Source of the DNA: a virus | IMG/VR virus record: IMGVR_UViG_3300042868_006771 | Span: 1 to 54,113 of that record | Reading direction: 5' to 3' (one strand) | Length of the DNA stretch: 54,113 nt | In this document: one piece after another, positions 1 through 54,113 of the stretch | How the letters are laid out: each line of letters opens with the position of its first letter | Position numbering within the stretch: the first letter of the stretch is position 1 | Made by a program: the position numbers and the translations under genes | The notes under the pieces: model-generated | Databases searched by the model: none | What the model was told of the DNA's origin: nothing | Seen by the model: only the letters and a program-made list of their open reading frames with translations

Positions 1-2
1 GC

Positions 3-698
3 GACATCCGTGCTATGATTGTGTCAGGTCCTCCCGGAGTTGGCAAATCTTTTGGCGTGGAACAAGAGATCGAAAAAGCCACATTGTTTGACAAATTGGC
101 AGGCAAGCGCCTCCGTGCCGAAGTTGTCAAAGGTAGTGCAACACCCATTGGCTTGTACCAAACCCTGTACAAATACTCAGACGACAACTGTGTGTTGGTG
201 TTTGATGACTGTGACAGCATTTTGCTTGACGACGTGGCCTTGAACTTGCTGAAGGGTGCATTGGACTCCGGCAAGAAGCGTACCATTTCATGGTTGTCAG
301 AATCCAGTGCTCTGCGCCGCGAAGGCATTCCAGATCGTTTCGAGTTCAAAGGTAGTGTAATTTTTATTACCAACTTGAAGTTTGATGGCATGAAGTCGCA
401 AAAATTGCGTGATCACTTGGATGCATTGCAATCACGCTGTCACTATCTTGACTTGACACTTGACACCATGCGTGACAAAGTGTTGCGTATCAAGCAGATT
501 GCCAAGGACGGTGTGTTGTTCCAAGAGTATGACTTTGAACCCTGTGTGCAAGACGAGATTGTTGAGTTCATGGAAGCAAACCAAAATCGCCTGCGTGAGA
601 TGAGCTTGCGTATGGCATTGAAGATCGCAGACTTGCGCAAGAGCTTTGAAGGCAACTGGAAGCGCATGGCTGAGACTACATGCATGAAGAGTGCCTGA
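3..698 (+). CDS. AAA-family ATPase, 5' end outside window
   Basis: P-loop ATPase of the AAA type. Counting from the first in-window Met (position 15), Walker A GPPGVGKS is at about residues 5-12 and Walker B VLVFDDCD at about 60-67, followed by a sensor-1-like ITNL segment. The frame is open to the left edge (codons for D-I-R-A precede that Met), so the real start and any N-terminal domain lie outside the window. Similar stand-alone ATPases occur in T4-like phages, but the substrate is not evident; a clamp-loader or remodelling role is possible and unproven. It is followed by a 29-residue membrane peptide and a double terminator, so it closes a transcription unit. Confidence 0.75.
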   Translation, partial: DIRAMIVSGPPGVGKSFGVEQEIEKATLFDKLAGKRLRAEVVKGSATPIGLYQTLYKYSDDNCVLVFDDCDSILLDDVALNLLKGALDSGKKRTISWLSESSALRREGIPDRFEFKGSVIFITNLKFDGMKSQKLRDHLDALQSRCHYLDLTLDTMRDKVLRIKQIAKDGVLFQEYDFEPCVQDEIVEFMEANQNRLREMSLRMALKIADLRKSFEGNWKRMAETTCMKSA

Positions 699-699
699 C

Positions 700-789
700 A
701 TGGCTTGGCTTATTGTGCTACTGTTAATATTTTTAGGGCACATTGGCTTTGCATTCTTATTAGCATTTCTTATTTTGTTACTTGATTGA
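700..789 (+). CDS. 29-residue single-pass membrane peptide
   Basis: Starts 1 nt after the ATPase stop and encodes MAWLIVLLLIFLGHIGF followed by a second hydrophobic run, ending Leu-Leu-Leu-Asp. Nearly the whole peptide is one transmembrane segment. No good Shine-Dalgarno is visible, so it would rely on translational coupling to the ATPase. Function unknown; it could be a chance ORF, but its position directly before the terminator and its uninterrupted hydrophobicity favour a real small protein. Confidence 0.4.
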   Translation: MAWLIVLLLIFLGHIGFAFLLAFLILLLD

Positions 790-796
790 GTTTTAC

Positions 797-829
797 CCCG
801 GGGATTGGTTGGCTCCGCCCCGGGTTTTT
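797..829 (+). terminator. Rho-independent terminator 1
   Basis: Stem CCCGGGG (797-803) pairs with CCCCGGG (818-824) around a 14-nt loop and is followed by TTTTT. It ends the ATPase transcription unit. Confidence 0.8.
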
Positions 830-831
830 AT

Positions 832-858
832 AACAGGCTCTTCGGAGCCTGTTTTTTT
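832..858 (+). terminator. Rho-independent terminator 2 with UUCG loop
   Basis: Perfect 9-bp stem AACAGGCTC/GAGCCTGTT closed by a TTCG tetraloop and followed by a T tract. It lies immediately behind terminator 1; the T tract runs into the -35 of the next promoter. Confidence 0.92.
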
Positions 859-885
859 GACTTGTGCATTGTAAGAGTATATACT
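857..885 (+). promoter_or_regulatory. Sigma70-type promoter, leaderless layout
   Basis: TTGACT (857-862), 17-bp spacer, TATACT (880-885). The ATG of the next gene is at 891, only 5 nt after the -10, so the predicted transcript starts at or next to the start codon. Confidence 0.8.
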
Positions 886-890
886 GTGCT

Positions 891-1748
891 ATGTCTCAGC
901 ACCTTGTAATCAAATTAAGCCATGATCTTGAACTACGTTTTCAAATAAGATCAACCCCGTTAGCTGAACTATGGTTGGAACGTATGCATCAACGTCATGC
1001 CTGGACCATGGACAATCCAGATAGATTTTACGGATTTGGCACTGCTCAACAAGAACAACAACGTGCAGTTGACATGATTCAACAATGCATTGCCATAATC
1101 AATGCACATGATCCAATTATTGATCGAGAGTTTGAATACACACAAGATAGTCTCAATTATTTGCACAATATATTTGAACGCTACCACGGTCTACTAGATC
1201 AACAAACATCTGAATATTGGCACTCAGCACCTGACACAGTTAGACAATCATTAGCAAATTTAAATTTAGCAGTACACAGATGCGAAGCAGCCATGGCTGC
1301 ACCTTGCCCAAGGTTTGTTTGCACTTGGTTTGGTATGCCCAAGACCCAACAGTTGGATGTTGACACAATGAAAACTTATGGAGAACTTGAAGTCAAGTTT
1401 GGCACAGTATATCTCAACTACTGTGAGATTGGCAAGACTGTGGAAGACCTTGCGCAGGACAATGATATATACATAAGTGATAGTGCATTTAAGCCATTTG
1501 GTCACTACAGCGCAGATTTCAATGTGGCATTGTATGATTGGGACTTGAATCAAAAACTACCCAGCATGCAACAATACATTCAGCAACATCAAGAATTTTT
1601 TCTTGCTCACAGCATTGAAAATGTGTATAATGTACAAGCACTACCATTGCGATTTCCTGTGGCAGATTTAGAATACACTGGAACTCAACAACAACTAATA
1701 TCCCAAATAAGGTCACGACAACTTGTGCGTGAAGTAAGCATACAATGA
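891..1748 (+). CDS. Conserved phage protein, function unknown
   Basis: 285-residue protein beginning MSQHLVIKLSHDLE. ATG 891 is preferred over the in-frame GTG at 864, because the GTG lies inside the promoter (-10 at 880-885) and could not be on the mRNA. No Shine-Dalgarno is possible between -10 and ATG, so translation would be leaderless. No catalytic motif, signal peptide or membrane segment is recognised. It overlaps uvsW by 4 nt (ATGA), so the two form an operon. It resembles uncharacterised proteins next to uvsW in marine T4-like phages (recollection, not searched). Confidence 0.7.
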   Translation: MSQHLVIKLSHDLELRFQIRSTPLAELWLERMHQRHAWTMDNPDRFYGFGTAQQEQQRAVDMIQQCIAIINAHDPIIDREFEYTQDSLNYLHNIFERYHGLLDQQTSEYWHSAPDTVRQSLANLNLAVHRCEAAMAAPCPRFVCTWFGMPKTQQLDVDTMKTYGELEVKFGTVYLNYCEIGKTVEDLAQDNDIYISDSAFKPFGHYSADFNVALYDWDLNQKLPSMQQYIQQHQEFFLAHSIENVYNVQALPLRFPVADLEYTGTQQQLISQIRSRQLVREVSIQ

Positions 1749-3214
1749 AACAATGCATCATACAGATACGTGACGAAGTAAACATCAAGATTGAAGGTCT
1801 GGACCTGGATGTTCGCAAGGCCTTGGTCAATGCATTTAAATATGAAAATCCTGCCGCACGTTATTTGCCGGCAGTGCGTTTAGGACGGTGGGATGGCAAG
1901 GTAGCATACTTCCAACTAGGTGGATCAACTTATGTGAACCTGCTGCCAGAGATCATGCCCATCTTGGAAAAGTTTGACTACGACATTGAACTAGATGATC
2001 AACGTGACTATTCGAACACATTCAATTTTGAGCAAGTGACTGAAACAAGTTTTGAACATGTGAAATGGCCCAAAGCACACCCGGCAGCAGGTGAACCCAT
2101 CATGTTGCGTGACTACCAAGTGGAGATCATCAACAACTTCTTGGCCAACCCACAGTGCATACAAGAAGTGGCCACAGGTGCAGGCAAAACAATCATGACA
2201 GCAGCCTTGAGCAATGCTGTCACACCTTATGGTCGTAGCATTGTTATTGTGCCCAACAAGAGCTTGGTCACTCAAACTGAAGCAGACTATAAGAACATGG
2301 AGCAAGATGTTGGTGTGTATTTTGGCGACCGAAAAGAATACGGACGTCAACACACAATATGCACATGGCAAAGTTTGAACAACCTGCTCAAGAACACCAA
2401 GGCCGGCATAGGCGATTGTACCATAGGTGAGTTTTTGGAAGACGTGGTATGTGTTATTGTGGACGAAGTACACATGGCCAAAGCAGATGCGCTAAAAACC
2501 TTGTTAACGGGTGTGATGGCTAGAGTGCCAATTCGCTGGGGACTGACTGGAACTGTGCCCAAGGAAAAGTTTGAAAGTCAAGCATTGCTTGTGAGTCTTG
2601 GTCCGGTAATTGGTAAACTCAGTGCCAGCGAATTACAACAACAAGGTGTGTTGGCCAACTGCCATGTGAACATTGTGCAACTGATTGATCATGTGGAGTA
2701 CAAAGATTACCAAAGCGAACTTAAATATTTACTGGAAGAATCAGGACGCTTGGATACCATGGCCGACTTGATAAACCGAGTCAATGAAACAGGCAACACA
2801 CTAGTGCTAGTAGATCGCACTGAATGTGGCAGACAACTGGTGGAGCGCCTGGGTGAGCGGGCAGTGTTTGTGTCTGGTGCAACCAAAACAAAAAACAGGC
2901 AAGCAGAATATGACGAAGTGGCCGACGCAACAGACAAAATTATTGTGGCCACATATGGCGTGGCCGCTGTTGGTATTAATATTCCTAGGATTTTTAATCT
3001 GGTTCTTGTAGAACCTGGAAAGAGTTTTGTCCGCGTTATACAAAGCATTGGACGTGGCATACGCAAAGCAGAAGACAAAGATCATGTTCAAATCTGGGAC
3101 ATAACATCAACTTGCAAGTTTGCCAAGCGCCATTTGACCAAGCGCAAACAGTTTTACAAAGAAGCCAACTATCCCTTTACACAAGAGAAACTGGACTGGA
3201 TGAAATTAGGTTGA
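1745..3214 (+). CDS. uvsW: UvsW-type DNA/RNA helicase
   Basis: Superfamily 2 helicase of 489 residues, the usual size for UvsW. Walker A ATGAGKT is at residues 143-149, the DEVH box at 240-243, the TGT motif of domain 1 follows, and the domain-2 motif QSIGRGIR is near residue 430. A roughly 110-residue N-terminal region precedes the helicase core, as in T4 UvsW. In T4 the enzyme unwinds R-loops and branched DNA and drives the switch from origin-dependent to recombination-dependent replication. ATG 1745 overlaps the upstream stop. Confidence 0.93.
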   Translation: MKQCIIQIRDEVNIKIEGLDLDVRKALVNAFKYENPAARYLPAVRLGRWDGKVAYFQLGGSTYVNLLPEIMPILEKFDYDIELDDQRDYSNTFNFEQVTETSFEHVKWPKAHPAAGEPIMLRDYQVEIINNFLANPQCIQEVATGAGKTIMTAALSNAVTPYGRSIVIVPNKSLVTQTEADYKNMEQDVGVYFGDRKEYGRQHTICTWQSLNNLLKNTKAGIGDCTIGEFLEDVVCVIVDEVHMAKADALKTLLTGVMARVPIRWGLTGTVPKEKFESQALLVSLGPVIGKLSASELQQQGVLANCHVNIVQLIDHVEYKDYQSELKYLLEESGRLDTMADLINRVNETGNTLVLVDRTECGRQLVERLGERAVFVSGATKTKNRQAEYDEVADATDKIIVATYGVAAVGINIPRIFNLVLVEPGKSFVRVIQSIGRGIRKAEDKDHVQIWDITSTCKFAKRHLTKRKQFYKEANYPFTQEKLDWMKLG

Positions 3215-3239
3215 CTTTTGTCACACAAACCTGTATTAT
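3211..3239 (+). promoter_or_regulatory. Sigma70-type promoter, leaderless layout
   Basis: TTGACT (3211-3216), 17-bp spacer, TATTAT (3234-3239), then 6 nt and ATG at 3246. The -35 overlaps the uvsW stop codon. There is no room for a ribosome-binding site. Confidence 0.78.
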
Positions 3240-3245
3240 AACAAC

Positions 3246-3746
3246 ATGCGAATACTAACACTTGACAACATCCATTACGACCTAGATCATTTGCCTGAAG
3301 AAGTAGATGACATGAGGTTTGCCATACTAGACAATTCAAATCCACAAGAGCCAGACTATCATTTCATTCCACTTATCTTTTTAGAAAGTTTCAATGCACC
3401 CGCCTTGGTATTGCGTATTGGAGAGAACACCATAAAGATGCCCATGGACTGGCAAATACTCATTGGCGAACCTGAAGTAGGTGACTTGGAAGTATTGCCC
3501 TTGACATCAATCAATGATCGTGGTTTTAGAGTGTTCCAGTTTAACCCACTCACAAGTTTCCGTCCGTCATTCCCGGATATTGAAATTTTAGATGTTTATC
3601 ATGAAGTGTCATGGTATGCACCCAAGCTAAAGAATGGGCAGTTGTTGGCCGTTCCATTAAACGATGATCCTGATCCTGACTGCGTGTACTTTGTGAAAGA
3701 CATCAGTCGCAACTGTGAGATAGTAGACTACAACAAAAGTTGGTAA
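3246..3746 (+). CDS. Conserved phage protein, function unknown
   Basis: 166-residue acidic protein starting MRILTLDNIHYDLDHLP. ATG 3246 is the first in-frame start and sits 6 nt after a -10 element, so the mRNA is predicted leaderless. No recognised motif, signal peptide or membrane segment. It heads a run of tightly packed small genes (3246-6199) that are probably co-transcribed. Confidence 0.72.
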   Translation: MRILTLDNIHYDLDHLPEEVDDMRFAILDNSNPQEPDYHFIPLIFLESFNAPALVLRIGENTIKMPMDWQILIGEPEVGDLEVLPLTSINDRGFRVFQFNPLTSFRPSFPDIEILDVYHEVSWYAPKLKNGQLLAVPLNDDPDPDCVYFVKDISRNCEIVDYNKSW

Positions 3747-3747
3747 C

Positions 3748-3894
3748 ATGCCCTACACTGAACCACAACTGTTTGAAAACTTGACTCGCATGGTAAAAAT
3801 TTACCTGGAAAGTTATCCTGAAGATCAGGAAGGCTTGGAACGATTTCTGCGCTGGGCACACACTCAATATGGCTACCGGTATGGGAACTCTTAA
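3748..3894 (+). CDS. Small phage protein (48 aa)
   Basis: Starts 1 nt after the preceding stop with MPYTEPQLFENLTRMVKIYL and ends ...YGYRYGNS. It reads as an amphipathic helical protein with an acidic middle. It overlaps the next gene by 26 nt in another frame. Support is position within a gap-free operon and normal codon use; function unknown. Confidence 0.6.
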   Translation: MPYTEPQLFENLTRMVKIYLESYPEDQEGLERFLRWAHTQYGYRYGNS

Positions 3895-4180
3895 ACCCGG
3901 CGCCACCTACATCTACGAACGCAACGGCAATGAAGTGTATGCCCGTGAGTCAGGTGCTGACCCCAGCACAAGAGAACTAATGGGCTATGCATATGATCCA
4001 GTAAACGGACATCACATTGATTATGACAGCAGAACATCAGATGGTAGGCCCTTGTTTGATCACCTCCAGGAAAGTAAGATGTGGGGCGAAATTCGGCGCC
4101 TGGCCAAGACCAATCCTGCTTTACAAGATGCCTTGGAACGTGTTATAATGATATACAAGTTGATCAAGGTAGAAAAGTGA
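3869..4180 (+). CDS. Conserved phage protein, function unknown
   Basis: 103-residue protein starting MATGMGTLKPGATYIYERNG. The mixed polar and aromatic N-terminus (TYIYERNGNEVYARESG) followed by a helical C-terminus resembles a protein widespread in marine T4-like phages; no function is known to me. Its stop overlaps the GTG start of the next gene. Confidence 0.7.
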   Translation: MATGMGTLKPGATYIYERNGNEVYARESGADPSTRELMGYAYDPVNGHHIDYDSRTSDGRPLFDHLQESKMWGEIRRLAKTNPALQDALERVIMIYKLIKVEK

Positions 4181-4629
4181 GCGACAAACTAAACATTGCC
4201 AATGAAATGCGACAACTGGATCGCAAAAACAGAAACTTCTATCACGAACTCACAGATGAAGAACGCAAGAAGTTTTCAAACTATCTCATGATTCGTTGGG
4301 CCAGTTGTGTAGAAGGTTCACGGGACCTACAAGAGTTTTACTTGATTTCCACCAACGAACGATTGAACAAACACTTCTTCAACATCAGTCGACACCCTGA
4401 ACTGCAATGGCTGTGTGCCACAACAGTAAGTCCAAACATGGGCACACCCAGACACAACTGGATCTCACCCAAGAAAAAAGAAACAGGTGCAGGCGCCAGC
4501 AGTATCAAAAAACAACTGGCTGAGTTGTTTCCCACATACAAAGAAGATGAAATAGCCATGCTGGCCTCAATGACCACCAAGAAAGAACTTGATCAATACA
4601 TCCGAGACCATGGCCGAGACACTAAGTGA
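4177..4629 (+). CDS. Conserved phage protein, function unknown
   Basis: 150-residue protein starting at GTG 4177 (overlapping the upstream TGA), reading MSDKLNIANEMRQLDRKNRN. The GTG is chosen because the upstream extension to 4081 lies wholly within the previous gene. The N-terminal half is charged and helical; it contains the segment MIRWASCVEGS and STNERLNKHFF, patterns I associate with an uncharacterised family conserved in T4-like cyanophages. No catalytic motif is recognised. It overlaps the next gene by 20 nt. Confidence 0.7.
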   Translation: MSDKLNIANEMRQLDRKNRNFYHELTDEERKKFSNYLMIRWASCVEGSRDLQEFYLISTNERLNKHFFNISRHPELQWLCATTVSPNMGTPRHNWISPKKKETGAGASSIKKQLAELFPTYKEDEIAMLASMTTKKELDQYIRDHGRDTK

Positions 4630-5299
4630 ACTCACTTGCGGCTACTGCAAGAAAACATTTCGTCGTGCAGAAAGTCTTGTGGTGCATTTGTGTGAGCCCA
4701 AACGCCGCAGACAAGAACGCAGTGAACGTGGTGTTGAACTGGGCTTTCAATCCTACTTGCGGTTCTATGAGATTGCACAAGGTTCGGCAAAGCTCAAAAC
4801 ATTTGATGACTTTGCGGACTCACCATACTACCGGGCCTTTGTAAAATTTGGCAGATACTGTGTAGGCACAAAGGCAATCAATCCCAGACAGTTCACAGAG
4901 TGGTTGCTCAAACACAACAAAAAGATTGACAACTGGGGCAGTGACAAAATCTATACTGAGTACCTGTTGGACTATTTGAAAGTGGAAGCAGTGGCAGACG
5001 CACTTGCACGAGCAGTGGAGTTTGGCATAGACTGGAGTGAGACTCACTCAGCACCCGCCAATGATTGTTTGCGTTATGGCAGCACACATGCCATGTGTTA
5101 TGCTGTCACAACAGGGCGCATCAGTCCTTGGGTGATTTACAATTGTGAGTCGGGACAAAAGTTCCTGGGCGAACTCACCGCCGACCAAGTGGCCATGATA
5201 TGGCCTTACATAGATAGTGACATATGGCAAAAGAAATTCGCAGACTATGCCGCAGATGCAGAATACGCTCGAGAAATATTGAAACAAGCAGGATGGTGA
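4610..5299 (+). CDS. Zinc-finger-containing conserved phage protein
   Basis: 229-residue protein from ATG 4610 (MAETLSELTCGYCKKTFRR). An N-terminal C-x2-C...H-x-C element (CGYCKKTFRRAESLVVHLC) looks like a C2H2/C2HC zinc finger followed by a basic stretch (EPKRRRQERSER), suggesting nucleic-acid binding. The remaining ~180 residues form an uncharacterised domain. TTG 4589 is a possible upstream start but lacks support. A regulatory or packaging role is inference only. Confidence 0.7.
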   Translation: MAETLSELTCGYCKKTFRRAESLVVHLCEPKRRRQERSERGVELGFQSYLRFYEIAQGSAKLKTFDDFADSPYYRAFVKFGRYCVGTKAINPRQFTEWLLKHNKKIDNWGSDKIYTEYLLDYLKVEAVADALARAVEFGIDWSETHSAPANDCLRYGSTHAMCYAVTTGRISPWVIYNCESGQKFLGELTADQVAMIWPYIDSDIWQKKFADYAADAEYAREILKQAGW

Positions 5300-5300
5300 T

Positions 5301-5642
5301 ATGATCACAAACATTTATTCAACTAATTCATTTGTCACAGCACACAGCACAGTCGGCGGCACTTACATCAATCCTGGTAGTCCCAGTTCGGGTATGCTTA
5401 GATATTACAACAATCAAACGCAGGTATACGATGGGTCATCGTGGTTGCCCCTAGGTGGTACTGCCGCTGTGGGCTTGAGTCCAGAAGCTGAAGAAATCAT
5501 GAACTGGGCACGTAAAAAAATGCAGGAAGAAGCAGAAGCACGGCGTATGGCTGAACAGTATCCTGCTGTGGCAGATGCCTTGAACGCAGTATGGGAATCT
5601 GAACAACAATTAAAAACCATTGTGGCATTGTGTAGAACATGA
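5301..5642 (+). CDS. Conserved phage protein, function unknown
   Basis: 113-residue protein. The first ~55 residues are Gly/Ser/Thr-rich and look like a fibre or structural repeat (GGTYINPGSPSSGMLRYYNN, YDGSSWLPLGG); the last half is a charged helix (ARKKMQEEAEARRMAEQYP). Such a two-part protein would suit a virion-associated adapter, but this is inference. It overlaps the next start by 4 nt (ATGA). Confidence 0.65.
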   Translation: MITNIYSTNSFVTAHSTVGGTYINPGSPSSGMLRYYNNQTQVYDGSSWLPLGGTAAVGLSPEAEEIMNWARKKMQEEAEARRMAEQYPAVADALNAVWESEQQLKTIVALCRT

Positions 5643-6199
5643 GTGCAGACATTGACATTGACTGCCCAGATCGATCTAAGATCCTAGAACTGATTCGTCA
5701 CACACCTGCTAGACAAGTTGTGGATGGAAAGCCGCGTAAACATAACTCGGGTATCTACATCACAGACATTCCGCAAGATCCTGAACATGGCTGTGCTGCC
5801 ATCGATTACGAAACAGCAGAACAGCGTGGCTACTTCAAAATTGACCTGTTGAACATGAGTGTGTATCAGTTGATCCAAGATCCCGCACACTACGAAACCA
5901 TGTTGTCAGCCGCACCTCCATGGTCACGACTGTGGACAGACAGACCCTGGGCCAGTCAGTTGGTACACGTGGGCAACTATGTGGATTTGTTGGCAGCAAT
6001 GCAGCCCGACTCCATACCCAGGATGGCTGCTTTCATCTCAATTATCAGACCAGGCAAAGCACACCTACAGCGACGGCCCTGGGACGAAGTGTTTGCGTCA
6101 GTGTGGGATGGGGATGAATCGCGTGGATATACGTTCAAGAAGAGCCATTCTATTTCCTATGCAGCCTTGGTGGCGTTACATATGAATCTCTTAAACTGA
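5639..6199 (+). CDS. Miniature DnaE (PolIII alpha)-like protein
   Basis: 186-residue protein in which I read a strongly compressed C-family polymerase core. DIDID at residues 4-8 matches the P-D-x-D-x-D catalytic pair of DnaE, H35-N-S-G matches the H-A-A-G motif, FKIDLL (66-71) matches the K-F-D-F-L third-aspartate motif, IIRPGK (135-140) matches A-L-Y-R-P-G, and KKSHSISYAAL (167-177) matches the K-S-H-A-A-Y motif. They occur in DnaE order. PHP, fingers detail, beta-binding and tau-binding regions are absent, so catalysis is doubtful; a regulatory or single-function role is possible. The match is made by eye. Confidence 0.6.
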   Translation: MSADIDIDCPDRSKILELIRHTPARQVVDGKPRKHNSGIYITDIPQDPEHGCAAIDYETAEQRGYFKIDLLNMSVYQLIQDPAHYETMLSAAPPWSRLWTDRPWASQLVHVGNYVDLLAAMQPDSIPRMAAFISIIRPGKAHLQRRPWDEVFASVWDGDESRGYTFKKSHSISYAALVALHMNLLN

Positions 6200-6577
6200 T
6201 CAGTCTATTCTTCTCACCAAAGTAATGCTCTTTCTTTTGCTCTTTTTGCGAGCTATGTCTATCAAACTGCACACAGGGCCATGTAGTATTTCTAGATCTT
6301 TGTTGGAGAATGTGCGCAGGGTCGAACGAAACTTTTCCCAGTCCCCACGCAGGAATATGTTGATGGGTATGCTACGATTGCTTTCCCACCACCAAGTGTT
6401 GGCCAGTTCCAAAAACTGTAATTTGTCTTGTTGCGTGAGCACAGTACCAAAGTCGTAGATGGTTGTAACAGCGTCATCCTTGTTTTGCACAATACCCACG
6501 TATTCTTGATTGGCATATACACACAAGGTAATGAACGGATATTTTTCTGCTAGTTTCTCAAAAATATTGTTTCCCAT
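6200..6577 (-). CDS. Conserved phage protein, function unknown
   Basis: 125-residue protein beginning MGNNIFEKLAEKYPFITLCV with a lysine/arginine-rich C-terminus (ARKKSKRKSITLVRRID). Its stop abuts the end of the mini-DnaE gene, so the two are convergent. A late-type ATAAATAT element lies 10-17 nt upstream of its start. It resembles an uncharacterised protein of marine T4-like phages. Confidence 0.65.
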   Translation of the reverse strand: MGNNIFEKLAEKYPFITLCVYANQEYVGIVQNKDDAVTTIYDFGTVLTQQDKLQFLELANTWWWESNRSIPINIFLRGDWEKFRSTLRTFSNKDLEILHGPVCSLIDIARKKSKRKSITLVRRID

Positions 6578-6586
6578 AATACGAGA

Positions 6587-6594
6587 ATATTTAT
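6587..6594 (-). promoter_or_regulatory. Late-type promoter motif ATAAATAT
   Basis: Minus-strand ATAAATAT, close to the T4 late promoter TATAAATA, upstream of the gene that starts at 6577. Confidence 0.5.
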
Positions 6595-6637
6595 GTATTA
6601 GTTTGACCGCTTACCAAAATCATTAAATATTATTATC

Positions 6638-7726
6638 ATGCAAATTACCATAGACACCCGGTCAGTTGAGGTCAAAAACTTTATTACACGCTATCGCGCC
6701 TGGCATACCAGCAAGTTATTTGTAGATCGAACTCGAACACCCGTTATTGATTTTACTGAACAAGGATATAGGATTCCTTGTTTTAAGGACCGAGATATCG
6801 AACAAATCAATGCCTGTCAGTGTCCAATTGTTATGATTGATTCTCTCAACGAAGGCCTGCACTATATTTCTGTATACAACAATTACGATAAAAACAAACA
6901 CTATCTACTGTTTGTTCCGTGGTTTGATCAGACTGAAATCAAGCTACCCATCAATTATACCCCAATTTGGTATTCTCATTTGTTGTTTGATCTATTAGAA
7001 GATTATGTTGACCCAAAGTCTTGGTATTATTACATAAACAGAACATATACATTTGACTACCCCAAACCCTGTTTGTCAACCACCATTGCCGGACATAGAG
7101 GTGAGAGAGAAATAATTAAAAATACCCTGGTTGACAACTTAGAAAAAGACAGTTTTATTTTTAGGTATAATGGTCAAGATTATGGTAGAAGCATCGATGC
7201 AACCGACGTAATAGACACTTCCAGTGCTGATTTCTCTGCTGAAAGACTGCCACAAATATTTGAATCAAAGTTTGCTCATATACGAAAAGAGCCTGGTTTT
7301 GTTTATTGGAAACTAATTAGCATGGCAGCACATAACATGAGTTATTTCAACTTAGTGTTAGAAAGTGATGTAACAATAGATGTGTTTTTTATGACAGAAA
7401 AAACCATAAAACCTTTGTTGATTGGGCAACCATTTGTGATATACGGTAGTAAGGGATTTTTACAGCACGTAAAAAATCTAGGGTTTTGTACCTTTGACAC
7501 GCTATGGGACGAAAGCTATGACCAAGAGCCTGACTACAAAAACCGTGCTGTAATGGTTGCTGAGTTGTGTATCAAGTTAAAAGATTTTGATTGGGTCGGT
7601 AACCGTGATCAACTTCAGGCAATCTGCATGAAAAATCAGATACACATTCACAACTTGAGTGCTGTGGCCCAACAAGAATTTACAGATTTTGAGGCCACAA
7701 TACAAGCACTGTGCCTCGATAAATAG
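6638..7726 (+). CDS. Glycosyltransferase-like moron protein
   Basis: 362-residue protein that is AT-rich relative to its neighbours. Near residue 252 it has TEKTIKPLLIGQPFVIYGSK followed by LGFCTFDTLWDESYD. This E-K-x-x-x-P-L...G-x-P-F layout recalls the donor-binding region of GT-B glycosyltransferases such as the GT10 family, but the assignment is by eye only. A second protein with the same motif lies at 49414-50616. It would act on cell-surface or DNA sugars if it is a transferase. The start ATG lies a few nucleotides downstream of TAAATA/TATTAT, without a Shine-Dalgarno. Confidence 0.5.
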   Translation: MQITIDTRSVEVKNFITRYRAWHTSKLFVDRTRTPVIDFTEQGYRIPCFKDRDIEQINACQCPIVMIDSLNEGLHYISVYNNYDKNKHYLLFVPWFDQTEIKLPINYTPIWYSHLLFDLLEDYVDPKSWYYYINRTYTFDYPKPCLSTTIAGHRGEREIIKNTLVDNLEKDSFIFRYNGQDYGRSIDATDVIDTSSADFSAERLPQIFESKFAHIRKEPGFVYWKLISMAAHNMSYFNLVLESDVTIDVFFMTEKTIKPLLIGQPFVIYGSKGFLQHVKNLGFCTFDTLWDESYDQEPDYKNRAVMVAELCIKLKDFDWVGNRDQLQAICMKNQIHIHNLSAVAQQEFTDFEATIQALCLDK

Positions 7727-7729
7727 AAC

Positions 7730-8809
7730 ATGTATTCAACTACTGTCTATATCTATCAACAAATCATTCGGGTACTTTTGATTGACACCAGTGGTGGATA
7801 CTTTACTGCGAGGTACGACCCAGTGTACGCAAAAACTTTAACTGTTAACAAAGGTGTAGACAACGTGCTGTTGTTTGAATTCATCAATCAAGACCAAAAA
7901 CCTGTGAACATCACGGGCAGCACATTTCGATTCAGACTGTTGAACCAAACTGGTGATGAATTACTGATCGAAAAAGACATGACTGTGCTCAGTGCCAGTT
8001 TAGGCCGAGTCAAAGTTGTACTGGACACAGCAGACACCATCAATATCCTGGCACAACCCGGCAGTTACAGCATTGAGCGAACACAAGGCAATTACGTACA
8101 AGCCGCATTTACAGACGACAATGCTGGCGCTAGGGCCGACTGTGACATTGTGGACAGTGTGCTGCCCGAGTTCATTGCCAGCCAACCTGTGACTATTCCC
8201 ACGATAAATGGCAAAAATTCGTGGCCACAGCCTGGACCAAGTTCTTACCCAGACTGGGCATTGAACCCACAGCCACTGTCACGCAATTATCTTACAGAAT
8301 ACTACTCAAGTTATATCAACACCACAGGTGCCAGTTTGACCACAATCAAGTATGATCTGGATCATTACACCGGTACACTCAAAGTACAGGCAGCACAGGA
8401 TTACGAAGCTGTCTGGGTAGATGTCACAGAAAGCCGCGAGTATTTTGACGAGTCTGGTACCTTTTACATCAATGTTGTGGGCTTTCATCCCTTGTTAAGA
8501 CTGGCCATCAACAACAGCCAAGGCTATGGTGCAAGTGCAACTGCCACAGTGGTTGATGGAGTTGTAACTGGCATTGCTGTGAACAACGCTGGTTTGGGGT
8601 ACATGGCTGCACCATATGTTCAAATCTTGGGCAACGGTGCTGGTGCCACTGCTGTTGCTGCACCATTCACAGGTCCCAGCGGCATTGGACAAATCACTGT
8701 GACAAACGGCGGATCAGGTTATTTGCCACTTAACTTTGGTGGCACCGAAGCACAGGCTGTTACAGTGTTGATCACAACTGGCTACGTTACCAATATCTTT
8801 TATCGTTAA
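7730..8809 (+). CDS. Baseplate/tail-fibre protein (BppU-like N-terminus)
   Basis: 359-residue virion protein. Residues ~30-130 (TLTVNKGVDNVLLFEFINQD...FRFRLLNQTGDELL) resemble the immunoglobulin-like N-terminal domain of baseplate upper proteins, which attaches fibres to the tail. The C-terminal ~110 residues carry Gly/Ala-rich fibre repeats of the G-x-G-Y-x-A-A-P-Y-V-x-I-x-G-x-G-A-G-A-T-A type. TAAATA ends 4 nt before the ATG and there is no Shine-Dalgarno, so expression looks late and leaderless. Placement outside a tail cluster suggests a host-range accessory gene. Confidence 0.65.
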   Translation: MYSTTVYIYQQIIRVLLIDTSGGYFTARYDPVYAKTLTVNKGVDNVLLFEFINQDQKPVNITGSTFRFRLLNQTGDELLIEKDMTVLSASLGRVKVVLDTADTINILAQPGSYSIERTQGNYVQAAFTDDNAGARADCDIVDSVLPEFIASQPVTIPTINGKNSWPQPGPSSYPDWALNPQPLSRNYLTEYYSSYINTTGASLTTIKYDLDHYTGTLKVQAAQDYEAVWVDVTESREYFDESGTFYINVVGFHPLLRLAINNSQGYGASATATVVDGVVTGIAVNNAGLGYMAAPYVQILGNGAGATAVAAPFTGPSGIGQITVTNGGSGYLPLNFGGTEAQAVTVLITTGYVTNIFYR

Positions 8810-8812
8810 GCA

Positions 8813-8841
8813 TTGCATTTGCTTGATAAATCTGTTACAAT
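8813..8841 (+). promoter_or_regulatory. Sigma70-type promoter, leaderless layout
   Basis: TTGCAT (8813-8818), 17-bp spacer, TACAAT (8836-8841), then 6 nt and ATG 8848. It drives primase and, by overlap, the helicase. Confidence 0.7.
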
Positions 8842-8847
8842 CAACAG

Positions 8848-9834
8848 ATGCTTGATATCCTTGCTTATCTACCTGCAAAAAAGAAACAGACACCTAGTGG
8901 CTGGTTGAGTTTCAATGCAGTGTGTTGTCAGCACAATGGAAGCACACAGGATCGACGAGGACGTGGTGGACTCAAAGCCACTGAGGCGGGCTGGAGTTAT
9001 CACTGTTTCAATTGCGCATACACAGCCAGTTTCATATTAGGTCGTACTGTAAGTTACAAGGCTCGAAAACTCCTGGGCTGGATGAATGTTCCCGAAGTAG
9101 AAATAGAGATGTTGAATCTTGAAAGTCTGCGGCATCGAAGCATCAATGGCATTTTAGAAGATCGGCAACAAATGTGGAACACACTGAGTGGTGTGTCGTT
9201 TAAAGAAAGAGACTTGCCACCTTTTGCTGAACTGCTGACACCCGAACACAAGTTCTATTGGGACTACGTGCGTGGCAGACATGTGCCAGAAGACTTTCCG
9301 GTCATGGTGCAGATACAAAATGATGGAATACACTGGACAAGATTGCATGTGGTCATACCATTCACCTACGACAACAAGATTGTGGGATACACCTGTAGAT
9401 TTTTAGATGACAAACAACCCAAGTTCATCAGTGACAGTCAACCGGGTTATGTGTTTGGGGTAGACTTACAGCACTCAGATTGGCAACATGTCATAGTCAC
9501 AGAAGGCATATTTGATGCACTCAGCATAGGTGGTGTAGCAGTGATGCACAATACCATAAGTGATGCACAAGTTAGATTGATACGCAGTTTAGACAAACAG
9601 ATAACAGTGGTGCCGGATCAAGATCAGGCAGGCGTTGAACTCGTTGATCGCGCACTGGAACTGGGCTGGGCAGTGAGCATACCTGATTGGCCCAACGGCT
9701 GCAAAGATGTTAATGATGCTGTGATAAAGTTGGGCCGATTAGGAGCCCTACTAACTATAATGCAATCGCGAGAGACCAGTAGAATTAAAATTGAACTAAG
9801 GAAAAAAGCACTTGTTAAAAGAATACGGACTTGA
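8848..9834 (+). CDS. DNA primase (gp61-like, zinc finger + TOPRIM)
   Basis: 328-residue primase that makes RNA primers for lagging-strand synthesis and partners the helicase encoded next. An N-terminal zinc ribbon is visible (C26/C27, H29, C53, C56), followed by a linker and a TOPRIM domain with VTEGIFDALS near residue 215 and the metal-binding VVPDQDQAG near residue 250. Size and domain order match T4 gp61. The start is 6 nt after a -10 element, so the mRNA is predicted leaderless. Its end overlaps the helicase start by 23 nt. Confidence 0.88.
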   Translation: MLDILAYLPAKKKQTPSGWLSFNAVCCQHNGSTQDRRGRGGLKATEAGWSYHCFNCAYTASFILGRTVSYKARKLLGWMNVPEVEIEMLNLESLRHRSINGILEDRQQMWNTLSGVSFKERDLPPFAELLTPEHKFYWDYVRGRHVPEDFPVMVQIQNDGIHWTRLHVVIPFTYDNKIVGYTCRFLDDKQPKFISDSQPGYVFGVDLQHSDWQHVIVTEGIFDALSIGGVAVMHNTISDAQVRLIRSLDKQITVVPDQDQAGVELVDRALELGWAVSIPDWPNGCKDVNDAVIKLGRLGALLTIMQSRETSRIKIELRKKALVKRIRT

Positions 9835-11230
9835 CGTTCAACGATTATTTTTAGAAATGATGTTGGAAGATGCACAGAGTTATGTGCGTGTGCAGAACAT
9901 CTACAACCCGCAGAATTTTGACAAGAGTCTGCGACCTGCGGCCGAGTTCATAAAAGAACACAGTGACAAACACAAGACCTTGCCTGACCGTACGCAGATC
10001 TCTGCCACCACAGGCATTCGACTACAAGCAGTGCCTGACTTAAACGAAGGCCACTTTGATTGGTTCATGGGCGAATTCGAACAGTTTACCAAACGTCAAG
10101 AACTAGAACGTGCAATTCTCAAAGCCGCAGACATGCTGGAAAAGGGTGACTTTGAGCCTGTGGAGAAACTGATCAAAGATGCTGTACAAATATCGTTGAC
10201 CCGGGACATGGGCACAGACTATTTTGCAGATCCAGCAGGCCGTATCAACAAATATTTCAACTCAGGCGGACAAGTGTCAACCGGTTGGCCACAACTGGAT
10301 AGGTTGTTGTACGGTGGATTCAGTCGTGGTGAACTCAACATCTTTGCTGGTGGATCTGGTTCAGGTAAATCACTTGTGATGATGAACATTGCCTTGAACT
10401 GGTTGCAACAGGGGTTGAGCGGTGTGTACATCACACTGGAACTGAGTGAAGAACTAACAAGTTTGCGAACAGATGCTATGTTGACCAACATGAGTACCAA
10501 GGACATTCGCCGGGATATTGATACCACAGAACTCAAGGTCAAGTTAGTTGCAAAGAAGTCAGGCAACTATCAAGTCAAAGGATTACCAGCACAAAGCAAT
10601 ATCAACGACATACGTGCGTACTTGAAAGAGTATCAAATACAAACAGGCAAACGTGTGGACTTTGTGATGATTGATTACTTGGACTTGCTGATGCCTGTTA
10701 GTGCCAAAGTCAGTCCCAACGACTTGTTTGTCAAAGACAAATATGTTTCAGAAGAACTACGTAACCTGGCCAAGGAATTGGGCATACTCATGGTGACTGC
10801 AAGTCAGTTGAATCGATCGGCCGTGGAAGAAATTGAATTTGATCACAGTCACATCTCAGGTGGTATATCCAAAATTAACACAGCAGACAACGTGTTTGGT
10901 ATCTTTACTTCACGTGCCATGAAAGAGCGTGGCAAGTATCAGATACAGTGTATGAAGTCTCGGAGCTCGACCGGCGTTGGTCAAAAAATTGATTTGGAGT
11001 ACAACATTGAAACAATGCGCATTACTGACGAAGGCGGAGAAGATGGCGACACTTATTCAAAGAAGCCATCTGCATCCATTATGGACTCAATCAAAGCCCG
11101 CAGTCAAGTTAGCACGGCTAGTGGCGAGTCAGACACACCTCCATGGGACAGTACGGAGCCTGCCAAGGTCACAGCAGACGTTCAAAGTGCCAAACTAAAA
11201 CAACTATTAGGAAAGATCAAAACATCATGA
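9812..11230 (+). CDS. Replicative DNA helicase (gp41/DnaB-like)
   Basis: 472-residue SF4 helicase that unwinds the replication fork as a hexamer. Walker A GGSGSGKS is at residues 180-187, the Walker B segment VDFVMIDYLDLL near 290, and the arginine-finger/motif-4 region follows; the N-terminal ~150 residues form the primase-interacting domain. The start is TTG at 9812, preceded by AAGGA about 10 nt upstream; no ATG fits. The last 18 codons (from 11169) are duplicated at 12758-12820, marking an insertion event at the 3' end. A downstream gene starts inside the stop (ATGA). Confidence 0.92.
   Translation: MLKEYGLDVQRLFLEMMLEDAQSYVRVQNIYNPQNFDKSLRPAAEFIKEHSDKHKTLPDRTQISATTGIRLQAVPDLNEGHFDWFMGEFEQFTKRQELERAILKAADMLEKGDFEPVEKLIKDAVQISLTRDMGTDYFADPAGRINKYFNSGGQVSTGWPQLDRLLYGGFSRGELNIFAGGSGSGKSLVMMNIALNWLQQGLSGVYITLELSEELTSLRTDAMLTNMSTKDIRRDIDTTELKVKLVAKKSGNYQVKGLPAQSNINDIRAYLKEYQIQTGKRVDFVMIDYLDLLMPVSAKVSPNDLFVKDKYVSEELRNLAKELGILMVTASQLNRSAVEEIEFDHSHISGGISKINTADNVFGIFTSRAMKERGKYQIQCMKSRSSTGVGQKIDLEYNIETMRITDEGGEDGDTYSKKPSASIMDSIKARSQVSTASGESDTPPWDSTEPAKVTADVQSAKLKQLLGKIKTS
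11169..11223 (+). repeat. Proximal copy of duplicated helicase 3' end
   Basis: 55-nt block matching 12759-12813 at 51 of 55 positions. All four differences (AGT/AGC, CTA/CTG, TTA/TTG, GGA/GGC) are synonymous in the helicase frame. Confidence 0.95.
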
Positions 11231-12036
11231 AAATTTATTTGGATTTTTTCAGTGGTAGCCATGGACATTTTTTAGAATATGTAATAAACACTTGGTTATT
11301 CAAAGGTCCTCGTGTTAAAAATATCTTTAATACCCTGGGAGCAAGTCATTGCATACGATCAAATTCAAAATATATGTCTAATCGTGTGGTAACAGCAAAA
11401 CATTATAGTGAATTTAATATTGATTCCGATACTCCTAACCAAGTTATTAGAATTTCTATTTTGAATGATTACGCTAAATGGATTTATCAAATTAATATAA
11501 TTGAACGTGCGGGGGATATACCAGCAGAGAAAAAAAACGAAGAAATATCCAATACAATAAAAAACATACCGCATGCGTTTAGAAACAACTGGTATTCTAA
11601 ATTGAACTTTGAAGAAAACGGGTATGCATACCCAGGTAACTGGCGTTGGCAAGAGATTCCTGCGTTTAATTTTCCTATGGAAAGTTTGTTTGATATCGAT
11701 GAATTTTATCATGTATTATACAAACTATCAAACTTTTTAAACACAACATTTGTTCCAGATCACAAATTAGCACTCCTGCTTGAAAGTTTTTTACTAAAAA
11801 ATCAAGGATGGCAATCTTATTGTAAATGTAAAACTATTGTGCATGAAACATTTAAGGGAAATAATATTGAGTTTAATAGCAATATTTGTGAACAAGCATT
11901 GATCAACAGTATGTTGACACAAACCATTGGGGTATTTGACGGAGCATTGTTTGACAGTGACAACTATCCTAGCAACACTTTTCAGTTATGGAATCAGATA
12001 GATCATCATTTGAAAACTTTTGATCAACGGTTTTAA
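11227..12036 (+). CDS. Cassette gene 1, possible sulfotransferase-like protein
   Basis: 269-residue protein starting MKIYLDFFSGSHGHFLEYVI, with its ATG overlapping the helicase TGA. The N-terminal G-S-H-G-H-F-L motif after a beta strand resembles the P-loop-like start of proteins loosely annotated as sulfotransferases in marine phages; no further catalytic motif is recognised. The gene is clearly AT-rich compared with the helicase, and it sits between two copies of the helicase 3' end, so it was probably acquired as part of a cassette with the next gene. Confidence 0.6.
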   Translation: MKIYLDFFSGSHGHFLEYVINTWLFKGPRVKNIFNTLGASHCIRSNSKYMSNRVVTAKHYSEFNIDSDTPNQVIRISILNDYAKWIYQINIIERAGDIPAEKKNEEISNTIKNIPHAFRNNWYSKLNFEENGYAYPGNWRWQEIPAFNFPMESLFDIDEFYHVLYKLSNFLNTTFVPDHKLALLLESFLLKNQGWQSYCKCKTIVHETFKGNNIEFNSNICEQALINSMLTQTIGVFDGALFDSDNYPSNTFQLWNQIDHHLKTFDQRF

Positions 12037-12037
12037 T

Positions 12038-12742
12038 ATGAATAAAATTTTTTGTTTTGGGGATGGATTTGCAACCGGTCATATCTGGCCTGAATGGCCT
12101 CAAATTTTACAAGCATTGGCACCGCAATATCAAGTGATCAATACAGCAGGAATTGGTGCTGGCTCTGAATTTTTAGTGTCAGGATTTGTTGATCTAATAA
12201 AAGACATGCAAGACAATATTGTAATTTTTCAATGGCCATATACCGAAAGATTTGATAAAATGTTACAAGATGATTCTTGGCAATCAACTATAAGCAATGA
12301 TCCAGTGTATCATTTTAATGTCAACACTGATCTTGGCAATCGGTCATGGTGGTTGAGCAGTGCAAGTACCAACCAAGAAATAAAAAATTATCATACGCGG
12401 TTGGTACAGTCTCAACAACATGCTCGTAGGCAACAAGTTTATCAAACATTGGTATCGCACACTTGCAACAACGTAAATTGTCGTATAATTCATACTAGCA
12501 CGGTAGAGCAGGACAACTTTAGTCGTAGTACAAGATTTAAATCAACTCGACAGAATCAAGTACAGCCATCACCAATTGTGCATTTTTATTGGTTAATTGA
12601 AGAAATTCTTCCGCATGTCGATATTGTTATTGATCGTCAACGACAAAAAACATTAGAAACAATCATCAATCAAATCACATGGACACCGTATGATCCTGAT
12701 CGAGAAGACACTTGGTCACAGATAAAAAATCAATTGATTTAA
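12038..12742 (+). CDS. Cassette gene 2, SGNH-hydrolase-like fold with altered motif
   Basis: 234-residue protein starting 1 nt after the previous stop. The N-terminus MNKIFCFGDGFATGHIWPEW followed by VINTAGIGAGSEFL mirrors blocks I and II of SGNH/GDSL hydrolases (G-D-S and G-x-G), but the nucleophile position reads G-D-G instead of G-D-S. Either it is inactive as an esterase or the family match is superficial. AT-rich like its partner gene. ATG 12038 is preferred over ATG 12020, which lies inside cassette gene 1. Confidence 0.55.
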   Translation: MNKIFCFGDGFATGHIWPEWPQILQALAPQYQVINTAGIGAGSEFLVSGFVDLIKDMQDNIVIFQWPYTERFDKMLQDDSWQSTISNDPVYHFNVNTDLGNRSWWLSSASTNQEIKNYHTRLVQSQQHARRQQVYQTLVSHTCNNVNCRIIHTSTVEQDNFSRSTRFKSTRQNQVQPSPIVHFYWLIEEILPHVDIVIDRQRQKTLETIINQITWTPYDPDREDTWSQIKNQLI

Positions 12743-12757
12743 AAAGTTAAAGTACTA

Positions 12758-12820
12758 ATCACAGCAGACGTTCAAAGCGCCAAACTAAAACAACTGTTGG
12801 GCAAGATCAAAACTGGTTAA
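12758..12820 (+). pseudogene. Orphan 3' end of the helicase gene
   Basis: Encodes ITADVQSAKLKQLLGKIKTG and a stop, the C-terminus of the helicase, with no start of its own. Its stop (12818-12820) overlaps the stop of the convergent fibre gene (12817-12819), the same tight convergent arrangement seen elsewhere in this genome. This suggests it is the ancestral helicase terminus, displaced 1.5 kb by the two-gene insertion. Confidence 0.9.
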
Positions 12821-14190
12821 GCCGCAGTAATCACAGCAGTCCAAGTTGTTGAACCGTTGATATTGACATACATGCGATTGTTTGTGGTTGAGCCATCGGT
12901 GCGCAAATACAGCGATCCTTGAGCAGCACTCAATGTGGGTACATCAGATCCAAAAAACACCCCAAGATTGGTGGTGCTTGATAATTTGTAACCAGCACCA
13001 GTTGCGCCACCTGCAGGAACAGCAGTACCTGACAGTATGGTAGCATTGCCCACAGCAGATATCACAGCACCTGACAACACGTTGCCACCAGTGACGTTGC
13101 CCACGGCAGATATTGTGGTGCCAGCTGCAATGCTTGAACTAGCATTGAGCGCAGATATTATGTTGCCACTCAGGCTCAATGCTGTGGTGTTTACATTACC
13201 GGTGATGACATTGCCACCTGTGATGTTGCCAGTAACTACTAATCCTTGTTCAACATTTACTCCATCTTCTATTGTGACAAAACTTGAATCATCAGATCTA
13301 ATATTATTGGTTACAATCCTTGGTGTAGTAACCACAGTGACCGCAGTAATATTGCCACCTGTGATATTACTAGTAGCGCTGACTATTCCGCCTGTTAATA
13401 TATTGCCACCTACCACATTACCACCTACCACATTACCCACAGCAGTCACAGTGTTTACAGAGATATCAGTCAGTGTGACATTACCAAATATATCTCCATT
13501 GACATATAAATTGCCCTGAATGCCCACACCGCCGGCCACAGTCAGTGCACCGGACACAGAACTGTTACTCACAGTGTTGGCAGCAATGTTCACACCATTT
13601 GTGTAGTAATTCAACGGACGATTAAAATCAACGATTGTGATGGCATTGCCAGCGTTGGTGGTTGAGAATCCAAACTCATAAGTGCCGGTGTTGGCAAATG
13701 TGATCACATTGCTGGCATATCCTTGTATGCCAACAATGCCGTTGCTGACTGTGTTGGGCAAAGTCAATGTGCGTCCCACTTGATCCACAGTGATTTGCGT
13801 GCGCACCACACCAAGGGTGCCGGCAGTGGGCCAAGTGTTTGATGTAAAACTCAACGCAATGTTGCCAGCCATGTTGATGCTTTGATAAGGCCCAGCACTG
13901 CAATCTATTGTGATTGTGCCCGAAGTGTTGGCAATGGCCACAACTGTGCCCGAAATGCCTTTGACCAGAGCATTGTACACCACGTTGTTGCCAAGATTGT
14001 TGTCCAGGGTGGTGCCTGTGAGTGCAGCCTTGAGCACAACCTTGTTCTGCAGGTCAGTTATTTCATCTGCAGCATATTGAAAATTTGTTCGAGTATTGGT
14101 GAAGTTGTCACGCATGCCCTGAGTGTTGTTGCTCACCCCTGCAATGGGATAATTACCGTCGATATCAGCGGGATTGATTTGGCTAGTCAT
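12817..14190 (-). CDS. Phage fibre/structural protein with GNVTGGN repeats
   Basis: 457-residue virion protein. The N-terminus (MTSQINPADIDGNYPIAGVS...QGMRDNFTNTRTNF) is of a type I recall from T4-like cyanophage structural proteins. The C-terminal half holds many imperfect G-N-V-x-G-G-N-V repeats, typical of beta-helical or collagen-like fibre shafts, ending in a compact tip domain (YKLSSTTNLGVFFGS...). A late-type ATAAATAT motif and the Shine-Dalgarno AAGGAAA precede the start. It converges on the orphan helicase end. Confidence 0.75.
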   Translation of the reverse strand: MTSQINPADIDGNYPIAGVSNNTQGMRDNFTNTRTNFQYAADEITDLQNKVVLKAALTGTTLDNNLGNNVVYNALVKGISGTVVAIANTSGTITIDCSAGPYQSINMAGNIALSFTSNTWPTAGTLGVVRTQITVDQVGRTLTLPNTVSNGIVGIQGYASNVITFANTGTYEFGFSTTNAGNAITIVDFNRPLNYYTNGVNIAANTVSNSSVSGALTVAGGVGIQGNLYVNGDIFGNVTLTDISVNTVTAVGNVVGGNVVGGNILTGGIVSATSNITGGNITAVTVVTTPRIVTNNIRSDDSSFVTIEDGVNVEQGLVVTGNITGGNVITGNVNTTALSLSGNIISALNASSSIAAGTTISAVGNVTGGNVLSGAVISAVGNATILSGTAVPAGGATGAGYKLSSTTNLGVFFGSDVPTLSAAQGSLYLRTDGSTTNNRMYVNINGSTTWTAVITAA

Positions 14191-14208
14191 ACTGTTTCCT
14201 TGTATTAG

Positions 14209-14216
14209 ATATTTAT
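14209..14216 (-). promoter_or_regulatory. Late-type promoter motif ATAAATAT
   Basis: Minus-strand ATAAATAT about 19 nt upstream of the fibre gene start, suiting a late structural gene. Confidence 0.6.
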
Positions 14217-14259
14217 TGCAAAGACGTTTCCACTAAATAATCCAAAGGCCCTTGAGCAA

Positions 14260-14508
14260 ATGCAAAAGAAAACTAGAAGCATATTAGAAGAACTGGACAG
14301 CTTGTACATCGAACGTGATCGCAGAGCCATCATTGAAACTCGCGCCAGCAATCTAATAGAAACAGCCATTCGTTTGCTGGAACAAATTGACGCTGAATTT
14401 TCCGCTGAACAAGCAGAAAATCTTCAGCGCAAACTGCTGAATGCAATACGTCAAAGAGACACCAGCAAATTCTCACGGAGCGTCAGGAGAACCAATGCAG
14501 ATCTTTGA
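14260..14508 (+). CDS. Small conserved phage protein
   Basis: 82-residue highly helical protein (MQKKTRSILEELDSLYIERD...) with charged heptad-like spacing that could form a coiled coil. No catalytic motif. Overlaps the next gene by 14 nt. Function unknown. Confidence 0.65.
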   Translation: MQKKTRSILEELDSLYIERDRRAIIETRASNLIETAIRLLEQIDAEFSAEQAENLQRKLLNAIRQRDTSKFSRSVRRTNADL

Positions 14509-15337
14509 AATCACTGCCAAAAAACCCATGCAAGAAGCCGGCTGGTTTTCTCGTGCCACAATTGGTGCGTTGGGCGACAAATTAGATGCTTACAATTTTG
14601 CCCAGGCTGGATTGACCAGACCAGAGGACACAGGCGGCAACAGGCGAGCCAAGGCTGCTGCTGCCGCAGATCCCTTGATCAATCAAATGGCCGCAGACGA
14701 ATTGACTCGATGGAATCAAACACTAACAAATGCCATGAAATCTTCTGGCGTGGATACTCCCGGTGCATTGCCCCCAGTTGTTAAACAATCACTGTCAGAC
14801 AATTTTATGAGTCGTGTTTATGGATATTTCCTAGACAACAAGTTGGGCAATGATCCTGCTCAACTGCCTAAATATGTAGATAACGAAGCACAATCTGAAG
14901 CAAGTATTCAATTGTCTCGATTAAACAGCAGTATTCAGGCTATTCTAAATTTTAATTCACCTTCTTCTACTGCACAAGGGCAATTCCAACAATGGCGAAA
15001 TCTTTCCAAAGTCACATATGATATAAGGTCATTGATGCAGTTTAATTCTGTCAACAAACAGGCCATGCAAAGAATGCCAACGATTGTGGTGGGACCAGGT
15101 GCAACAGGCAGTGTAAAAATTGGCAATACCACATTGAATACCACACCAATACATATTGCAATGGCCAAAATAATTAGATCATTCATGCCAACCCCTACCA
15201 GTCGTGAGCCAGTTATCAACGTAGATGCTGCGGGAGATGTTATAATAAACGGTACCCGACTGAATGGTGCAGCAGACCCAGTACAAGATGAATTAATAAA
15301 GATTATTACCGCAGAATTAAAAAAATTAAACCCATGA
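14495..15337 (+). CDS. Conserved phage protein, probably virion-associated
   Basis: 280-residue protein from ATG 14495, chosen because AGGAGA stands 7 nt upstream; the in-frame ATG at 14441 lies in the preceding gene. It begins MQIFEITAKKPMQEAGWFSR and ends in a helical region. No enzyme motif, signal peptide or membrane segment. The Ala/Gln-rich middle and operon position before the NTase/KxDG gene suggest an assembly or internal protein, which is inference. Confidence 0.62.
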   Translation: MQIFEITAKKPMQEAGWFSRATIGALGDKLDAYNFAQAGLTRPEDTGGNRRAKAAAAADPLINQMAADELTRWNQTLTNAMKSSGVDTPGALPPVVKQSLSDNFMSRVYGYFLDNKLGNDPAQLPKYVDNEAQSEASIQLSRLNSSIQAILNFNSPSSTAQGQFQQWRNLSKVTYDIRSLMQFNSVNKQAMQRMPTIVVGPGATGSVKIGNTTLNTTPIHIAMAKIIRSFMPTPTSREPVINVDAAGDVIINGTRLNGAADPVQDELIKIITAELKKLNP

Positions 15338-17250
15338 AAACTCTACGCACACTACTAGAAGGCGGCAATGTGTTCAAGGATGCAGAAGGCAATCCACTCA
15401 CTGGTCGAATCAATCAAAGCGATGTTCCGGCCACTGTGGCCTGGCTTGAACAACTCACCGGCATAGAATTCCCACGTGAACGTTGGCTGGGGTCAACTGG
15501 CAAAGCGCCTACATCAGGAGACATGGACTTGGCAGTGGATGCCAACCAAGTATCAAAAGAGCAATTGGCCGCCAAACTAACACAATGGATTGTGAGCCAC
15601 AAACTGCCTCCAGCAGAGTGGATCAAAAAGGGCGGAGAAGTACACCTGCGCACACCCATACAAGGACGTCCTGACTTGGGCTATGTACAAACAGACTTCA
15701 TGTTCTTTCCCAACTTGGACTGGGGCACATTCTACTACAATCAAGGCGCAGGGTCAGCATACAAAGGCATGAACCGTGCTGTGTTGATGAGCAGTATTGC
15801 CAAACACTACGGACTCAAACTGGGTGCCAATGGCATGTTCAGTAGAACCAGCAATGAATTGTTGACCATGGATCCTGACGAAGCAGCACGTATGATTCTT
15901 GGATCACGAGCCACAAGAGACAATCTCAGCACAGTGGAAACTATATTTGCTGCCTTGGCCAAGGACAAAGACCGAGAAGCCAAGATCAAAGACTTCCGTG
16001 AGTACTTGACCAAAGAAGGTCTACAACAACCTGATGCGGTGACAGAAGATGCAGACACTTACTTCTTGGCACGACTGCGTGATAGAATTGTGAACCAAGG
16101 CATGCAGCCCTTGGTAGAACGTGAAGCAGCCAATCCCTATCAAATTTATGAAGCCGACGAAGGCAATGTGGGTGGTAGAGCCAAGGGCATTGAACACCTG
16201 GAAGATCTGGTGTTTCGCAAAGGATCACGTGGTGCTGCAGAAGCATTGAGCATTCTTGACCAGGCTGCTGCCAGTCCAGGAACCACAACCAGTGTGAAAT
16301 GGGACGGCATGCCTGCTGTGTACTTTGGTCGCAAACCTGACACCGGTGAGTTTGTGCTCACAGATGGATCTGGGTTTGAAGCCAAGGGCTATGACGGCCT
16401 GGCCACAAGTCCCCGAATGATGGCTGATATACAAAACACACGAACAGGGGATAGATCTGCGCTGATACAAACTTACGCTAGATTGTTTCCTGTACTAGAA
16501 GCAGCATTGCCTGCCAACTTTCGTGGTTATGTACAAGGTGATTTGTTGTATCAGACCACACCTCCACTAGAAGCCGGCAACTATGTGTTCAAACCCAACA
16601 CAGTGCAATATCGCATTCCTGCAAAAAGCTCACTGGGTCAACGCATTGGCAACAGCGAAATTGGCATTGCCATGCACACCATGTACTCTGATGCAGGTGA
16701 CCCCAAGCAACCATTGCGGCGAGTGAAGTTCAACGACGTTCCGGGCCTGTTGTTGATTGAGCCTATCTTTGCCAAAGAAATGGTGCCAAACACAGATCTT
16801 GCAAAACAAATCAAAGCACTGGTGCGAGACAAAGGTGCTGCAATTGACATCTTGTTCAACCCTGCTGAACTAAAAAGACAACAACTCACAGATCTAGCAA
16901 AACTGTGTGTGGACTACATCAACTTCAGAATCAAACAACCTGGGGGCAACTTTGACAACTTGCTGTCAGGGTTTGGTGACTGGCTGCAGACCAAGGTAAC
17001 TCCACGCAAATTTGCCAACATTGTGGAATACCTACAGAGCCCTACTTCAAACACAGAAGGCTTGGCAGCGGCATTTACCTTGTTTTTGTTGTTGCACGAC
17101 TTGAAGTTGGATGTACTGCGTCAACTGGATTTGAAAGATCCTGGACACGAAGGTTGGGTCATGGCCACCCCTGCAGGCTACAGCAAAGCGGTAAATAGAT
17201 TTGACTTTACAGCAAGAAATGCGGCTAGAAACAATCCACAACAGGCATAA
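15334..17250 (+). CDS. Nucleotidyltransferase + KxDG ligase-like fusion protein
   Basis: 638-residue two-domain protein. The N-terminal domain shows the pol-beta-type nucleotidyltransferase signature: G53-S54 ...SGDMDLAVD with D63 and D65, and a third acid in QTDFMF (D121). After a helical linker, residues 319-335 (TSVKWDGMPAVYFGR) carry K322-W-D-G, the adenylylated-lysine motif I of DNA/RNA ligases and capping enzymes, followed by FRGYVQGDLLY and LLIEPIF at positions suited to later ligase motifs. Both active sites look intact. A role in end repair of DNA or RNA is inferred. A similar uncharacterised family occurs in T4-like cyanophages, as far as I recall. ATG 15334 overlaps the upstream stop. 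Confidence 0.6.
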   Translation: MKTLRTLLEGGNVFKDAEGNPLTGRINQSDVPATVAWLEQLTGIEFPRERWLGSTGKAPTSGDMDLAVDANQVSKEQLAAKLTQWIVSHKLPPAEWIKKGGEVHLRTPIQGRPDLGYVQTDFMFFPNLDWGTFYYNQGAGSAYKGMNRAVLMSSIAKHYGLKLGANGMFSRTSNELLTMDPDEAARMILGSRATRDNLSTVETIFAALAKDKDREAKIKDFREYLTKEGLQQPDAVTEDADTYFLARLRDRIVNQGMQPLVEREAANPYQIYEADEGNVGGRAKGIEHLEDLVFRKGSRGAAEALSILDQAAASPGTTTSVKWDGMPAVYFGRKPDTGEFVLTDGSGFEAKGYDGLATSPRMMADIQNTRTGDRSALIQTYARLFPVLEAALPANFRGYVQGDLLYQTTPPLEAGNYVFKPNTVQYRIPAKSSLGQRIGNSEIGIAMHTMYSDAGDPKQPLRRVKFNDVPGLLLIEPIFAKEMVPNTDLAKQIKALVRDKGAAIDILFNPAELKRQQLTDLAKLCVDYINFRIKQPGGNFDNLLSGFGDWLQTKVTPRKFANIVEYLQSPTSNTEGLAAAFTLFLLLHDLKLDVLRQLDLKDPGHEGWVMATPAGYSKAVNRFDFTARNAARNNPQQA

Positions 17251-17263
17251 TTTTTACCGATTG

Positions 17264-17271
17264 TATAAATA
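17264..17271 (+). promoter_or_regulatory. T4-like late promoter TATAAATA
   Basis: Exact match to the T4 late promoter consensus, 45 nt upstream of the next ATG and outside any gene. Confidence 0.8.
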
Positions 17272-17315
17272 AAAGCAGGTCCACTGAGACCACTTAACTT
17301 TAAAGGAAATTTATC

Positions 17316-17744
17316 ATGGCACAGTTTACAAAAACAAACGGAACCACACAACCAGTATTTGCACTGGACGTGGCCAACGGTTCAATCTCTGGAACAGCAA
17401 ACGTTGCGGCCCAAGGCCCAGTGATGTTGTCTGGCCCACAACTACAATTCTTCACACTCACAGCAAACGCTGCACTTACCAATGCTGGTAACGTCAACGG
17501 TTACTTGAACAATGTGTTGCAAGCAGTTCAATCAGGTGCTGGCTTGACAGTTCCTGGCGGTACAGTTGCTTTCTATCAAGCAGGTGCCACAGCCGGTACT
17601 ATCAACTTGGCTATCTACCCAGCTGGTGGTTACACAACTGCTCAGTTGGTTGCTGCTGCTCAAACAGCCAACGCCACAGGCGGCTTGAACATTGGTATTC
17701 CAACTGCCAACGTTGCTGCCAGCGCAACATTCACTAACCTGTAA
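17316..17744 (+). CDS. Abundant structural protein candidate
   Basis: 142-residue Ala/Gly/Thr/Asn-rich protein without charged clusters (MAQFTKTNGTTQPVFALDVA). Composition and size suit a small virion decoration or tail protein. It stands alone between an exact late promoter with a good Shine-Dalgarno (AAAGGAAA) and a strong terminator, the arrangement expected for a highly expressed late structural gene. The specific role is unknown. Confidence 0.65.
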   Translation: MAQFTKTNGTTQPVFALDVANGSISGTANVAAQGPVMLSGPQLQFFTLTANAALTNAGNVNGYLNNVLQAVQSGAGLTVPGGTVAFYQAGATAGTINLAIYPAGGYTTAQLVAAAQTANATGGLNIGIPTANVAASATFTNL

Positions 17745-17761
17745 TCAGTTCGGTCTCAACC

Positions 17762-17794
17762 AAACCCTGGACGTAAAAAATCCAGGGTTTCCTT
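17762..17794 (+). terminator. Rho-independent terminator
   Basis: Stem AAACCCTGGA (17762-17771) / TCCAGGGTTT (17781-17790) followed by CCTTTT. It closes the monocistronic structural gene. Confidence 0.85.
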
Positions 17795-17815
17795 TTGGCG
17801 TTAAATATGCACATA

Positions 17816-18259
17816 ATGAAAGTCTTGTGCCGCACCCTTTTTGATTGTACCTTTACTGGTGTCACAGGACATCTCCGCCCACAGCAGTTACCATTTACCA
17901 CAAAGACAGGCCTGGTGATCGATACCGCCGAACAATGGAACCGCAGCCGTAATCAGCAACGCAACTGGGAGAGTTTGTTGCAAATAATGAGCCTGCGAAC
18001 ACAGCCCATGAATGTTGTGCCACCTACAAAACACACTGATGGCTGGCATTTTGAATTTGATGTTGAATCTGAAGGTGTGCTTGGCAGCAACTTTGGCAGT
18101 GATGAGTTAGATGGACTTGTTGGTGATTGTGAAGGTGTGCCCATGGTCACAGGCCTAGACGAAGCAGAAGCAGTCACCGCTACCTTGCATGCTCAAGGAA
18201 CCAATCAAAACATTTGGTTCAGCGCCATAAATACGCCATTGGAGCCTGACCATGGTTGA
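17816..18259 (+). CDS. Phage protein, function unknown
   Basis: 147-residue protein read from ATG 17816 (MKVLCRTLFDCTFTGVTGHL); ATG 17807 adds three residues. A TAAATA motif sits a few nucleotides upstream, so the start may be leaderless. The C-terminal half is acidic. No motif recognised. It overlaps the holin-like gene by 8 nt. Confidence 0.6.
   Translation: MKVLCRTLFDCTFTGVTGHLRPQQLPFTTKTGLVIDTAEQWNRSRNQQRNWESLLQIMSLRTQPMNVVPPTKHTDGWHFEFDVESEGVLGSNFGSDELDGLVGDCEGVPMVTGLDEAEAVTATLHAQGTNQNIWFSAINTPLEPDHG
18226..18233 (+). promoter_or_regulatory. Late-type promoter motif CATAAATA
   Basis: One mismatch to TATAAATA, 18 nt upstream of the holin-like start, inside the end of the preceding gene. 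Confidence 0.55.
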
Positions 18260-18518
18260 TACCACTGACATTGAAAAGAAAAGTCTCGAAGCCCACGTTG
18301 AGCTGTGTGCAGAACGTTACCGTATGCTGGAACTCAAGATAGAAACAGTGGAAAATGAAATCTCTGAAGTCAAAAGCATGGTGTCAGAAGTGCATGACAT
18401 TGTGCGCCGAATGGGCGAAAAACGCAACGATCAAATTATTGCCTGGGGCATTGGCATCATCGGCACACTGTTGGCTGTGGTAGGATGGCTCACAGCTCAC
18501 TACATTCGAACACTATGA
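18252..18518 (+). CDS. Holin-like / XhlA-like membrane protein
   Basis: 88-residue protein with a charged coiled-coil N-terminus (residues ~8-60, ELKIETVENEISEVKSMVSE) and one C-terminal transmembrane helix (IIAWGIGIIGTLLAVVGWLT) ending in a short tail. This matches the XhlA/haemolysin-like topology of phage lysis proteins. A late-type promoter precedes it. No endolysin gene is seen nearby, so the lysis role is likely but not certain; a membrane tether is the alternative. Confidence 0.55.
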   Translation: MVDTTDIEKKSLEAHVELCAERYRMLELKIETVENEISEVKSMVSEVHDIVRRMGEKRNDQIIAWGIGIIGTLLAVVGWLTAHYIRTL

Positions 18519-18967
18519 CCCGTGAACAAAAATTAGAACGCTTTGCCGAGCGTGAACTCAAACGTGTGTACACTGAACTCATCATTGACGATGAACATGG
18601 TGGCTATGTGGCATTTGGACGTTATCATTTAAAACCTGAGTCTGCAGGCTTTGCTGTGTATCACAGTGATGATCTTGTGAGCATGTTCAGCAGTAAAAAG
18701 ACTGCTATGTCATGGTGCGTGGCAGATCACTTGCAACAATATAAATTAGCACAAAACATCCGTATACTAGACAACAAAAAACAATCACTTACGTCTGACA
18801 TCCACTGCCGTAGTGGACAAGCAGAACACAGTACACGCCCTGAGTTCCGTGAAATAGTGCGCACCAAACTTGCACCCAAAATTGAGAACCTTACACTGCT
18901 GAATCAAGAACTTGAAAAATGTTTAAATTCGGCTAAATATCTACAACTAAGAGGATTTGCCAAATGA
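18515..18967 (+). CDS. Conserved phage protein, function unknown
   Basis: 150-residue protein from ATG 18515 (overlapping the upstream TGA), starting MTREQKLERFAERELKRVYT. It has a beta-rich middle (GGYVAFGRYHLKPESAGFAV) and a helical C-terminus. The family recurs next to the following gene in T4-like cyanophages (recollection). Function unknown. Confidence 0.65.
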   Translation: MTREQKLERFAERELKRVYTELIIDDEHGGYVAFGRYHLKPESAGFAVYHSDDLVSMFSSKKTAMSWCVADHLQQYKLAQNIRILDNKKQSLTSDIHCRSGQAEHSTRPEFREIVRTKLAPKIENLTLLNQELEKCLNSAKYLQLRGFAK

Positions 18968-19860
18968 AATTAACCGAACTGGCCACACCAAAAAAGAGCC
19001 GCCAAGTAGCCCAAGTATTTGAAAGTTACTTTGGTACCAAGATGCCTGTGAACCGACTCACAATGCGAGAAGCACATACCATGCTCAAACGTGTGCGTGG
19101 TGTGATTGCTGAACATCAGCGTAGCCCCAGCCGTCATACCAGTGAGCGCAACCCTGCTTACTTGAAACTTGTGATGATGGAACAAGCATTGACCAGTCGC
19201 ATCCGGGAAGAACAAGTTCCCATACAGCCTACTACTTCTAGCAGTGCCCCTACTACCGCTGCTACGACATCCAGTGTTAAGCCCGCAGTGGATGTCAAGG
19301 ATCCCAAATTGGCAGCAGCAATAAAGAAAAGTACAACTGGCCAAAATCTCACACCTGACGAACAAAAAATGGTTGCTGGTGCTGCGTTGATGACTGCCGA
19401 AAGCCGTTTGCGTAGAGCCTACAGCATGTTGAAAGAATCTGAAGTTCAGCAAGCACAAGTTGTGTTGGCTGCACAAGACATGGTAGACAAAATGCAATCA
19501 ATGTTGGAAGACACCACAGAGATGCAATTCAAAGAACTGCCTGCTCTAGTAGATTCAATCCGCAATCAAATTGGCATGGAACAAGCCACACAATTCAACA
19601 GTGATGTCACTGGTGCATTACAAGGTCTTGTGCAAAACTTACAAGGTGCCAAACAACAACTGGAAACCGCACTGGGTGTGGTCACAGGACAACCAGCTGC
19701 ACTAGACACCAGCATGGCTGCCAGTGGCATGCCAGGCGCAGTACCTCCACCAATGCCTGGTGCTGAGATGGGTGCAGATATAGGTGCAGATATAGGTGCT
19801 GAAATGGATGCTGAAGAACCTGCACCAGCAGGAGCCGCACTGGGCCGAGCACGTAGATAA
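18964..19860 (+). CDS. Conserved phage protein, possible assembly/scaffold role
   Basis: 298-residue protein starting MKLTELATPKKSRQVAQVFE. It contains a helical N-terminal domain, a Thr/Ser-rich linker (residues ~85-105), a long coiled-coil-prone middle (~135-230) and a low-complexity Met/Pro/Gly/Ala tail with short M-G-A-D-I-G-A-D repeats. The layout suits a scaffold or internal head protein, which is inference. ATG overlaps the previous stop by 4 nt. Confidence 0.6.
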   Translation: MKLTELATPKKSRQVAQVFESYFGTKMPVNRLTMREAHTMLKRVRGVIAEHQRSPSRHTSERNPAYLKLVMMEQALTSRIREEQVPIQPTTSSSAPTTAATTSSVKPAVDVKDPKLAAAIKKSTTGQNLTPDEQKMVAGAALMTAESRLRRAYSMLKESEVQQAQVVLAAQDMVDKMQSMLEDTTEMQFKELPALVDSIRNQIGMEQATQFNSDVTGALQGLVQNLQGAKQQLETALGVVTGQPAALDTSMAASGMPGAVPPPMPGAEMGADIGADIGAEMDAEEPAPAGAALGRARR

Positions 19861-20216
19861 TGAGAATCGACGAAGTCGAATCCGGGGGTGCACCAGATCC
19901 AAAAAAATTATTGGGTCTAGTGAACTTTCTTTCTGGCCGGGCCGATGACGAAAACGCACAAAAACAGATCAGCACCGATGCATTTATTTCTGCTGCTCGT
20001 AGTTTAGGATTTCCAGTTAATGAAAAAAACATTGTGAGCATTGTGAGTCAGCCTCCTTTGGACAGTGTGCTGGAACCCATGGATTCCCAAAATCCCCGAA
20101 TAATCCGATACAAAGGTTCAGCACCTGAAGGACCCACCAAAATGCCAGTAAACAAAGCACAAGACATTGTGGCTGCCTCAGCCAAATCAGCTGCTGCCAA
20201 AGACCGCGGCTTGTAA
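19860..20216 (+). CDS. Small conserved phage protein
   Basis: 118-residue protein starting MRIDEVESGGAPDPKKLLGL directly at the previous stop (TAATG). Contains a helical core and a Lys/Ala-rich C-terminus. Regularly accompanies the preceding gene in T4-like phages, as far as I recall; function unknown. Confidence 0.62.
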   Translation: MRIDEVESGGAPDPKKLLGLVNFLSGRADDENAQKQISTDAFISAARSLGFPVNEKNIVSIVSQPPLDSVLEPMDSQNPRIIRYKGSAPEGPTKMPVNKAQDIVAASAKSAAAKDRGL

Positions 20217-20225
20217 CCAATCTAA

Positions 20226-20254
20226 TTGACAAACATCAGTAAATACGCTATAAT
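20226..20254 (+). promoter_or_regulatory. Consensus sigma70 promoter for iscU
   Basis: TTGACA (20226-20231), 17-bp spacer, TATAAT (20249-20254): perfect consensus in both boxes. The transcript would have a short leader carrying GAAGGAA before ATG 20272. Confidence 0.88.
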
Positions 20255-20271
20255 CAGCGAAGGAATATCAC

Positions 20272-20655
20272 ATGGCCTATTCAGAAAAAGTAATTGATCA
20301 CTATGAAAATCCACGTAATGTGGGCAAGTTTGAAATAGACGATAGCATTGGCACAGGCATGGTAGGAGCACCTGCTTGTGGTGATGTGATGAAATTGCAA
20401 ATCAAAGTTCAAGATGGAATTATAACAGATGCCAGGTTCAAAACATACGGATGCGGCAGTGCGATTGCCTCATCCTCTCTTGTTACCGAGTGGGTTAAAG
20501 GACGAACGCTTGACCAAGCGGCATCTCTTAAAAATTCAGAGATTGCTCAGGAACTCGCATTGCCACCAGTCAAGATTCATTGTTCTATTCTTGCTGAAGA
20601 TGCAATACGAGCAGCCGTAGAGGACTATCGTAAAAAGCATGATCTCACTCACTGA
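20272..20655 (+). CDS. iscU: Fe-S cluster scaffold protein IscU
   Basis: 127-residue IscU of normal length. The three cluster-binding cysteines (C36, C61, C104), the modulating D38 and H103 are all present, as is LPPVK (97-101), the peptide recognised by the Hsp70-type chaperone HscA. It should therefore assemble [2Fe-2S] clusters with the host cysteine desulfurase and hand them over by the host HscA/HscB. It is driven by a perfect sigma70 promoter, suggesting early high expression. It overlaps iscA by 17 nt. Confidence 0.92.
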   Translation: MAYSEKVIDHYENPRNVGKFEIDDSIGTGMVGAPACGDVMKLQIKVQDGIITDARFKTYGCGSAIASSSLVTEWVKGRTLDQAASLKNSEIAQELALPPVKIHCSILAEDAIRAAVEDYRKKHDLTH

Positions 20656-20962
20656 CACTGCTAAAAACAAAGTACAAAAACTAGTTGAACTCAAAGGCTA
20701 TGCTGGCATACGCCTGGCAGTAAAAACCACAGGTTGCTCAGGGCTTGCTTATGTGCTAGAATATGTAAAACAATATGAGCCCGACCCCAGCACTATAAAT
20801 TATGCTCAGAACAATTTCTGTGTGCTGGTTGACAAAAAACATGATGTGTATTTGTCGGGCACACAAGTAGACTATGTACGCCAAGGCCTTAATGAAGGCT
20901 TTGAATTCACCAACCCCAATGAACGTGACCGCTGTGGTTGCGGAGAAAGTTTTAGAGTTTAA
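20639..20962 (+). CDS. iscA: A-type Fe-S carrier protein IscA/HesB
   Basis: 107-residue A-type carrier with the conserved cysteine in TTGCSG (C33) and the C-terminal C-G-C-G-E-S-F motif. It accepts or carries Fe-S clusters or iron between scaffold and target enzymes. Translationally coupled to iscU. The phage-encoded customer is not obvious; supplying iron to the di-iron NrdB is one possibility (inference). Confidence 0.92.
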   Translation: MISLTDTAKNKVQKLVELKGYAGIRLAVKTTGCSGLAYVLEYVKQYEPDPSTINYAQNNFCVLVDKKHDVYLSGTQVDYVRQGLNEGFEFTNPNERDRCGCGESFRV

Positions 20963-21680
20963 TTTGTTAAACCCCCGATTTGATTACCAACCAGTTCCTC
21001 GTGTGACCATCGAAGGCAAGAGATATTATTCCACACCCGATGGCAACAAGTTACCCAGTGTAACAACCATACTTGACAAAACCAAAAGCGAGGAAAGCAA
21101 ACGGGCCTTGCAAAACTGGCGAGCCAGGGTAGGTACGGAACAAGCACAAGCCATCACAACAGAAGCAGCTAACCGTGGCACCCGCATGCACACTTACCTT
21201 GAACAGTATGTTCGAGATGGGGTGATCAAAGACCGTGGCACAAATCCATTCTCCTGGGCAAGCCATGCCATGGCACACAAAGTTGTAGAACACGGCCTAA
21301 AGAATGTAAGTGAATTCTGGGGCATCGAAGTTCCGCTGTATTTCCCCCAGGTGTATGCAGGTACTACAGATGGTGCGGGTATACACTTGAATGAAGAAAC
21401 CATCTTGGACTACAAACAAACCAACAAGCCCAAAAAGCGTGAATGGATTGACGATTACTTTGTGCAGTTGTGCGCCTACGCAGAAGCACACAACGAATTG
21501 CACGGCACAAAAATCCGAAAAGGTGTAGTTTTGATGTGTGTGAAACCTCAGCTAGACGAACAAATGAACATGCTCACACAGCCCGAATACCAAGAATTTG
21601 TGCTGGAAGGCAGCGAGTTTGACCGGTACCGGGACCTATGGTGGAAAAAGGTTGAACAGTATTACTTGCTAAATATGTGA
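20919..21680 (+). CDS. RecB/Cas4-type PD-(D/E)xK nuclease
   Basis: Exonuclease-like protein, 253 residues if started at ATG 20919 or 238 from TTG 20964 right after the iscA stop; the start is uncertain because no clear Shine-Dalgarno is seen. The family core is visible: LPSVTTIL, NRGTRMHTYLEQY, the metal site in YAGTTDGAGI...ILDYKQTNK (D and D-x-K), and YFVQLCAYAEAH. Such nucleases process DNA ends in recombination or degrade host DNA. Unlike Cas4 it has only two cysteines, so no Fe-S cluster is expected despite its isc neighbours. Confidence 0.75.
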   Translation: MNVTAVVAEKVLEFNLLNPRFDYQPVPRVTIEGKRYYSTPDGNKLPSVTTILDKTKSEESKRALQNWRARVGTEQAQAITTEAANRGTRMHTYLEQYVRDGVIKDRGTNPFSWASHAMAHKVVEHGLKNVSEFWGIEVPLYFPQVYAGTTDGAGIHLNEETILDYKQTNKPKKREWIDDYFVQLCAYAEAHNELHGTKIRKGVVLMCVKPQLDEQMNMLTQPEYQEFVLEGSEFDRYRDLWWKKVEQYYLLNM

Positions 21681-21699
21681 TACCCGAAGGAATCACACT

Positions 21700-23445
21700 G
21701 TGGCAATTGTACAAATATCACGAATCACCGCCCGCAAGGGTTTGCAAGTAGATTTACCCCAACCCTTGGCTGGTGCTGAACTGGGCTGGGCAGTGGATGA
21801 CCGTAGACTGTTCATTGGCAACGGCACACTGGAAGAAGGTGCTCCTGCAGTGGGCAACACTGAAATTCTCACAGAATATTCAGATATATTAGGTTTTGCT
21901 GACCAGTACACCTACCAAGGTGAAGCAGCCGGATACACCGTACAAACTGGTGCCACACCCAGCACACCTATTTCACAAAGCATACAAAGCAGGCTGGACA
22001 GTTATGCTGTGGTCACAGATTTTGGTGCCGTGGGCGATGGATCCACCGACGACACTGACGCTATCAATCGTGCGTTGTTCCAACTGTATTGTGTGCAAAA
22101 CAACACACAGGTGCGTAGAAGTTTGTTTTTCCCTGCTGGCACCTACATTGTTACAGACAGTGTTGTAATACCTAGTTTTGCCAGGCTGTATGGTGAAGGG
22201 GCCAACAGTAGCATAATCAGTTTCAACGTACAAAACTGGGCAGCCAATACTGCCTATGCTCAAGGAGTGCTGGTATATTATGTGACAAATGGCCTGTACT
22301 ATCGCAGCATAGCACCAGTACCTGTGGGGCTGGTCGGATTTCCGCCAGCATTGACTCTTTACTGGGCAGCGGAAGCATTGCCTAGTTATATTGCACAAAC
22401 TGCTGATGCACAAGGTAACACTGGAGTCAACATTCTCACAGCACCACAAAATATTGAAGTTACAGGCATGGCTTTTGAAACCAACCAACTCAACACAGGT
22501 ATCTTGATTGAGAAAGCCAAGAACTGCTCGTTCAACAATGTTGATGTGTTTGGGCCATTGACCACTGCTGACCTCACAACCGCAATTGACAATACCAAGG
22601 CCATTGACTGGAGCAGCACTTCTAGTTTGCCCTGCTCACAAATTGTGTTTGACAATTGTAGATTTTCAGGCTTTACCTATGCCGTCAACACAGCACAACA
22701 AATCAACGGTGCAGTGATCAGTAATGGACAATTTGATACCTTGTATCAAGGTGTGATCTTGGGTGGTGTGACACCGGTCAACGGTGGAGCCACTGGTGTG
22801 CGTGTGATGCACAATGTGTTTGACGATATCTATGAAGAAGGTATCTACATCAATGGTGTGAGTTTGAACGCTTCGGGATACAACATCTTTTATGATGTGG
22901 GCAACCACTTCAACAGCACCACCAGTCCTGCAGCACCTGTGATCACAATTGATGCCATCAACAATGTCAGCATTGGCGATATGTTTCAGCGTACCACTGC
23001 CTACAGCAGCACCTATCCTAGAATCAAAATCTATGCCACTGCCACTGCCACCATACCTGCCAGCATAGGCATAGACAGTGCAGCTCAGATACAAATGGGC
23101 AGTTTCATTAGAGAAACTGGACAACAGGCCACAATCACAGCCGGTGCCACCAATACCACATTGTTCACAGTGAGCACTACATTTATCAAAGCATTCAAAA
23201 TGGATTATACTATAATTGTGGAAACCAGTGCTAGAACCGGCACCATGACCATTGCCAATGATGCTGATGACTCAGCTGGTGATGGACTTAGTTACACTGA
23301 TGACTATGTGGAAAATTCCACTACCGGTGTCACACTCAATGTCACAGATGTTGGTGGAACAGTCACAGTTTCTTATGCGTCTGATTCCGGCAGGGCCGCT
23401 GGTACTATGTATTACAGTCTGACACACCTGGGCCGTAGCTATTAA
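21700..23445 (+). CDS. Tailspike/tail fibre with pectate-lyase-like beta-helix
   Basis: 581-residue receptor-binding protein from GTG 21700 (GAAGGA upstream). The N-terminus (MAIVQISRITARKGLQVDLP...LFIGNGTLEE) is the attachment module used by many T4-like phage fibres. From residue ~105 it carries the pectate-lyase-3 signature (VVTDFGAVGDGSTDDTDAIN...FFPAGTYIV), giving a right-handed beta-helix that probably binds or cleaves surface polysaccharide. The C-terminal ~120 residues form a separate beta-rich tip. A TAAATA motif about 27 nt upstream suits late expression. Confidence 0.85.
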   Translation: MAIVQISRITARKGLQVDLPQPLAGAELGWAVDDRRLFIGNGTLEEGAPAVGNTEILTEYSDILGFADQYTYQGEAAGYTVQTGATPSTPISQSIQSRLDSYAVVTDFGAVGDGSTDDTDAINRALFQLYCVQNNTQVRRSLFFPAGTYIVTDSVVIPSFARLYGEGANSSIISFNVQNWAANTAYAQGVLVYYVTNGLYYRSIAPVPVGLVGFPPALTLYWAAEALPSYIAQTADAQGNTGVNILTAPQNIEVTGMAFETNQLNTGILIEKAKNCSFNNVDVFGPLTTADLTTAIDNTKAIDWSSTSSLPCSQIVFDNCRFSGFTYAVNTAQQINGAVISNGQFDTLYQGVILGGVTPVNGGATGVRVMHNVFDDIYEEGIYINGVSLNASGYNIFYDVGNHFNSTTSPAAPVITIDAINNVSIGDMFQRTTAYSSTYPRIKIYATATATIPASIGIDSAAQIQMGSFIRETGQQATITAGATNTTLFTVSTTFIKAFKMDYTIIVETSARTGTMTIANDADDSAGDGLSYTDDYVENSTTGVTLNVTDVGGTVTVSYASDSGRAAGTMYYSLTHLGRSY

Positions 23446-23450
23446 AAACA

Positions 23451-23876
23451 ATGTGGCCTAGAGACTTCAGTGAGCGGCTGGAGAGTTGGGCACAGTTAAG
23501 ACAGCAATGTTGTCAACTGGACTCAGAGCCTGCTTTGATCAAAATCAATTCTTGGTGGTTCCAAACTCCTTGGACCGCCTATCATTTGCACTGGGATGAC
23601 CAACAGGATTGGCCCGATCCTTGGCAGTTGTTGAGTGATAACCAGTACTGTCCGGTTGCAAGAGGCTTGGGAATCATGTATACTATAGCTATGTTAGACC
23701 GTGAAGACCTGCAAGATTGCCAGATGATTGAGTATCAAAGCGACAATTTAGTCCTGGTCAACAAAGAGAAATATATACTGAATTGGGATCCTGATCAAGT
23801 CGTAAATATCAGCCTGGGGCGGTCAAAACCCCGGCGGCAAGTCAGTCAAGAACAAGTAAAACAAAAAATTCGTTAG
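23451..23876 (+). CDS. Conserved phage protein, function unknown
   Basis: 141-residue Trp-rich protein (MWPRDFSERLESWAQLRQQC; YHLHWDDQQDWPDPWQLL). The second motif is strongly reminiscent of an uncharacterised protein common in T4-like cyanophages. No enzyme motif known to me. The gene starts 5 nt after the tailspike and ends 6 nt before nrdA. Confidence 0.65.
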   Translation: MWPRDFSERLESWAQLRQQCCQLDSEPALIKINSWWFQTPWTAYHLHWDDQQDWPDPWQLLSDNQYCPVARGLGIMYTIAMLDREDLQDCQMIEYQSDNLVLVNKEKYILNWDPDQVVNISLGRSKPRRQVSQEQVKQKIR

Positions 23877-23882
23877 GATAAA

Positions 23883-26204
23883 ATGAAAAGCATCACAGTT
23901 GTAAAGCGCAGTGGGCATAGAGAACCGCTCGCCTTGGAAAAATGGCAAACCCAAATTGCCAAAGTATGTGCAGGCATAGCAGACGTTAGCCAAAGCATGG
24001 TAGAGATCAAAGCACAGTTGCACTTTTATGACGGTATTACCACCAAAGAAATTGACGGTATCACCTTACGTGCCATTGTGGATCTAATTGACGTGGAGTC
24101 CAACCCTGATGTTGGGCACACCAACTATCAGTACGTGGCAGGCAAGCAACGACTCAGCATGCTACGCAAAGATGTATACGGTTCCTACGATCCTCCCCAC
24201 TTGTATGAGATCGTGAAGACCAACGTGGCCACTGGCCTGTACACTCCCGAACTCCTAGAATGGTACTCAGAGGACGACTGGAACCGTATGCATGACATGA
24301 TTGATCATGCCAAAGATGAATCATACAGTTATGCCGCAGTAGAACAACTGATCGAAAAATATCTAGTAAAGAATCGTAGCACAGGACAAACATATGAAAC
24401 TCCGCAAGTTAGATACATGGTGGCTGCTGCCACTGTATTCCATAAAGAAGAGCCTAACACAGCTCGCATGCGCTATATCAAAGAATACTACACAGCAGCC
24501 AGCGACGGACTCTTCACTCTGGCCACACCTGTGCTGGCTGGGCTTGGTACTCCTACTAAGCAGTTTAGCAGTTGTGTTCTTATTAGATCAGACGATGACT
24601 TGGATAGTATATTTGCCAGCGGTGAGATGATGGCCAAGTATGCCAGCAAACGTGCTGGCATTGGCCTAGAGATTGGGCGACTACGCCCATTGGGTTCACC
24701 AATTCGCGGTGGCGAAATCATGCACACCGGCATGATACCTTTCCTTAAGAAATGGTTTGGCGACTTACGCAGTTGCAGTCAAGGTGGTATCCGCAATGCG
24801 TCAGCCACGGTGTTCTATCCCATTTGGCATCTGCAGTTTGATGATCTCATTGTGCTGAAAAACAATCAAGGCACAGAAGAAACTCGTGTGCGACACATGG
24901 ATTATGGTGTTGTGCTGAGTGCATTCTTTTGGAGACGATTCAAGAACAAAGAAAACATCACATTCTTTGACCCCAATCAAGTACCTGACCTTTATGAAGC
25001 ATTTTATCAAGACACCGCTCGCTTTGAAGAACTTTATATCAAATATGAAAAAACGCCCGGCCTCCGTAAGAAAACGATGGCTGCGGAGGAAGTTTTCAAA
25101 AGTGGTATTCTCAAGGAACGAACCGATACTGGACGTATCTATCTAGTGTTCATTGACAATGTCATGGACCAAGGACCATTTGATCCTGAGTACCATACCA
25201 TTTACCAAAGCAATCTCTGCTGTGAAATCCTGTTGCCCACCAAGCCATTCAAACGTCTGGACGATGAGGAAGGTCGTATTGCGCTGTGTACCTTGGGTTC
25301 GATCAACTGGGGTGCGTTCCGCCATCCTGAAGACATGCGCAGAGCCTGTCGTGTACTTCAACGCAGCCTTTGCAACATCTTGGACTACCAAGACTTCTTG
25401 AGTATTCAAAGTCAACTCAGCAATGATGAAATCCAGCCCTTAGGCATTGGTATTACAAATCTGGCTTACTGGCACGCCAAACGTGGACTAGAGTATGGCG
25501 AAAAGGATGCCTTGGCAGAAGTTAAGTCATGGATGGAACATCAAGCCTACTACTTGACCGAAGCCACTGTAGAACTGGCCCGAGAACGTGGTCGTTGCAA
25601 GGATAGCGACAAGACACGGTATGGTCGTGGAGAGTTTCCCTGGGAACGTAGAGCCAAAGGTGTCAACGAACTCACCGACTTCACACCTGATCCTGCGCTA
25701 GACTGGAACACCCTGCGTGGCAACATGCGAGCATACGGTGTGCGCAACGCCACCTTGATGGCAGTGGCGCCTGTGGAGTCTAGCTCAGTTGTTATCAACT
25801 CAACCAATGGCATTGAAATGCCCATGAGTTTGATCTCAGTCAAAGAATCAAAAGCAGGTAGTTTGACACAAGTTGTACCTGAGTACCATAGACTCAAAAA
25901 CAAATATCAAATGATGTGGGCGCAAAAAGATTGTGTGGGCTATTTAAAAACTGCCGCAGTACTAGCAGCATACATTGATCAGTCAATCAGCACCAACACA
26001 TTTTACAATCCTGCACACTTTGCAGACCGCAAAGTACCTACCACATTGATTGCTAAAAATCTAATGCAAGCACATCACTGGGGTATCAAGACATTTTACT
26101 ACAGTCTAATCAACAAGCAAGGTGCTAAAGCTGCCAAGGAAGAAGCACCCTTGGAAGTGATTGACTTTGATGATGTAGAAGACTGTGAAAGTTGCAAATT
26201 ATGA
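23883..26204 (+). CDS. nrdA: Ribonucleotide reductase class Ia, alpha subunit
   Basis: 773-residue large subunit that reduces NDPs to dNDPs. An ATP-cone-like segment occupies the first ~90 residues, indicating allosteric activity control. The catalytic set is visible: TKQFSSC (Cys equivalent to E. coli C225), YQSNLCCEIL (N437, C439, E441), RIALCTLGSI (C462) and the radical-transfer Tyr pair in KTFYYSL. The C-terminal swinging redox pair C-E-S-C-K-L is present, to be recharged by the glutaredoxin encoded downstream. Start ATG 23883 has AGGA upstream; it overlaps nrdB by 4 nt. Confidence 0.96.
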   Translation: MKSITVVKRSGHREPLALEKWQTQIAKVCAGIADVSQSMVEIKAQLHFYDGITTKEIDGITLRAIVDLIDVESNPDVGHTNYQYVAGKQRLSMLRKDVYGSYDPPHLYEIVKTNVATGLYTPELLEWYSEDDWNRMHDMIDHAKDESYSYAAVEQLIEKYLVKNRSTGQTYETPQVRYMVAAATVFHKEEPNTARMRYIKEYYTAASDGLFTLATPVLAGLGTPTKQFSSCVLIRSDDDLDSIFASGEMMAKYASKRAGIGLEIGRLRPLGSPIRGGEIMHTGMIPFLKKWFGDLRSCSQGGIRNASATVFYPIWHLQFDDLIVLKNNQGTEETRVRHMDYGVVLSAFFWRRFKNKENITFFDPNQVPDLYEAFYQDTARFEELYIKYEKTPGLRKKTMAAEEVFKSGILKERTDTGRIYLVFIDNVMDQGPFDPEYHTIYQSNLCCEILLPTKPFKRLDDEEGRIALCTLGSINWGAFRHPEDMRRACRVLQRSLCNILDYQDFLSIQSQLSNDEIQPLGIGITNLAYWHAKRGLEYGEKDALAEVKSWMEHQAYYLTEATVELARERGRCKDSDKTRYGRGEFPWERRAKGVNELTDFTPDPALDWNTLRGNMRAYGVRNATLMAVAPVESSSVVINSTNGIEMPMSLISVKESKAGSLTQVVPEYHRLKNKYQMMWAQKDCVGYLKTAAVLAAYIDQSISTNTFYNPAHFADRKVPTTLIAKNLMQAHHWGIKTFYYSLINKQGAKAAKEEAPLEVIDFDDVEDCESCKL

Positions 26205-27313
26205 GCCAAGCACAATACAACCTATCAACAAAAACAGACTATTTAAGTCGCAAGATGTTCTTGGACCCAGCAGGCCCTGTTACAATTCAACGCTTTGAAG
26301 AAGTCAAGTACAACAAACTTGTGAAGTTTGAACAAGAGGCACGTGGCTTCTTTTGGATTCCCGAAGAAGTGTCCTTGACCAAAGATGCCAATGACTTCAA
26401 GGAAGCCAGTGACACTGTGAAACATATCTTTACATCAAATCTGTTGCGTCAAACAGCCTTGGATAGTTTGCAAGGTCGTGGTCCTGCACAGGTGTTTACT
26501 CCTGTTGTGAGCATACCTGAACTGGAAGCCTTGATGTACAACTGGAGTTTCTTCGAAACCAACATTCACAGTAGAAGTTACAGTCACATCATTCGCAACA
26601 TCTACAACGTGCCCAAGGAAGTGTTCAACACCATTCACGACACCAAAGAGATTGTGGACATGGCGTCAAGTGTGGGCAAGTACTACGATGAATTGCACAG
26701 AATAAATTGCCATAAAGAACTCAGCAGTGAAATGACAGGTATGGTTCTTGAACAAGAACATATCAAGGCTATCTGGTTGGCACTCAACGCCAGCTATGCA
26801 CTAGAAGCATTCCGCTTCATGGTCAGCTTTGCCACTAGTCTGGCCATGGTTGAGAACCGTATCTTTATTGGCAACGGCAACATCATTAGCCTGATCCTGC
26901 AAGATGAAATCCTGCACAAGGACTGGACTGCTTGGATTATCAATCAGGTTGTGAAAGAAGATCCTCGCTTTGCTGCTGCCAAGGCAGAATGTGAAGCCGA
27001 AGTGTATCAGTTGTACCTGGATGTGATTCGCGAAGAAAAGGCCTGGGCCGACTACTTGTTCAAGCTAGGTCCGGTGATTGGACTCAACGCCAACATTCTC
27101 AAAGACTTTGTGGACTACACAGCAGTGGGCGCACTCAAAGAGATTGGTATCAAGTATCTGGAACCTGCACCACGTAGCACACCCATTCCTTGGTTCATGA
27201 AGCATGTGGACACCAGCAAAAAGCAGACGGCCTTGCAAGAAAATGAGAGTACCAATTATGTTTTGGGAGTTATGTCAGACTCTCTTGACTACGACGAATT
27301 ACCAGATTTATAA
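26201..27313 (+). CDS. nrdB: Ribonucleotide reductase class Ia, beta subunit
   Basis: 370-residue di-iron/tyrosyl-radical subunit from ATG 26201 (overlapping the nrdA TGA). Metal ligands D88, E119, H123, the Glu of ALEAF and E/H of QDEILH are recognisable, and Tyr127 in IHSRSY matches the radical Tyr122 of E. coli. An oddity: the first ligand pair is spaced E-T-N-I-H, one residue longer than the usual E-x-x-H. The C-terminal tail ends DELPDL, acidic as needed to dock on NrdA. Confidence 0.95.
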   Translation: MSQAQYNLSTKTDYLSRKMFLDPAGPVTIQRFEEVKYNKLVKFEQEARGFFWIPEEVSLTKDANDFKEASDTVKHIFTSNLLRQTALDSLQGRGPAQVFTPVVSIPELEALMYNWSFFETNIHSRSYSHIIRNIYNVPKEVFNTIHDTKEIVDMASSVGKYYDELHRINCHKELSSEMTGMVLEQEHIKAIWLALNASYALEAFRFMVSFATSLAMVENRIFIGNGNIISLILQDEILHKDWTAWIINQVVKEDPRFAAAKAECEAEVYQLYLDVIREEKAWADYLFKLGPVIGLNANILKDFVDYTAVGALKEIGIKYLEPAPRSTPIPWFMKHVDTSKKQTALQENESTNYVLGVMSDSLDYDELPDL

Positions 27314-27323
27314 AAGGAAAAAT

Positions 27324-27551
27324 ATGTATAAACCTAATCCTGCAATACGAGATTCTGAAGACTTCCAGAATATTCGCAACGTGATGAGCAAGTTTGAACG
27401 GATTGAAGAAAAGAATCGCTGCTTGCGAGTGCAATTTTTAGACTGGTTGTCAGTTAAGATGCATGCCTGGGCAGATGGTGTCAAAGCCATGTCGGATCGT
27501 ATTGATTCACCATGCATTATTAAAGTAGAGCCCAAAAGGAAAATAATATGA
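27324..27551 (+). CDS. Small phage protein in nrd operon
   Basis: 75-residue protein from ATG 27324, preceded by AAGGAAAA. Helical and basic (MYKPNPAIRDSEDFQNIRNV...). The longer in-frame reading to 27204 overlaps nrdB and has no ribosome site. Function unknown; overlaps the glutaredoxin start by 4 nt. Confidence 0.62.
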   Translation: MYKPNPAIRDSEDFQNIRNVMSKFERIEEKNRCLRVQFLDWLSVKMHAWADGVKAMSDRIDSPCIIKVEPKRKII

Positions 27552-27769
27552 AAGCAATAGTATGGTCCAAGGACCAATGCGCCTTCTGCGAACAAGCCAA
27601 AAGCCTGTTGGAAATGAAAGGCATCGAATATGAAGTGCGCAACATCAGTCAAGACTGGACACGTGAACAATTATTAGAGTCAGTACCCACTGCTAGATCA
27701 GTGCCACAAATCTTCTTGGATAAAGAGTATGTGGGCGGATTTCAGGAACTGCGTCAAAGGTTGATGTAA
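27548..27769 (+). CDS. Glutaredoxin
   Basis: 73-residue glutaredoxin with the redox pair C-A-F-C (residues ~12-15), the TxxSVPQIF cis-proline segment and the glutathione-site G-G-F. It would re-reduce NrdA, as T4 NrdC does. It sits in the nrd operon directly behind nrdB and a small gene, and overlaps the next start by 1 nt (TAATG). Confidence 0.92.
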   Translation: MKAIVWSKDQCAFCEQAKSLLEMKGIEYEVRNISQDWTREQLLESVPTARSVPQIFLDKEYVGGFQELRQRLM

Positions 27770-28374
27770 TGCCACAATTCTCATCTGACTGGTTCAGCAA
27801 TGCACTGGTCAATTTTGATTATATCACCAACTACTTACAAAAACAAAAAACAGTTGATAGCATATTAGAAATAGGCAGCCATGAAGGTCGTAGCACCTGC
27901 TGGATGTTGGAAAACATGCTGTCAGACACAGGCACAATTACCTGTATAGATCCATTTGCTGATCGCCCTGTCACAGCATTCAGTAGTGATTCAATACCTG
28001 AGGATCGTTCAATCGAACAAATCTTCCGTGCCAACACAGCAGAAGTCAAGAAGCCAGAACAAAAATTAGAAGTCCATGCCAACATGAGTTTTCCTGCACT
28101 GGCACAACTGATTGTGGATCAACGTCAATACGACTTCGTCTATGTTGATGGCAGTCACAATGCAGATGATGCCTTGGCTGATGCTGTGATGTGCTTTGGA
28201 TTGTTGCGCCCAGGTGGCGTGATGTTGTTTGATGACTATCTCTGGGAAGATGACCAACATTACCTGGGTCGTTGTAAGCAAAGTATTGATGCCTTTGTGA
28301 ATATGTTTTATCACAGGCTCAAGTTGGGCCTGGTAAATTATCAGTTGGCAATAGTTAAAAAGGAACTAGAATGA
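27769..28374 (+). CDS. Class I SAM-dependent methyltransferase
   Basis: 201-residue Rossmann-type methyltransferase of the Methyltransf_24 kind. Motif I ILEIGSHEGRSTCWML is near residue 37, the acidic end of strand 2 is CIDPFAD, and YDFVYVDGSHNADDALAD plus LLRPGGVMLFDDY form the later motifs. Substrate unknown; relatives modify small molecules or surface glycans. Co-transcribed with glutaredoxin. Confidence 0.8.
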   Translation: MPQFSSDWFSNALVNFDYITNYLQKQKTVDSILEIGSHEGRSTCWMLENMLSDTGTITCIDPFADRPVTAFSSDSIPEDRSIEQIFRANTAEVKKPEQKLEVHANMSFPALAQLIVDQRQYDFVYVDGSHNADDALADAVMCFGLLRPGGVMLFDDYLWEDDQHYLGRCKQSIDAFVNMFYHRLKLGLVNYQLAIVKKELE

Positions 28375-28670
28375 GCGTCGAAATAGGAAAAACATACACC
28401 ATGCGCATGGGCTATGGTGAAGAAATTGTGGCAAAAATCACAGCATTAGACAGCAGTACTTACACCATCAGCAAACCTGTGGCAGTGGTGCCCGGACAGC
28501 AGGGCATACAATTGATGAACTCATTGTTCACCGCAGATCCTGAGGCAGAAGTCACGGTAAATATATCTAGCGTGGCCATGATCGCTCCTGTGCGTGAAGA
28601 CGTTGGGGACAGTTATTTGGAAGCCACAACAGGCATCAAGCCTGTGCGCAGTAAAATCTTAATGGGATAA
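28371..28670 (+). CDS. Conserved phage protein, Sm-fold-like
   Basis: 99-residue beta-rich protein (MSVEIGKTYTMRMGYGEEIV; KPVAVVPGQQGIQLM; SSVAMIAPVREDVGDSYLEA). The strand pattern is compatible with a small Sm/SH3-like barrel, which is a guess from the sequence. Conserved in T4-like marine phages as I recall. It overlaps the methyltransferase by 4 nt and lies 1 nt before the PAAR gene. Confidence 0.62.
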   Translation: MSVEIGKTYTMRMGYGEEIVAKITALDSSTYTISKPVAVVPGQQGIQLMNSLFTADPEAEVTVNISSVAMIAPVREDVGDSYLEATTGIKPVRSKILMG

Positions 28671-28671
28671 C

Positions 28672-28956
28672 ATGCCAGCAGTACAACGACAAGGTGATCC
28701 AAACAGTTCAGGAGGCATCAACACCTCAGGAGTGGCATCTGTGCGAGTAAACGGTCGTCCCATTGTTGTGCCTGGCATATCAGTAACACCACATCCCTGT
28801 TGTGGACAAGATGGATGTGGCATACATTGTAGTGCAATCACCACCGGGGGGTCCGGCTCAGTGCGTGCTGGCAACCGCTCTGTGATCCGCGATGGTGATA
28901 GTGACACCTGTGGACATCCACGCACAGCAGGATCTGCTTCCGTGAGGGCAGCATAA
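28672..28956 (+). CDS. PAAR-domain baseplate spike tip
   Basis: 94-residue PAAR protein that caps the central spike and helps pierce the outer membrane. The repeat layout is typical: RQGDPNSSGG, VRVNGRPIVVPG, PCCGQDGCG...HC and VRAGNRSVIRDGDSDTCGHP, with Cys/His residues suited to metal binding at the tip. It heads a group of three baseplate-type genes. Confidence 0.9.
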   Translation: MPAVQRQGDPNSSGGINTSGVASVRVNGRPIVVPGISVTPHPCCGQDGCGIHCSAITTGGSGSVRAGNRSVIRDGDSDTCGHPRTAGSASVRAA

Positions 28957-30110
28957 TGGCTGACTCAATTGCAACGCCACTACAACTGTGGGCCGGCGTG
29001 GGCATGTACTCAGGCAATGTTATTACGGCCAACACACAACTGGCCAACAATGTGGCTGCTTACAATGCCTTAACACCCATAGCCAGTTTGATCTACACCA
29101 TTGGACAAGCGTCCGGCAATGTCAGTCTTAACATCAGTGCTGGTACGTTGGCCAGCCTCAAAGCAATTGGTGCAAGTGTATCAGGTAGTTATTGTCCAGC
29201 CCTGGGCGACAGTGTGCCCAGCAATGTTTCATGGACTGTGGGCAATGCTGGTTATGCCTCTAGCATAACCACAGCAGCCAGTACCTATCTAGGCGGCGGT
29301 GACTTTGGAAAATTTGCAATGGCTTTTGGTGCGGCACAAGGTTATATCAGTCTTACCAATGGTATCATCAACAGTGCAGTCAATGTCAACAGCGATGATT
29401 TCCTTGGTCCTACTTACTCTGGTATGGACAACTTGATATCTGGTGACTTAGGCAAAGTTAACTTGGCCTTTCCGGCGTTTGGTGCCGATCTGGCCAACAT
29501 TGGTGGTGCTGTAAAATTTGCACGAGCGGATCAAATTGGAACACCAGCCAGTTTGCTGCAAAATCTTGCCGAGGCTGGCAACATGATCAATGGATCTACA
29601 CCGTGTGTGACCACGGCATTGCAAGCACAAGGACTGTCAGATCGAAACATTGCCGATCTTGTGAACAACAATGTGCAAAGTTTGTTCAACCCCAATGGAC
29701 TAACTGCAAATCAATTTGATGTACTGCAAAAAGCAGCCTACCCAGCCTTGGTCAATGTCACTGGTGATTGTTTGACCGAAGTGTTGGAAATTTTGGATTG
29801 TAGCACACCCAACATTGTGACCATGGCAGATCTGCTGAATCCTGTAAAACTGTACCCCACAAGTTTTAGCAGTTTGACATTGCCCACCCCTGATGGGCCT
29901 GTGTTGATCTACAATACCGATGGCAGTGTCAACAGTGCGATTGAACCCATATTGAATTCTGGCACAGTGAGTCCCAAGGGCTGTGATGATTTGGCCAAGA
30001 TAGTTCCGCCAGCACAGGCACAGGCCAACCGCGCACTGCAAATTGCCTATCAACAGGTCAAAGGCATAGGTGGCACTACCACACAACAACTAGCGGCGAT
30101 ACTACAATGA
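28956..30110 (+). CDS. Baseplate/tail structural protein candidate
   Basis: 384-residue Ala/Gly/Asn/Ser-rich protein following the PAAR gene with start/stop overlap (TAATG). No enzyme motif, signal peptide or transmembrane helix. Its position immediately behind the spike tip and the shared composition with the next gene suggest a baseplate component. Cysteines are few but scattered (e.g. NVTGDCLTEVLEILDC). Specific role unknown. Confidence 0.65.
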   Translation: MADSIATPLQLWAGVGMYSGNVITANTQLANNVAAYNALTPIASLIYTIGQASGNVSLNISAGTLASLKAIGASVSGSYCPALGDSVPSNVSWTVGNAGYASSITTAASTYLGGGDFGKFAMAFGAAQGYISLTNGIINSAVNVNSDDFLGPTYSGMDNLISGDLGKVNLAFPAFGADLANIGGAVKFARADQIGTPASLLQNLAEAGNMINGSTPCVTTALQAQGLSDRNIADLVNNNVQSLFNPNGLTANQFDVLQKAAYPALVNVTGDCLTEVLEILDCSTPNIVTMADLLNPVKLYPTSFSSLTLPTPDGPVLIYNTDGSVNSAIEPILNSGTVSPKGCDDLAKIVPPAQAQANRALQIAYQQVKGIGGTTTQQLAAILQ

Positions 30111-30964
30111 CCACACTCACACAAACAGCGGCCGAAACAGCAGCTTATACAAAGAAGTTGAGCACACTCAAGGGACTTGATCTAATCAATGGACCGTCAA
30201 CAACACCTGTACCGGCAGCAGTGCCTACATTTTATTTTAATTATTTGGCCAAAGGATCAGGTCCCAATGGCACGTATCTGACCACAGACTTTTTTGGCTC
30301 AACAATTGGATTCCCTTACAATGAGTATTTGCCCACAGTGACTTCGACCATTTCTGCTCAATTCACTGCTGGAAATCTCAGCGCACTCAGCACCATATAC
30401 TCACAAATGGTCAGCCTGGTCACAAGTGTGTTTGGTGTGCCGCCTACTATCACAATACCCAGTGGACCGGCTGCAGGAGTGTATGCCACATATGATGATG
30501 CCTTGGCTGCCTTGGTCACAGCAGCCAATGCAGCCGTTGGTGCAGCCATCACTGCCATGGGTGCCACAACCACTGCCAGTTTGAACACTGCATGGTACAC
30601 TATGACCTCGCACAGCGCCAACGAAGCAGCATTTCAAGCCAAAGCCAGCATCAACTATGCCACAATGACTGCTGGTGCTGAATTGCCTATCACTGCTTTT
30701 ATTCCTTCCTTGGCCGGTTATGGTCAAGAAACACAAACAGGTATGGCAGCACAGTTCTTGGAAAGCGTTGCCAACACTGCCAATCAGTATGGTCAGGCCA
30801 TGGTGGGTGCGCTACGCGAGGGACGCAACACCGCAGGTATCAATGCAGTGAACTTGAAAATTGACAATGCAGTGCCCAGTTTGCCCAATGCTGTGCCACC
30901 ACAGGCCACGCTGAGTAGCAGTGAATACACACCCGCAGAAGCCCGAGCACAAGTGCAAACCTAA
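30107..30964 (+). CDS. Baseplate/tail structural protein candidate
   Basis: 285-residue Ala/Thr-rich protein, overlapping the previous gene by 4 nt. It carries long Ala-rich helical stretches (AALVTAANAAVGAAITAMGA) and no cysteine pairs or catalytic motif. Likely a virion component translated with the PAAR group; it ends the group ahead of a promoter island. Confidence 0.62.
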   Translation: MTTLTQTAAETAAYTKKLSTLKGLDLINGPSTTPVPAAVPTFYFNYLAKGSGPNGTYLTTDFFGSTIGFPYNEYLPTVTSTISAQFTAGNLSALSTIYSQMVSLVTSVFGVPPTITIPSGPAAGVYATYDDALAALVTAANAAVGAAITAMGATTTASLNTAWYTMTSHSANEAAFQAKASINYATMTAGAELPITAFIPSLAGYGQETQTGMAAQFLESVANTANQYGQAMVGALREGRNTAGINAVNLKIDNAVPSLPNAVPPQATLSSSEYTPAEARAQVQT

Positions 30965-30985
30965 AAAGTAATACTTTTTTGCTAC

Positions 30986-31014
30986 TTGACCAATAATTCC
31001 CAATTTGCTATAAT
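30986..31014 (+). promoter_or_regulatory. Sigma70 promoter, early type
   Basis: TTGACC (30986-30991), 17-bp spacer, TATAAT (31009-31014). Nearly the same sequence recurs at 31343-31371, and the TTGACCAATAA part also at 53269. Confidence 0.85.
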
Positions 31015-31044
31015 ATTGACATAGAGTAGCAAAAAGGAGCCAAG

Positions 31045-31317
31045 ATGACTGCACTAGTTGAATACACATTGGAACTGTACAAATCTGACAAACGTGTCAA
31101 AGGCGGTAAGCGTCTTGTTGCAAAAGAAGAATTTGCTCCTGTAACCAGAGCCTATATCCGGGCTGTGATTGAATCCAAAACTAAATTGGGTTTTATTGTG
31201 GAACCCCATGAGACTTGGGTTACCAAACGCAACATGATGACTGGTAAGACATACCAGGAACGTTATGACACACCGTACTTCTGCTCGCCCAGCTCAGAAT
31301 CATTCTGGGCAATGTAA
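31045..31317 (+). CDS. Small early-type phage protein
   Basis: 90-residue basic protein (MTALVEYTLELYKSDKRVKG) with Shine-Dalgarno AAGGAGCC. No motif recognised. It is monocistronic, between its own consensus promoter and a hairpin, the arrangement of an early host-takeover gene. Function unknown. Confidence 0.68.
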   Translation: MTALVEYTLELYKSDKRVKGGKRLVAKEEFAPVTRAYIRAVIESKTKLGFIVEPHETWVTKRNMMTGKTYQERYDTPYFCSPSSESFWAM

Positions 31318-31330
31318 TACTTGAGTATTA
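31315..31330 (+). terminator. Weak hairpin terminator
   Basis: TAATAC-TTGA-GTATTA followed by CAATTTT, starting at the stop codon of the preceding gene. The stem is AT-rich, so attenuation rather than full termination is likely. Confidence 0.45.
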
Positions 31331-31342
31331 CAATTTTGGCGG

Positions 31343-31371
31343 TTGACCAATAATTGCCAAAATGCTATAAT
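31343..31371 (+). promoter_or_regulatory. Sigma70 promoter, early type
   Basis: TTGACC, 17-bp spacer, TATAAT. The spacer differs from the copy at 30986 at only a few positions, indicating a duplicated promoter unit. Confidence 0.85.
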
Positions 31372-31401
31372 ATGGACATATTGTAACAAAAGGAGCCTGA
31401 A

Positions 31402-31683
31402 ATGACATACGCAACAATCCAAGAAGTTAACACTTCGATCATGTTTAGCAATTTCTCAAACGAACAGCTGGACTCAATTACCAGTGCTGTACAGTATGCT
31501 CGTGCTCAACTTCGTGCAGTAAAAATTCGTGAGTTTACCAAAGGTGACACAGTGAAGTTTCACAGCACCAAACGTGGTGTCACAGTAAAGGGCACAGTCA
31601 CAAAGGTTGCCATCAAGTATGTCACAGTCAAAGACGGTGCCACACTGTGGAAAGTTCCTGCCAACATGTTGGAGGCCGCATAA
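31402..31683 (+). CDS. Small phage protein with KOW/SH3-like C-terminus
   Basis: 93-residue protein (MTYATIQEVNTSIMFSNFSN) preceded by AAAGGAGCC. The C-terminal half (KGDTVKFHSTKRGVTVKGTV...TVKDGATLWKVP) has the glycine and strand pattern of a KOW/SH3-type nucleic-acid or ribosome-binding barrel; this is by eye. First gene of a small operon that continues through the following two genes. Confidence 0.65.
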   Translation: MTYATIQEVNTSIMFSNFSNEQLDSITSAVQYARAQLRAVKIREFTKGDTVKFHSTKRGVTVKGTVTKVAIKYVTVKDGATLWKVPANMLEAA

Positions 31684-31901
31684 TGAATGAATGGATTTTA
31701 CTTGTGGCCTTTATCAGCCCCGGCGGCAACTTCATGGACAAAGTGCCTGTGACCATGCCCACCAAAATTGCATGCGAACGAGCAATCAAAACACTGCCCA
31801 AAAAAGGTGAGCACCCAATGGGTGTACAGTACCAAGGCGTGTGTGTCACACAGGCACACTGGAATGGCACTGAGCCAATGAAAAATGTACCACTTGATTA
31901 A
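31683..31901 (+). CDS. Small phage protein
   Basis: 72-residue protein from ATG 31683 (overlapping the previous TAA as TAATG), starting MNEWILLVAFISPGGNFMDK. The hydrophobic start is short and could be a membrane anchor or a buried strand. Two cysteines. Function unknown. Confidence 0.6.
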   Translation: MNEWILLVAFISPGGNFMDKVPVTMPTKIACERAIKTLPKKGEHPMGVQYQGVCVTQAHWNGTEPMKNVPLD

Positions 31902-31912
31902 CGGAGAAAAAC

Positions 31913-32338
31913 ATGGGACTTGACATGTACGCATACGTGGCTGCTCGAGCAGGCCAGCAAGATGAATTTTACGAAGGTGCCGAGTATGATGCAGACGCTG
32001 GCGAATTTGTAAACCCCAATGTCAATCGGCCACGCCAAATTTGTTACTGGCGCAAACATCCCAACCTGCATGGCTGGATGGCTCGTTTGTGGTTGACACG
32101 GGAAGGTAATCAACTACGTGAAGCAGACAACTTCAATGGCATTGAACTAGAGCTCACCGCCGAGGACTTGGATGAACTAGAAGCAGTAGTAAAAGCACGT
32201 GAACTTCCGGCAACGTCAGGATTCTTTTTTGGTAGTGACGCCGACACACACTATTACAACGATGACTTGAAATTTATCCAAGAAGCCCGTGCAGAAATGT
32301 TCTTGGGTTTGAAAGTATTCTATAACTCATCATGGTAA
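31913..32338 (+). CDS. Conserved MGLDMY-family protein
   Basis: 141-residue protein opening MGLDMYAYVAARAGQ, the hallmark of a small family found in phages and bacteria, followed by RQICYWRKHPNLHGWMARLW. The family is often mis-annotated and has no established activity that I know of. Good Shine-Dalgarno (ACGGAGAAAAAC). Confidence 0.65.
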   Translation: MGLDMYAYVAARAGQQDEFYEGAEYDADAGEFVNPNVNRPRQICYWRKHPNLHGWMARLWLTREGNQLREADNFNGIELELTAEDLDELEAVVKARELPATSGFFFGSDADTHYYNDDLKFIQEARAEMFLGLKVFYNSSW

Positions 32339-32350
32339 CACTGTAAATAT

Positions 32351-33739
32351 ATGAATGACATTGACTTCTCACACAAACAATTCAACGGTATCACTGTGGC
32401 AGCCGATTGGATAAGGGACCTTGAAGCATCTGACAGTCGCTTGCACAAAGAACGAGTGATTGAAAAAGCCTTGATGGCCTCAAAGTTGGGCAGTGCCAAC
32501 GCTCAGTGTTTTTTGTTCAACTGCTACCAAGCATACAATCCTTACTATACATTCCATGTGAAACAAGTGCCCGAGAGCGAAGGCATTGAACATGCTGAAA
32601 ATCCCTGGCCTGTGTTCTGGGGCTTGCTGGAAGGCCTGCGCACACGATCATTCTCTGGACATCGCGCTAGAGATGCTATCCTGGAAACAATGAAACGTTT
32701 TGATAGCCTAGAGTGGAACAATCTTTGTAGACGTGTTATTACCAAAGACCTGCGATGCGGCATTTCAGAGAAAACACTTAACAAGGTGTTGGGCAAGACA
32801 GAGTGGAAAATTCCTGTGTTTACTTGCCAACTGGCACAAGACAGCACAGACCAGCCCAAGAAGTTAAAAGGCATCAAACGCCTGGAGTGCAAACTGGACG
32901 GTGTGCGTGTGTTGGCAGTGATTGAAGATGGCGATGTCACACTGTACAGCCGCAATGGCAAGGTGTTTGAAAATTTTCCTGAAATTGAAGAGGCCATCAA
33001 GCAACACAGCACCAAGTTCATGCTGGGCGACGGCGGCGGTCACAGGGTGCATCAACGTGTAGTGCTGGATGGCGAGATTGTGGGCGAGAGTTTTCAGAAG
33101 TTGATGAAGCAAGCACATCGCAAAAGCAATGCAGTGACCACAGGCATGACCTATCATATCTTTGACATGTTGCCCTTGGCTGCATTCCAAGAAGGTCACT
33201 TCAACGCACAACAACACAAACGAATCGAGTCCTTGGAACGTGCTCGAGTGAAACTGCCCGAAGATGGTCCTATCCAGATCATGAACGGCCTGGATGTGGA
33301 CTTGGACACAGCCGAAGGACATGACATCATGCAACGCTATGCCGAAGCTGCCGTGGAAGGTGGTTTTGAAGGCATCATGATCAAAAGCATGGACGCCCCG
33401 TACCTGTGCAAACGCACCGATTACTGGATGAAATGGAAACCCACAATCACAGTTGATTTGAAAATTGTGGGTTTCGAACAAGGTACTGGTCGCAATGCTG
33501 ACCGGTTGGGTGCTATAATATGTGAAGGAGATGACAATGGAAGACATATCTGTGTTAATGTTGGTAGTGGCCTGTCTGATGGCGACAGGAATGAGTATTG
33601 GCGTAGCCGGGATCTTCTTCTTGGTCATTTGGTTGAGATCCAGGCTGATGCAGTTACGCAAAACCAAGACGGATCATACAGCCTGAGATTCCCAAGGTTT
33701 TTGCGTTTTAGAGATTTTGAAGCAGGAGAAAAAATATGA
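32351..33739 (+). CDS. ATP-dependent DNA ligase (gp30-like)
   Basis: 462-residue ligase that seals nicks in replication and repair. Nucleotidyl-acceptor motif I is LECKLDGVR with Lys181; motif Ia/III (LYSRNGKVFENFP), the V-L-D-G-E-I-V motif, EGIMIKS and the W-M-K-W-K-P motif V follow in order, with an OB-fold domain behind. The N-terminal ~160 residues form the DNA-binding domain as in T4 gp30. TAAATA stands 1 nt before the ATG with no Shine-Dalgarno. The next gene overlaps by 4 nt. Confidence 0.92.
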   Translation: MNDIDFSHKQFNGITVAADWIRDLEASDSRLHKERVIEKALMASKLGSANAQCFLFNCYQAYNPYYTFHVKQVPESEGIEHAENPWPVFWGLLEGLRTRSFSGHRARDAILETMKRFDSLEWNNLCRRVITKDLRCGISEKTLNKVLGKTEWKIPVFTCQLAQDSTDQPKKLKGIKRLECKLDGVRVLAVIEDGDVTLYSRNGKVFENFPEIEEAIKQHSTKFMLGDGGGHRVHQRVVLDGEIVGESFQKLMKQAHRKSNAVTTGMTYHIFDMLPLAAFQEGHFNAQQHKRIESLERARVKLPEDGPIQIMNGLDVDLDTAEGHDIMQRYAEAAVEGGFEGIMIKSMDAPYLCKRTDYWMKWKPTITVDLKIVGFEQGTGRNADRLGAIICEGDDNGRHICVNVGSGLSDGDRNEYWRSRDLLLGHLVEIQADAVTQNQDGSYSLRFPRFLRFRDFEAGEKI

Positions 33740-33897
33740 TATTATTGTATTTGTTCGTTGGTGCAGTCATGATGTTTGCAGCCGGTGAGTTGTATGCAAA
33801 ATACCGTGTGTCGGGAGATCGCAGAGACTTTTGGTTTGCAGTCACCGGTGTATTGCTTGGTGTGTTTAATTTACTTTGGGTCGCTCAGTTGACATAA
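33736..33897 (+). CDS. Small two-helix membrane protein (53 aa)
   Basis: Begins inside the ligase stop (ATGA). Two hydrophobic segments (MILLYLFVGAVMMFAAGELY and FWFAVTGVLLGVFNLLWVA) flank a short basic loop (KYRVSGDRR), giving a hairpin inner-membrane protein. Function unknown; a lysis-timing or superinfection role is possible. Preceded by AGGAGAAAA, a good ribosome site. Confidence 0.65.
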   Translation: MILLYLFVGAVMMFAAGELYAKYRVSGDRRDFWFAVTGVLLGVFNLLWVAQLT

Positions 33898-33901
33898 ATT
33901 G

Positions 33902-34309
33902 ATGAAATATTTTGCTTATGGTATGAACACTAACTTGGATCAAATGGCTGCCCGATGCCCGGGTGCTGTTTGTCTGGGTCCAGCATGGATTGAAGGCTAT
34001 GCTTTAGTATTCCGCCATTTTGCAGACATTGAGCCTGCGATAGAAAACTATTGTGATGGTGTGCTGTGGGAAATCACAGAAGACAACCTGGCGGCTCTGG
34101 ACCAACTGGAAGGCTATCCTTATCACTACACTCGTTTTTCGGTCATGGTGCATACTGACCGTGGATCAGACACTGCGTTGGTGTATCAAATGACTGACCA
34201 ATCCTACGAACAGCCGCCCAGTGGCCACTATTTCCGCATGGTGGCAGAGGGCTATGTGCAAAACAGTGTGCCTACCGATCAACTGGTTGCAAACTTGGAG
34301 TTGTCATGA
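33902..34309 (+). CDS. Gamma-glutamylcyclotransferase-like protein
   Basis: 135-residue GGCT/AIG2-fold protein from ATG 33902. The signature Y-F-A-Y-G-M-N (residues 4-10) forms the substrate loop, LDQLEGYPYHYTR holds the catalytic-region Glu, and YFRMVAEGY lies near the end. The family opens gamma-glutamyl amines or peptides to 5-oxoproline; the substrate here is unknown. Such proteins are common in T4-like phages. Confidence 0.75.
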   Translation: MKYFAYGMNTNLDQMAARCPGAVCLGPAWIEGYALVFRHFADIEPAIENYCDGVLWEITEDNLAALDQLEGYPYHYTRFSVMVHTDRGSDTALVYQMTDQSYEQPPSGHYFRMVAEGYVQNSVPTDQLVANLELS

Positions 34310-34578
34310 TTTATCTTGGTTTTAGTATGAGCAATCCTTGGGGTCGGCCCTTTGAGAATCTGTGGAATCGATCTGGGCTGATTACCAACCACAAGGCCTG
34401 GGAAATAGAACTACTGCAAACCCGTCAAGTAATTGGATTCGAATTCCGTTATACTCGACGACAAAGTCATGCTGGGTTGACCGTAGAACTGGCCGTGTTT
34501 GGTCGTAGCATATCATTCCAAATCTACGACACCCGTCATTGGAATCAGGAAACAGGTGCCTGGGAAGTGCATCTATGA
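34306..34578 (+). CDS. Conserved phage protein, function unknown
   Basis: 90-residue protein opening MIYLGFSMSNPWGRPFENLW, a pattern I associate with a small family in marine T4-like phages. Beta-rich C-terminus. It overlaps both neighbours by 4 nt (ATGA). Confidence 0.65.
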   Translation: MIYLGFSMSNPWGRPFENLWNRSGLITNHKAWEIELLQTRQVIGFEFRYTRRQSHAGLTVELAVFGRSISFQIYDTRHWNQETGAWEVHL

Positions 34579-35042
34579 CCAAGAAAATCTACTACGAAAA
34601 ACGTGGACGTAGGTATTATCCAGTAATGGAACATGACTATGAACTCATGGATGCCATGCCCCGAGGCAATCATTTGATCATGTGTTATCCTGGCGGACGT
34701 AGCACTCGCTACAACATTAATCCTGCACTAGCACCTATGATTGCGGCTGGCCGTGTGGCAGAAGATCGAATCAGTGAGGCTGTGCGTAAGGCCGGCGAAT
34801 GGCGTCCACGCCGTAAAGAACTCACAGTTGAACAACAACAGGCTTGGCAACGCTTGAACAAAGCCATGGGTGATGACGTCTACACCATTGAAATTGCCAG
34901 TGCCAGAGAAGTGGCCGAAGCCGGCTTAAAGGCCATGCAACAGGAAGCAGAACAATTATTAACCAATCCTGCTGTGCGACTGGCCTACGAGCAGTTTCTC
35001 TTTGTGTGTGAATTAACCAAGAAAAACATTGACAACGCCTGA
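34575..35042 (+). CDS. Phage protein, function unknown
   Basis: 155-residue basic protein from ATG 34575 (MTKKIYYEKRGRRYYPVMEH). A beta-like N-terminus (HLIMCYPGGRSTRYN) is followed by a long helical region with coiled-coil potential. No enzyme motif. Ends 14 nt before the -10 of a consensus promoter, which lies partly within its last codons. Confidence 0.6.
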   Translation: MTKKIYYEKRGRRYYPVMEHDYELMDAMPRGNHLIMCYPGGRSTRYNINPALAPMIAAGRVAEDRISEAVRKAGEWRPRRKELTVEQQQAWQRLNKAMGDDVYTIEIASAREVAEAGLKAMQQEAEQLLTNPAVRLAYEQFLFVCELTKKNIDNA

Positions 35043-35057
35043 TTTGTGCAGTATAAT
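35029..35057 (+). promoter_or_regulatory. Perfect consensus sigma70 promoter
   Basis: TTGACA (35029-35034), 17-bp spacer, TATAAT (35052-35057). Transcription should begin near 35064, at the start of a structured RNA. Confidence 0.88.
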
Positions 35058-35063
35058 AACTGT

Positions 35064-35236
35064 GCATGACCAGGGAGGTGGGTTGTTTAATGGGCACTGT
35101 AGGAATAGATCTGCAACCGGTCCTGCTGTGCGCCGTGGCATCAGAAACATAAATCCCGTAGGATGAGACACTGGCTAGACCTGGCAACAGGTCAAAACCC
35201 AGGCTGGTACCCTGGGGAGTATGCCTTGTAGATAAA
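35064..35236 (+). ncRNA. Candidate structured RNA (sRNA or long leader)
   Basis: About 170 nt transcribed from a perfect promoter, with dense pairing. Stem A: 35092-35104 with 35121-35134 (12 bp, one bulge, one T-T mismatch). The loop of stem A contains CAACC (35114-35118), complementary to GGTTG (35081-35085), a potential pseudoknot. GGCAT (35137-35141) pairs with ATGCC (35221-35225) and encloses three hairpins: ATCC-CGTA-GGAT (35153-35164), GACCTG-GCAA-CAGGTC (35178-35193, GNRA loop) and CCCAGG...CCTGGG (35198-35216). CCAGGG (35070-35075) could alternatively pair with CCCTGG (35210-35215), giving a switch-like alternative. It may be a free RNA or the leader of the gene at 35256. I do not recognise it as tRNA, tmRNA, RNase P, SRP or a known riboswitch. 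Confidence 0.6.
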
Positions 35237-35255
35237 AACAGTGAGAAGGATAGCA

Positions 35256-35573
35256 ATGTCTGTCGAAATTGAAACCTCTGCGTTGAGTATGTTTGAATCC
35301 CTTGACTCTCTTAGAGCAACGCCCTTGGTCATGCACCGTATTCAGATCGAGTTGCGTGATATTGCCACATGGTATGCAGTAATACGTGAACTCAATCAAA
35401 TCGTTGGTGCCAACAACTGGCGAGGCCAAAATCATGTTCGACGACGATTGGAAAACCTGATCTGGGACGACAGCAAGACCATATGGGTTTGGTTTGATGT
35501 GCCTGATCAAAAGATTGCCACATGGTTGGCAGTTAAACTAGCCGTCACAGTCCGTATAACACCCAATAAATAA
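35256..35573 (+). CDS. Small phage protein downstream of structured RNA
   Basis: 105-residue protein from ATG 35256, preceded by GAAGGA. Starts MSVEIETSALSMFESLDSLR; helical with a Trp-rich C-terminal half (WDDSKTIWVWFDVPDQKIAT). No motif recognised. It may be controlled by the long structured leader directly upstream. Confidence 0.62.
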   Translation: MSVEIETSALSMFESLDSLRATPLVMHRIQIELRDIATWYAVIRELNQIVGANNWRGQNHVRRRLENLIWDDSKTIWVWFDVPDQKIATWLAVKLAVTVRITPNK

Positions 35574-35577
35574 ATCT

Positions 35578-37053
35578 ATGTTCCTCAGTTATTTTACATT
35601 GTTTACTGCTCTATCATTGAGCGTGGTCGCAGCCTGGTACAGTATACTGGGACTTACTGCTATTTTTGCTTCAGCAGTGATTCCCATCATAATCATGGGT
35701 GGTATACTAGAAGTGGCCAAGGTCACTGTCACAGTATGGTTGCACGAATACTGGCACCGTTGTAGACTACTGATGAAGTGTTATTTGGTACCGGCAGTGT
35801 GCATGCTCATGGTTATTACATCAATGGGCATCTTTGGCTTTTTGAGCAAAGCACACAGTGATCAAAATTTAATTAGCGGTGATGCACAAAGCAAGATTGC
35901 AATATATGATGAAAAAATCAAAACCCAAAAGGAAAATATTGAAGCAAACCGCAAGGCACTTAAACAGATGGATGAGGGAGTGGACCAGGTATTGGGCCGC
36001 TCAGCAGATGAAAAAGGTGCCGACAAGGCTGTGGCTCTGCGAAGAGCCCAGCAGAAAGAGCGTGTTAGACTTCAAAATGAAATACTTCAGTCGCAGAAGT
36101 CCATTGCAGAACTTAACGATGCCCGTGCGCCTATTGCCGCCGAGGTACGTAAGATCGAAGCAGAGGTTGGGCCAATTAAGTATATTGCGGCGTTCATCTA
36201 CGGTGACAACCCAGATGCCAACTTGTTAGAACGTGCTGTGCGTTGGGTTATCATTATATTGGTTGTGGTGTTTGATCCCTTGGCCATCATGATGGTGTTG
36301 GCATCAACAGAGAGCATGAAGTGGGAACGAGAACGGCGACTTCGCCCTGCTTACGAACCTGATGATGGTCCGCTAACTGATGCACAAGTTGCACAACTGC
36401 GTGAGACAGTCGAACCAGAATTGCCCAAGGGCAAGGTTGTTGAGACCAGCAAGTTGTTTGAGGATCCGCATCCGCCAGGGTGGATGTATGACGAACTGCA
36501 ATCAAATCCTCTCAACGAAGCAGAAGTAGAAGAAGTGATTGCTGAGTTCGACCAGGCACGTCACACCGAACCTGTGGTGTTCACTCCAGAATACTTAGAT
36601 GCATTGGCACAAGATGATGATCATGATGATCACGAGGATCCTAGAATACGAGCGGCCGTTAAACAATGGAAGAGTGAGAATCCTGATCGAACTATCAAAG
36701 AAGAACGTGCCAAACTTGCCCGAGGAAAAATTGACCAACTGCCCTGGATGCAATTGATAGCAGACAATGACCTAGGCAGAGAACCCACGTCAGGATTTGG
36801 TATCAGTTTTCCTGCCAATCCAGTCAAAGGCGACACATTCATGCGTGTGGATTCCATGCCCAACGTGCTGTACAAGTTCAATGGGCATCACTGGATTATT
36901 GTGGACAAAAACTTAACCGATAACTACACATACGACGATGCGTATATCGAGCATTTGATTGCCAAACTCACCAGCGGTGAATACGACCCAGACATGTTGA
37001 GTGACGCAGAAGCTGATGCTATTGCTCGTCGTGTACGACCCATCAACACATGA
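35578..37053 (+). CDS. Conserved phage membrane protein with coiled coil
   Basis: 491-residue inner-membrane protein. Two or three N-terminal helices (residues ~5-45) and one at ~65-90 are followed by a ~100-residue charged coiled coil (~95-200), a further transmembrane helix (WVIIILVVVFDPLAIMMVLA, ~222-241) and a long acidic cytoplasmic tail containing DDDHDDHEDP and a C-terminal beta domain. The same architecture is found in uncharacterised T4-like cyanophage proteins (recollection). TAAATA ends 5 nt before the ATG without a Shine-Dalgarno. Function unknown. Confidence 0.68.
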   Translation: MFLSYFTLFTALSLSVVAAWYSILGLTAIFASAVIPIIIMGGILEVAKVTVTVWLHEYWHRCRLLMKCYLVPAVCMLMVITSMGIFGFLSKAHSDQNLISGDAQSKIAIYDEKIKTQKENIEANRKALKQMDEGVDQVLGRSADEKGADKAVALRRAQQKERVRLQNEILQSQKSIAELNDARAPIAAEVRKIEAEVGPIKYIAAFIYGDNPDANLLERAVRWVIIILVVVFDPLAIMMVLASTESMKWERERRLRPAYEPDDGPLTDAQVAQLRETVEPELPKGKVVETSKLFEDPHPPGWMYDELQSNPLNEAEVEEVIAEFDQARHTEPVVFTPEYLDALAQDDDHDDHEDPRIRAAVKQWKSENPDRTIKEERAKLARGKIDQLPWMQLIADNDLGREPTSGFGISFPANPVKGDTFMRVDSMPNVLYKFNGHHWIIVDKNLTDNYTYDDAYIEHLIAKLTSGEYDPDMLSDAEADAIARRVRPINT

Positions 37054-37907
37054 TCCTAGTAACCGGCGACCGCGGCTTTATCGGCAGCGAACTTAAACAG
37101 TATCTCATCCAGGCAGGACACGATGTACATGGTCTTGACTGGGACACACGTGGACGCACATACACAGCACAAACACCAGTAGAATGGATATTTCACATGG
37201 GTGCCATCAGCGAAACCAATGCTGACAACTGGGCGGATATTGTACGTAAGAACATAAAAGACACACAGGATTGGATAACAACTGCTGAACGGTGGCGATG
37301 TGGTATCACCTATGCGTCTAGTGCCAGTGTGTATGGTCCTTGGTCAAACAGTCCCGAATGGGGTCCAGTACAACCACAGCACATGTATGGTGTCAGCAAG
37401 TTGGCTATTGACAACTGGGTGGCCACGCAGAACTTTACAGTGCCTGTGCAGGGCATGAGATTCTTCAATGTATATGGGTGTAACGAAGGACATAAGGCAC
37501 AGCCCAGTCCTATACGTACATATATGAAACGAGCCATTGCAGGGCAACCACTCACTGTGTGGAATCACAATGGCCGCTTGGGCACAAGAGATTTTGTCAG
37601 CGTAGACGATTGTATCTCGGCTATGATGCAGTTGAAAGCGGCCAAGGTAAGTGGAGTATACAACATTGGCACCGGGCGACAACTTACGTTTGAGGACATT
37701 GCACACAGCGTACAACGCCGGTTTGACAATATACCAGTGGTATCAGAACCCATGCCCGAGCACATGGTAGAGAAATATCAGTGGGAAAGTTGTGCGGATT
37801 TAAATAAACTGCAATCCACAATATCTTGGAATCCACAGTCGGTGGATCAGTGGCTAGACAAAAACTTTGACACCCTTTATAATAAGATCATAAATGAAAA
37901 CACCTGA
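37050..37907 (+). CDS. NAD-dependent sugar epimerase/dehydratase (HldD-like)
   Basis: 285-residue short-chain (extended SDR) enzyme acting on nucleotide sugars. The cofactor loop G-D-R-G-F-I-G is at residues 6-12, HMGAISETNA and ASSASVYGPW follow, and the catalytic Y-G-V-S-K is near residue 113. HMGAISET resembles ADP-glyceromanno-heptose epimerase (HldD), which builds the LPS core, but the exact sugar is not determined. It overlaps the previous gene by 4 nt and clpX by 14 nt. Confidence 0.82.
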   Translation: MILVTGDRGFIGSELKQYLIQAGHDVHGLDWDTRGRTYTAQTPVEWIFHMGAISETNADNWADIVRKNIKDTQDWITTAERWRCGITYASSASVYGPWSNSPEWGPVQPQHMYGVSKLAIDNWVATQNFTVPVQGMRFFNVYGCNEGHKAQPSPIRTYMKRAIAGQPLTVWNHNGRLGTRDFVSVDDCISAMMQLKAAKVSGVYNIGTGRQLTFEDIAHSVQRRFDNIPVVSEPMPEHMVEKYQWESCADLNKLQSTISWNPQSVDQWLDKNFDTLYNKIINENT

Positions 37908-39105
37908 AACCTTAGACAACTGTAGTTTCTGCGGCAAGCACAAAGATAGTGTAGCCAAACTCATAGTAGGCAATGAAGTAAGCATCTGCAATGAGTGTGT
38001 GGACTTGTGTCAGACCTTGCTCAAAGACGAACTGCCTGAAAAATCAAAAGACATCACAAATGACACCTTGGATCCTAGATCCATTAAAGATCATTTGGAT
38101 CAATACGTAATTGGACAAGATCATGCCAAAATGGTGTTGAGCGTGGCCATTGCCAATCACTACAAACGCATAGCCAATGCAGATCCTGACACTGAAATTG
38201 AAAAAGCCAACATTCTCATGCTTGGGCCCACAGGCTCAGGTAAAACATTGTTGGCACGTACTGTGGCACGTTATTTGGATGTGCCATTTGTTATTGCAGA
38301 TGCCACTAGCTTGACCGAAGCAGGATATGTGGGCGACGATGTGGAAAGTTTGATCACAAGACTGTACACAGCCGCTGGTGGTGATGTGGCAAAAACACAG
38401 CGCGGCATTGTGTTCATTGATGAAATTGACAAGATCAGCCGACGTAGCGAGAGTGCCAGTATCACCCGAGATGTGAGTGGAGAGGGCGTACAACAAGCCT
38501 TGCTCAAATTGGTAGAAGGCACCAAGTGCAGAATCACACCACAAGGTGGTCGCAAGCATCCAGCAGGTGAAACTGTGGAAATTGACACCGCCAACATACT
38601 ATTCATTGCCGGTGGTGCGTTTGTGGGCCTGGACAACATTGTAAAGAGCCGTGTGAAAGGTACATCAATTGGATTCTCTGCACAGGTTGTGGCAGACAGC
38701 ACCAGTGTGACCTTGGACAAAACCACACCTGAAGACCTGATCAAGTTTGGCATGATCCCAGAGTTTGTGGGACGTTTCCCCAGTTGGGTTGCACTGGCAG
38801 AACTCAGCAAAGCAGACTTGGTACGCATCTTGCAAGACGTCAAACACAGTTATGTCAGCCAGTATCAATGGATATTCAACCGTGATCAAGTTGAATTAGA
38901 ATTCAGCGCAGACAGCTTGGATTTGATTGCCGAGCGTACTATCGCCAACAAAACTGGTGCCCGTGGCTTGCACAGTGAACTTGAACGTGTGCTGTTGCCA
39001 CACATGTACAATTTAACACGCTATCGCAAAGGCGGAATACAGACTCTAAATATCAACACTGACCTGGTAAATAATCCTGAATCACTTCGGGAAATAAATG
39101 AATAA
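37894..39105 (+). CDS. clpX: ClpX ATPase (ClpP unfoldase)
   Basis: 403-residue, apparently complete ClpX. Zinc-binding cysteines C10, C13, C32 and C35 form the substrate/adaptor-binding domain; Walker A GPTGSGKT is at 111-118, the substrate-gripping pore loop GYVG at 144-147, Walker B IVFIDEID at 172-179, the RKH loop at 220-222 and sensor-2 GARGL near 357. The ClpP-docking I-G-F tripeptide is retained at 259-261, so the protein should dock on host ClpP. No clpP is in the window. It may redirect host proteolysis or act as a chaperone in virion assembly (inference). It overlaps the bS21 gene by 8 nt. Confidence 0.95.
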   Translation: MKTPETLDNCSFCGKHKDSVAKLIVGNEVSICNECVDLCQTLLKDELPEKSKDITNDTLDPRSIKDHLDQYVIGQDHAKMVLSVAIANHYKRIANADPDTEIEKANILMLGPTGSGKTLLARTVARYLDVPFVIADATSLTEAGYVGDDVESLITRLYTAAGGDVAKTQRGIVFIDEIDKISRRSESASITRDVSGEGVQQALLKLVEGTKCRITPQGGRKHPAGETVEIDTANILFIAGGAFVGLDNIVKSRVKGTSIGFSAQVVADSTSVTLDKTTPEDLIKFGMIPEFVGRFPSWVALAELSKADLVRILQDVKHSYVSQYQWIFNRDQVELEFSADSLDLIAERTIANKTGARGLHSELERVLLPHMYNLTRYRKGGIQTLNINTDLVNNPESLREINE

Positions 39106-39322
39106 ACCACACGCTAGATCAGTATTAGTCCAAGACGGTAACATTGAAAAGGCCCTGCGCAAGTTCAAGAAAAAAGTACAGAATTCTGGCATACTAAATG
39201 ATCTCCGCGAACGTGAATTTTACATCAAGCCCACTACAGCCCGCAAACTCAAACGCAGTGCAGCCAAGAATCGCTGGCGCAAACAACTAGAAGCCCAACA
39301 ACTCCCGCCACGCACCTACTGA
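39098..39322 (+). CDS. rpsU: Ribosomal protein bS21
   Basis: 74-residue bS21 homologue. SVLVQDGNIEKALRKFKKKV and LREREFYIKPTTARK match the two conserved helices and the R-R-E-F-Y-E-K-P-T motif of bacterial bS21, with the basic C-terminal extension intact. On the ribosome bS21 lies next to the anti-Shine-Dalgarno end of 16S rRNA and influences initiation; phage copies are thought to replace the host protein. The gene starts inside clpX and is followed without gap by the next gene. Confidence 0.9.
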   Translation: MNKPHARSVLVQDGNIEKALRKFKKKVQNSGILNDLREREFYIKPTTARKLKRSAAKNRWRKQLEAQQLPPRTY

Positions 39323-39567
39323 TGTACATTGAGTTTGGTTTGCAAAATCAAGGCTATTATCATGATCGAGAACTCATCGAAACATCTATGAAAATGTGGT
39401 ACGAACAATACCACATCGAATATCGTACAAAACCAGCAAGACTAAAGTTGAGAGTCACCTTTGATCATGATGAGTCCTATACATTTTGGGCCATGACTTG
39501 GAACCCCAAACAGCACAAGATTCTTGCTCGATATCGCATTGTGTCTGATCTAAATAACAAAATATAA
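39322..39567 (+). CDS. Small phage protein
   Basis: 81-residue protein (MYIEFGLQNQGYYHDRELIE), start overlapping the bS21 stop (TGATG). Aromatic-rich and beta-like with no recognised motif. Last gene of the clpX-rpsU unit. Confidence 0.6.
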   Translation: MYIEFGLQNQGYYHDRELIETSMKMWYEQYHIEYRTKPARLKLRVTFDHDESYTFWAMTWNPKQHKILARYRIVSDLNNKI

Positions 39568-39580
39568 TTCTGGTTTGTGT

Positions 39581-39592
39581 TATAATAAATAC
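39581..39592 (+). promoter_or_regulatory. Promoter element for hsp20
   Basis: TATAAT (39581-39586) overlaps a late-type ATAAATAC (39585-39592). No convincing -35 is seen, so the late-type reading is slightly preferred. It gives a leader of about 60 nt. Confidence 0.5.
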
Positions 39593-39655
39593 TGTTGTAG
39601 TGCCCATGGTGGGGCTACAATTCAAAGTCATCTTGCTTAATAAAGGAGAAAACAA
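39593..39655 (+). promoter_or_regulatory. hsp20 5' leader, possible ROSE-like thermometer
   Basis: The leader holds an upstream hairpin around 39596-39618 and then TTGCTT (39633-39638), which can pair with AAGGAG (39643-39648), the Shine-Dalgarno, through a stem containing one G-G opposition. U(U/C)GCU facing the Shine-Dalgarno with a G-G pair is the hallmark of ROSE elements that heat-control small Hsp genes. Read by eye only. Confidence 0.4.
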
Positions 39656-40114
39656 ATGACAAAAACTCTAACCCTTCGCACATTCGATCTTCCCGCAATT
39701 CACAAATTTGGTATCGGTTTCGATAACTTGTTTGATGATCTCATGCGTGTCAACGCCCAACAAGGCAACACCAACTATCCACCTTATGACATTGTGCAAA
39801 TCAATGATGATGAGTACATGATTAGTTTGGCTGTGGCTGGCTTTGGTCATGACAACCTAAATATAACCAAGGACAAAAAGACCTTGGTCATTGAAGGCAA
39901 ACACAGCCGTGAGACTGTGGACAGCGAAGACAGCACTGCAAAATACTTGCACAAAGGCATCAGCGAACGAAGTTTCCGCAGGGAATTTCAACTGGCTGAT
40001 CACGTGGAAATCAGCAATGCACATCTTGAACTTGGTATCTTGAATGTTCACTTGAAACGTGAAGTTCCTGAAGAAGCCAAACCAAAGACCATTGCGATCT
40101 CTTACAAAGAGTAA
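39656..40114 (+). CDS. Small heat-shock protein Hsp20 (IbpA-like)
   Basis: 152-residue sHsp. The alpha-crystallin domain covers ~40-135 (PYDIVQINDDEYMISLAVAG ... HLELGILNVHLKR), including the C-terminal I/L-x-V/I region, and the N-terminus resembles IbpA (GIGFDNLFDDL). It holds unfolding proteins, probably protecting phage proteins during heavy synthesis; hsp20 genes are frequent in marine T4-like phages. Strong Shine-Dalgarno AAAGGAG, possibly masked by the leader structure. Confidence 0.92.
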   Translation: MTKTLTLRTFDLPAIHKFGIGFDNLFDDLMRVNAQQGNTNYPPYDIVQINDDEYMISLAVAGFGHDNLNITKDKKTLVIEGKHSRETVDSEDSTAKYLHKGISERSFRREFQLADHVEISNAHLELGILNVHLKREVPEEAKPKTIAISYKE

Positions 40115-40127
40115 TATAATGTAAATA

Positions 40128-40153
40128 CAGTGACAGCAATCCTGCTGTCACTG
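40128..40153 (+). terminator. Strong hairpin between hsp20 and clpS
   Basis: Perfect 11-bp stem CAGTGACAGCA/TGCTGTCACTG with a 4-nt loop. It has no T tract on either strand, so it may be an attenuator or mRNA-processing/stabilising hairpin rather than a classical terminator. Confidence 0.6.
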
Positions 40154-40179
40154 ATTGAGCAACAATGCAAGGAATAGAA

Positions 40180-40491
40180 ATGGCACAGAGCGACGTTCGC
40201 ACACGAATCAAACCATCAGAGGCTGTGAAAGAGCCACCTATGTTCAAAGTTATCTATCTCAATGATAACCAAACCACAATGGACTTCGTAGTAGACAGTT
40301 TGATTGAATATTTTGACTACACTGCCGAGACTGCAGAACAAATTACAGTGGATATTCATCAAGCAGGGCAAGCCACAGTGGCCGTATTACCTTATGAAAT
40401 TGCCGAACAAAAAGGCATTGAAGTAACACTTAGCGCACGGTCACAGAGCTATCCACTGCAAATTAAGCTGGAACCCGAAACAGTGAATTAA
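40180..40491 (+). CDS. clpS: ClpS-like protease adaptor
   Basis: 103-residue adaptor from ATG 40180, chosen because AAGGAA stands just upstream; ATG 40165 would bury that site. The ClpS core is visible as PPMFKVIYLNDNQTTMDFVV, VDIHQAGQATVAVLPYEIAE and an N-terminal flexible tail. ClpS presents N-degron substrates to ClpAP. The N-D-N motif near residue 31 replaces the usual N-D-D, so N-degron specificity could be altered. It converges on the minus-strand phosphoesterase with a 4-nt overlap. Confidence 0.82.
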   Translation: MAQSDVRTRIKPSEAVKEPPMFKVIYLNDNQTTMDFVVDSLIEYFDYTAETAEQITVDIHQAGQATVAVLPYEIAEQKGIEVTLSARSQSYPLQIKLEPETVN

Positions 40492-41276
40492 TCGTCTATG
40501 ACAATACGCAGGGGGTGATACACATACTGGCGCCATTCAGTGTCGCCCCTACCCCTGCAATTGTTGACAAATCTTATCCCTTGACGTATTTGATCCACAC
40601 TCCCATGGTAATGACCAAAGCACCAGGTGTGCAATTTGTTTTCTGTGTCGGCGCTCAATGCCTGCATCATGAATCCATTGCCCATGGTGTTGAATCGCAA
40701 GGTGTCAGCAATGCCAATGTCGTGAGCAATTAAACTTGAATTAGGTACAGTGTGTGTTACACAAACAATTTTTTTGACATCTGCATGAGTTTGCAATCGC
40801 TTGATGCTGCTGATCATGTACTTGGCATCTGTTGTGGCCAATCGACCCACAGTTTTGGCAACCAACGCAGAAACTTGACACTGATCTTGAAACCACAATG
40901 AAGTCTGTTCAGCATCTATTGACGGATCTAAATCATAAGTCCACCAGCCATTGGTTCCCAGTATGGCCACACCGTCTACTACCACAACATTGTCTTGCAA
41001 AAATACCACGTTGGGAATTTTTTTTATGCGGCGAACTAGATCGGCGTAGCTGGCATTCAGATCATCATAGTAATATCGATGTTCATCATTGCCATCAACA
41101 TAAAACACTGCTTGATAGCATGTGGCAAGATGACGCAATGTATTGATCACCACTTCGCGATCACGTGCAAGGTCACCGGCCACAACACAATGGGCACTGG
41201 TCGCCAGTCCAGTCCAGTCAAATTCAGGCCAAGTTTCGGCGTGAAGGTCAGAAATTAAATCAAATGCAAAACTCAT
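40488..41276 (-). CDS. Calcineurin-like metallophosphoesterase
   Basis: 262-residue metallophosphoesterase. Metal-binding motifs run in order: D-L-H (SDLHAETW), GDLARDR, DGNDEH, VTHTVPN and G-H-Y-H-G. The N-terminal motif D-x-H, the G-D, the G-N-D/H and the final G-H-x-H are those of two-metal phosphoesterases. It could hydrolyse phosphomonoesters, phosphodiesters or nucleotides; the substrate is unknown. TAAATA ends 6 nt before the ATG with no Shine-Dalgarno (leaderless layout). It lacks a signal peptide and is not obviously part of the Pho-box operons. Confidence 0.82.
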   Translation of the reverse strand: MSFAFDLISDLHAETWPEFDWTGLATSAHCVVAGDLARDREVVINTLRHLATCYQAVFYVDGNDEHRYYYDDLNASYADLVRRIKKIPNVVFLQDNVVVVDGVAILGTNGWWTYDLDPSIDAEQTSLWFQDQCQVSALVAKTVGRLATTDAKYMISSIKRLQTHADVKKIVCVTHTVPNSSLIAHDIGIADTLRFNTMGNGFMMQALSADTENKLHTWCFGHYHGSVDQIRQGIRFVNNCRGRGDTEWRQYVYHPLRIVIDD

Positions 41277-41282
41277 GATACA

Positions 41283-41288
41283 TATTTA
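41283..41288 (-). promoter_or_regulatory. TAAATA element, leaderless layout
   Basis: Minus-strand TAAATA separated by 6 nt from ATG 41276. Late-type core without Shine-Dalgarno downstream. Confidence 0.45.
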
Positions 41289-41300
41289 AAAGGATCGCAC

Positions 41301-41657
41301 ATGAACATTATATTTGGAGACGCACTGGAAACTTTGCCTGACAACTACACTGTGTTGGAATTAGACACATTTGTGTTTCCGCCTGACAGCCAGAAACGCA
41401 CCAGTTATTGTGTGGTTGAAAAAGTGCCCTTGACAGATTTTCCCATGATGGAATCCTACATCAAAGTACATGCTGACATGATGCAGGCCTATAGGGACCA
41501 AAACTGGGACTATTGTTTGCACGCCATCAAAGGCCTAACAGGACGCTGGAACGGCGAGTTAGACAGTTTTTACTCTAATTTGTTGCAACGTGTAGAGCAG
41601 TATCAAGCCAATCCGCCAGGTGACTACTGGACTGGTTATATTGATCGAACTGTTTAA
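41301..41657 (+). CDS. Conserved phage protein, function unknown
   Basis: 118-residue protein starting MNIIFGDALETLPDNYTVLE, with AAAGGA upstream. YCVVEKVPLTDFPMMESYIK and GRWNGELDSFYSN are recognisable blocks of a family that is frequent in T4-like marine phages, without assigned function. It converges with 4-nt overlap on the minus-strand gene that follows. Confidence 0.66.
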   Translation: MNIIFGDALETLPDNYTVLELDTFVFPPDSQKRTSYCVVEKVPLTDFPMMESYIKVHADMMQAYRDQNWDYCLHAIKGLTGRWNGELDSFYSNLLQRVEQYQANPPGDYWTGYIDRTV

Positions 41658-41950
41658 ATTTCAGGACTGCTACCGGTCTTGTCCTCGCCGGCACCCAACA
41701 CACATGCCAATCTAGTATCATATTCTATCATGGTCCAACTACGTGTTTCTTTGTTGACCAACAACGTTATATGAGTGTTGTGTACTGATTTTCCAACCCA
41801 GACTGGTATTTCTTTGTGTGTGTCTACAAAATAGTTCATGACTATTTGTGCATCTGAACATTTTAAAGATTTTTGTAAATCTATAATTTCCTGGGCGTGG
41901 GCTATAGAGCTGATTAGGCAGAATAGGAACGCCATTGTTGTGTTACGCAT
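41654..41950 (-). CDS. Small secreted (periplasmic) protein
   Basis: 98-residue protein with a clear signal peptide (MRNTTMAFLFCLISSIAHAQ), predicted to be cleaved after A-H-A. The mature part contains two cysteines (KCSDAQIVMNYF; TRLACVLG) that could form a disulfide. Shine-Dalgarno AAGGAGCC; an ATAAATAA motif lies 18 nt upstream. It is the last gene behind plcP-agt-cytochrome on the minus strand, so it may also be transcribed from the Pho-box promoter. Function unknown. Confidence 0.7.
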   Translation of the reverse strand: MRNTTMAFLFCLISSIAHAQEIIDLQKSLKCSDAQIVMNYFVDTHKEIPVWVGKSVHNTHITLLVNKETRSWTMIEYDTRLACVLGAGEDKTGSSPEI

Positions 41951-41967
41951 GATGGCTCCTTAAACGA

Positions 41968-41975
41968 TTATTTAT
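41968..41975 (-). promoter_or_regulatory. Late-type motif ATAAATAA
   Basis: Minus-strand ATAAATAA upstream of the secreted-protein gene; possible internal late promoter. Confidence 0.4.
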
Positions 41976-41977
41976 TG

Positions 41978-42313
41978 TCAGGGTGCGAATGTATCACTCA
42001 TGATATACACAGTAACACCAACACGCTGCCGTTCATTGAAGATATCTCGCCAGGCAGGCATTTTGCGAAATCCATTGGTCACCCGATCGTACACAAAGTC
42101 AGGTTGGTAGCTGGAAGATTTGAGTTTGGGTGCCTTGCCAGGATACGCACTGTTGCCGTGGCAATGTCGACACTGACCGTCCCATACCTGCTGACCTAAC
42201 GCAATCAAAGAGGTATCCTTCATCACAGTGTCTGTGAATGCTGGTGCCGATTCTTGGCAGTAGGCAGCATGACTAAAGATATAAAATAACAACACCACTG
42301 CCGCGTTTTTCAT
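41978..42313 (-). CDS. Secreted c-type cytochrome
   Basis: 111-residue monohaem cytochrome c from ATG 42313 (Shine-Dalgarno AGGAG). A signal peptide covers the first ~20 residues (MKNAAVVLLFYIFSHAAYCQ). The haem-binding C-R-H-C-H is at residues 48-52 with H52 as proximal ligand, and M85 in F-R-K-M-P-A-W is the expected distal ligand, as in class I cytochromes. It needs the host Ccm system in the periplasm and would carry electrons there. It follows agt by 25 nt, so it probably belongs to the plcP operon. A phage cytochrome c is unusual. Confidence 0.85.
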   Translation of the reverse strand: MKNAAVVLLFYIFSHAAYCQESAPAFTDTVMKDTSLIALGQQVWDGQCRHCHGNSAYPGKAPKLKSSSYQPDFVYDRVTNGFRKMPAWRDIFNERQRVGVTVYIMSDTFAP

Positions 42314-42331
42314 AGTGGCTTCTCCTGTGTA

Positions 42332-42339
42332 ATATTTAT
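42332..42339 (-). promoter_or_regulatory. Late-type motif ATAAATAT within a palindrome
   Basis: Minus-strand ATAAATAT at the agt/cytochrome junction, embedded in the palindrome GTGTAATA-AA-TATTACAC. It could be an internal promoter or a processing hairpin. Confidence 0.4.
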
Positions 42340-43337
42340 TACACAACAGGCACTAAATTATTTCGAAATATTTCCCAGGCAGTTTGCCATGACCAACGCT
42401 GACTGCCGTCCCAAACTCGATGTCTGGGCAAGAACAAACAATCTGTTACTGCTTGTTTCAAGTAAGGATTCATACATCCTGTGATGCCTTCGTCTATGAC
42501 ATCCAATGGCCCAGTAGCAGGATATGCAGCCACCGGAGTTCCGCAGGCCATGGCTTCGATCATCACAATGCCAAATGTTTCCCACTGACTGGGAAACACA
42601 AACACATCTGCCAGGTTGTAGTAGTAGGCTAGATCAGCACCAGTTTTGAATCCCACAAACTCCACGTCAGGATAACGTGACTGTAACTCTGCACGATAAG
42701 GACCATCGCCTACTAAAATCTTGCGTGAGTTGGGATAACTCATGCCACAAAAGTCATCCAAGTTCTTTTCTTTGCTGACTCTACTTACACATACCAAGGT
42801 GGTCTTGGCATTGGGCCGGCGTTCTCTGGGATAAAATATCTCTCTATCCACACCACGTGTCCATGGTATGATGTCACCGTCGAACCCATGCTCGCGCAAC
42901 TCCTGTACCATGGTTTCAGTCGTGGTCAGCACTTTTCCTGAGTGTTTGTGAAACCAACGCACTAGAGGCCAAGTAATGGCTTCAGGTATGCCAAACAGTT
43001 TTCTAAGTCCTTCTGGAAATTTAGTATGATAAGCAGTGTTGTAGCGATAATGATGTTTGTCAAGATATTGTCTAACACGCAAACCCACAGGACCCTCGGT
43101 GGCGATGTGGATATGATCCGGACGGATCTCCTCAAGTATCGCGCCCACATTCCGGGGAAGGGCAATCTTGACTTGGTTGTAGCCAGGGCAATCAAAGTAG
43201 CGGAACCGCCCGGGATCAAGATATACAACACGATAGTTGTCGCGAATCGCATGCGCCTCAATATTTTTGTAAGTGGTAACCACGCCATTGATCTGATCCG
43301 GTAAGTTGTCTGTGACTATTAAGATTGTTTTTGACAT
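42339..43337 (-). CDS. agt: Agt-type glycosyltransferase (diacylglycerol glycosyltransferase)
   Basis: 332-residue GT4-family (GT-B) glycosyltransferase. The N-terminal acceptor domain has IVTDNLPDQINGVVTTYKNI and DHIHIATEGPVGLRVRQYLD...YHTKFPE, closely resembling the Agt proteins that glycosylate diacylglycerol in phosphate-starved bacteria; the C-terminal donor site is WETFGIVMIEAMACGTPVAA with the E-x7-E motif. Paired with plcP it would turn the released diacylglycerol into mono-glycosyl or glucuronosyl lipid, replacing phospholipid. It starts 33 nt behind plcP, with AAGGT upstream. The sugar donor cannot be told from the sequence. Confidence 0.75.
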   Translation of the reverse strand: MSKTILIVTDNLPDQINGVVTTYKNIEAHAIRDNYRVVYLDPGRFRYFDCPGYNQVKIALPRNVGAILEEIRPDHIHIATEGPVGLRVRQYLDKHHYRYNTAYHTKFPEGLRKLFGIPEAITWPLVRWFHKHSGKVLTTTETMVQELREHGFDGDIIPWTRGVDREIFYPRERRPNAKTTLVCVSRVSKEKNLDDFCGMSYPNSRKILVGDGPYRAELQSRYPDVEFVGFKTGADLAYYYNLADVFVFPSQWETFGIVMIEAMACGTPVAAYPATGPLDVIDEGITGCMNPYLKQAVTDCLFLPRHRVWDGSQRWSWQTAWEIFRNNLVPVV

Positions 43338-43370
43338 TGCCCCGTTACCTTGAATGTTTTAAACTTTAAA

Positions 43371-44243
43371 TCATATCGCATGGTCGCCAACACCTGTTCG
43401 CAACTGAGCTGATTTGGGAAAACTAATTCTATTCTTCCGGGTTGATCTTGCGGATTCGTGCTGTGTACTGCTATCAATATCATCAACCACATTGTCAGTC
43501 TCCTGTGTCCAAGTTACAATTTCCCATGTGCCATCATGGCGTTCTACCAAGGCTGTGCATGACTCTACCCAGTCGCCATCATTCATGTATGCAACGCCAT
43601 CTATATCTTTGATCTCTGCGTGATGTATGTGTCCGCAGATCACACCGTCGAATCCGCGTTTCCGGCAGTAGTCAGCAAGATTACGTTCAAAGTGAAATAT
43701 AAAGTCTACTGCTTTTTTGACCCGGTGTTTAAGGAACAGGCTAAGGCTAAAGTACCCAAAACCCATGCGATGACGAATCCAATTAATCCTAGTATTGAGC
43801 CCAAGAATGAAATCATATGCTTTGTCTCCCAACATTGCCAACCATGGCGCCAGTCTAGTGATGCCGTCAAACATGTCACCATGTACCACAAGATAATGCC
43901 GACCGTCTGCACCTATGTGTTCTGTTTGATTTACCAATTCAATTATGCCGAATCCAATGCCATACTGCATGAAGGGTCTTAGAAACTCGTCGTGATTACC
44001 AGCTACATATACAACCCTAGTACCACGCTTGCTATGACCCAGCACACGGCGAATAACATTAGTGTGCGACTGTTTCCATCGCCATTTGTTTTGTTTGATT
44101 TTCCATGCATCTATGATGTCTCCCACAAGATACAGCGTTTCGCAAGTGTTGTGTTTGAGAAAGTTGTTGAGTTTGTCAGCCTGGCTGTCTTTGGTGCCAA
44201 GATGAACATCGCTGATGAATATACTGCGATAAGTTTTTTGCAT
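43371..44243 (-). CDS. plcP: PlcP-type phospholipase C (lipid remodelling)
   Basis: 290-residue calcineurin-fold enzyme of COG2908. Metal-site motifs: SDVHLGT (D12, H14), GDIIDAW (D42), GNHDE (N83, H84), VHGDMFD (H121) and GHIHHA (H205, H207), then MNDGDWVESCTALVE. The family is usually annotated LpxH-like (UDP-diacylglucosamine hydrolase), but the D-G-D-W-V-E-S-C-T block, the length and above all the adjacent Agt and Pho box match PlcP, which cleaves phospholipids to diacylglycerol and phospho-headgroup. A ~40-residue charged C-terminal tail is extra. The ATG lies 4 nt after the -10, so the mRNA is predicted leaderless. Confidence 0.78.
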   Translation of the reverse strand: MQKTYRSIFISDVHLGTKDSQADKLNNFLKHNTCETLYLVGDIIDAWKIKQNKWRWKQSHTNVIRRVLGHSKRGTRVVYVAGNHDEFLRPFMQYGIGFGIIELVNQTEHIGADGRHYLVVHGDMFDGITRLAPWLAMLGDKAYDFILGLNTRINWIRHRMGFGYFSLSLFLKHRVKKAVDFIFHFERNLADYCRKRGFDGVICGHIHHAEIKDIDGVAYMNDGDWVESCTALVERHDGTWEIVTWTQETDNVVDDIDSSTQHESARSTRKNRISFPKSAQLRTGVGDHAI

Positions 44244-44247
44244 CTAG

Positions 44248-44282
44248 TATTTACAACCAGATGTGTTACATTAGCGTTACAG
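44248..44282 (-). promoter_or_regulatory. PhoB-type promoter of plcP-agt: Pho box + TAAATA
   Basis: On the minus strand CTGTAAC-GCTA-ATGTAAC (44265-44282), two 7-mers with 11-nt periodicity as in the Pho box consensus CTGTCAT-N4-CTGTCAT. Eleven bp downstream is TAAATA (44248-44253) as the -10. No -35 is needed at PhoB-activated promoters. It ends 4 nt before the plcP ATG. Confidence 0.8.
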
Positions 44283-44294
44283 TTTTATGTAAGT

Positions 44295-44453
44295 CTAAAT
44301 TCTAACCAAGGTCCATTTAGTTGTAAATGACTTGCCCTCGGCTCGGCGTTTAGCAATCTTCTGGAACTCCTGCATGCGTAGTTCCCGAATAGTTTTCTCG
44401 TCGTGGTCGAAGCAAGCCCGATACAACTTGGAAATCAATTTCCGTTGTTTCAT
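44295..44453 (-). CDS. Small basic phage protein (52 aa)
   Basis: Starts MKQRKLISKLYRACFDHDEK and ends ...KSFTTKWTLVRI. Very strong Shine-Dalgarno GGAGG upstream and an ATAAGTAT promoter motif. Rich in Lys/Arg/Glu, helical; similar short proteins occur in T4-like phages. Its end lies 13 nt from the plcP Pho box. Function unknown. Confidence 0.65.
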   Translation of the reverse strand: MKQRKLISKLYRACFDHDEKTIRELRMQEFQKIAKRRAEGKSFTTKWTLVRI

Positions 44454-44477
44454 AACCCACCCTCCATTAGTGTACAG

Positions 44478-44485
44478 ATACTTAT
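44478..44485 (-). promoter_or_regulatory. Promoter motif ATAAGTAT
   Basis: Minus-strand ATAAGTAT 24 nt upstream of ATG 44453. The identical 8-mer precedes two other minus-strand genes (46535, 49378). Confidence 0.55.
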
Positions 44486-44507
44486 ACTACATCACACAAT
44501 TTGTGAT

Positions 44508-44828
44508 CTAATTCTGCAATGTTTCTTGCCTGGCTGCTTGCAATTCTTTGCGTAGAGTATTGTAATCTTCTAGTGTAGCAACGGAAGGCACAGTAGACTT
44601 CATATAGGCAGGCGGTACAGTCTGCCATTCAGATTCACTCACACCGGCCACAATCATGGCAGTGTATTCGTGTCCGTCGCTGGTGTGCAGTTTTACTCGT
44701 TCAAATCCTTGTGGAGTCTTTGCTGCGTTCATACAGGCCTGTGCCAGTGCTCTAAGAGCCGCTGGGTCTGCTATGATGTGCAAATCTTGTTGGGGTTCAC
44801 TGTGAGGGTATATGTGTAGTCTAGCCAT
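44508..44828 (-). CDS. Small phage protein behind dnaE
   Basis: 106-residue protein (MARLHIYPHSEPQQDLHIIA) whose ATG overlaps the dnaE stop (TAATG). An alpha/beta pattern and the block EYTAMIVAGVSESEWQTVPP are visible; no motif is recognised. Co-translation with the DnaE-like polymerase suggests a related role (inference). A short inverted repeat ATCACA-N5-TGTGAT (44491-44507) follows its stop. Confidence 0.62.
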   Translation of the reverse strand: MARLHIYPHSEPQQDLHIIADPAALRALAQACMNAAKTPQGFERVKLHTSDGHEYTAMIVAGVSESEWQTVPPAYMKSTVPSVATLEDYNTLRKELQAARQETLQN

Positions 44829-46504
44829 TATGTTATGTGCTCAATGTCCTTTAGTTTCATACGTTTGCTTTTGTACACTTTAACACATTCACTACTGTTT
44901 GTATAGTCTAAACGGCCTTTGCCCCACAAGATTGGTTGATCGCTAAAGGACATGGCATGTGGCACTATCACATCTAGATAACGACCGTTGCCGGTGCCCA
45001 GGGTGGCAAAGGTTATGTAGTCTTTGGCGCCGCTTTTAAACACACGATAATTGGCCACCAATCCCAAAAACTCCACTTCGCCGGGACGTCTTATTTCAGT
45101 ACAGGCAGGAATAAAATTACTGCTGCTCCAACGACCAGTTCTTGCTAGTTCAGCACACTCTCCACCTTGGCTGGGCGAAGGCACAGCTCCGGCCAGTTTG
45201 GCTTCTTGATAATACACCCAACTGCTGTAACTGCCTTCGCAGTGTTTCAAACAGGCTCGCCAGAAAGCCTCAGGGTTATGTGCCTTTTGATAGGCCAAGG
45301 CCCAGATCAATCTGCCCAGATTGGTGGCATGAGCTCGACACAGTCCAAAATGACTGAGTTCACGTAGTGACGCCAACACACTATCACGTTTGGGATGATC
45401 ACCAATCAATTGCATAAACTCATAGATCTTTTCCTCATTGCGTTTGGCAAATGCTCTGCGCCACATGTCGGCAGTGTACATGTCACAACCCAGGATATCA
45501 GCAATCATGGTGATAGCATCATCCTCAAACACCACTGTGTCTTGCTGTATGGTATCAGCACTCCAGTCTTGGAACGCACTGGCTTTGCGTCTGCCTTGTG
45601 TGGCCACTGGACGGATCAAGGCAGTGGCCAATGTACAGTCACTTTTGCTCTTGACTTTTAAAGCGCGAAACAGTCTTTTCATAGCTGGTGATTCGCCTTG
45701 AGTCACACCCAACACATCACCACGACCCAGCAAGTCACTGGTCTTTTCATCATGTTCAGGATAGTCTGTTAGTGGACGCTGATCTATTTCCCACAACTGG
45801 CTCAGTCCACGATTGGCCAAGATATCTATTTTGAAATGTTCAAGATCTTCTGTTTCGTATTTGTCTAACAAGATTTGATTGTTGCCATTGATCAGGCTTT
45901 TGGGCACAGCACGATCAAAAATTAAGATGCCACCACAGTGTTTTGATATACAGCGTTTTTTGCCCATAAGTTTGGCTGTGACTCGTTCTGCTTCCTGTAT
46001 CTCTTCTGGAGGCAATACTTGGCTGAATTCAAAGCCACGTTTGAGTGTGCCTTTGGCTCCTAGCCTTTTGGCGGCTTCTCTCTTGGCAGACTTTTCTTTG
46101 TACATTACATAGTTGCTGACCCTGGCACTTTGTCCCGGCCAACGACGGAATATGCGATTCATCACAGTGGCCTGTTGCCAGTGTGGAAAGTCAAGATCAA
46201 TATCGGGCAGATCGTCACGTTTGGGATTCATGAAACGTGCTATGGGGATATTCTCTGCCACTGGGTCAAGATCGCTGATGCCCATGAGCCAGCACACAAG
46301 ACTTGAGCCTGCTGATCCTCGAGTGATGTGTGGTATGTCTGTGGTTAAATCTAATATTTCTCTCACACGCAAGAAGTGTCGAGAAAAATTTTGATCTCTA
46401 ATTAGTTCTAGTTCTTCTGCCAGTCTGTGTGCGTATTTGGGATCTTGGGGTAATTCTCTTCTAAATTGTTTTACTAGTTGTTCAAGTTCTCGATATCTAT
46501 CCAT
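44828..46504 (-). CDS. PHP-less DnaE-type DNA polymerase (PolIII alpha-like)
   Basis: 558-residue C-family polymerase, half the length of bacterial DnaE. It begins directly at the palm (ELELIRDQNFSRHFLRV, ITRGSAGSS at 60-68), with no PHP/proofreading domain. The catalytic aspartates are present: PDIDLDF (D101, D103) and KIDIL (D227); KHCGGILI matches the H-A-A-G motif. A fingers-like region follows (LCRAHATNLGRLIWALAYQK) and an OB-like C-terminus (GLVANYRVFKSGAKDYITF). The beta-clamp motif and tau domain are not seen. It could replicate phage DNA or carry out translesion synthesis. Shine-Dalgarno AAGG upstream; promoter motif ATAAGTAT. Confidence 0.82.
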   Translation of the reverse strand: MDRYRELEQLVKQFRRELPQDPKYAHRLAEELELIRDQNFSRHFLRVREILDLTTDIPHITRGSAGSSLVCWLMGISDLDPVAENIPIARFMNPKRDDLPDIDLDFPHWQQATVMNRIFRRWPGQSARVSNYVMYKEKSAKREAAKRLGAKGTLKRGFEFSQVLPPEEIQEAERVTAKLMGKKRCISKHCGGILIFDRAVPKSLINGNNQILLDKYETEDLEHFKIDILANRGLSQLWEIDQRPLTDYPEHDEKTSDLLGRGDVLGVTQGESPAMKRLFRALKVKSKSDCTLATALIRPVATQGRRKASAFQDWSADTIQQDTVVFEDDAITMIADILGCDMYTADMWRRAFAKRNEEKIYEFMQLIGDHPKRDSVLASLRELSHFGLCRAHATNLGRLIWALAYQKAHNPEAFWRACLKHCEGSYSSWVYYQEAKLAGAVPSPSQGGECAELARTGRWSSSNFIPACTEIRRPGEVEFLGLVANYRVFKSGAKDYITFATLGTGNGRYLDVIVPHAMSFSDQPILWGKGRLDYTNSSECVKVYKSKRMKLKDIEHIT

Positions 46505-46534
46505 TAATTTGCTGCCTTAGTTTGTTTTAGGAAA

Positions 46535-46542
46535 ATACTTAT
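46535..46542 (-). promoter_or_regulatory. Promoter motif ATAAGTAT of dnaE-like gene
   Basis: Minus-strand ATAAGTAT 30 nt upstream of ATG 46504. It overlaps the inverted repeat TATGGTA-N8-TACCATA (46540-46561), a possible operator. Confidence 0.55.
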
Positions 46543-46597
46543 GGTATGATATGCTACCATAGAAAGATTTTGGCTACCAACTCATGCAGTCGTAAAA

Positions 46598-46617
46598 AAA
46601 GGCCCTTCTGGGCCTTT
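46598..46617 (-). terminator. Rho-independent terminator of the porin/pstS unit
   Basis: Minus strand AAAGGCCC-AGAA-GGGCCTTT followed by a T tract. About 50 nt downstream of the porin stop. Confidence 0.88.
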
Positions 46618-46667
46618 AGTACTGGTTACGAGTTCCAGCGCCGCTCAATCGTTGCGGTCGGTTTTAA

Positions 46668-48050
46668 TTAAAAGTTGATTTGTGTGCGAACACTGACCAC
46701 ATTTTCTTTAGTGGTTGTGCCCATGTCAGTGGTGTCCAATGGTGCAATTGCTGTGTCAAATTTGGTGGTAGCATAGTTGGCCATGATTCTAGCATTGCTG
46801 TTAAGAATCCAGTTTACACCGTAGGTCACAGTTCTAGCACCAGTTGAGTTTTGTGTGCGGTTGCCTGTCACAGCACCGTCAACACTGTTGCTGCCAGCGG
46901 CTGAATATTCAGAAACACGCACACCCACTTGCCATGCACCGTGACCATTGCCCACAACACCGCCGTAGTCTTTCATGAACACCGACGATGGGGTGATGCC
47001 ACCGAATGCACCACCTTTGTAACTCTTGGCAAAGTCTTCACCAGTGATGTTGTACATGGCTTCTACATACTTGGCCTGAACACGAACATCTTGTGTGGCC
47101 ACACAAGCAGTGGTCACGCAACTGGTAGCACCTGTAACATAGTTATAGGTGTTGGCCGAAGCTGAGTAGTTGCTGTCAAAGTTTTCTGCTTGCAGTTTAA
47201 ATGGACCATGTGCCAGGGCCAGTTCAATACCGTTCATGGTACGCTGAATGCTCACTGCATTGTTGGCAGTGGCACCATAGGCTGCTGTGTCAATCTTGTC
47301 ACCACCAATCTGGGCACGATAAACATTGCTCATACCACGTGCTTCTGAACGCATGGACACAATGGTACCGCGTGTGGTTGTGCTGGGAGCATCCACAGTG
47401 TTGCCTGAAGTTGTGGGCACCAACTGTGACCGTCCACCAGTACGTGCCACACCCAAGTGCAACACAGTGTTGGGTCTAGCAATCAATTGACCAAAGTTCA
47501 CAGCCACACGTGCCGCATACTGTGAGCCCAAGGTGTTGTCGTTGTTACTTTCAGTGAAGTCACCTTGAAATGCTGACAATCCATACACTAAACCAGCACT
47601 TGGTTCGCCGTGTAGCATCACGCCCAAACGTTTACCTGGTACCAATTGATTGCCATATGAACGTTCCATAAAGCCAATGTTGTTAGAGCTAGTTTGCTCT
47701 TCCAAGCTGAAAGGCTGTTTGAATCTACCTGTGCGTAACTGTGCTGACTTATTAAAGCCATAATTGACAAACGCAGTGTCAATAAAGTTAGTAGTACCGC
47801 CAACAGCATTGCCCACCAACTCATAGTTGATCTGCTTGTTGATACTGCCATTGATACCAATTCTAGCTCTACGCAGTTCAAAGTTGTCGCCCACGCTGGC
47901 ACTGTCACGGTCCACAGAGTCTGTTAGATCTGTTTGGAATGCTCGTGTGTCAAAATGCACACGGCCTGTGACCTTGGCATCCACCTGTGCCATTGCTGGC
48001 GATGTCAGGGCCACAAATACTGCAGCCAAGACTAATTTCGTAAATTTCAT
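46668..48050 (-). CDS. Outer-membrane porin, phosphate-selective (OprP/OprO) type
   Basis: 460-residue outer-membrane beta-barrel. A Sec signal peptide (MKFTKLVLAAVFVALTSPAM..., cleavage near A-M-A) is followed by barrel strands with the OprP-family blocks FELRRARIGINGSINKQINY and RTGRFKQPFSLEEQTSSNNI, and the chain ends ...SVRTQINF with the C-terminal Phe needed for BAM insertion. It would let phosphate or other anions through the outer membrane. It lies 65 nt downstream of pstS but also has its own perfect sigma70 promoter and Shine-Dalgarno AAAGGAG. Phosphate selectivity is inferred from family and context; the porin could also alter phage adsorption. Confidence 0.85.
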   Translation of the reverse strand: MKFTKLVLAAVFVALTSPAMAQVDAKVTGRVHFDTRAFQTDLTDSVDRDSASVGDNFELRRARIGINGSINKQINYELVGNAVGGTTNFIDTAFVNYGFNKSAQLRTGRFKQPFSLEEQTSSNNIGFMERSYGNQLVPGKRLGVMLHGEPSAGLVYGLSAFQGDFTESNNDNTLGSQYAARVAVNFGQLIARPNTVLHLGVARTGGRSQLVPTTSGNTVDAPSTTTRGTIVSMRSEARGMSNVYRAQIGGDKIDTAAYGATANNAVSIQRTMNGIELALAHGPFKLQAENFDSNYSASANTYNYVTGATSCVTTACVATQDVRVQAKYVEAMYNITGEDFAKSYKGGAFGGITPSSVFMKDYGGVVGNGHGAWQVGVRVSEYSAAGSNSVDGAVTGNRTQNSTGARTVTYGVNWILNSNARIMANYATTKFDTAIAPLDTTDMGTTTKENVVSVRTQINF

Positions 48051-48076
48051 AGTTTCTCCTTTAGATTTACTTTTGT

Positions 48077-48104
48077 ATTATAACATATTATGTAGTGTTG
48101 TCAA
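48077..48104 (-). promoter_or_regulatory. Consensus sigma70 promoter of the porin gene
   Basis: Minus strand TTGACA (48099-48104), 16-bp spacer, TATAAT (48077-48082), with Shine-Dalgarno AAAGGAG downstream. It allows porin expression independent of pstS. Confidence 0.8.
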
Positions 48105-48115
48105 TACCACAGCAG

Positions 48116-49135
48116 TTATTTTTTGATCTGTGACCAAACACGGTCACGAATCTGTTGAGTCAGAACATCTGGCAACGGCACGTAGTCTAGATCCAGTGCG
48201 GCCTTTTGTCCATTCTTAAATGCCCAGTCAAAGAATTTCAATGCTTCGGCACTTTGTTTACGATCTGTGGGATCCTTGTACATGAGAATAAAACTAGCAG
48301 TGCTCACTGGCCACACTGCGTCGCCCTTTTGATCCACAATGCTCAGGCCCATACCAGGCACACTGAACCAATCTGCACCAGCAGCCGCGGCAGCAAAGGT
48401 GGTGTCATCTGGTGATACCCAGCGACCATTGCGGTTCTGCATCTGCATGAACACCAGTTTGTTTTTCTTCACATACGCATACTCAACATAGCCGATGCTA
48501 CCTTTAATACGTGCCACATTGGCAGCAACACCTTCATTGCCTTTGCCACCCACAGAACTTGGTGCAGGCCATTTTACAGCAGCACCACGACCCACACGTT
48601 CCAACCAGGCAGGACTGGCTGTGCTGAGATAGTCAGTCCAGTTAAATGTGGTACCTGAACCATCAGCACGATGTACAACGGTAATGGTTTGATCTGGCAA
48701 CACCTTGCCGGGATTGAGGGCCTGAAGTCGAGCATCATTCCACTTGGAGATGTCGCCCAAGAAAATTTCTGCCAGCACTGGACCGGTGACTCTGAGTTCA
48801 CCAGGTTTAAATCCCTGTAGATTCACAATGGGCACAGTGCCGCCAATGATGGCAGGAAACTGTACCATGCCTTCTTTTTCTAAATCTGCACCTGACATGG
48901 GTGCATCTGTAGCACCAAATATCACAGTCTTGGCTTTGATCTGTCTGATGCCACCTGAACTGCCGATACTTTGGTAGTTCAATTGAACATCGTGTTTTTC
49001 GCTGTAGATTTCAGCCCACTTGCTATAAATGGGAAAGGGGAAAGTTGCGCCTGCCCCAGTGATGGTGTTTTGAGCATTTGCTGACGGACTCAGCAAATAT
49101 AGTGTTGCGGCCAACAAGGCCAAGATTTTTTTCAT
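48116..49135 (-). CDS. pstS: Periplasmic phosphate-binding protein PstS
   Basis: 339-residue PstS from ATG 49135, chosen because AAAGGAAA precedes it and the signal peptide MKKILALLAATLYLLSPSAN begins there. Ligand-binding blocks are ITGAGATFPFPIYSKW, NYQSIGSSGGIRQI, FGATDAPMSG and HRADGSGTTFNWTDYL. It delivers phosphate to the host PstCAB transporter; phage pstS genes are known from cyanophages. It is the first gene behind a Pho box. Confidence 0.96.
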   Translation of the reverse strand: MKKILALLAATLYLLSPSANAQNTITGAGATFPFPIYSKWAEIYSEKHDVQLNYQSIGSSGGIRQIKAKTVIFGATDAPMSGADLEKEGMVQFPAIIGGTVPIVNLQGFKPGELRVTGPVLAEIFLGDISKWNDARLQALNPGKVLPDQTITVVHRADGSGTTFNWTDYLSTASPAWLERVGRGAAVKWPAPSSVGGKGNEGVAANVARIKGSIGYVEYAYVKKNKLVFMQMQNRNGRWVSPDDTTFAAAAAGADWFSVPGMGLSIVDQKGDAVWPVSTASFILMYKDPTDRKQSAEALKFFDWAFKNGQKAALDLDYVPLPDVLTQQIRDRVWSQIKK

Positions 49136-49172
49136 GTGTTTTCCTTTGTGAATTTGTGCGATTGCACAATAA

Positions 49173-49207
49173 TATTTAAACACAAAGATATTACAGTAGT
49201 GTTACAG
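49173..49207 (-). promoter_or_regulatory. PhoB-type promoter of pstS: Pho box + TAAATA
   Basis: Minus strand CTGTAAC-ACTA-CTGTAAT (49190-49207), direct 7-mers at 11-nt spacing, followed after exactly 11 bp by TAAATA (49173-49178). The box starts 55 nt upstream of the pstS ATG and overlaps the stop codon of the 50-aa gene. Confidence 0.85.
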
Positions 49208-49354
49208 TTTCTTGACTGATTTGTTCTTTTCGCTGGGACCGGCTGCTTTGGCTTCTTCCAGCATGCGCTCTGTGGCAGGGGTGTTTTGGGGAGGATGATA
49301 CACGTGATGTTTCGGGGGTTCGTGTCGTCGTGGGGCTCGTTTAAACCAACTCAT
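49202..49354 (-). CDS. Small phage protein (50 aa)
   Basis: Starts MSWFKRAPRRHEPPKHHVYH and ends ...KNKSVKKL. The M-S-W-F-K-R start with a Pro/His-rich basic stretch is a pattern I recall from small T4-like cyanophage proteins. Shine-Dalgarno AAAGGA and an ATAAGTAT motif stand upstream. Function unknown. Confidence 0.68.
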   Translation of the reverse strand: MSWFKRAPRRHEPPKHHVYHPPQNTPATERMLEEAKAAGPSEKNKSVKKL

Positions 49355-49377
49355 AGGCGGGTCCTTTGTAGGTTAAA

Positions 49378-49385
49378 ATACTTAT
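49378..49385 (-). promoter_or_regulatory. Promoter motif ATAAGTAT
   Basis: Minus-strand ATAAGTAT 23 nt upstream of ATG 49354. Confidence 0.55.
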
Positions 49386-49413
49386 TGTGTGGGTTTGAAA
49401 CATAAACTCCAGT

Positions 49414-50616
49414 TTAATTTTGTTCTAGAAGTTGCTGAATTGCAGAGCGATGTTTATAAGTACAATGCTGTTGCATGACAACCATGGCTTGATTCAAATT
49501 AATTTTGTATTCTTCTATCACTTGATCAAATAATCCATTGAAAAAACGCTGTTTGTTACGTTGTGCAATCTCATGCAATTTTGTGTACAATATTTGTTTA
49601 GCGTCCGCATCAAGTGCAGCAATTCTTTTCATTTCTTGAATAATTGCATCTAATCTTTCTTGGCTGTCAGTGATAGTATCATATGTCTCATCAATCAATT
49701 CTGAAAATGTTTCAAATCCATAGTTCCGCAAATATTGCAAACTATCTGGTGTGGCTGCTAGTATAAAAGGCTTACCGCATGCAATAGGCCTAAGTGTTTT
49801 TTCTGTAAGGTGCCAACGTGTGTCGTCAAACAAGGTTTCCAACACAATTTCAATCTCGCATGCAGCATAATCTGAGCTACAGTAATCTGCACTGCTGTCT
49901 GAATTAGCAGTGTTAGCTGGATAAATTTGTTCTAAATTGTGCAAGTGAATTTGAAATTTTTTGTTTGCAAACACATGATTTGTATAGTGTGTGTTATTGT
50001 CAACGGTAGCAAATGATATTTCAGTGTTAGGAATCAAGCCATGCAATACTAGTTGTTGCGCAAAATACAGCCTATATTCTCTAGTGCCGCACCATGCACG
50101 GTTGTAAATCAAGAACGGTTTTTTTATATGTGTTGGGGCATAACTTAATGCAGGATCATGTTGAGCATATCTAAACCAGTCCAGTGCAATTATTGCGTGG
50201 CTCCAAATATATACTGGTACAAAATCGTTTTTTTGATAAATTGTCAAATTTTTGCTGCGGTATTCTGAGTGCAACAGCAAAGTTTTATCAAAACAGTTAT
50301 GAATCATTAATACTGATCTTAAATTAAAGTTGGCTTGATATTCTAACAACTTCGGTTGAGTCAACGCAGGAAATTTTTCTAACAAATTTCGTGTAGATTG
50401 TATTATGTCGCTGCGGGAATAAAATTGCCAATTCAGAGGTTCTTGGTCGTGACATACCATTTGTGCCTTGCTGTTAGATTCCTGGGTAGTGTATTCCAAT
50501 AGAGGTTTAAGATCCTCTATTTTTCTTGAGCCATGTGGCCACCAGCGATAAATTACTAGATCATGGTTGACACAGTCGGCCAAATAGTGATATAATCTGT
50601 CTAAAGGAACACTCAT
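49414..50616 (-). CDS. Glycosyltransferase-like protein, relative of the 6638-7726 protein
   Basis: 400-residue AT-rich protein from ATG 50616, opening MSVPLDRLYHYLADCVNHDL. Near residue 290 it has WHLTEKTLRPIACGKPFILA followed by LRNYGFETFSELIDETYD, the same block as the protein at 6638-7726. The block resembles the donor-site region of GT-B transferases such as GT10; this is by eye. Its start codon abuts the divergent start of the dehydrogenase gene (CAT|ATG) and has no Shine-Dalgarno. A role in surface or capsule sugar modification fits the neighbouring sugar dehydrogenase. Confidence 0.5.
   Translation of the reverse strand: MSVPLDRLYHYLADCVNHDLVIYRWWPHGSRKIEDLKPLLEYTTQESNSKAQMVCHDQEPLNWQFYSRSDIIQSTRNLLEKFPALTQPKLLEYQANFNLRSVLMIHNCFDKTLLLHSEYRSKNLTIYQKNDFVPVYIWSHAIIALDWFRYAQHDPALSYAPTHIKKPFLIYNRAWCGTREYRLYFAQQLVLHGLIPNTEISFATVDNNTHYTNHVFANKKFQIHLHNLEQIYPANTANSDSSADYCSSDYAACEIEIVLETLFDDTRWHLTEKTLRPIACGKPFILAATPDSLQYLRNYGFETFSELIDETYDTITDSQERLDAIIQEMKRIAALDADAKQILYTKLHEIAQRNKQRFFNGLFDQVIEEYKINLNQAMVVMQQHCTYKHRSAIQQLLEQN
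50567..50596 (+). promoter_or_regulatory. Sigma70 promoter of the dehydrogenase operon
   Basis: TTGACA (50567-50572), 18-bp spacer, TATAAT (50591-50596). It lies inside the first codons of the divergent gene; Shine-Dalgarno AAAGGA follows. Confidence 0.75.
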
Positions 50617-51858
50617 ATGAAAAAAATTGGTTTTATTGGGATCGGCAAACTGGGTCTCGATTGTGCAGAAGTCATGGCTGAGAAGCATGAAGTGCGGGGT
50701 TACGATATTTACCCACGTGAAAGCGACTCAGTAAAAGTTTGTGACATTGCGGAGTTGGTTGACGAAAGCGAATGGATCTTTATTGCGGTGCCCACACCAC
50801 ATGCCCAAGGATATGATGGATCAGTGCCCAGCAGCCACATGGAGCCCAGAGACTTTGGACATGATGCAGTGATTGATGCAATCAAGAATGTTAACCGATA
50901 TGCAACCACACCTAAAAAGGTTGTGTTGATCAGCACAGTGTTGCCCGGCACCACACGTAAACACTTTTATCCTCTATTAGACAGCAAGCATCAGTTCTTG
51001 TACAACCCTTACTTGATTGCCATGGGTAGTGTAAAGTGGGATATGGTCAATCCAGAAATGGTCATGATTGGTACAGAAGACGGAAACCCCAATGCACTAG
51101 CAGGTGAACTGATTGACTTGTACAAAACCATCATGGCAAACGATCCACGCTATGAGATTGGCACCTGGGATGAATGCGAAGCCATCAAGATCTTCTACAA
51201 CACATTTATTTCAGCCAAGGTTGGTCTTGTGAACATGATTCAAGACTTTGCCCTGCGCATTGGCAACATCAATGTAGACGTTGTAACAGATGCCTTGGCA
51301 CGTAGCACCATGCGCATCATGGGACCCAAGTACATGACAGCAGGCATGGGCGATGCAGGTGCTTGCCACCCCCGAGATAACATTGCCCTGCGTTGGTTGG
51401 CCAAAGAATACAACATTGGCTATGACTTGTTTGATACAGTAATGCATGCACGTGAAGTACAGGCCAAGAACTTGGCCATGTACTTGTTGGACCTGAGTGT
51501 GATGCATGACAACATGCCTATTGTGATTCATGGCAAAGCCTACAAACCCGATGTGGAATACTGTATTGGCTCATACTCAACCTTGGTGGGCCACTACATT
51601 GAACAAGAAGGTCGTAAAGTGGTGTACGTTGATCCATTGGCAGATGATCCCGCCAATGTTGTGGCTACAGTGGACACACCTGCAATCTTTTTGTGGGCAC
51701 ACAACCGCAAGATCACTTATGAGTACACCGGTGATCAGCTGGACACACTGCCTTATTGCGACATCCGACCTGGCAGTATCATTGTTGACCCATGGCGCAA
51801 ACTTACATCAACTCCTGAGGTCGAAGTTGTCCACTATGGCAACACAAGAGCTCATTAA
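50617..51858 (+). CDS. UDP-glucose/GDP-mannose dehydrogenase family enzyme
   Basis: 413-residue NAD-dependent nucleotide-sugar dehydrogenase that oxidises a sugar C6 alcohol to the acid. The Rossmann loop G-F-I-G-I-G-K-L-G is at residues 5-13; the active-site block GDAGACHPRDNIAL near residue 250 holds the catalytic Cys, followed by the C-terminal UDP-binding domain with GKAYKPDVEYCIGS. The length is typical. The product would be a uronic acid nucleotide, for a surface polysaccharide or possibly as donor for Agt. Shine-Dalgarno AAAGGA; it overlaps the next gene by 23 nt. Confidence 0.88.
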   Translation: MKKIGFIGIGKLGLDCAEVMAEKHEVRGYDIYPRESDSVKVCDIAELVDESEWIFIAVPTPHAQGYDGSVPSSHMEPRDFGHDAVIDAIKNVNRYATTPKKVVLISTVLPGTTRKHFYPLLDSKHQFLYNPYLIAMGSVKWDMVNPEMVMIGTEDGNPNALAGELIDLYKTIMANDPRYEIGTWDECEAIKIFYNTFISAKVGLVNMIQDFALRIGNINVDVVTDALARSTMRIMGPKYMTAGMGDAGACHPRDNIALRWLAKEYNIGYDLFDTVMHAREVQAKNLAMYLLDLSVMHDNMPIVIHGKAYKPDVEYCIGSYSTLVGHYIEQEGRKVVYVDPLADDPANVVATVDTPAIFLWAHNRKITYEYTGDQLDTLPYCDIRPGSIIVDPWRKLTSTPEVEVVHYGNTRAH

Positions 51859-52354
51859 GTATCATATCCCAATGTTTTGGGATGATGAATACAAACGTTT
51901 GGACTATACCAATGAGTTGTTCAACGATCCTGCCAGTGTTGAACTATGGACCAGTCAAGGCTATGCCAATCAATTCACTGGTGACATGTGTGACATGCGT
52001 GGTCAACAACCCAGTTGGAATAAGACATTCATTGATATCTACACAGAAATGGGCTGGAAAGACATTGGCACCAGTTATTACAGAATGAGCACTGGCACTA
52101 TTTTGCCAGTTCACAGTGACCTATATGTTCGATATATTGACTTGTTTGGTTTAGCCGGGCAAGAACATCGTATACGTAGAGCAGTGGTGTTTTTAGAAGA
52201 TTGGCAATCAGGGCATTACTTTGAAGGTGCAGAAAAACCTGTAGTTAACTGGCAAGCTGGAGATGTGGTTGAATGGATTTATGACTTGCCACACATGGCA
52301 GCAAATGTGGGACTAGACCCTAGATATACACTGCAAATAACAGGATGGGTATGA
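51836..52354 (+). CDS. 2OG-Fe(II) oxygenase-like protein
   Basis: 172-residue double-stranded beta-helix protein from ATG 51836. HSDLYVRYIDL supplies an H-x-D pair, LPHMAANVG the distal His, and an Arg follows in DPRYTLQITGW, the order expected for Fe(II)/2-oxoglutarate hydroxylases such as the aspartyl hydroxylase type. Substrate unknown; it may hydroxylate the product of a neighbouring gene. It overlaps both neighbours. Confidence 0.6.
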   Translation: MATQELIKYHIPMFWDDEYKRLDYTNELFNDPASVELWTSQGYANQFTGDMCDMRGQQPSWNKTFIDIYTEMGWKDIGTSYYRMSTGTILPVHSDLYVRYIDLFGLAGQEHRIRRAVVFLEDWQSGHYFEGAEKPVVNWQAGDVVEWIYDLPHMAANVGLDPRYTLQITGWV

Positions 52355-53268
52355 TATCAACATACAACGAATGGGATTCACTCCGACGCATCGTGGTAGG
52401 TCGTGCCAACACAGCCAACTGGCCTGTGAACGATCCTGTGTTCAAAAATGAAGGCGAGAAAACCACTTGGAAAGAAACACCAGTTCCTTCAGGTGCTGTA
52501 GCACAGTGGATAATTGATGAAGCCAACGAAGATCTTGAGATATTGTCCCAAACATTGCAAGACTTGGGTGTGGTAGTGGAACGTCCTGATCCCTGCCTAA
52601 ACTTTCAAACACACGACGGTCTCAGTGCCTACTGCCCCAGAGACCGATTGTTGGTGTATGGTAGTACCATTGTGAATCCTGTGATGATGTATCCCTGCAG
52701 AGACATGGAAGCACAGTGCTACTATAACATCATTGACGAAGCTGAACACTACTTGCACATGCCCAGAAACGAAGGCATGATCTTGGAAGCAGCCAATGTT
52801 TGCAGGCTCAATGACTCATGGTTGGTGTTGGAATCAGCAGGCGGCAATAGAGCCGCATTGAACTGGCTGCGTGAGCAGTTTCCTGCGGTCAACATTGAAA
52901 TGTGCAACTTCTATGCTGGCGTGCATATTGACTCAACCATTGTGCCCATACGTGAAGGCCTGGTGCTGCTGAATGGTACCAGAGTGAATGACACCAATTG
53001 CCCCCGAGTGTTTGAAAATTGGGACAAGATCTACGTGGATGATGTGGTGGCACAGGGCTTTTACCAATATCCTTATGCGTCAAAATGGGTGGGAATGAAC
53101 ATGCTGGCTGTGAATTCAACCACAGTGATCATGGACAAGAACCAACCAGACCTGATTGCCCAACTGGAGCAACGCAAGTTTACAGTGATTCCGTTGGAAT
53201 TACGCCACAGTCGTACACTAGGTGGTGGATTTCACTGTGTTACACTGGATTTGGAACGGGTAAACTAG
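52351..53268 (+). CDS. Amidinotransferase (glycine amidinotransferase-like)
   Basis: 305-residue guanidino-group enzyme from ATG 52351 (ATGA overlap). Its five-bladed propeller core shows the family catalytic set: N-terminal WDSLRRIVVGR, ILEAANVCRLND, HIDSTIVPI with the catalytic His, and GGGFHCVTLDL with the catalytic Cys. Glycine amidinotransferases move the amidino group of arginine to an amine. Arginine deiminase-like hydrolysis is the alternative. The product may modify a glycan, lipid or protein; similar genes occur in marine phages. Confidence 0.82.
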   Translation: MISTYNEWDSLRRIVVGRANTANWPVNDPVFKNEGEKTTWKETPVPSGAVAQWIIDEANEDLEILSQTLQDLGVVVERPDPCLNFQTHDGLSAYCPRDRLLVYGSTIVNPVMMYPCRDMEAQCYYNIIDEAEHYLHMPRNEGMILEAANVCRLNDSWLVLESAGGNRAALNWLREQFPAVNIEMCNFYAGVHIDSTIVPIREGLVLLNGTRVNDTNCPRVFENWDKIYVDDVVAQGFYQYPYASKWVGMNMLAVNSTTVIMDKNQPDLIAQLEQRKFTVIPLELRHSRTLGGGFHCVTLDLERVN

Positions 53269-53297
53269 TTGACCAATAAAGGCAACTCATGTATAAT
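53269..53297 (+). promoter_or_regulatory. Sigma70 promoter, leaderless layout
   Basis: TTGACC (53269-53274), 17-bp spacer, TATAAT (53292-53297), then 6 nt and ATG 53304. The TTGACCAATAA start matches the promoters at 30986 and 31343. Confidence 0.85.
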
Positions 53298-53303
53298 ACA
53301 CAC

Positions 53304-54113
53304 ATGAATACACCTAGAATTGGCTTTGCTTGCAAGTGGCTCAATGATCCCAGTGAATGCGGGGGCATGAAGGTCAATGCAAAGGACCGTGACCTAAACG
53401 GCAGATCAACTACCATGCGATGGCTGCGCGAACATGCGGCGGAAGCCGAGCAACGTCAGTGGGACATCATGAACCACAACGCTGCCGCGGCTGTGCGGCT
53501 GATTGAGCGTGTGGGCACATTGCCGCCTGAACGCAGAATGGTACGTCTGGGCAGTGAAATGCTACAGGGCTACACTGAGAAAGATTGGATTACCTGGTGG
53601 CAACGAGCTGAGGTGCAGGCGCATTGTGAAAAGATCTTTGCACCCATTGGCGAAACTGCTAGACGACTAGATGTACGACTCAGCTTCCATCCTGGACAGT
53701 TCTGTGTGTTGGCTAGTGAGTCGGACGAAATTGTAGAACGCAGTATTTTAGAATTTGAATATCATGCAGACATGGCTCGTTGGATGGGCTATGGCGCTGG
53801 CTGGCATGATCATGGTTTTAAAATTAATGTGCATTTGTCGGGCAAAGGCGGGCCTGCCAAGTTCTTGAAAACTCTGGGCAGACTCACTCCCGAGGCCAGG
53901 AATCTAATCGCTATTGAGAATGATGAGATGTCAAATGGTTTGGACGTTACTCTTGCTGTGGCTGATAGTGTGGCTCTTACTTTGGACATTCATCACCATT
54001 GGATCAACACCGGTGAGTATATTGAACCCATGGATCCACGTGCTCAACGGGTTGTTGAGTCTTGGCGTGGTACTCGCCCTGTTTGTCACTACAGTGTTAG
54101 CCGTGAAGATGTT
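53304..54113 (+). CDS. UV damage endonuclease UvdE/UvsE, 3' end outside window
   Basis: First 270 residues of a TIM-barrel UV-damage endonuclease; the frame is open at the right edge. The family pattern is clear: RIGFACKWLN at the start, VRLSFHPGQFCVLASE, YHADMARWMGYG, FKINVHLSGKGG, LIAIENDEMS and LTLDIHHHWI, with the metal-binding His/Glu/Asp set. It nicks DNA 5' to UV photoproducts, useful to a phage in sunlit water. ATG 53304 lies 6 nt after a -10, so the mRNA is predicted leaderless. Confidence 0.9.
   Translation, partial: MNTPRIGFACKWLNDPSECGGMKVNAKDRDLNGRSTTMRWLREHAAEAEQRQWDIMNHNAAAAVRLIERVGTLPPERRMVRLGSEMLQGYTEKDWITWWQRAEVQAHCEKIFAPIGETARRLDVRLSFHPGQFCVLASESDEIVERSILEFEYHADMARWMGYGAGWHDHGFKINVHLSGKGGPAKFLKTLGRLTPEARNLIAIENDEMSNGLDVTLAVADSVALTLDIHHHWINTGEYIEPMDPRAQRVVESWRGTRPVCHYSVSREDV

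Follow-up and report, generated by a model that had tools for sequence, protein, structure and literature searches.

The window, by which we mean the whole 54,113-nucleotide stretch analysed (IMG/VR virus record IMGVR_UViG_3300042868_006771), carries two promoters that appear to be composites, each joining a box for the host regulator PhoB to a phage late core, and that would run a plcP-agt gene pair and a pstS-porin gene pair under starvation (probability roughly 0.7). A first-pass annotation had pointed to two 7-4-7 direct repeats, one before plcP and one before pstS, each followed after exactly 11 nt by TAAATA; positions, sequences, neighboring genes and spacing all proved correct (Table 1). 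The virus itself is large and T4-like and infects aquatic bacteria, and the hosts of the more than 100 phages that share the promoter layout are probably heterotrophic.

One promoter layout at phosphate genes

If as many as two mismatches are allowed, the box pattern still matches the window only at the plcP and pstS sites, each with none. The exact box does not occur in 400 dinucleotide shuffles of the window, and neither does the box followed by N11 and TAAATA. An mRNA started from the plcP TAAATA is predicted to be leaderless.

The plcP product scores far below the cut-offs of the LpxH model. The order of plcP followed by a GT4 glycosyltransferase gene is shared by L004, L013 and L060 and by the bacterial relatives L205 and L207, while many relatives have a GT2 enzyme in its place. 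The 65-bp gap between pstS and the porin gene lacks a further Pho box, and the two genes probably form one operon. The covarying pseudoknot RNA closing this operon is a new element (a comparison with Rfam gave nothing at the gathering score and nothing credible at E<10). A reading of it as a plcP leader riboswitch was dropped because the pseudoknot directly follows the stop codon of pstS or of the porin gene, and two large relatives each have a single copy. The closest relatives of the pstS product are 70-75% identical and belong to one bacterial family; those of the plcP product in bacterial genomes come from alphaproteobacterial MAGs (about 60% identical), and no matching box layout was found at these plcP genes.

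Table 1. Features of the two promoters and their operons in the window (all on the minus strand)
Feature	Position	Strand	Sequence or match	Remark
GT4 glycosyltransferase, agt-like	42339..43337	-	Pfam PF13692/PF00534	right after plcP
plcP-like metallophosphoesterase, 290 aa	43371..44243	-	Pfam PF00149	LpxH-like
plcP hairpin, predicted	44241..44263	-	CATCTGG-TTGTAAATA-CTAGATG	arms 44257-44263 and 44241-44247
plcP late-type core	44248..44253	-	TAAATA	4 nt ahead of ATG; basis: TAAATA enrichment, leader lengths
plcP promoter spacer	44254..44264	-	11 nt	stretch co-varying with start region
plcP Pho box	44265..44282	-	CTGTAACGCTAATGTAAC (CTGTAAC-GCTA-ATGTAAC, 7-4-7)	kept before plcP in related phages
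Intrinsic terminator	46594..46617	-	GGCCCAGAAGGGCC then U run	after pseudoknot
Covarying pseudoknot RNA	46618..46668	-		begins at porin stop codon; 3' end of pstS-porin operon
OprO/OprP-type phosphate porin	46668..48050	-	Pfam PF07396, E=1.4e-39	downstream of pstS
pstS, phosphate-binding protein	48116..49135	-	NCBIfam NF008171, 392 bits (cut-off 339); Pfam PF12849	
pstS read-through stem, predicted	49144..49187	-	CTTTGTG with CACAAAG	arms 49181-49187 (spacer) and 49144-49150
Hairpin	49154..49169	-	TTGTGC-AATC-GCACAA	near predicted pstS mRNA 5' end
pstS late-type core	49173..49178	-	TAAATA	
pstS promoter spacer	49179-49189	-	11 nt	between box and TAAATA
pstS Pho box	49190..49207	-	CTGTAACACTACTGTAAT (CTGTAAC-ACTA-CTGTAAT)	kept before pstS in related phages

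The layout recurs widely. Scans of IMG/VR that were blind to gene content found 137 distinct sites of the form box-N11-TAAATA, and 105 of them stand before phosphate genes (55 before pstS, 43 before plcP and 7 before PiT phosphate transporters), with single sites also before a porin-like protein and a Na/Pi-cotransporter-like protein. The 18 related phage records, 3.9 Mb in all, hold 18 matches to the pattern and none to its reversed control. In a protein-led sample the box is found in the upstream regions of 37 of 43 distinct pstS genes and 27 of 56 plcP genes, versus 11 of 1376 other ORFs from the same loci, and every box-bearing region contains TAAATA. The pstS promoters of this sample comprise 29 with the fused N11-TAAATA form, 7 in which the elements are split (N10-TANNNT plus a TAAATA at 21) and 1 with the spacing at 10. 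When TAAATA was required and the spacer left free to range from 8 to 13, it was 11 in 187 of 189 distinct sites. Box, spacing and core stay constant in diverged phages while the sequence of the spacer varies. In the cultured Pelagibacter phage Mosig EXVC030M, pstS and plcP point away from each other on either side of a single 150-bp region.

The annotation had also suggested a PhoB weight-matrix scan against a shuffled background, and this did not discriminate. With a TGTCAY-rich matrix built from 28 bacterial pstS boxes, the window sites rank only 4th and 6th, and shuffles yield 7.7 sites at that score, although the source boxes come mostly from high-GC bacteria using TGTCAY and are a weak proxy for the PhoB of whatever host this phage has. 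Phage half-sites are mostly TGTAAY and the sampled bacterial ones mostly TGTCAY (TGTCAY does appear in some phage sites: L085, L086, L087, L143 and L156). A high score with a bacterial matrix is not a defining feature of a Pho regulon. Because the matrix fails to single out the window sites, one genome and a generic matrix cannot decide the PhoB claim; comparison of sequences among relatives is what decides.

Register, late core and regulator

All 28 of the pstS promoters examined in Pseudomonadota have TA at offset 10 from the box, i.e. N10-TANNNT. The phage N11-TAAATA is equivalent to N10-NTAAAT with T-7 aligned, so that the register is bacterial and the hexamer itself is not. By this alignment the phage form keeps the PhoB register but swaps the -10 element for a late core. 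The phage form was found in none of 398 Pseudomonadota genomes, and thus neither donor nor host can be named by that route. A PhoB encoded by the phage was considered and rejected: the PF00486 domain is absent from all 18 relatives and from the window, and the regulator of the box is therefore probably the host's. The bacterial register and the placement of sites before pstS, plcP and PiT across relatives lend the proposal of host PhoB control its support in silico.

The suggestion that TAAATA is also the core of the phage's late promoters fared well by the same kind of evidence. Upstream of genes it is seen 18 times in the window versus 1.0 expected, 74 versus 2.0 in a 349-kb relative, and 48 versus 2.3 in a third count; on these figures it dominates among the late-type promoter cores in these phages. 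A late sigma factor of the gp55 family is present in 10 of the 18 related records (gp23 in 9 of 18), and none was found in the window, a 54-kb linear fragment. The cyanophage S-PM2 late promoter is NATAAATA (PMC2984593). The additional TA directly before TAAATA, as in the octamer TATAAATA, is present in 4 of 189 Pho sites, and ordinary late-type sites too are mostly bare TAAATA. The base preceding TAAATA (-12) is T in 28 of 48 Pho sites (58%) versus 16 of 137 ordinary late sites (12%; p=7e-10), which means that the Pho sites are not plain late promoters.

Predicted hairpins around the promoters

Across the family the 11-nt spacer co-varies with the downstream start region, and the signal is localized to the spacer. 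A pairing of own arms is more stable than one of swapped arms both for plcP (-9.14 vs -6.14 kcal/mol, z -8.0, n=37) and for pstS (-6.69 vs -5.72 kcal/mol, z -4.3, n=56); for the PiT genes the signal is absent (n=6). This covariation places the promoter within a hairpin by which mRNA reading through from upstream would be locked. The position of the downstream arm varies from phage to phage, and by a criterion of -12..+2 it lies over the start codon or Shine-Dalgarno sequence in 28 of 52 pstS and 10 of 27 plcP cases. In the window, the plcP hairpin has the late core in its loop and the ATG in its 3' arm (-6.0 kcal/mol, z -1.1), and the 3' arm CACAAAG of the pstS stem overlies the Shine-Dalgarno AAAGGA (-12.9 kcal/mol, z -1.7), neither fold being significant alone. 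Hairpins like the one near the predicted pstS mRNA 5' end occur in the relatives L162, L174, L181, L182, L193 and L199. Some own-arm pairing is also seen at TAAATA sites other than Pho sites (P=4e-4), and the hairpin may therefore not be specific to Pho genes.

Proposed mechanism, alternatives and known systems

From the site, its register, its gene association, the identity of the late core, the covariation of the arms and the finding that the searched phage records encode no PhoB domain, all of them sequence-based, we infer PhoB binding, the sigma factor used, starvation induction, the translational lock and the enzyme activities as follows. In a phosphate-starved cell, host PhoB~P, active through the host's own starvation response, would bind the box and recruit or stabilize RNA polymerase on plcP-agt and pstS-porin, most likely with a gp55-type late sigma. 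The phage would supply the uptake proteins PstS and porin mainly at phosphorus shortage, and PlcP with the glycosyltransferase would release phosphorus from membrane phospholipids. As the spacer is complementary to the start region, read-through transcripts would fold and hide the start codon or Shine-Dalgarno sequence; those begun at the composite promoter, made without the 5' arm, would be open to translation. We hold more tentatively, at somewhat under even odds, that PhoB directly activates the gp55-type polymerase at such hairpin-nested hybrid promoters, an AND gate requiring that phage replication has begun and that the host is phosphate-starved, in many T4-like phages with non-cyanobacterial hosts.

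A serious alternative, which we consider possible though doubtful, is that PhoB relies solely on host sigma70. An early starvation promoter would then consist of the box plus a weak -10 that overlaps TAAATA (TTAAAT at N10 or AATANT at N13), and TAAATA would separately give PhoB-independent late expression, i.e. two co-located promoters, one per infection phase. The 7 split pstS promoters, with a host-like N10-TANNNT and a TAAATA about one helical turn downstream, fit this arrangement, as does the enrichment of T at -12 relative to ordinary late sites, a sigma70-like preference. PhoB, moreover, normally touches domain 4 of sigma70. In T4, gp33 sits on the beta flap where sigma domain 4 would otherwise bind (PMC2988020), which makes it harder to see how PhoB would aid a late polymerase. 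Yet the fused class has T at -11, where sigma70 most needs A, the late core is intact in all sites, and the TA at offset 10 is retained by every bacterial promoter examined.

The remaining alternatives carry less weight. That the inverted repeats around TAAATA act as a DNA operator or cruciform governing initiation, rather than as an RNA lock, seems unlikely: both arms do exist in DNA and the covariation test is blind to the difference, but the downstream arm often lies on the start codon or Shine-Dalgarno sequence at a position varying between phages, and the precedent of T4 gene e is an RNA lock (PMC3014915). Binding of the repeats by another host regulator of the OmpR family (e.g. RstA-like) is improbable. 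Members of that family also bind tandem repeats of similar spacing, and the phage TGTAAY differs from the TGTCAY of the sampled bacterial promoters; against this, the targets are phosphate genes (pstS, plcP and PiT, with the single porin-like and Na/Pi-cotransporter-like cases), some phage sites do have TGTCAY, and the register equals that of bacterial pstS boxes. Least probable is that the boxes are inert leftovers carried in with host-derived genes; pstS and plcP are indeed bacterial genes, yet the N11-TAAATA form missing from the bacterial genomes is constant in diverged phages.

The composite promoter is a rigid and easily spotted design that, if it works as proposed, couples a host nutrient sensor to the phage late program. 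It would bring plcP-glycosyltransferase genes into the Pho regulon of phages, which implies that infected cells might be driven to reuse the phosphorus of their membranes. Its layout can serve as a sequence rule by which auxiliary genes with conditional expression may be found, and makes testable the mechanistic question of whether a bacterial response regulator can activate a gp55-bearing polymerase.

Among known systems, PhoB-dependent promoters of bacteria (the 28 pstS promoters of Pseudomonadota) likewise have two 7-nt half-sites, a 4-nt gap and an equal distance to the inferred start, and differ in having N10-TANNNT where these phages have N11-TAAATA; E. coli phoA is a further PhoB-dependent promoter with a comparable layout. 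T4 late promoters (TATAAATA, served by gp55, gp33 and gp45) share the TAAATA core, the lack of a -35 element and the location near gene starts, and the gp55 family is present in some relatives of the window phage. They require no upstream sequence (PMC2988020), unlike the Pho sites with their activator box at a fixed distance. In the T4 leader hairpins of gene e, soc, 49 and I-TevI the promoter also lies in the hairpin, and only read-through mRNA hides its start site (PMC3014915); co-varying arms that would sequester the start region are what we find at the family level. There the switch is infection time alone (PMC3014915), and the phage Pho promoters add the box of a host stress response. 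The PlcP-Agt lipid renovation genes of P. aeruginosa (PMC9804370) have the same order as the pair in the window, a metallophosphoesterase gene and then a glycosyltransferase gene, although the latter pair is phage-borne and its activity predicted. The literature searched held no description of Pho boxes at a phage plcP gene or of hybrids between a Pho box and a late core. Use of host PhoR/PhoB by a T4-like phage to turn on its own genes in a phosphate-starved host has its precedent in cyanophages: pstS of P-SSM2 is under host PhoBR (Zeng and Chisholm 2012, as cited in PMC10976474), and gel shifts bear on host PhoB control in S-PM2d (PMC10976474). The cyanobacterial Pho box consensus is PyTTAAPyPyT/A, with no single layout among cyanophages (PMC3037559), and prediction of Pho boxes has been called unreliable (PMC10976474). 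The phages described here, in contrast, number more than 100 with one rigid layout fused to a late core, and would place plcP under its control too.

The two sites and the recurrence of their layout

The record is a linear IMG/VR virus sequence of 54,113 bases (GC 0.451), without tRNA genes in the window. Its helicases, primase, RNR and ligase are phage replication and nucleotide genes; the best matches to the RNR DNA are Xanthomonas and Stenotrophomonas phages (64-68% over part of the query), and a T4-type gp23 capsid gene is present in half of the larger relatives. PstS scores above its curated cut-off, while PlcP is a metallophosphoesterase related to LpxH but far below LpxH cut-offs. An OprO/P-type porin gene follows pstS and a GT4 glycosyltransferase gene follows plcP. 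The DnaE-like protein between porin and plcP (558 aa) corresponds to DNA polymerase III alpha in its NTPase and finger domains alone.

Features of the window
Feature	Positions	Strand	Placement
plcP	43371-44243		downstream of one Pho box-N11-TAAATA
Pho box (plcP)	44265-44282	minus	before plcP
DnaE-like protein	44828-46504		between porin and plcP
Pseudoknot RNA	46618-46668	minus	directly after porin stop, before intrinsic terminator
pstS	48116-49135		downstream of other Pho box-N11-TAAATA
Hairpin TTGTGC-AATC-GCACAA	49154-49169		near predicted pstS mRNA 5' end
Pho box (pstS)	49190-49207	minus	before pstS

A first-pass annotation described two repeats, two spacers and two TAAATA elements, with the boxes standing before phosphate-related genes, and all are exactly as it gave them. 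In 400 dinucleotide shuffles neither the exact box nor the box with N11-TAAATA occurs once. The matrix test it proposed turns out unfavourably: scored with a PhoB matrix built from 28 bacterial pstS boxes, the sites rank only 4 and 6 in the window, and shuffling leads one to expect 7.7 equal scorers. Evidence from the single genome is therefore weak, and the argument rests on relatives.

A protein-led sample of 80 plcP and 80 pstS loci, after removal of near-copies, has the box upstream of 37/43 pstS and 27/56 plcP genes, versus 11/1376 other ORFs in the same loci. Gene-blind pattern scans of IMG/VR yield 137 distinct sites, including 55 at pstS, 43 at plcP and 7 at PiT-like phosphate transporters; single further sites lie upstream of a porin-like and a Na/Pi-cotransporter-like protein (classed by eye). 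The pattern matches 18 times, and its reversed control 0 times, across 3.9 Mb of sequence in 18 large phage records. The shared spacing, offered originally as an argument against chance, holds widely: with the spacer free to vary from 8 to 13 nt, it is 11 nt in 187 of 189 distinct sites. The sites are strongly supported, at the sequence level, as composite PhoB/late-core promoters.

Such promoters also precede, in seven loci, a small protein family starting MRFEDLAARLVAVEAKL, possibly a further phosphate-linked phage gene. Nine loci, on several contigs, have no clear gene downstream and share an almost identical box-N11-TAAATA with TTTTGTAGTTRGGAGTGAGCC after it; this may be a non-coding RNA or a repeated element. 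In the cultured SAR11 phage Pelagibacter phage Mosig EXVC030M, divergent pstS and plcP flank one 150-bp region (1342-1491) with repeated TTAAC motifs, and TAAATA lies 5 nt before the plcP ATG.

Regulator, sigma factor and register

Ahead of predicted genes a 349-kb relative has 74 copies of TAAATA (2.0 expected), a 212-kb relative 48 (2.3 expected) and the window 18 (1.0 expected), and 10/18 relatives encode a late sigma of the gp55 family (phrog_234, assigned by way of T4 gp55). For both reasons these phages most likely use TAAATA as their late-type core, as first proposed. The full T4 late octamer is rare in them, and non-Pho sites show no conserved partner element in the 8 bases upstream of TAAATA. 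Distances from these sites to the start codon are bimodal (~40% at 0-9 nt, ~40% at 15-24 nt). In the window and in two relatives (G016 and G003) ~40% of cores lie at 0-9 nt, which suggests that leaderless late mRNAs are common in these T4-like phages.

Bacterial pstS promoters that have a strong box all (28/28) start the TA of their -10 hexamer exactly 10 nt past it; phage TAAATA starts at 11. The last T of TANNNT and the T of TAAATA both represent position -7, per the T4 late promoter register, and once these Ts are aligned the box-to-start-point distance is equal in phages and bacteria. The phage form occurs in 0 of 398 Pseudomonadota genomes. All box-bearing regions of the protein-led sample contain the late core. 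A minority of phages have a split form, with the bacterial N10-TANNNT and then TAAATA at 21 (7 pstS loci); in eight plcP loci TAAATA is at 21-22, one repeat further.

The PhoB-type DNA-binding domain PF00486 is found in neither the 18 relatives nor the window (records possibly incomplete), with 10 control genomes positive, so host PhoB is the simplest reading and the likely regulator. PhoB normally contacts domain 4 of sigma70. That domain's place on the beta-flap is taken in T4 by gp33 (PMC2988020), and for this reason reading of the promoters by late sigma with PhoB, rather than by sigma70, is at best somewhat the likelier. Some sigma70 use is favoured by a T preference at -12 and by the split form.

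Predicted RNA structures

The 11-nt spacer is complementary to its own gene's start region. When spacers are exchanged between diverged loci, pairing drops from -9.14 to -6.14 kcal/mol for plcP (n=37, z -8.0) and from -6.69 to -5.72 kcal/mol for pstS (n=56, z -4.3); for plcP, 0 of 20,000 permutations pair better than the actual arrangement, and a sliding upstream window gives a strong effect at the spacer only. The arm fits synonymous codon choices of plcP in several phages. Hairpins of the window copies are modest, and ordinary TAAATA sites show a weaker own-arm effect than Pho sites. At the family level, the hairpin likely acts as a translational lock. The perfect hairpin of the table, which resembles hairpins of several relatives, could serve to protect the pstS mRNA 5' end.

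In many relatives the pseudoknot RNA follows pstS or porin and stands ahead of a terminator or of plcP itself; the non-redundant copies number ~60, the window's included, and the two large relatives that were read completely have a single copy each. Where a phage has no Pho box of its own at plcP, the RNA is directly upstream of that gene. Over 42 sequences, 96.3% of the cells of the pseudoknotted structure are paired versus 82.3 shuffled, and covariation is strong, at 0.429 versus 0.145 shuffled (slid versions <=0.105); pair 25-41 appears as AU, GC, GU and CG and is never broken. Rfam gives no match. It might protect the 3' end or control read-through into plcP, but both roles are guesses.

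Comparison with known systems

In the literature collection searched, nothing describes the hybrid promoter, its use at plcP or the pseudoknot RNA; a terrestrial phage survey lists phosphate genes and does not mention plcP or Pho boxes (PMC10987575). In T4, gene e and I-TevI have a late promoter within a hairpin hiding the start site (PMC3014915), and the design of the phage Pho promoter, nested in a predicted start-region hairpin, matches this. Host PhoB is used by cyanophages (PMC10976474 and studies that it cites), but their Pho boxes have no common layout (PMC3037559).
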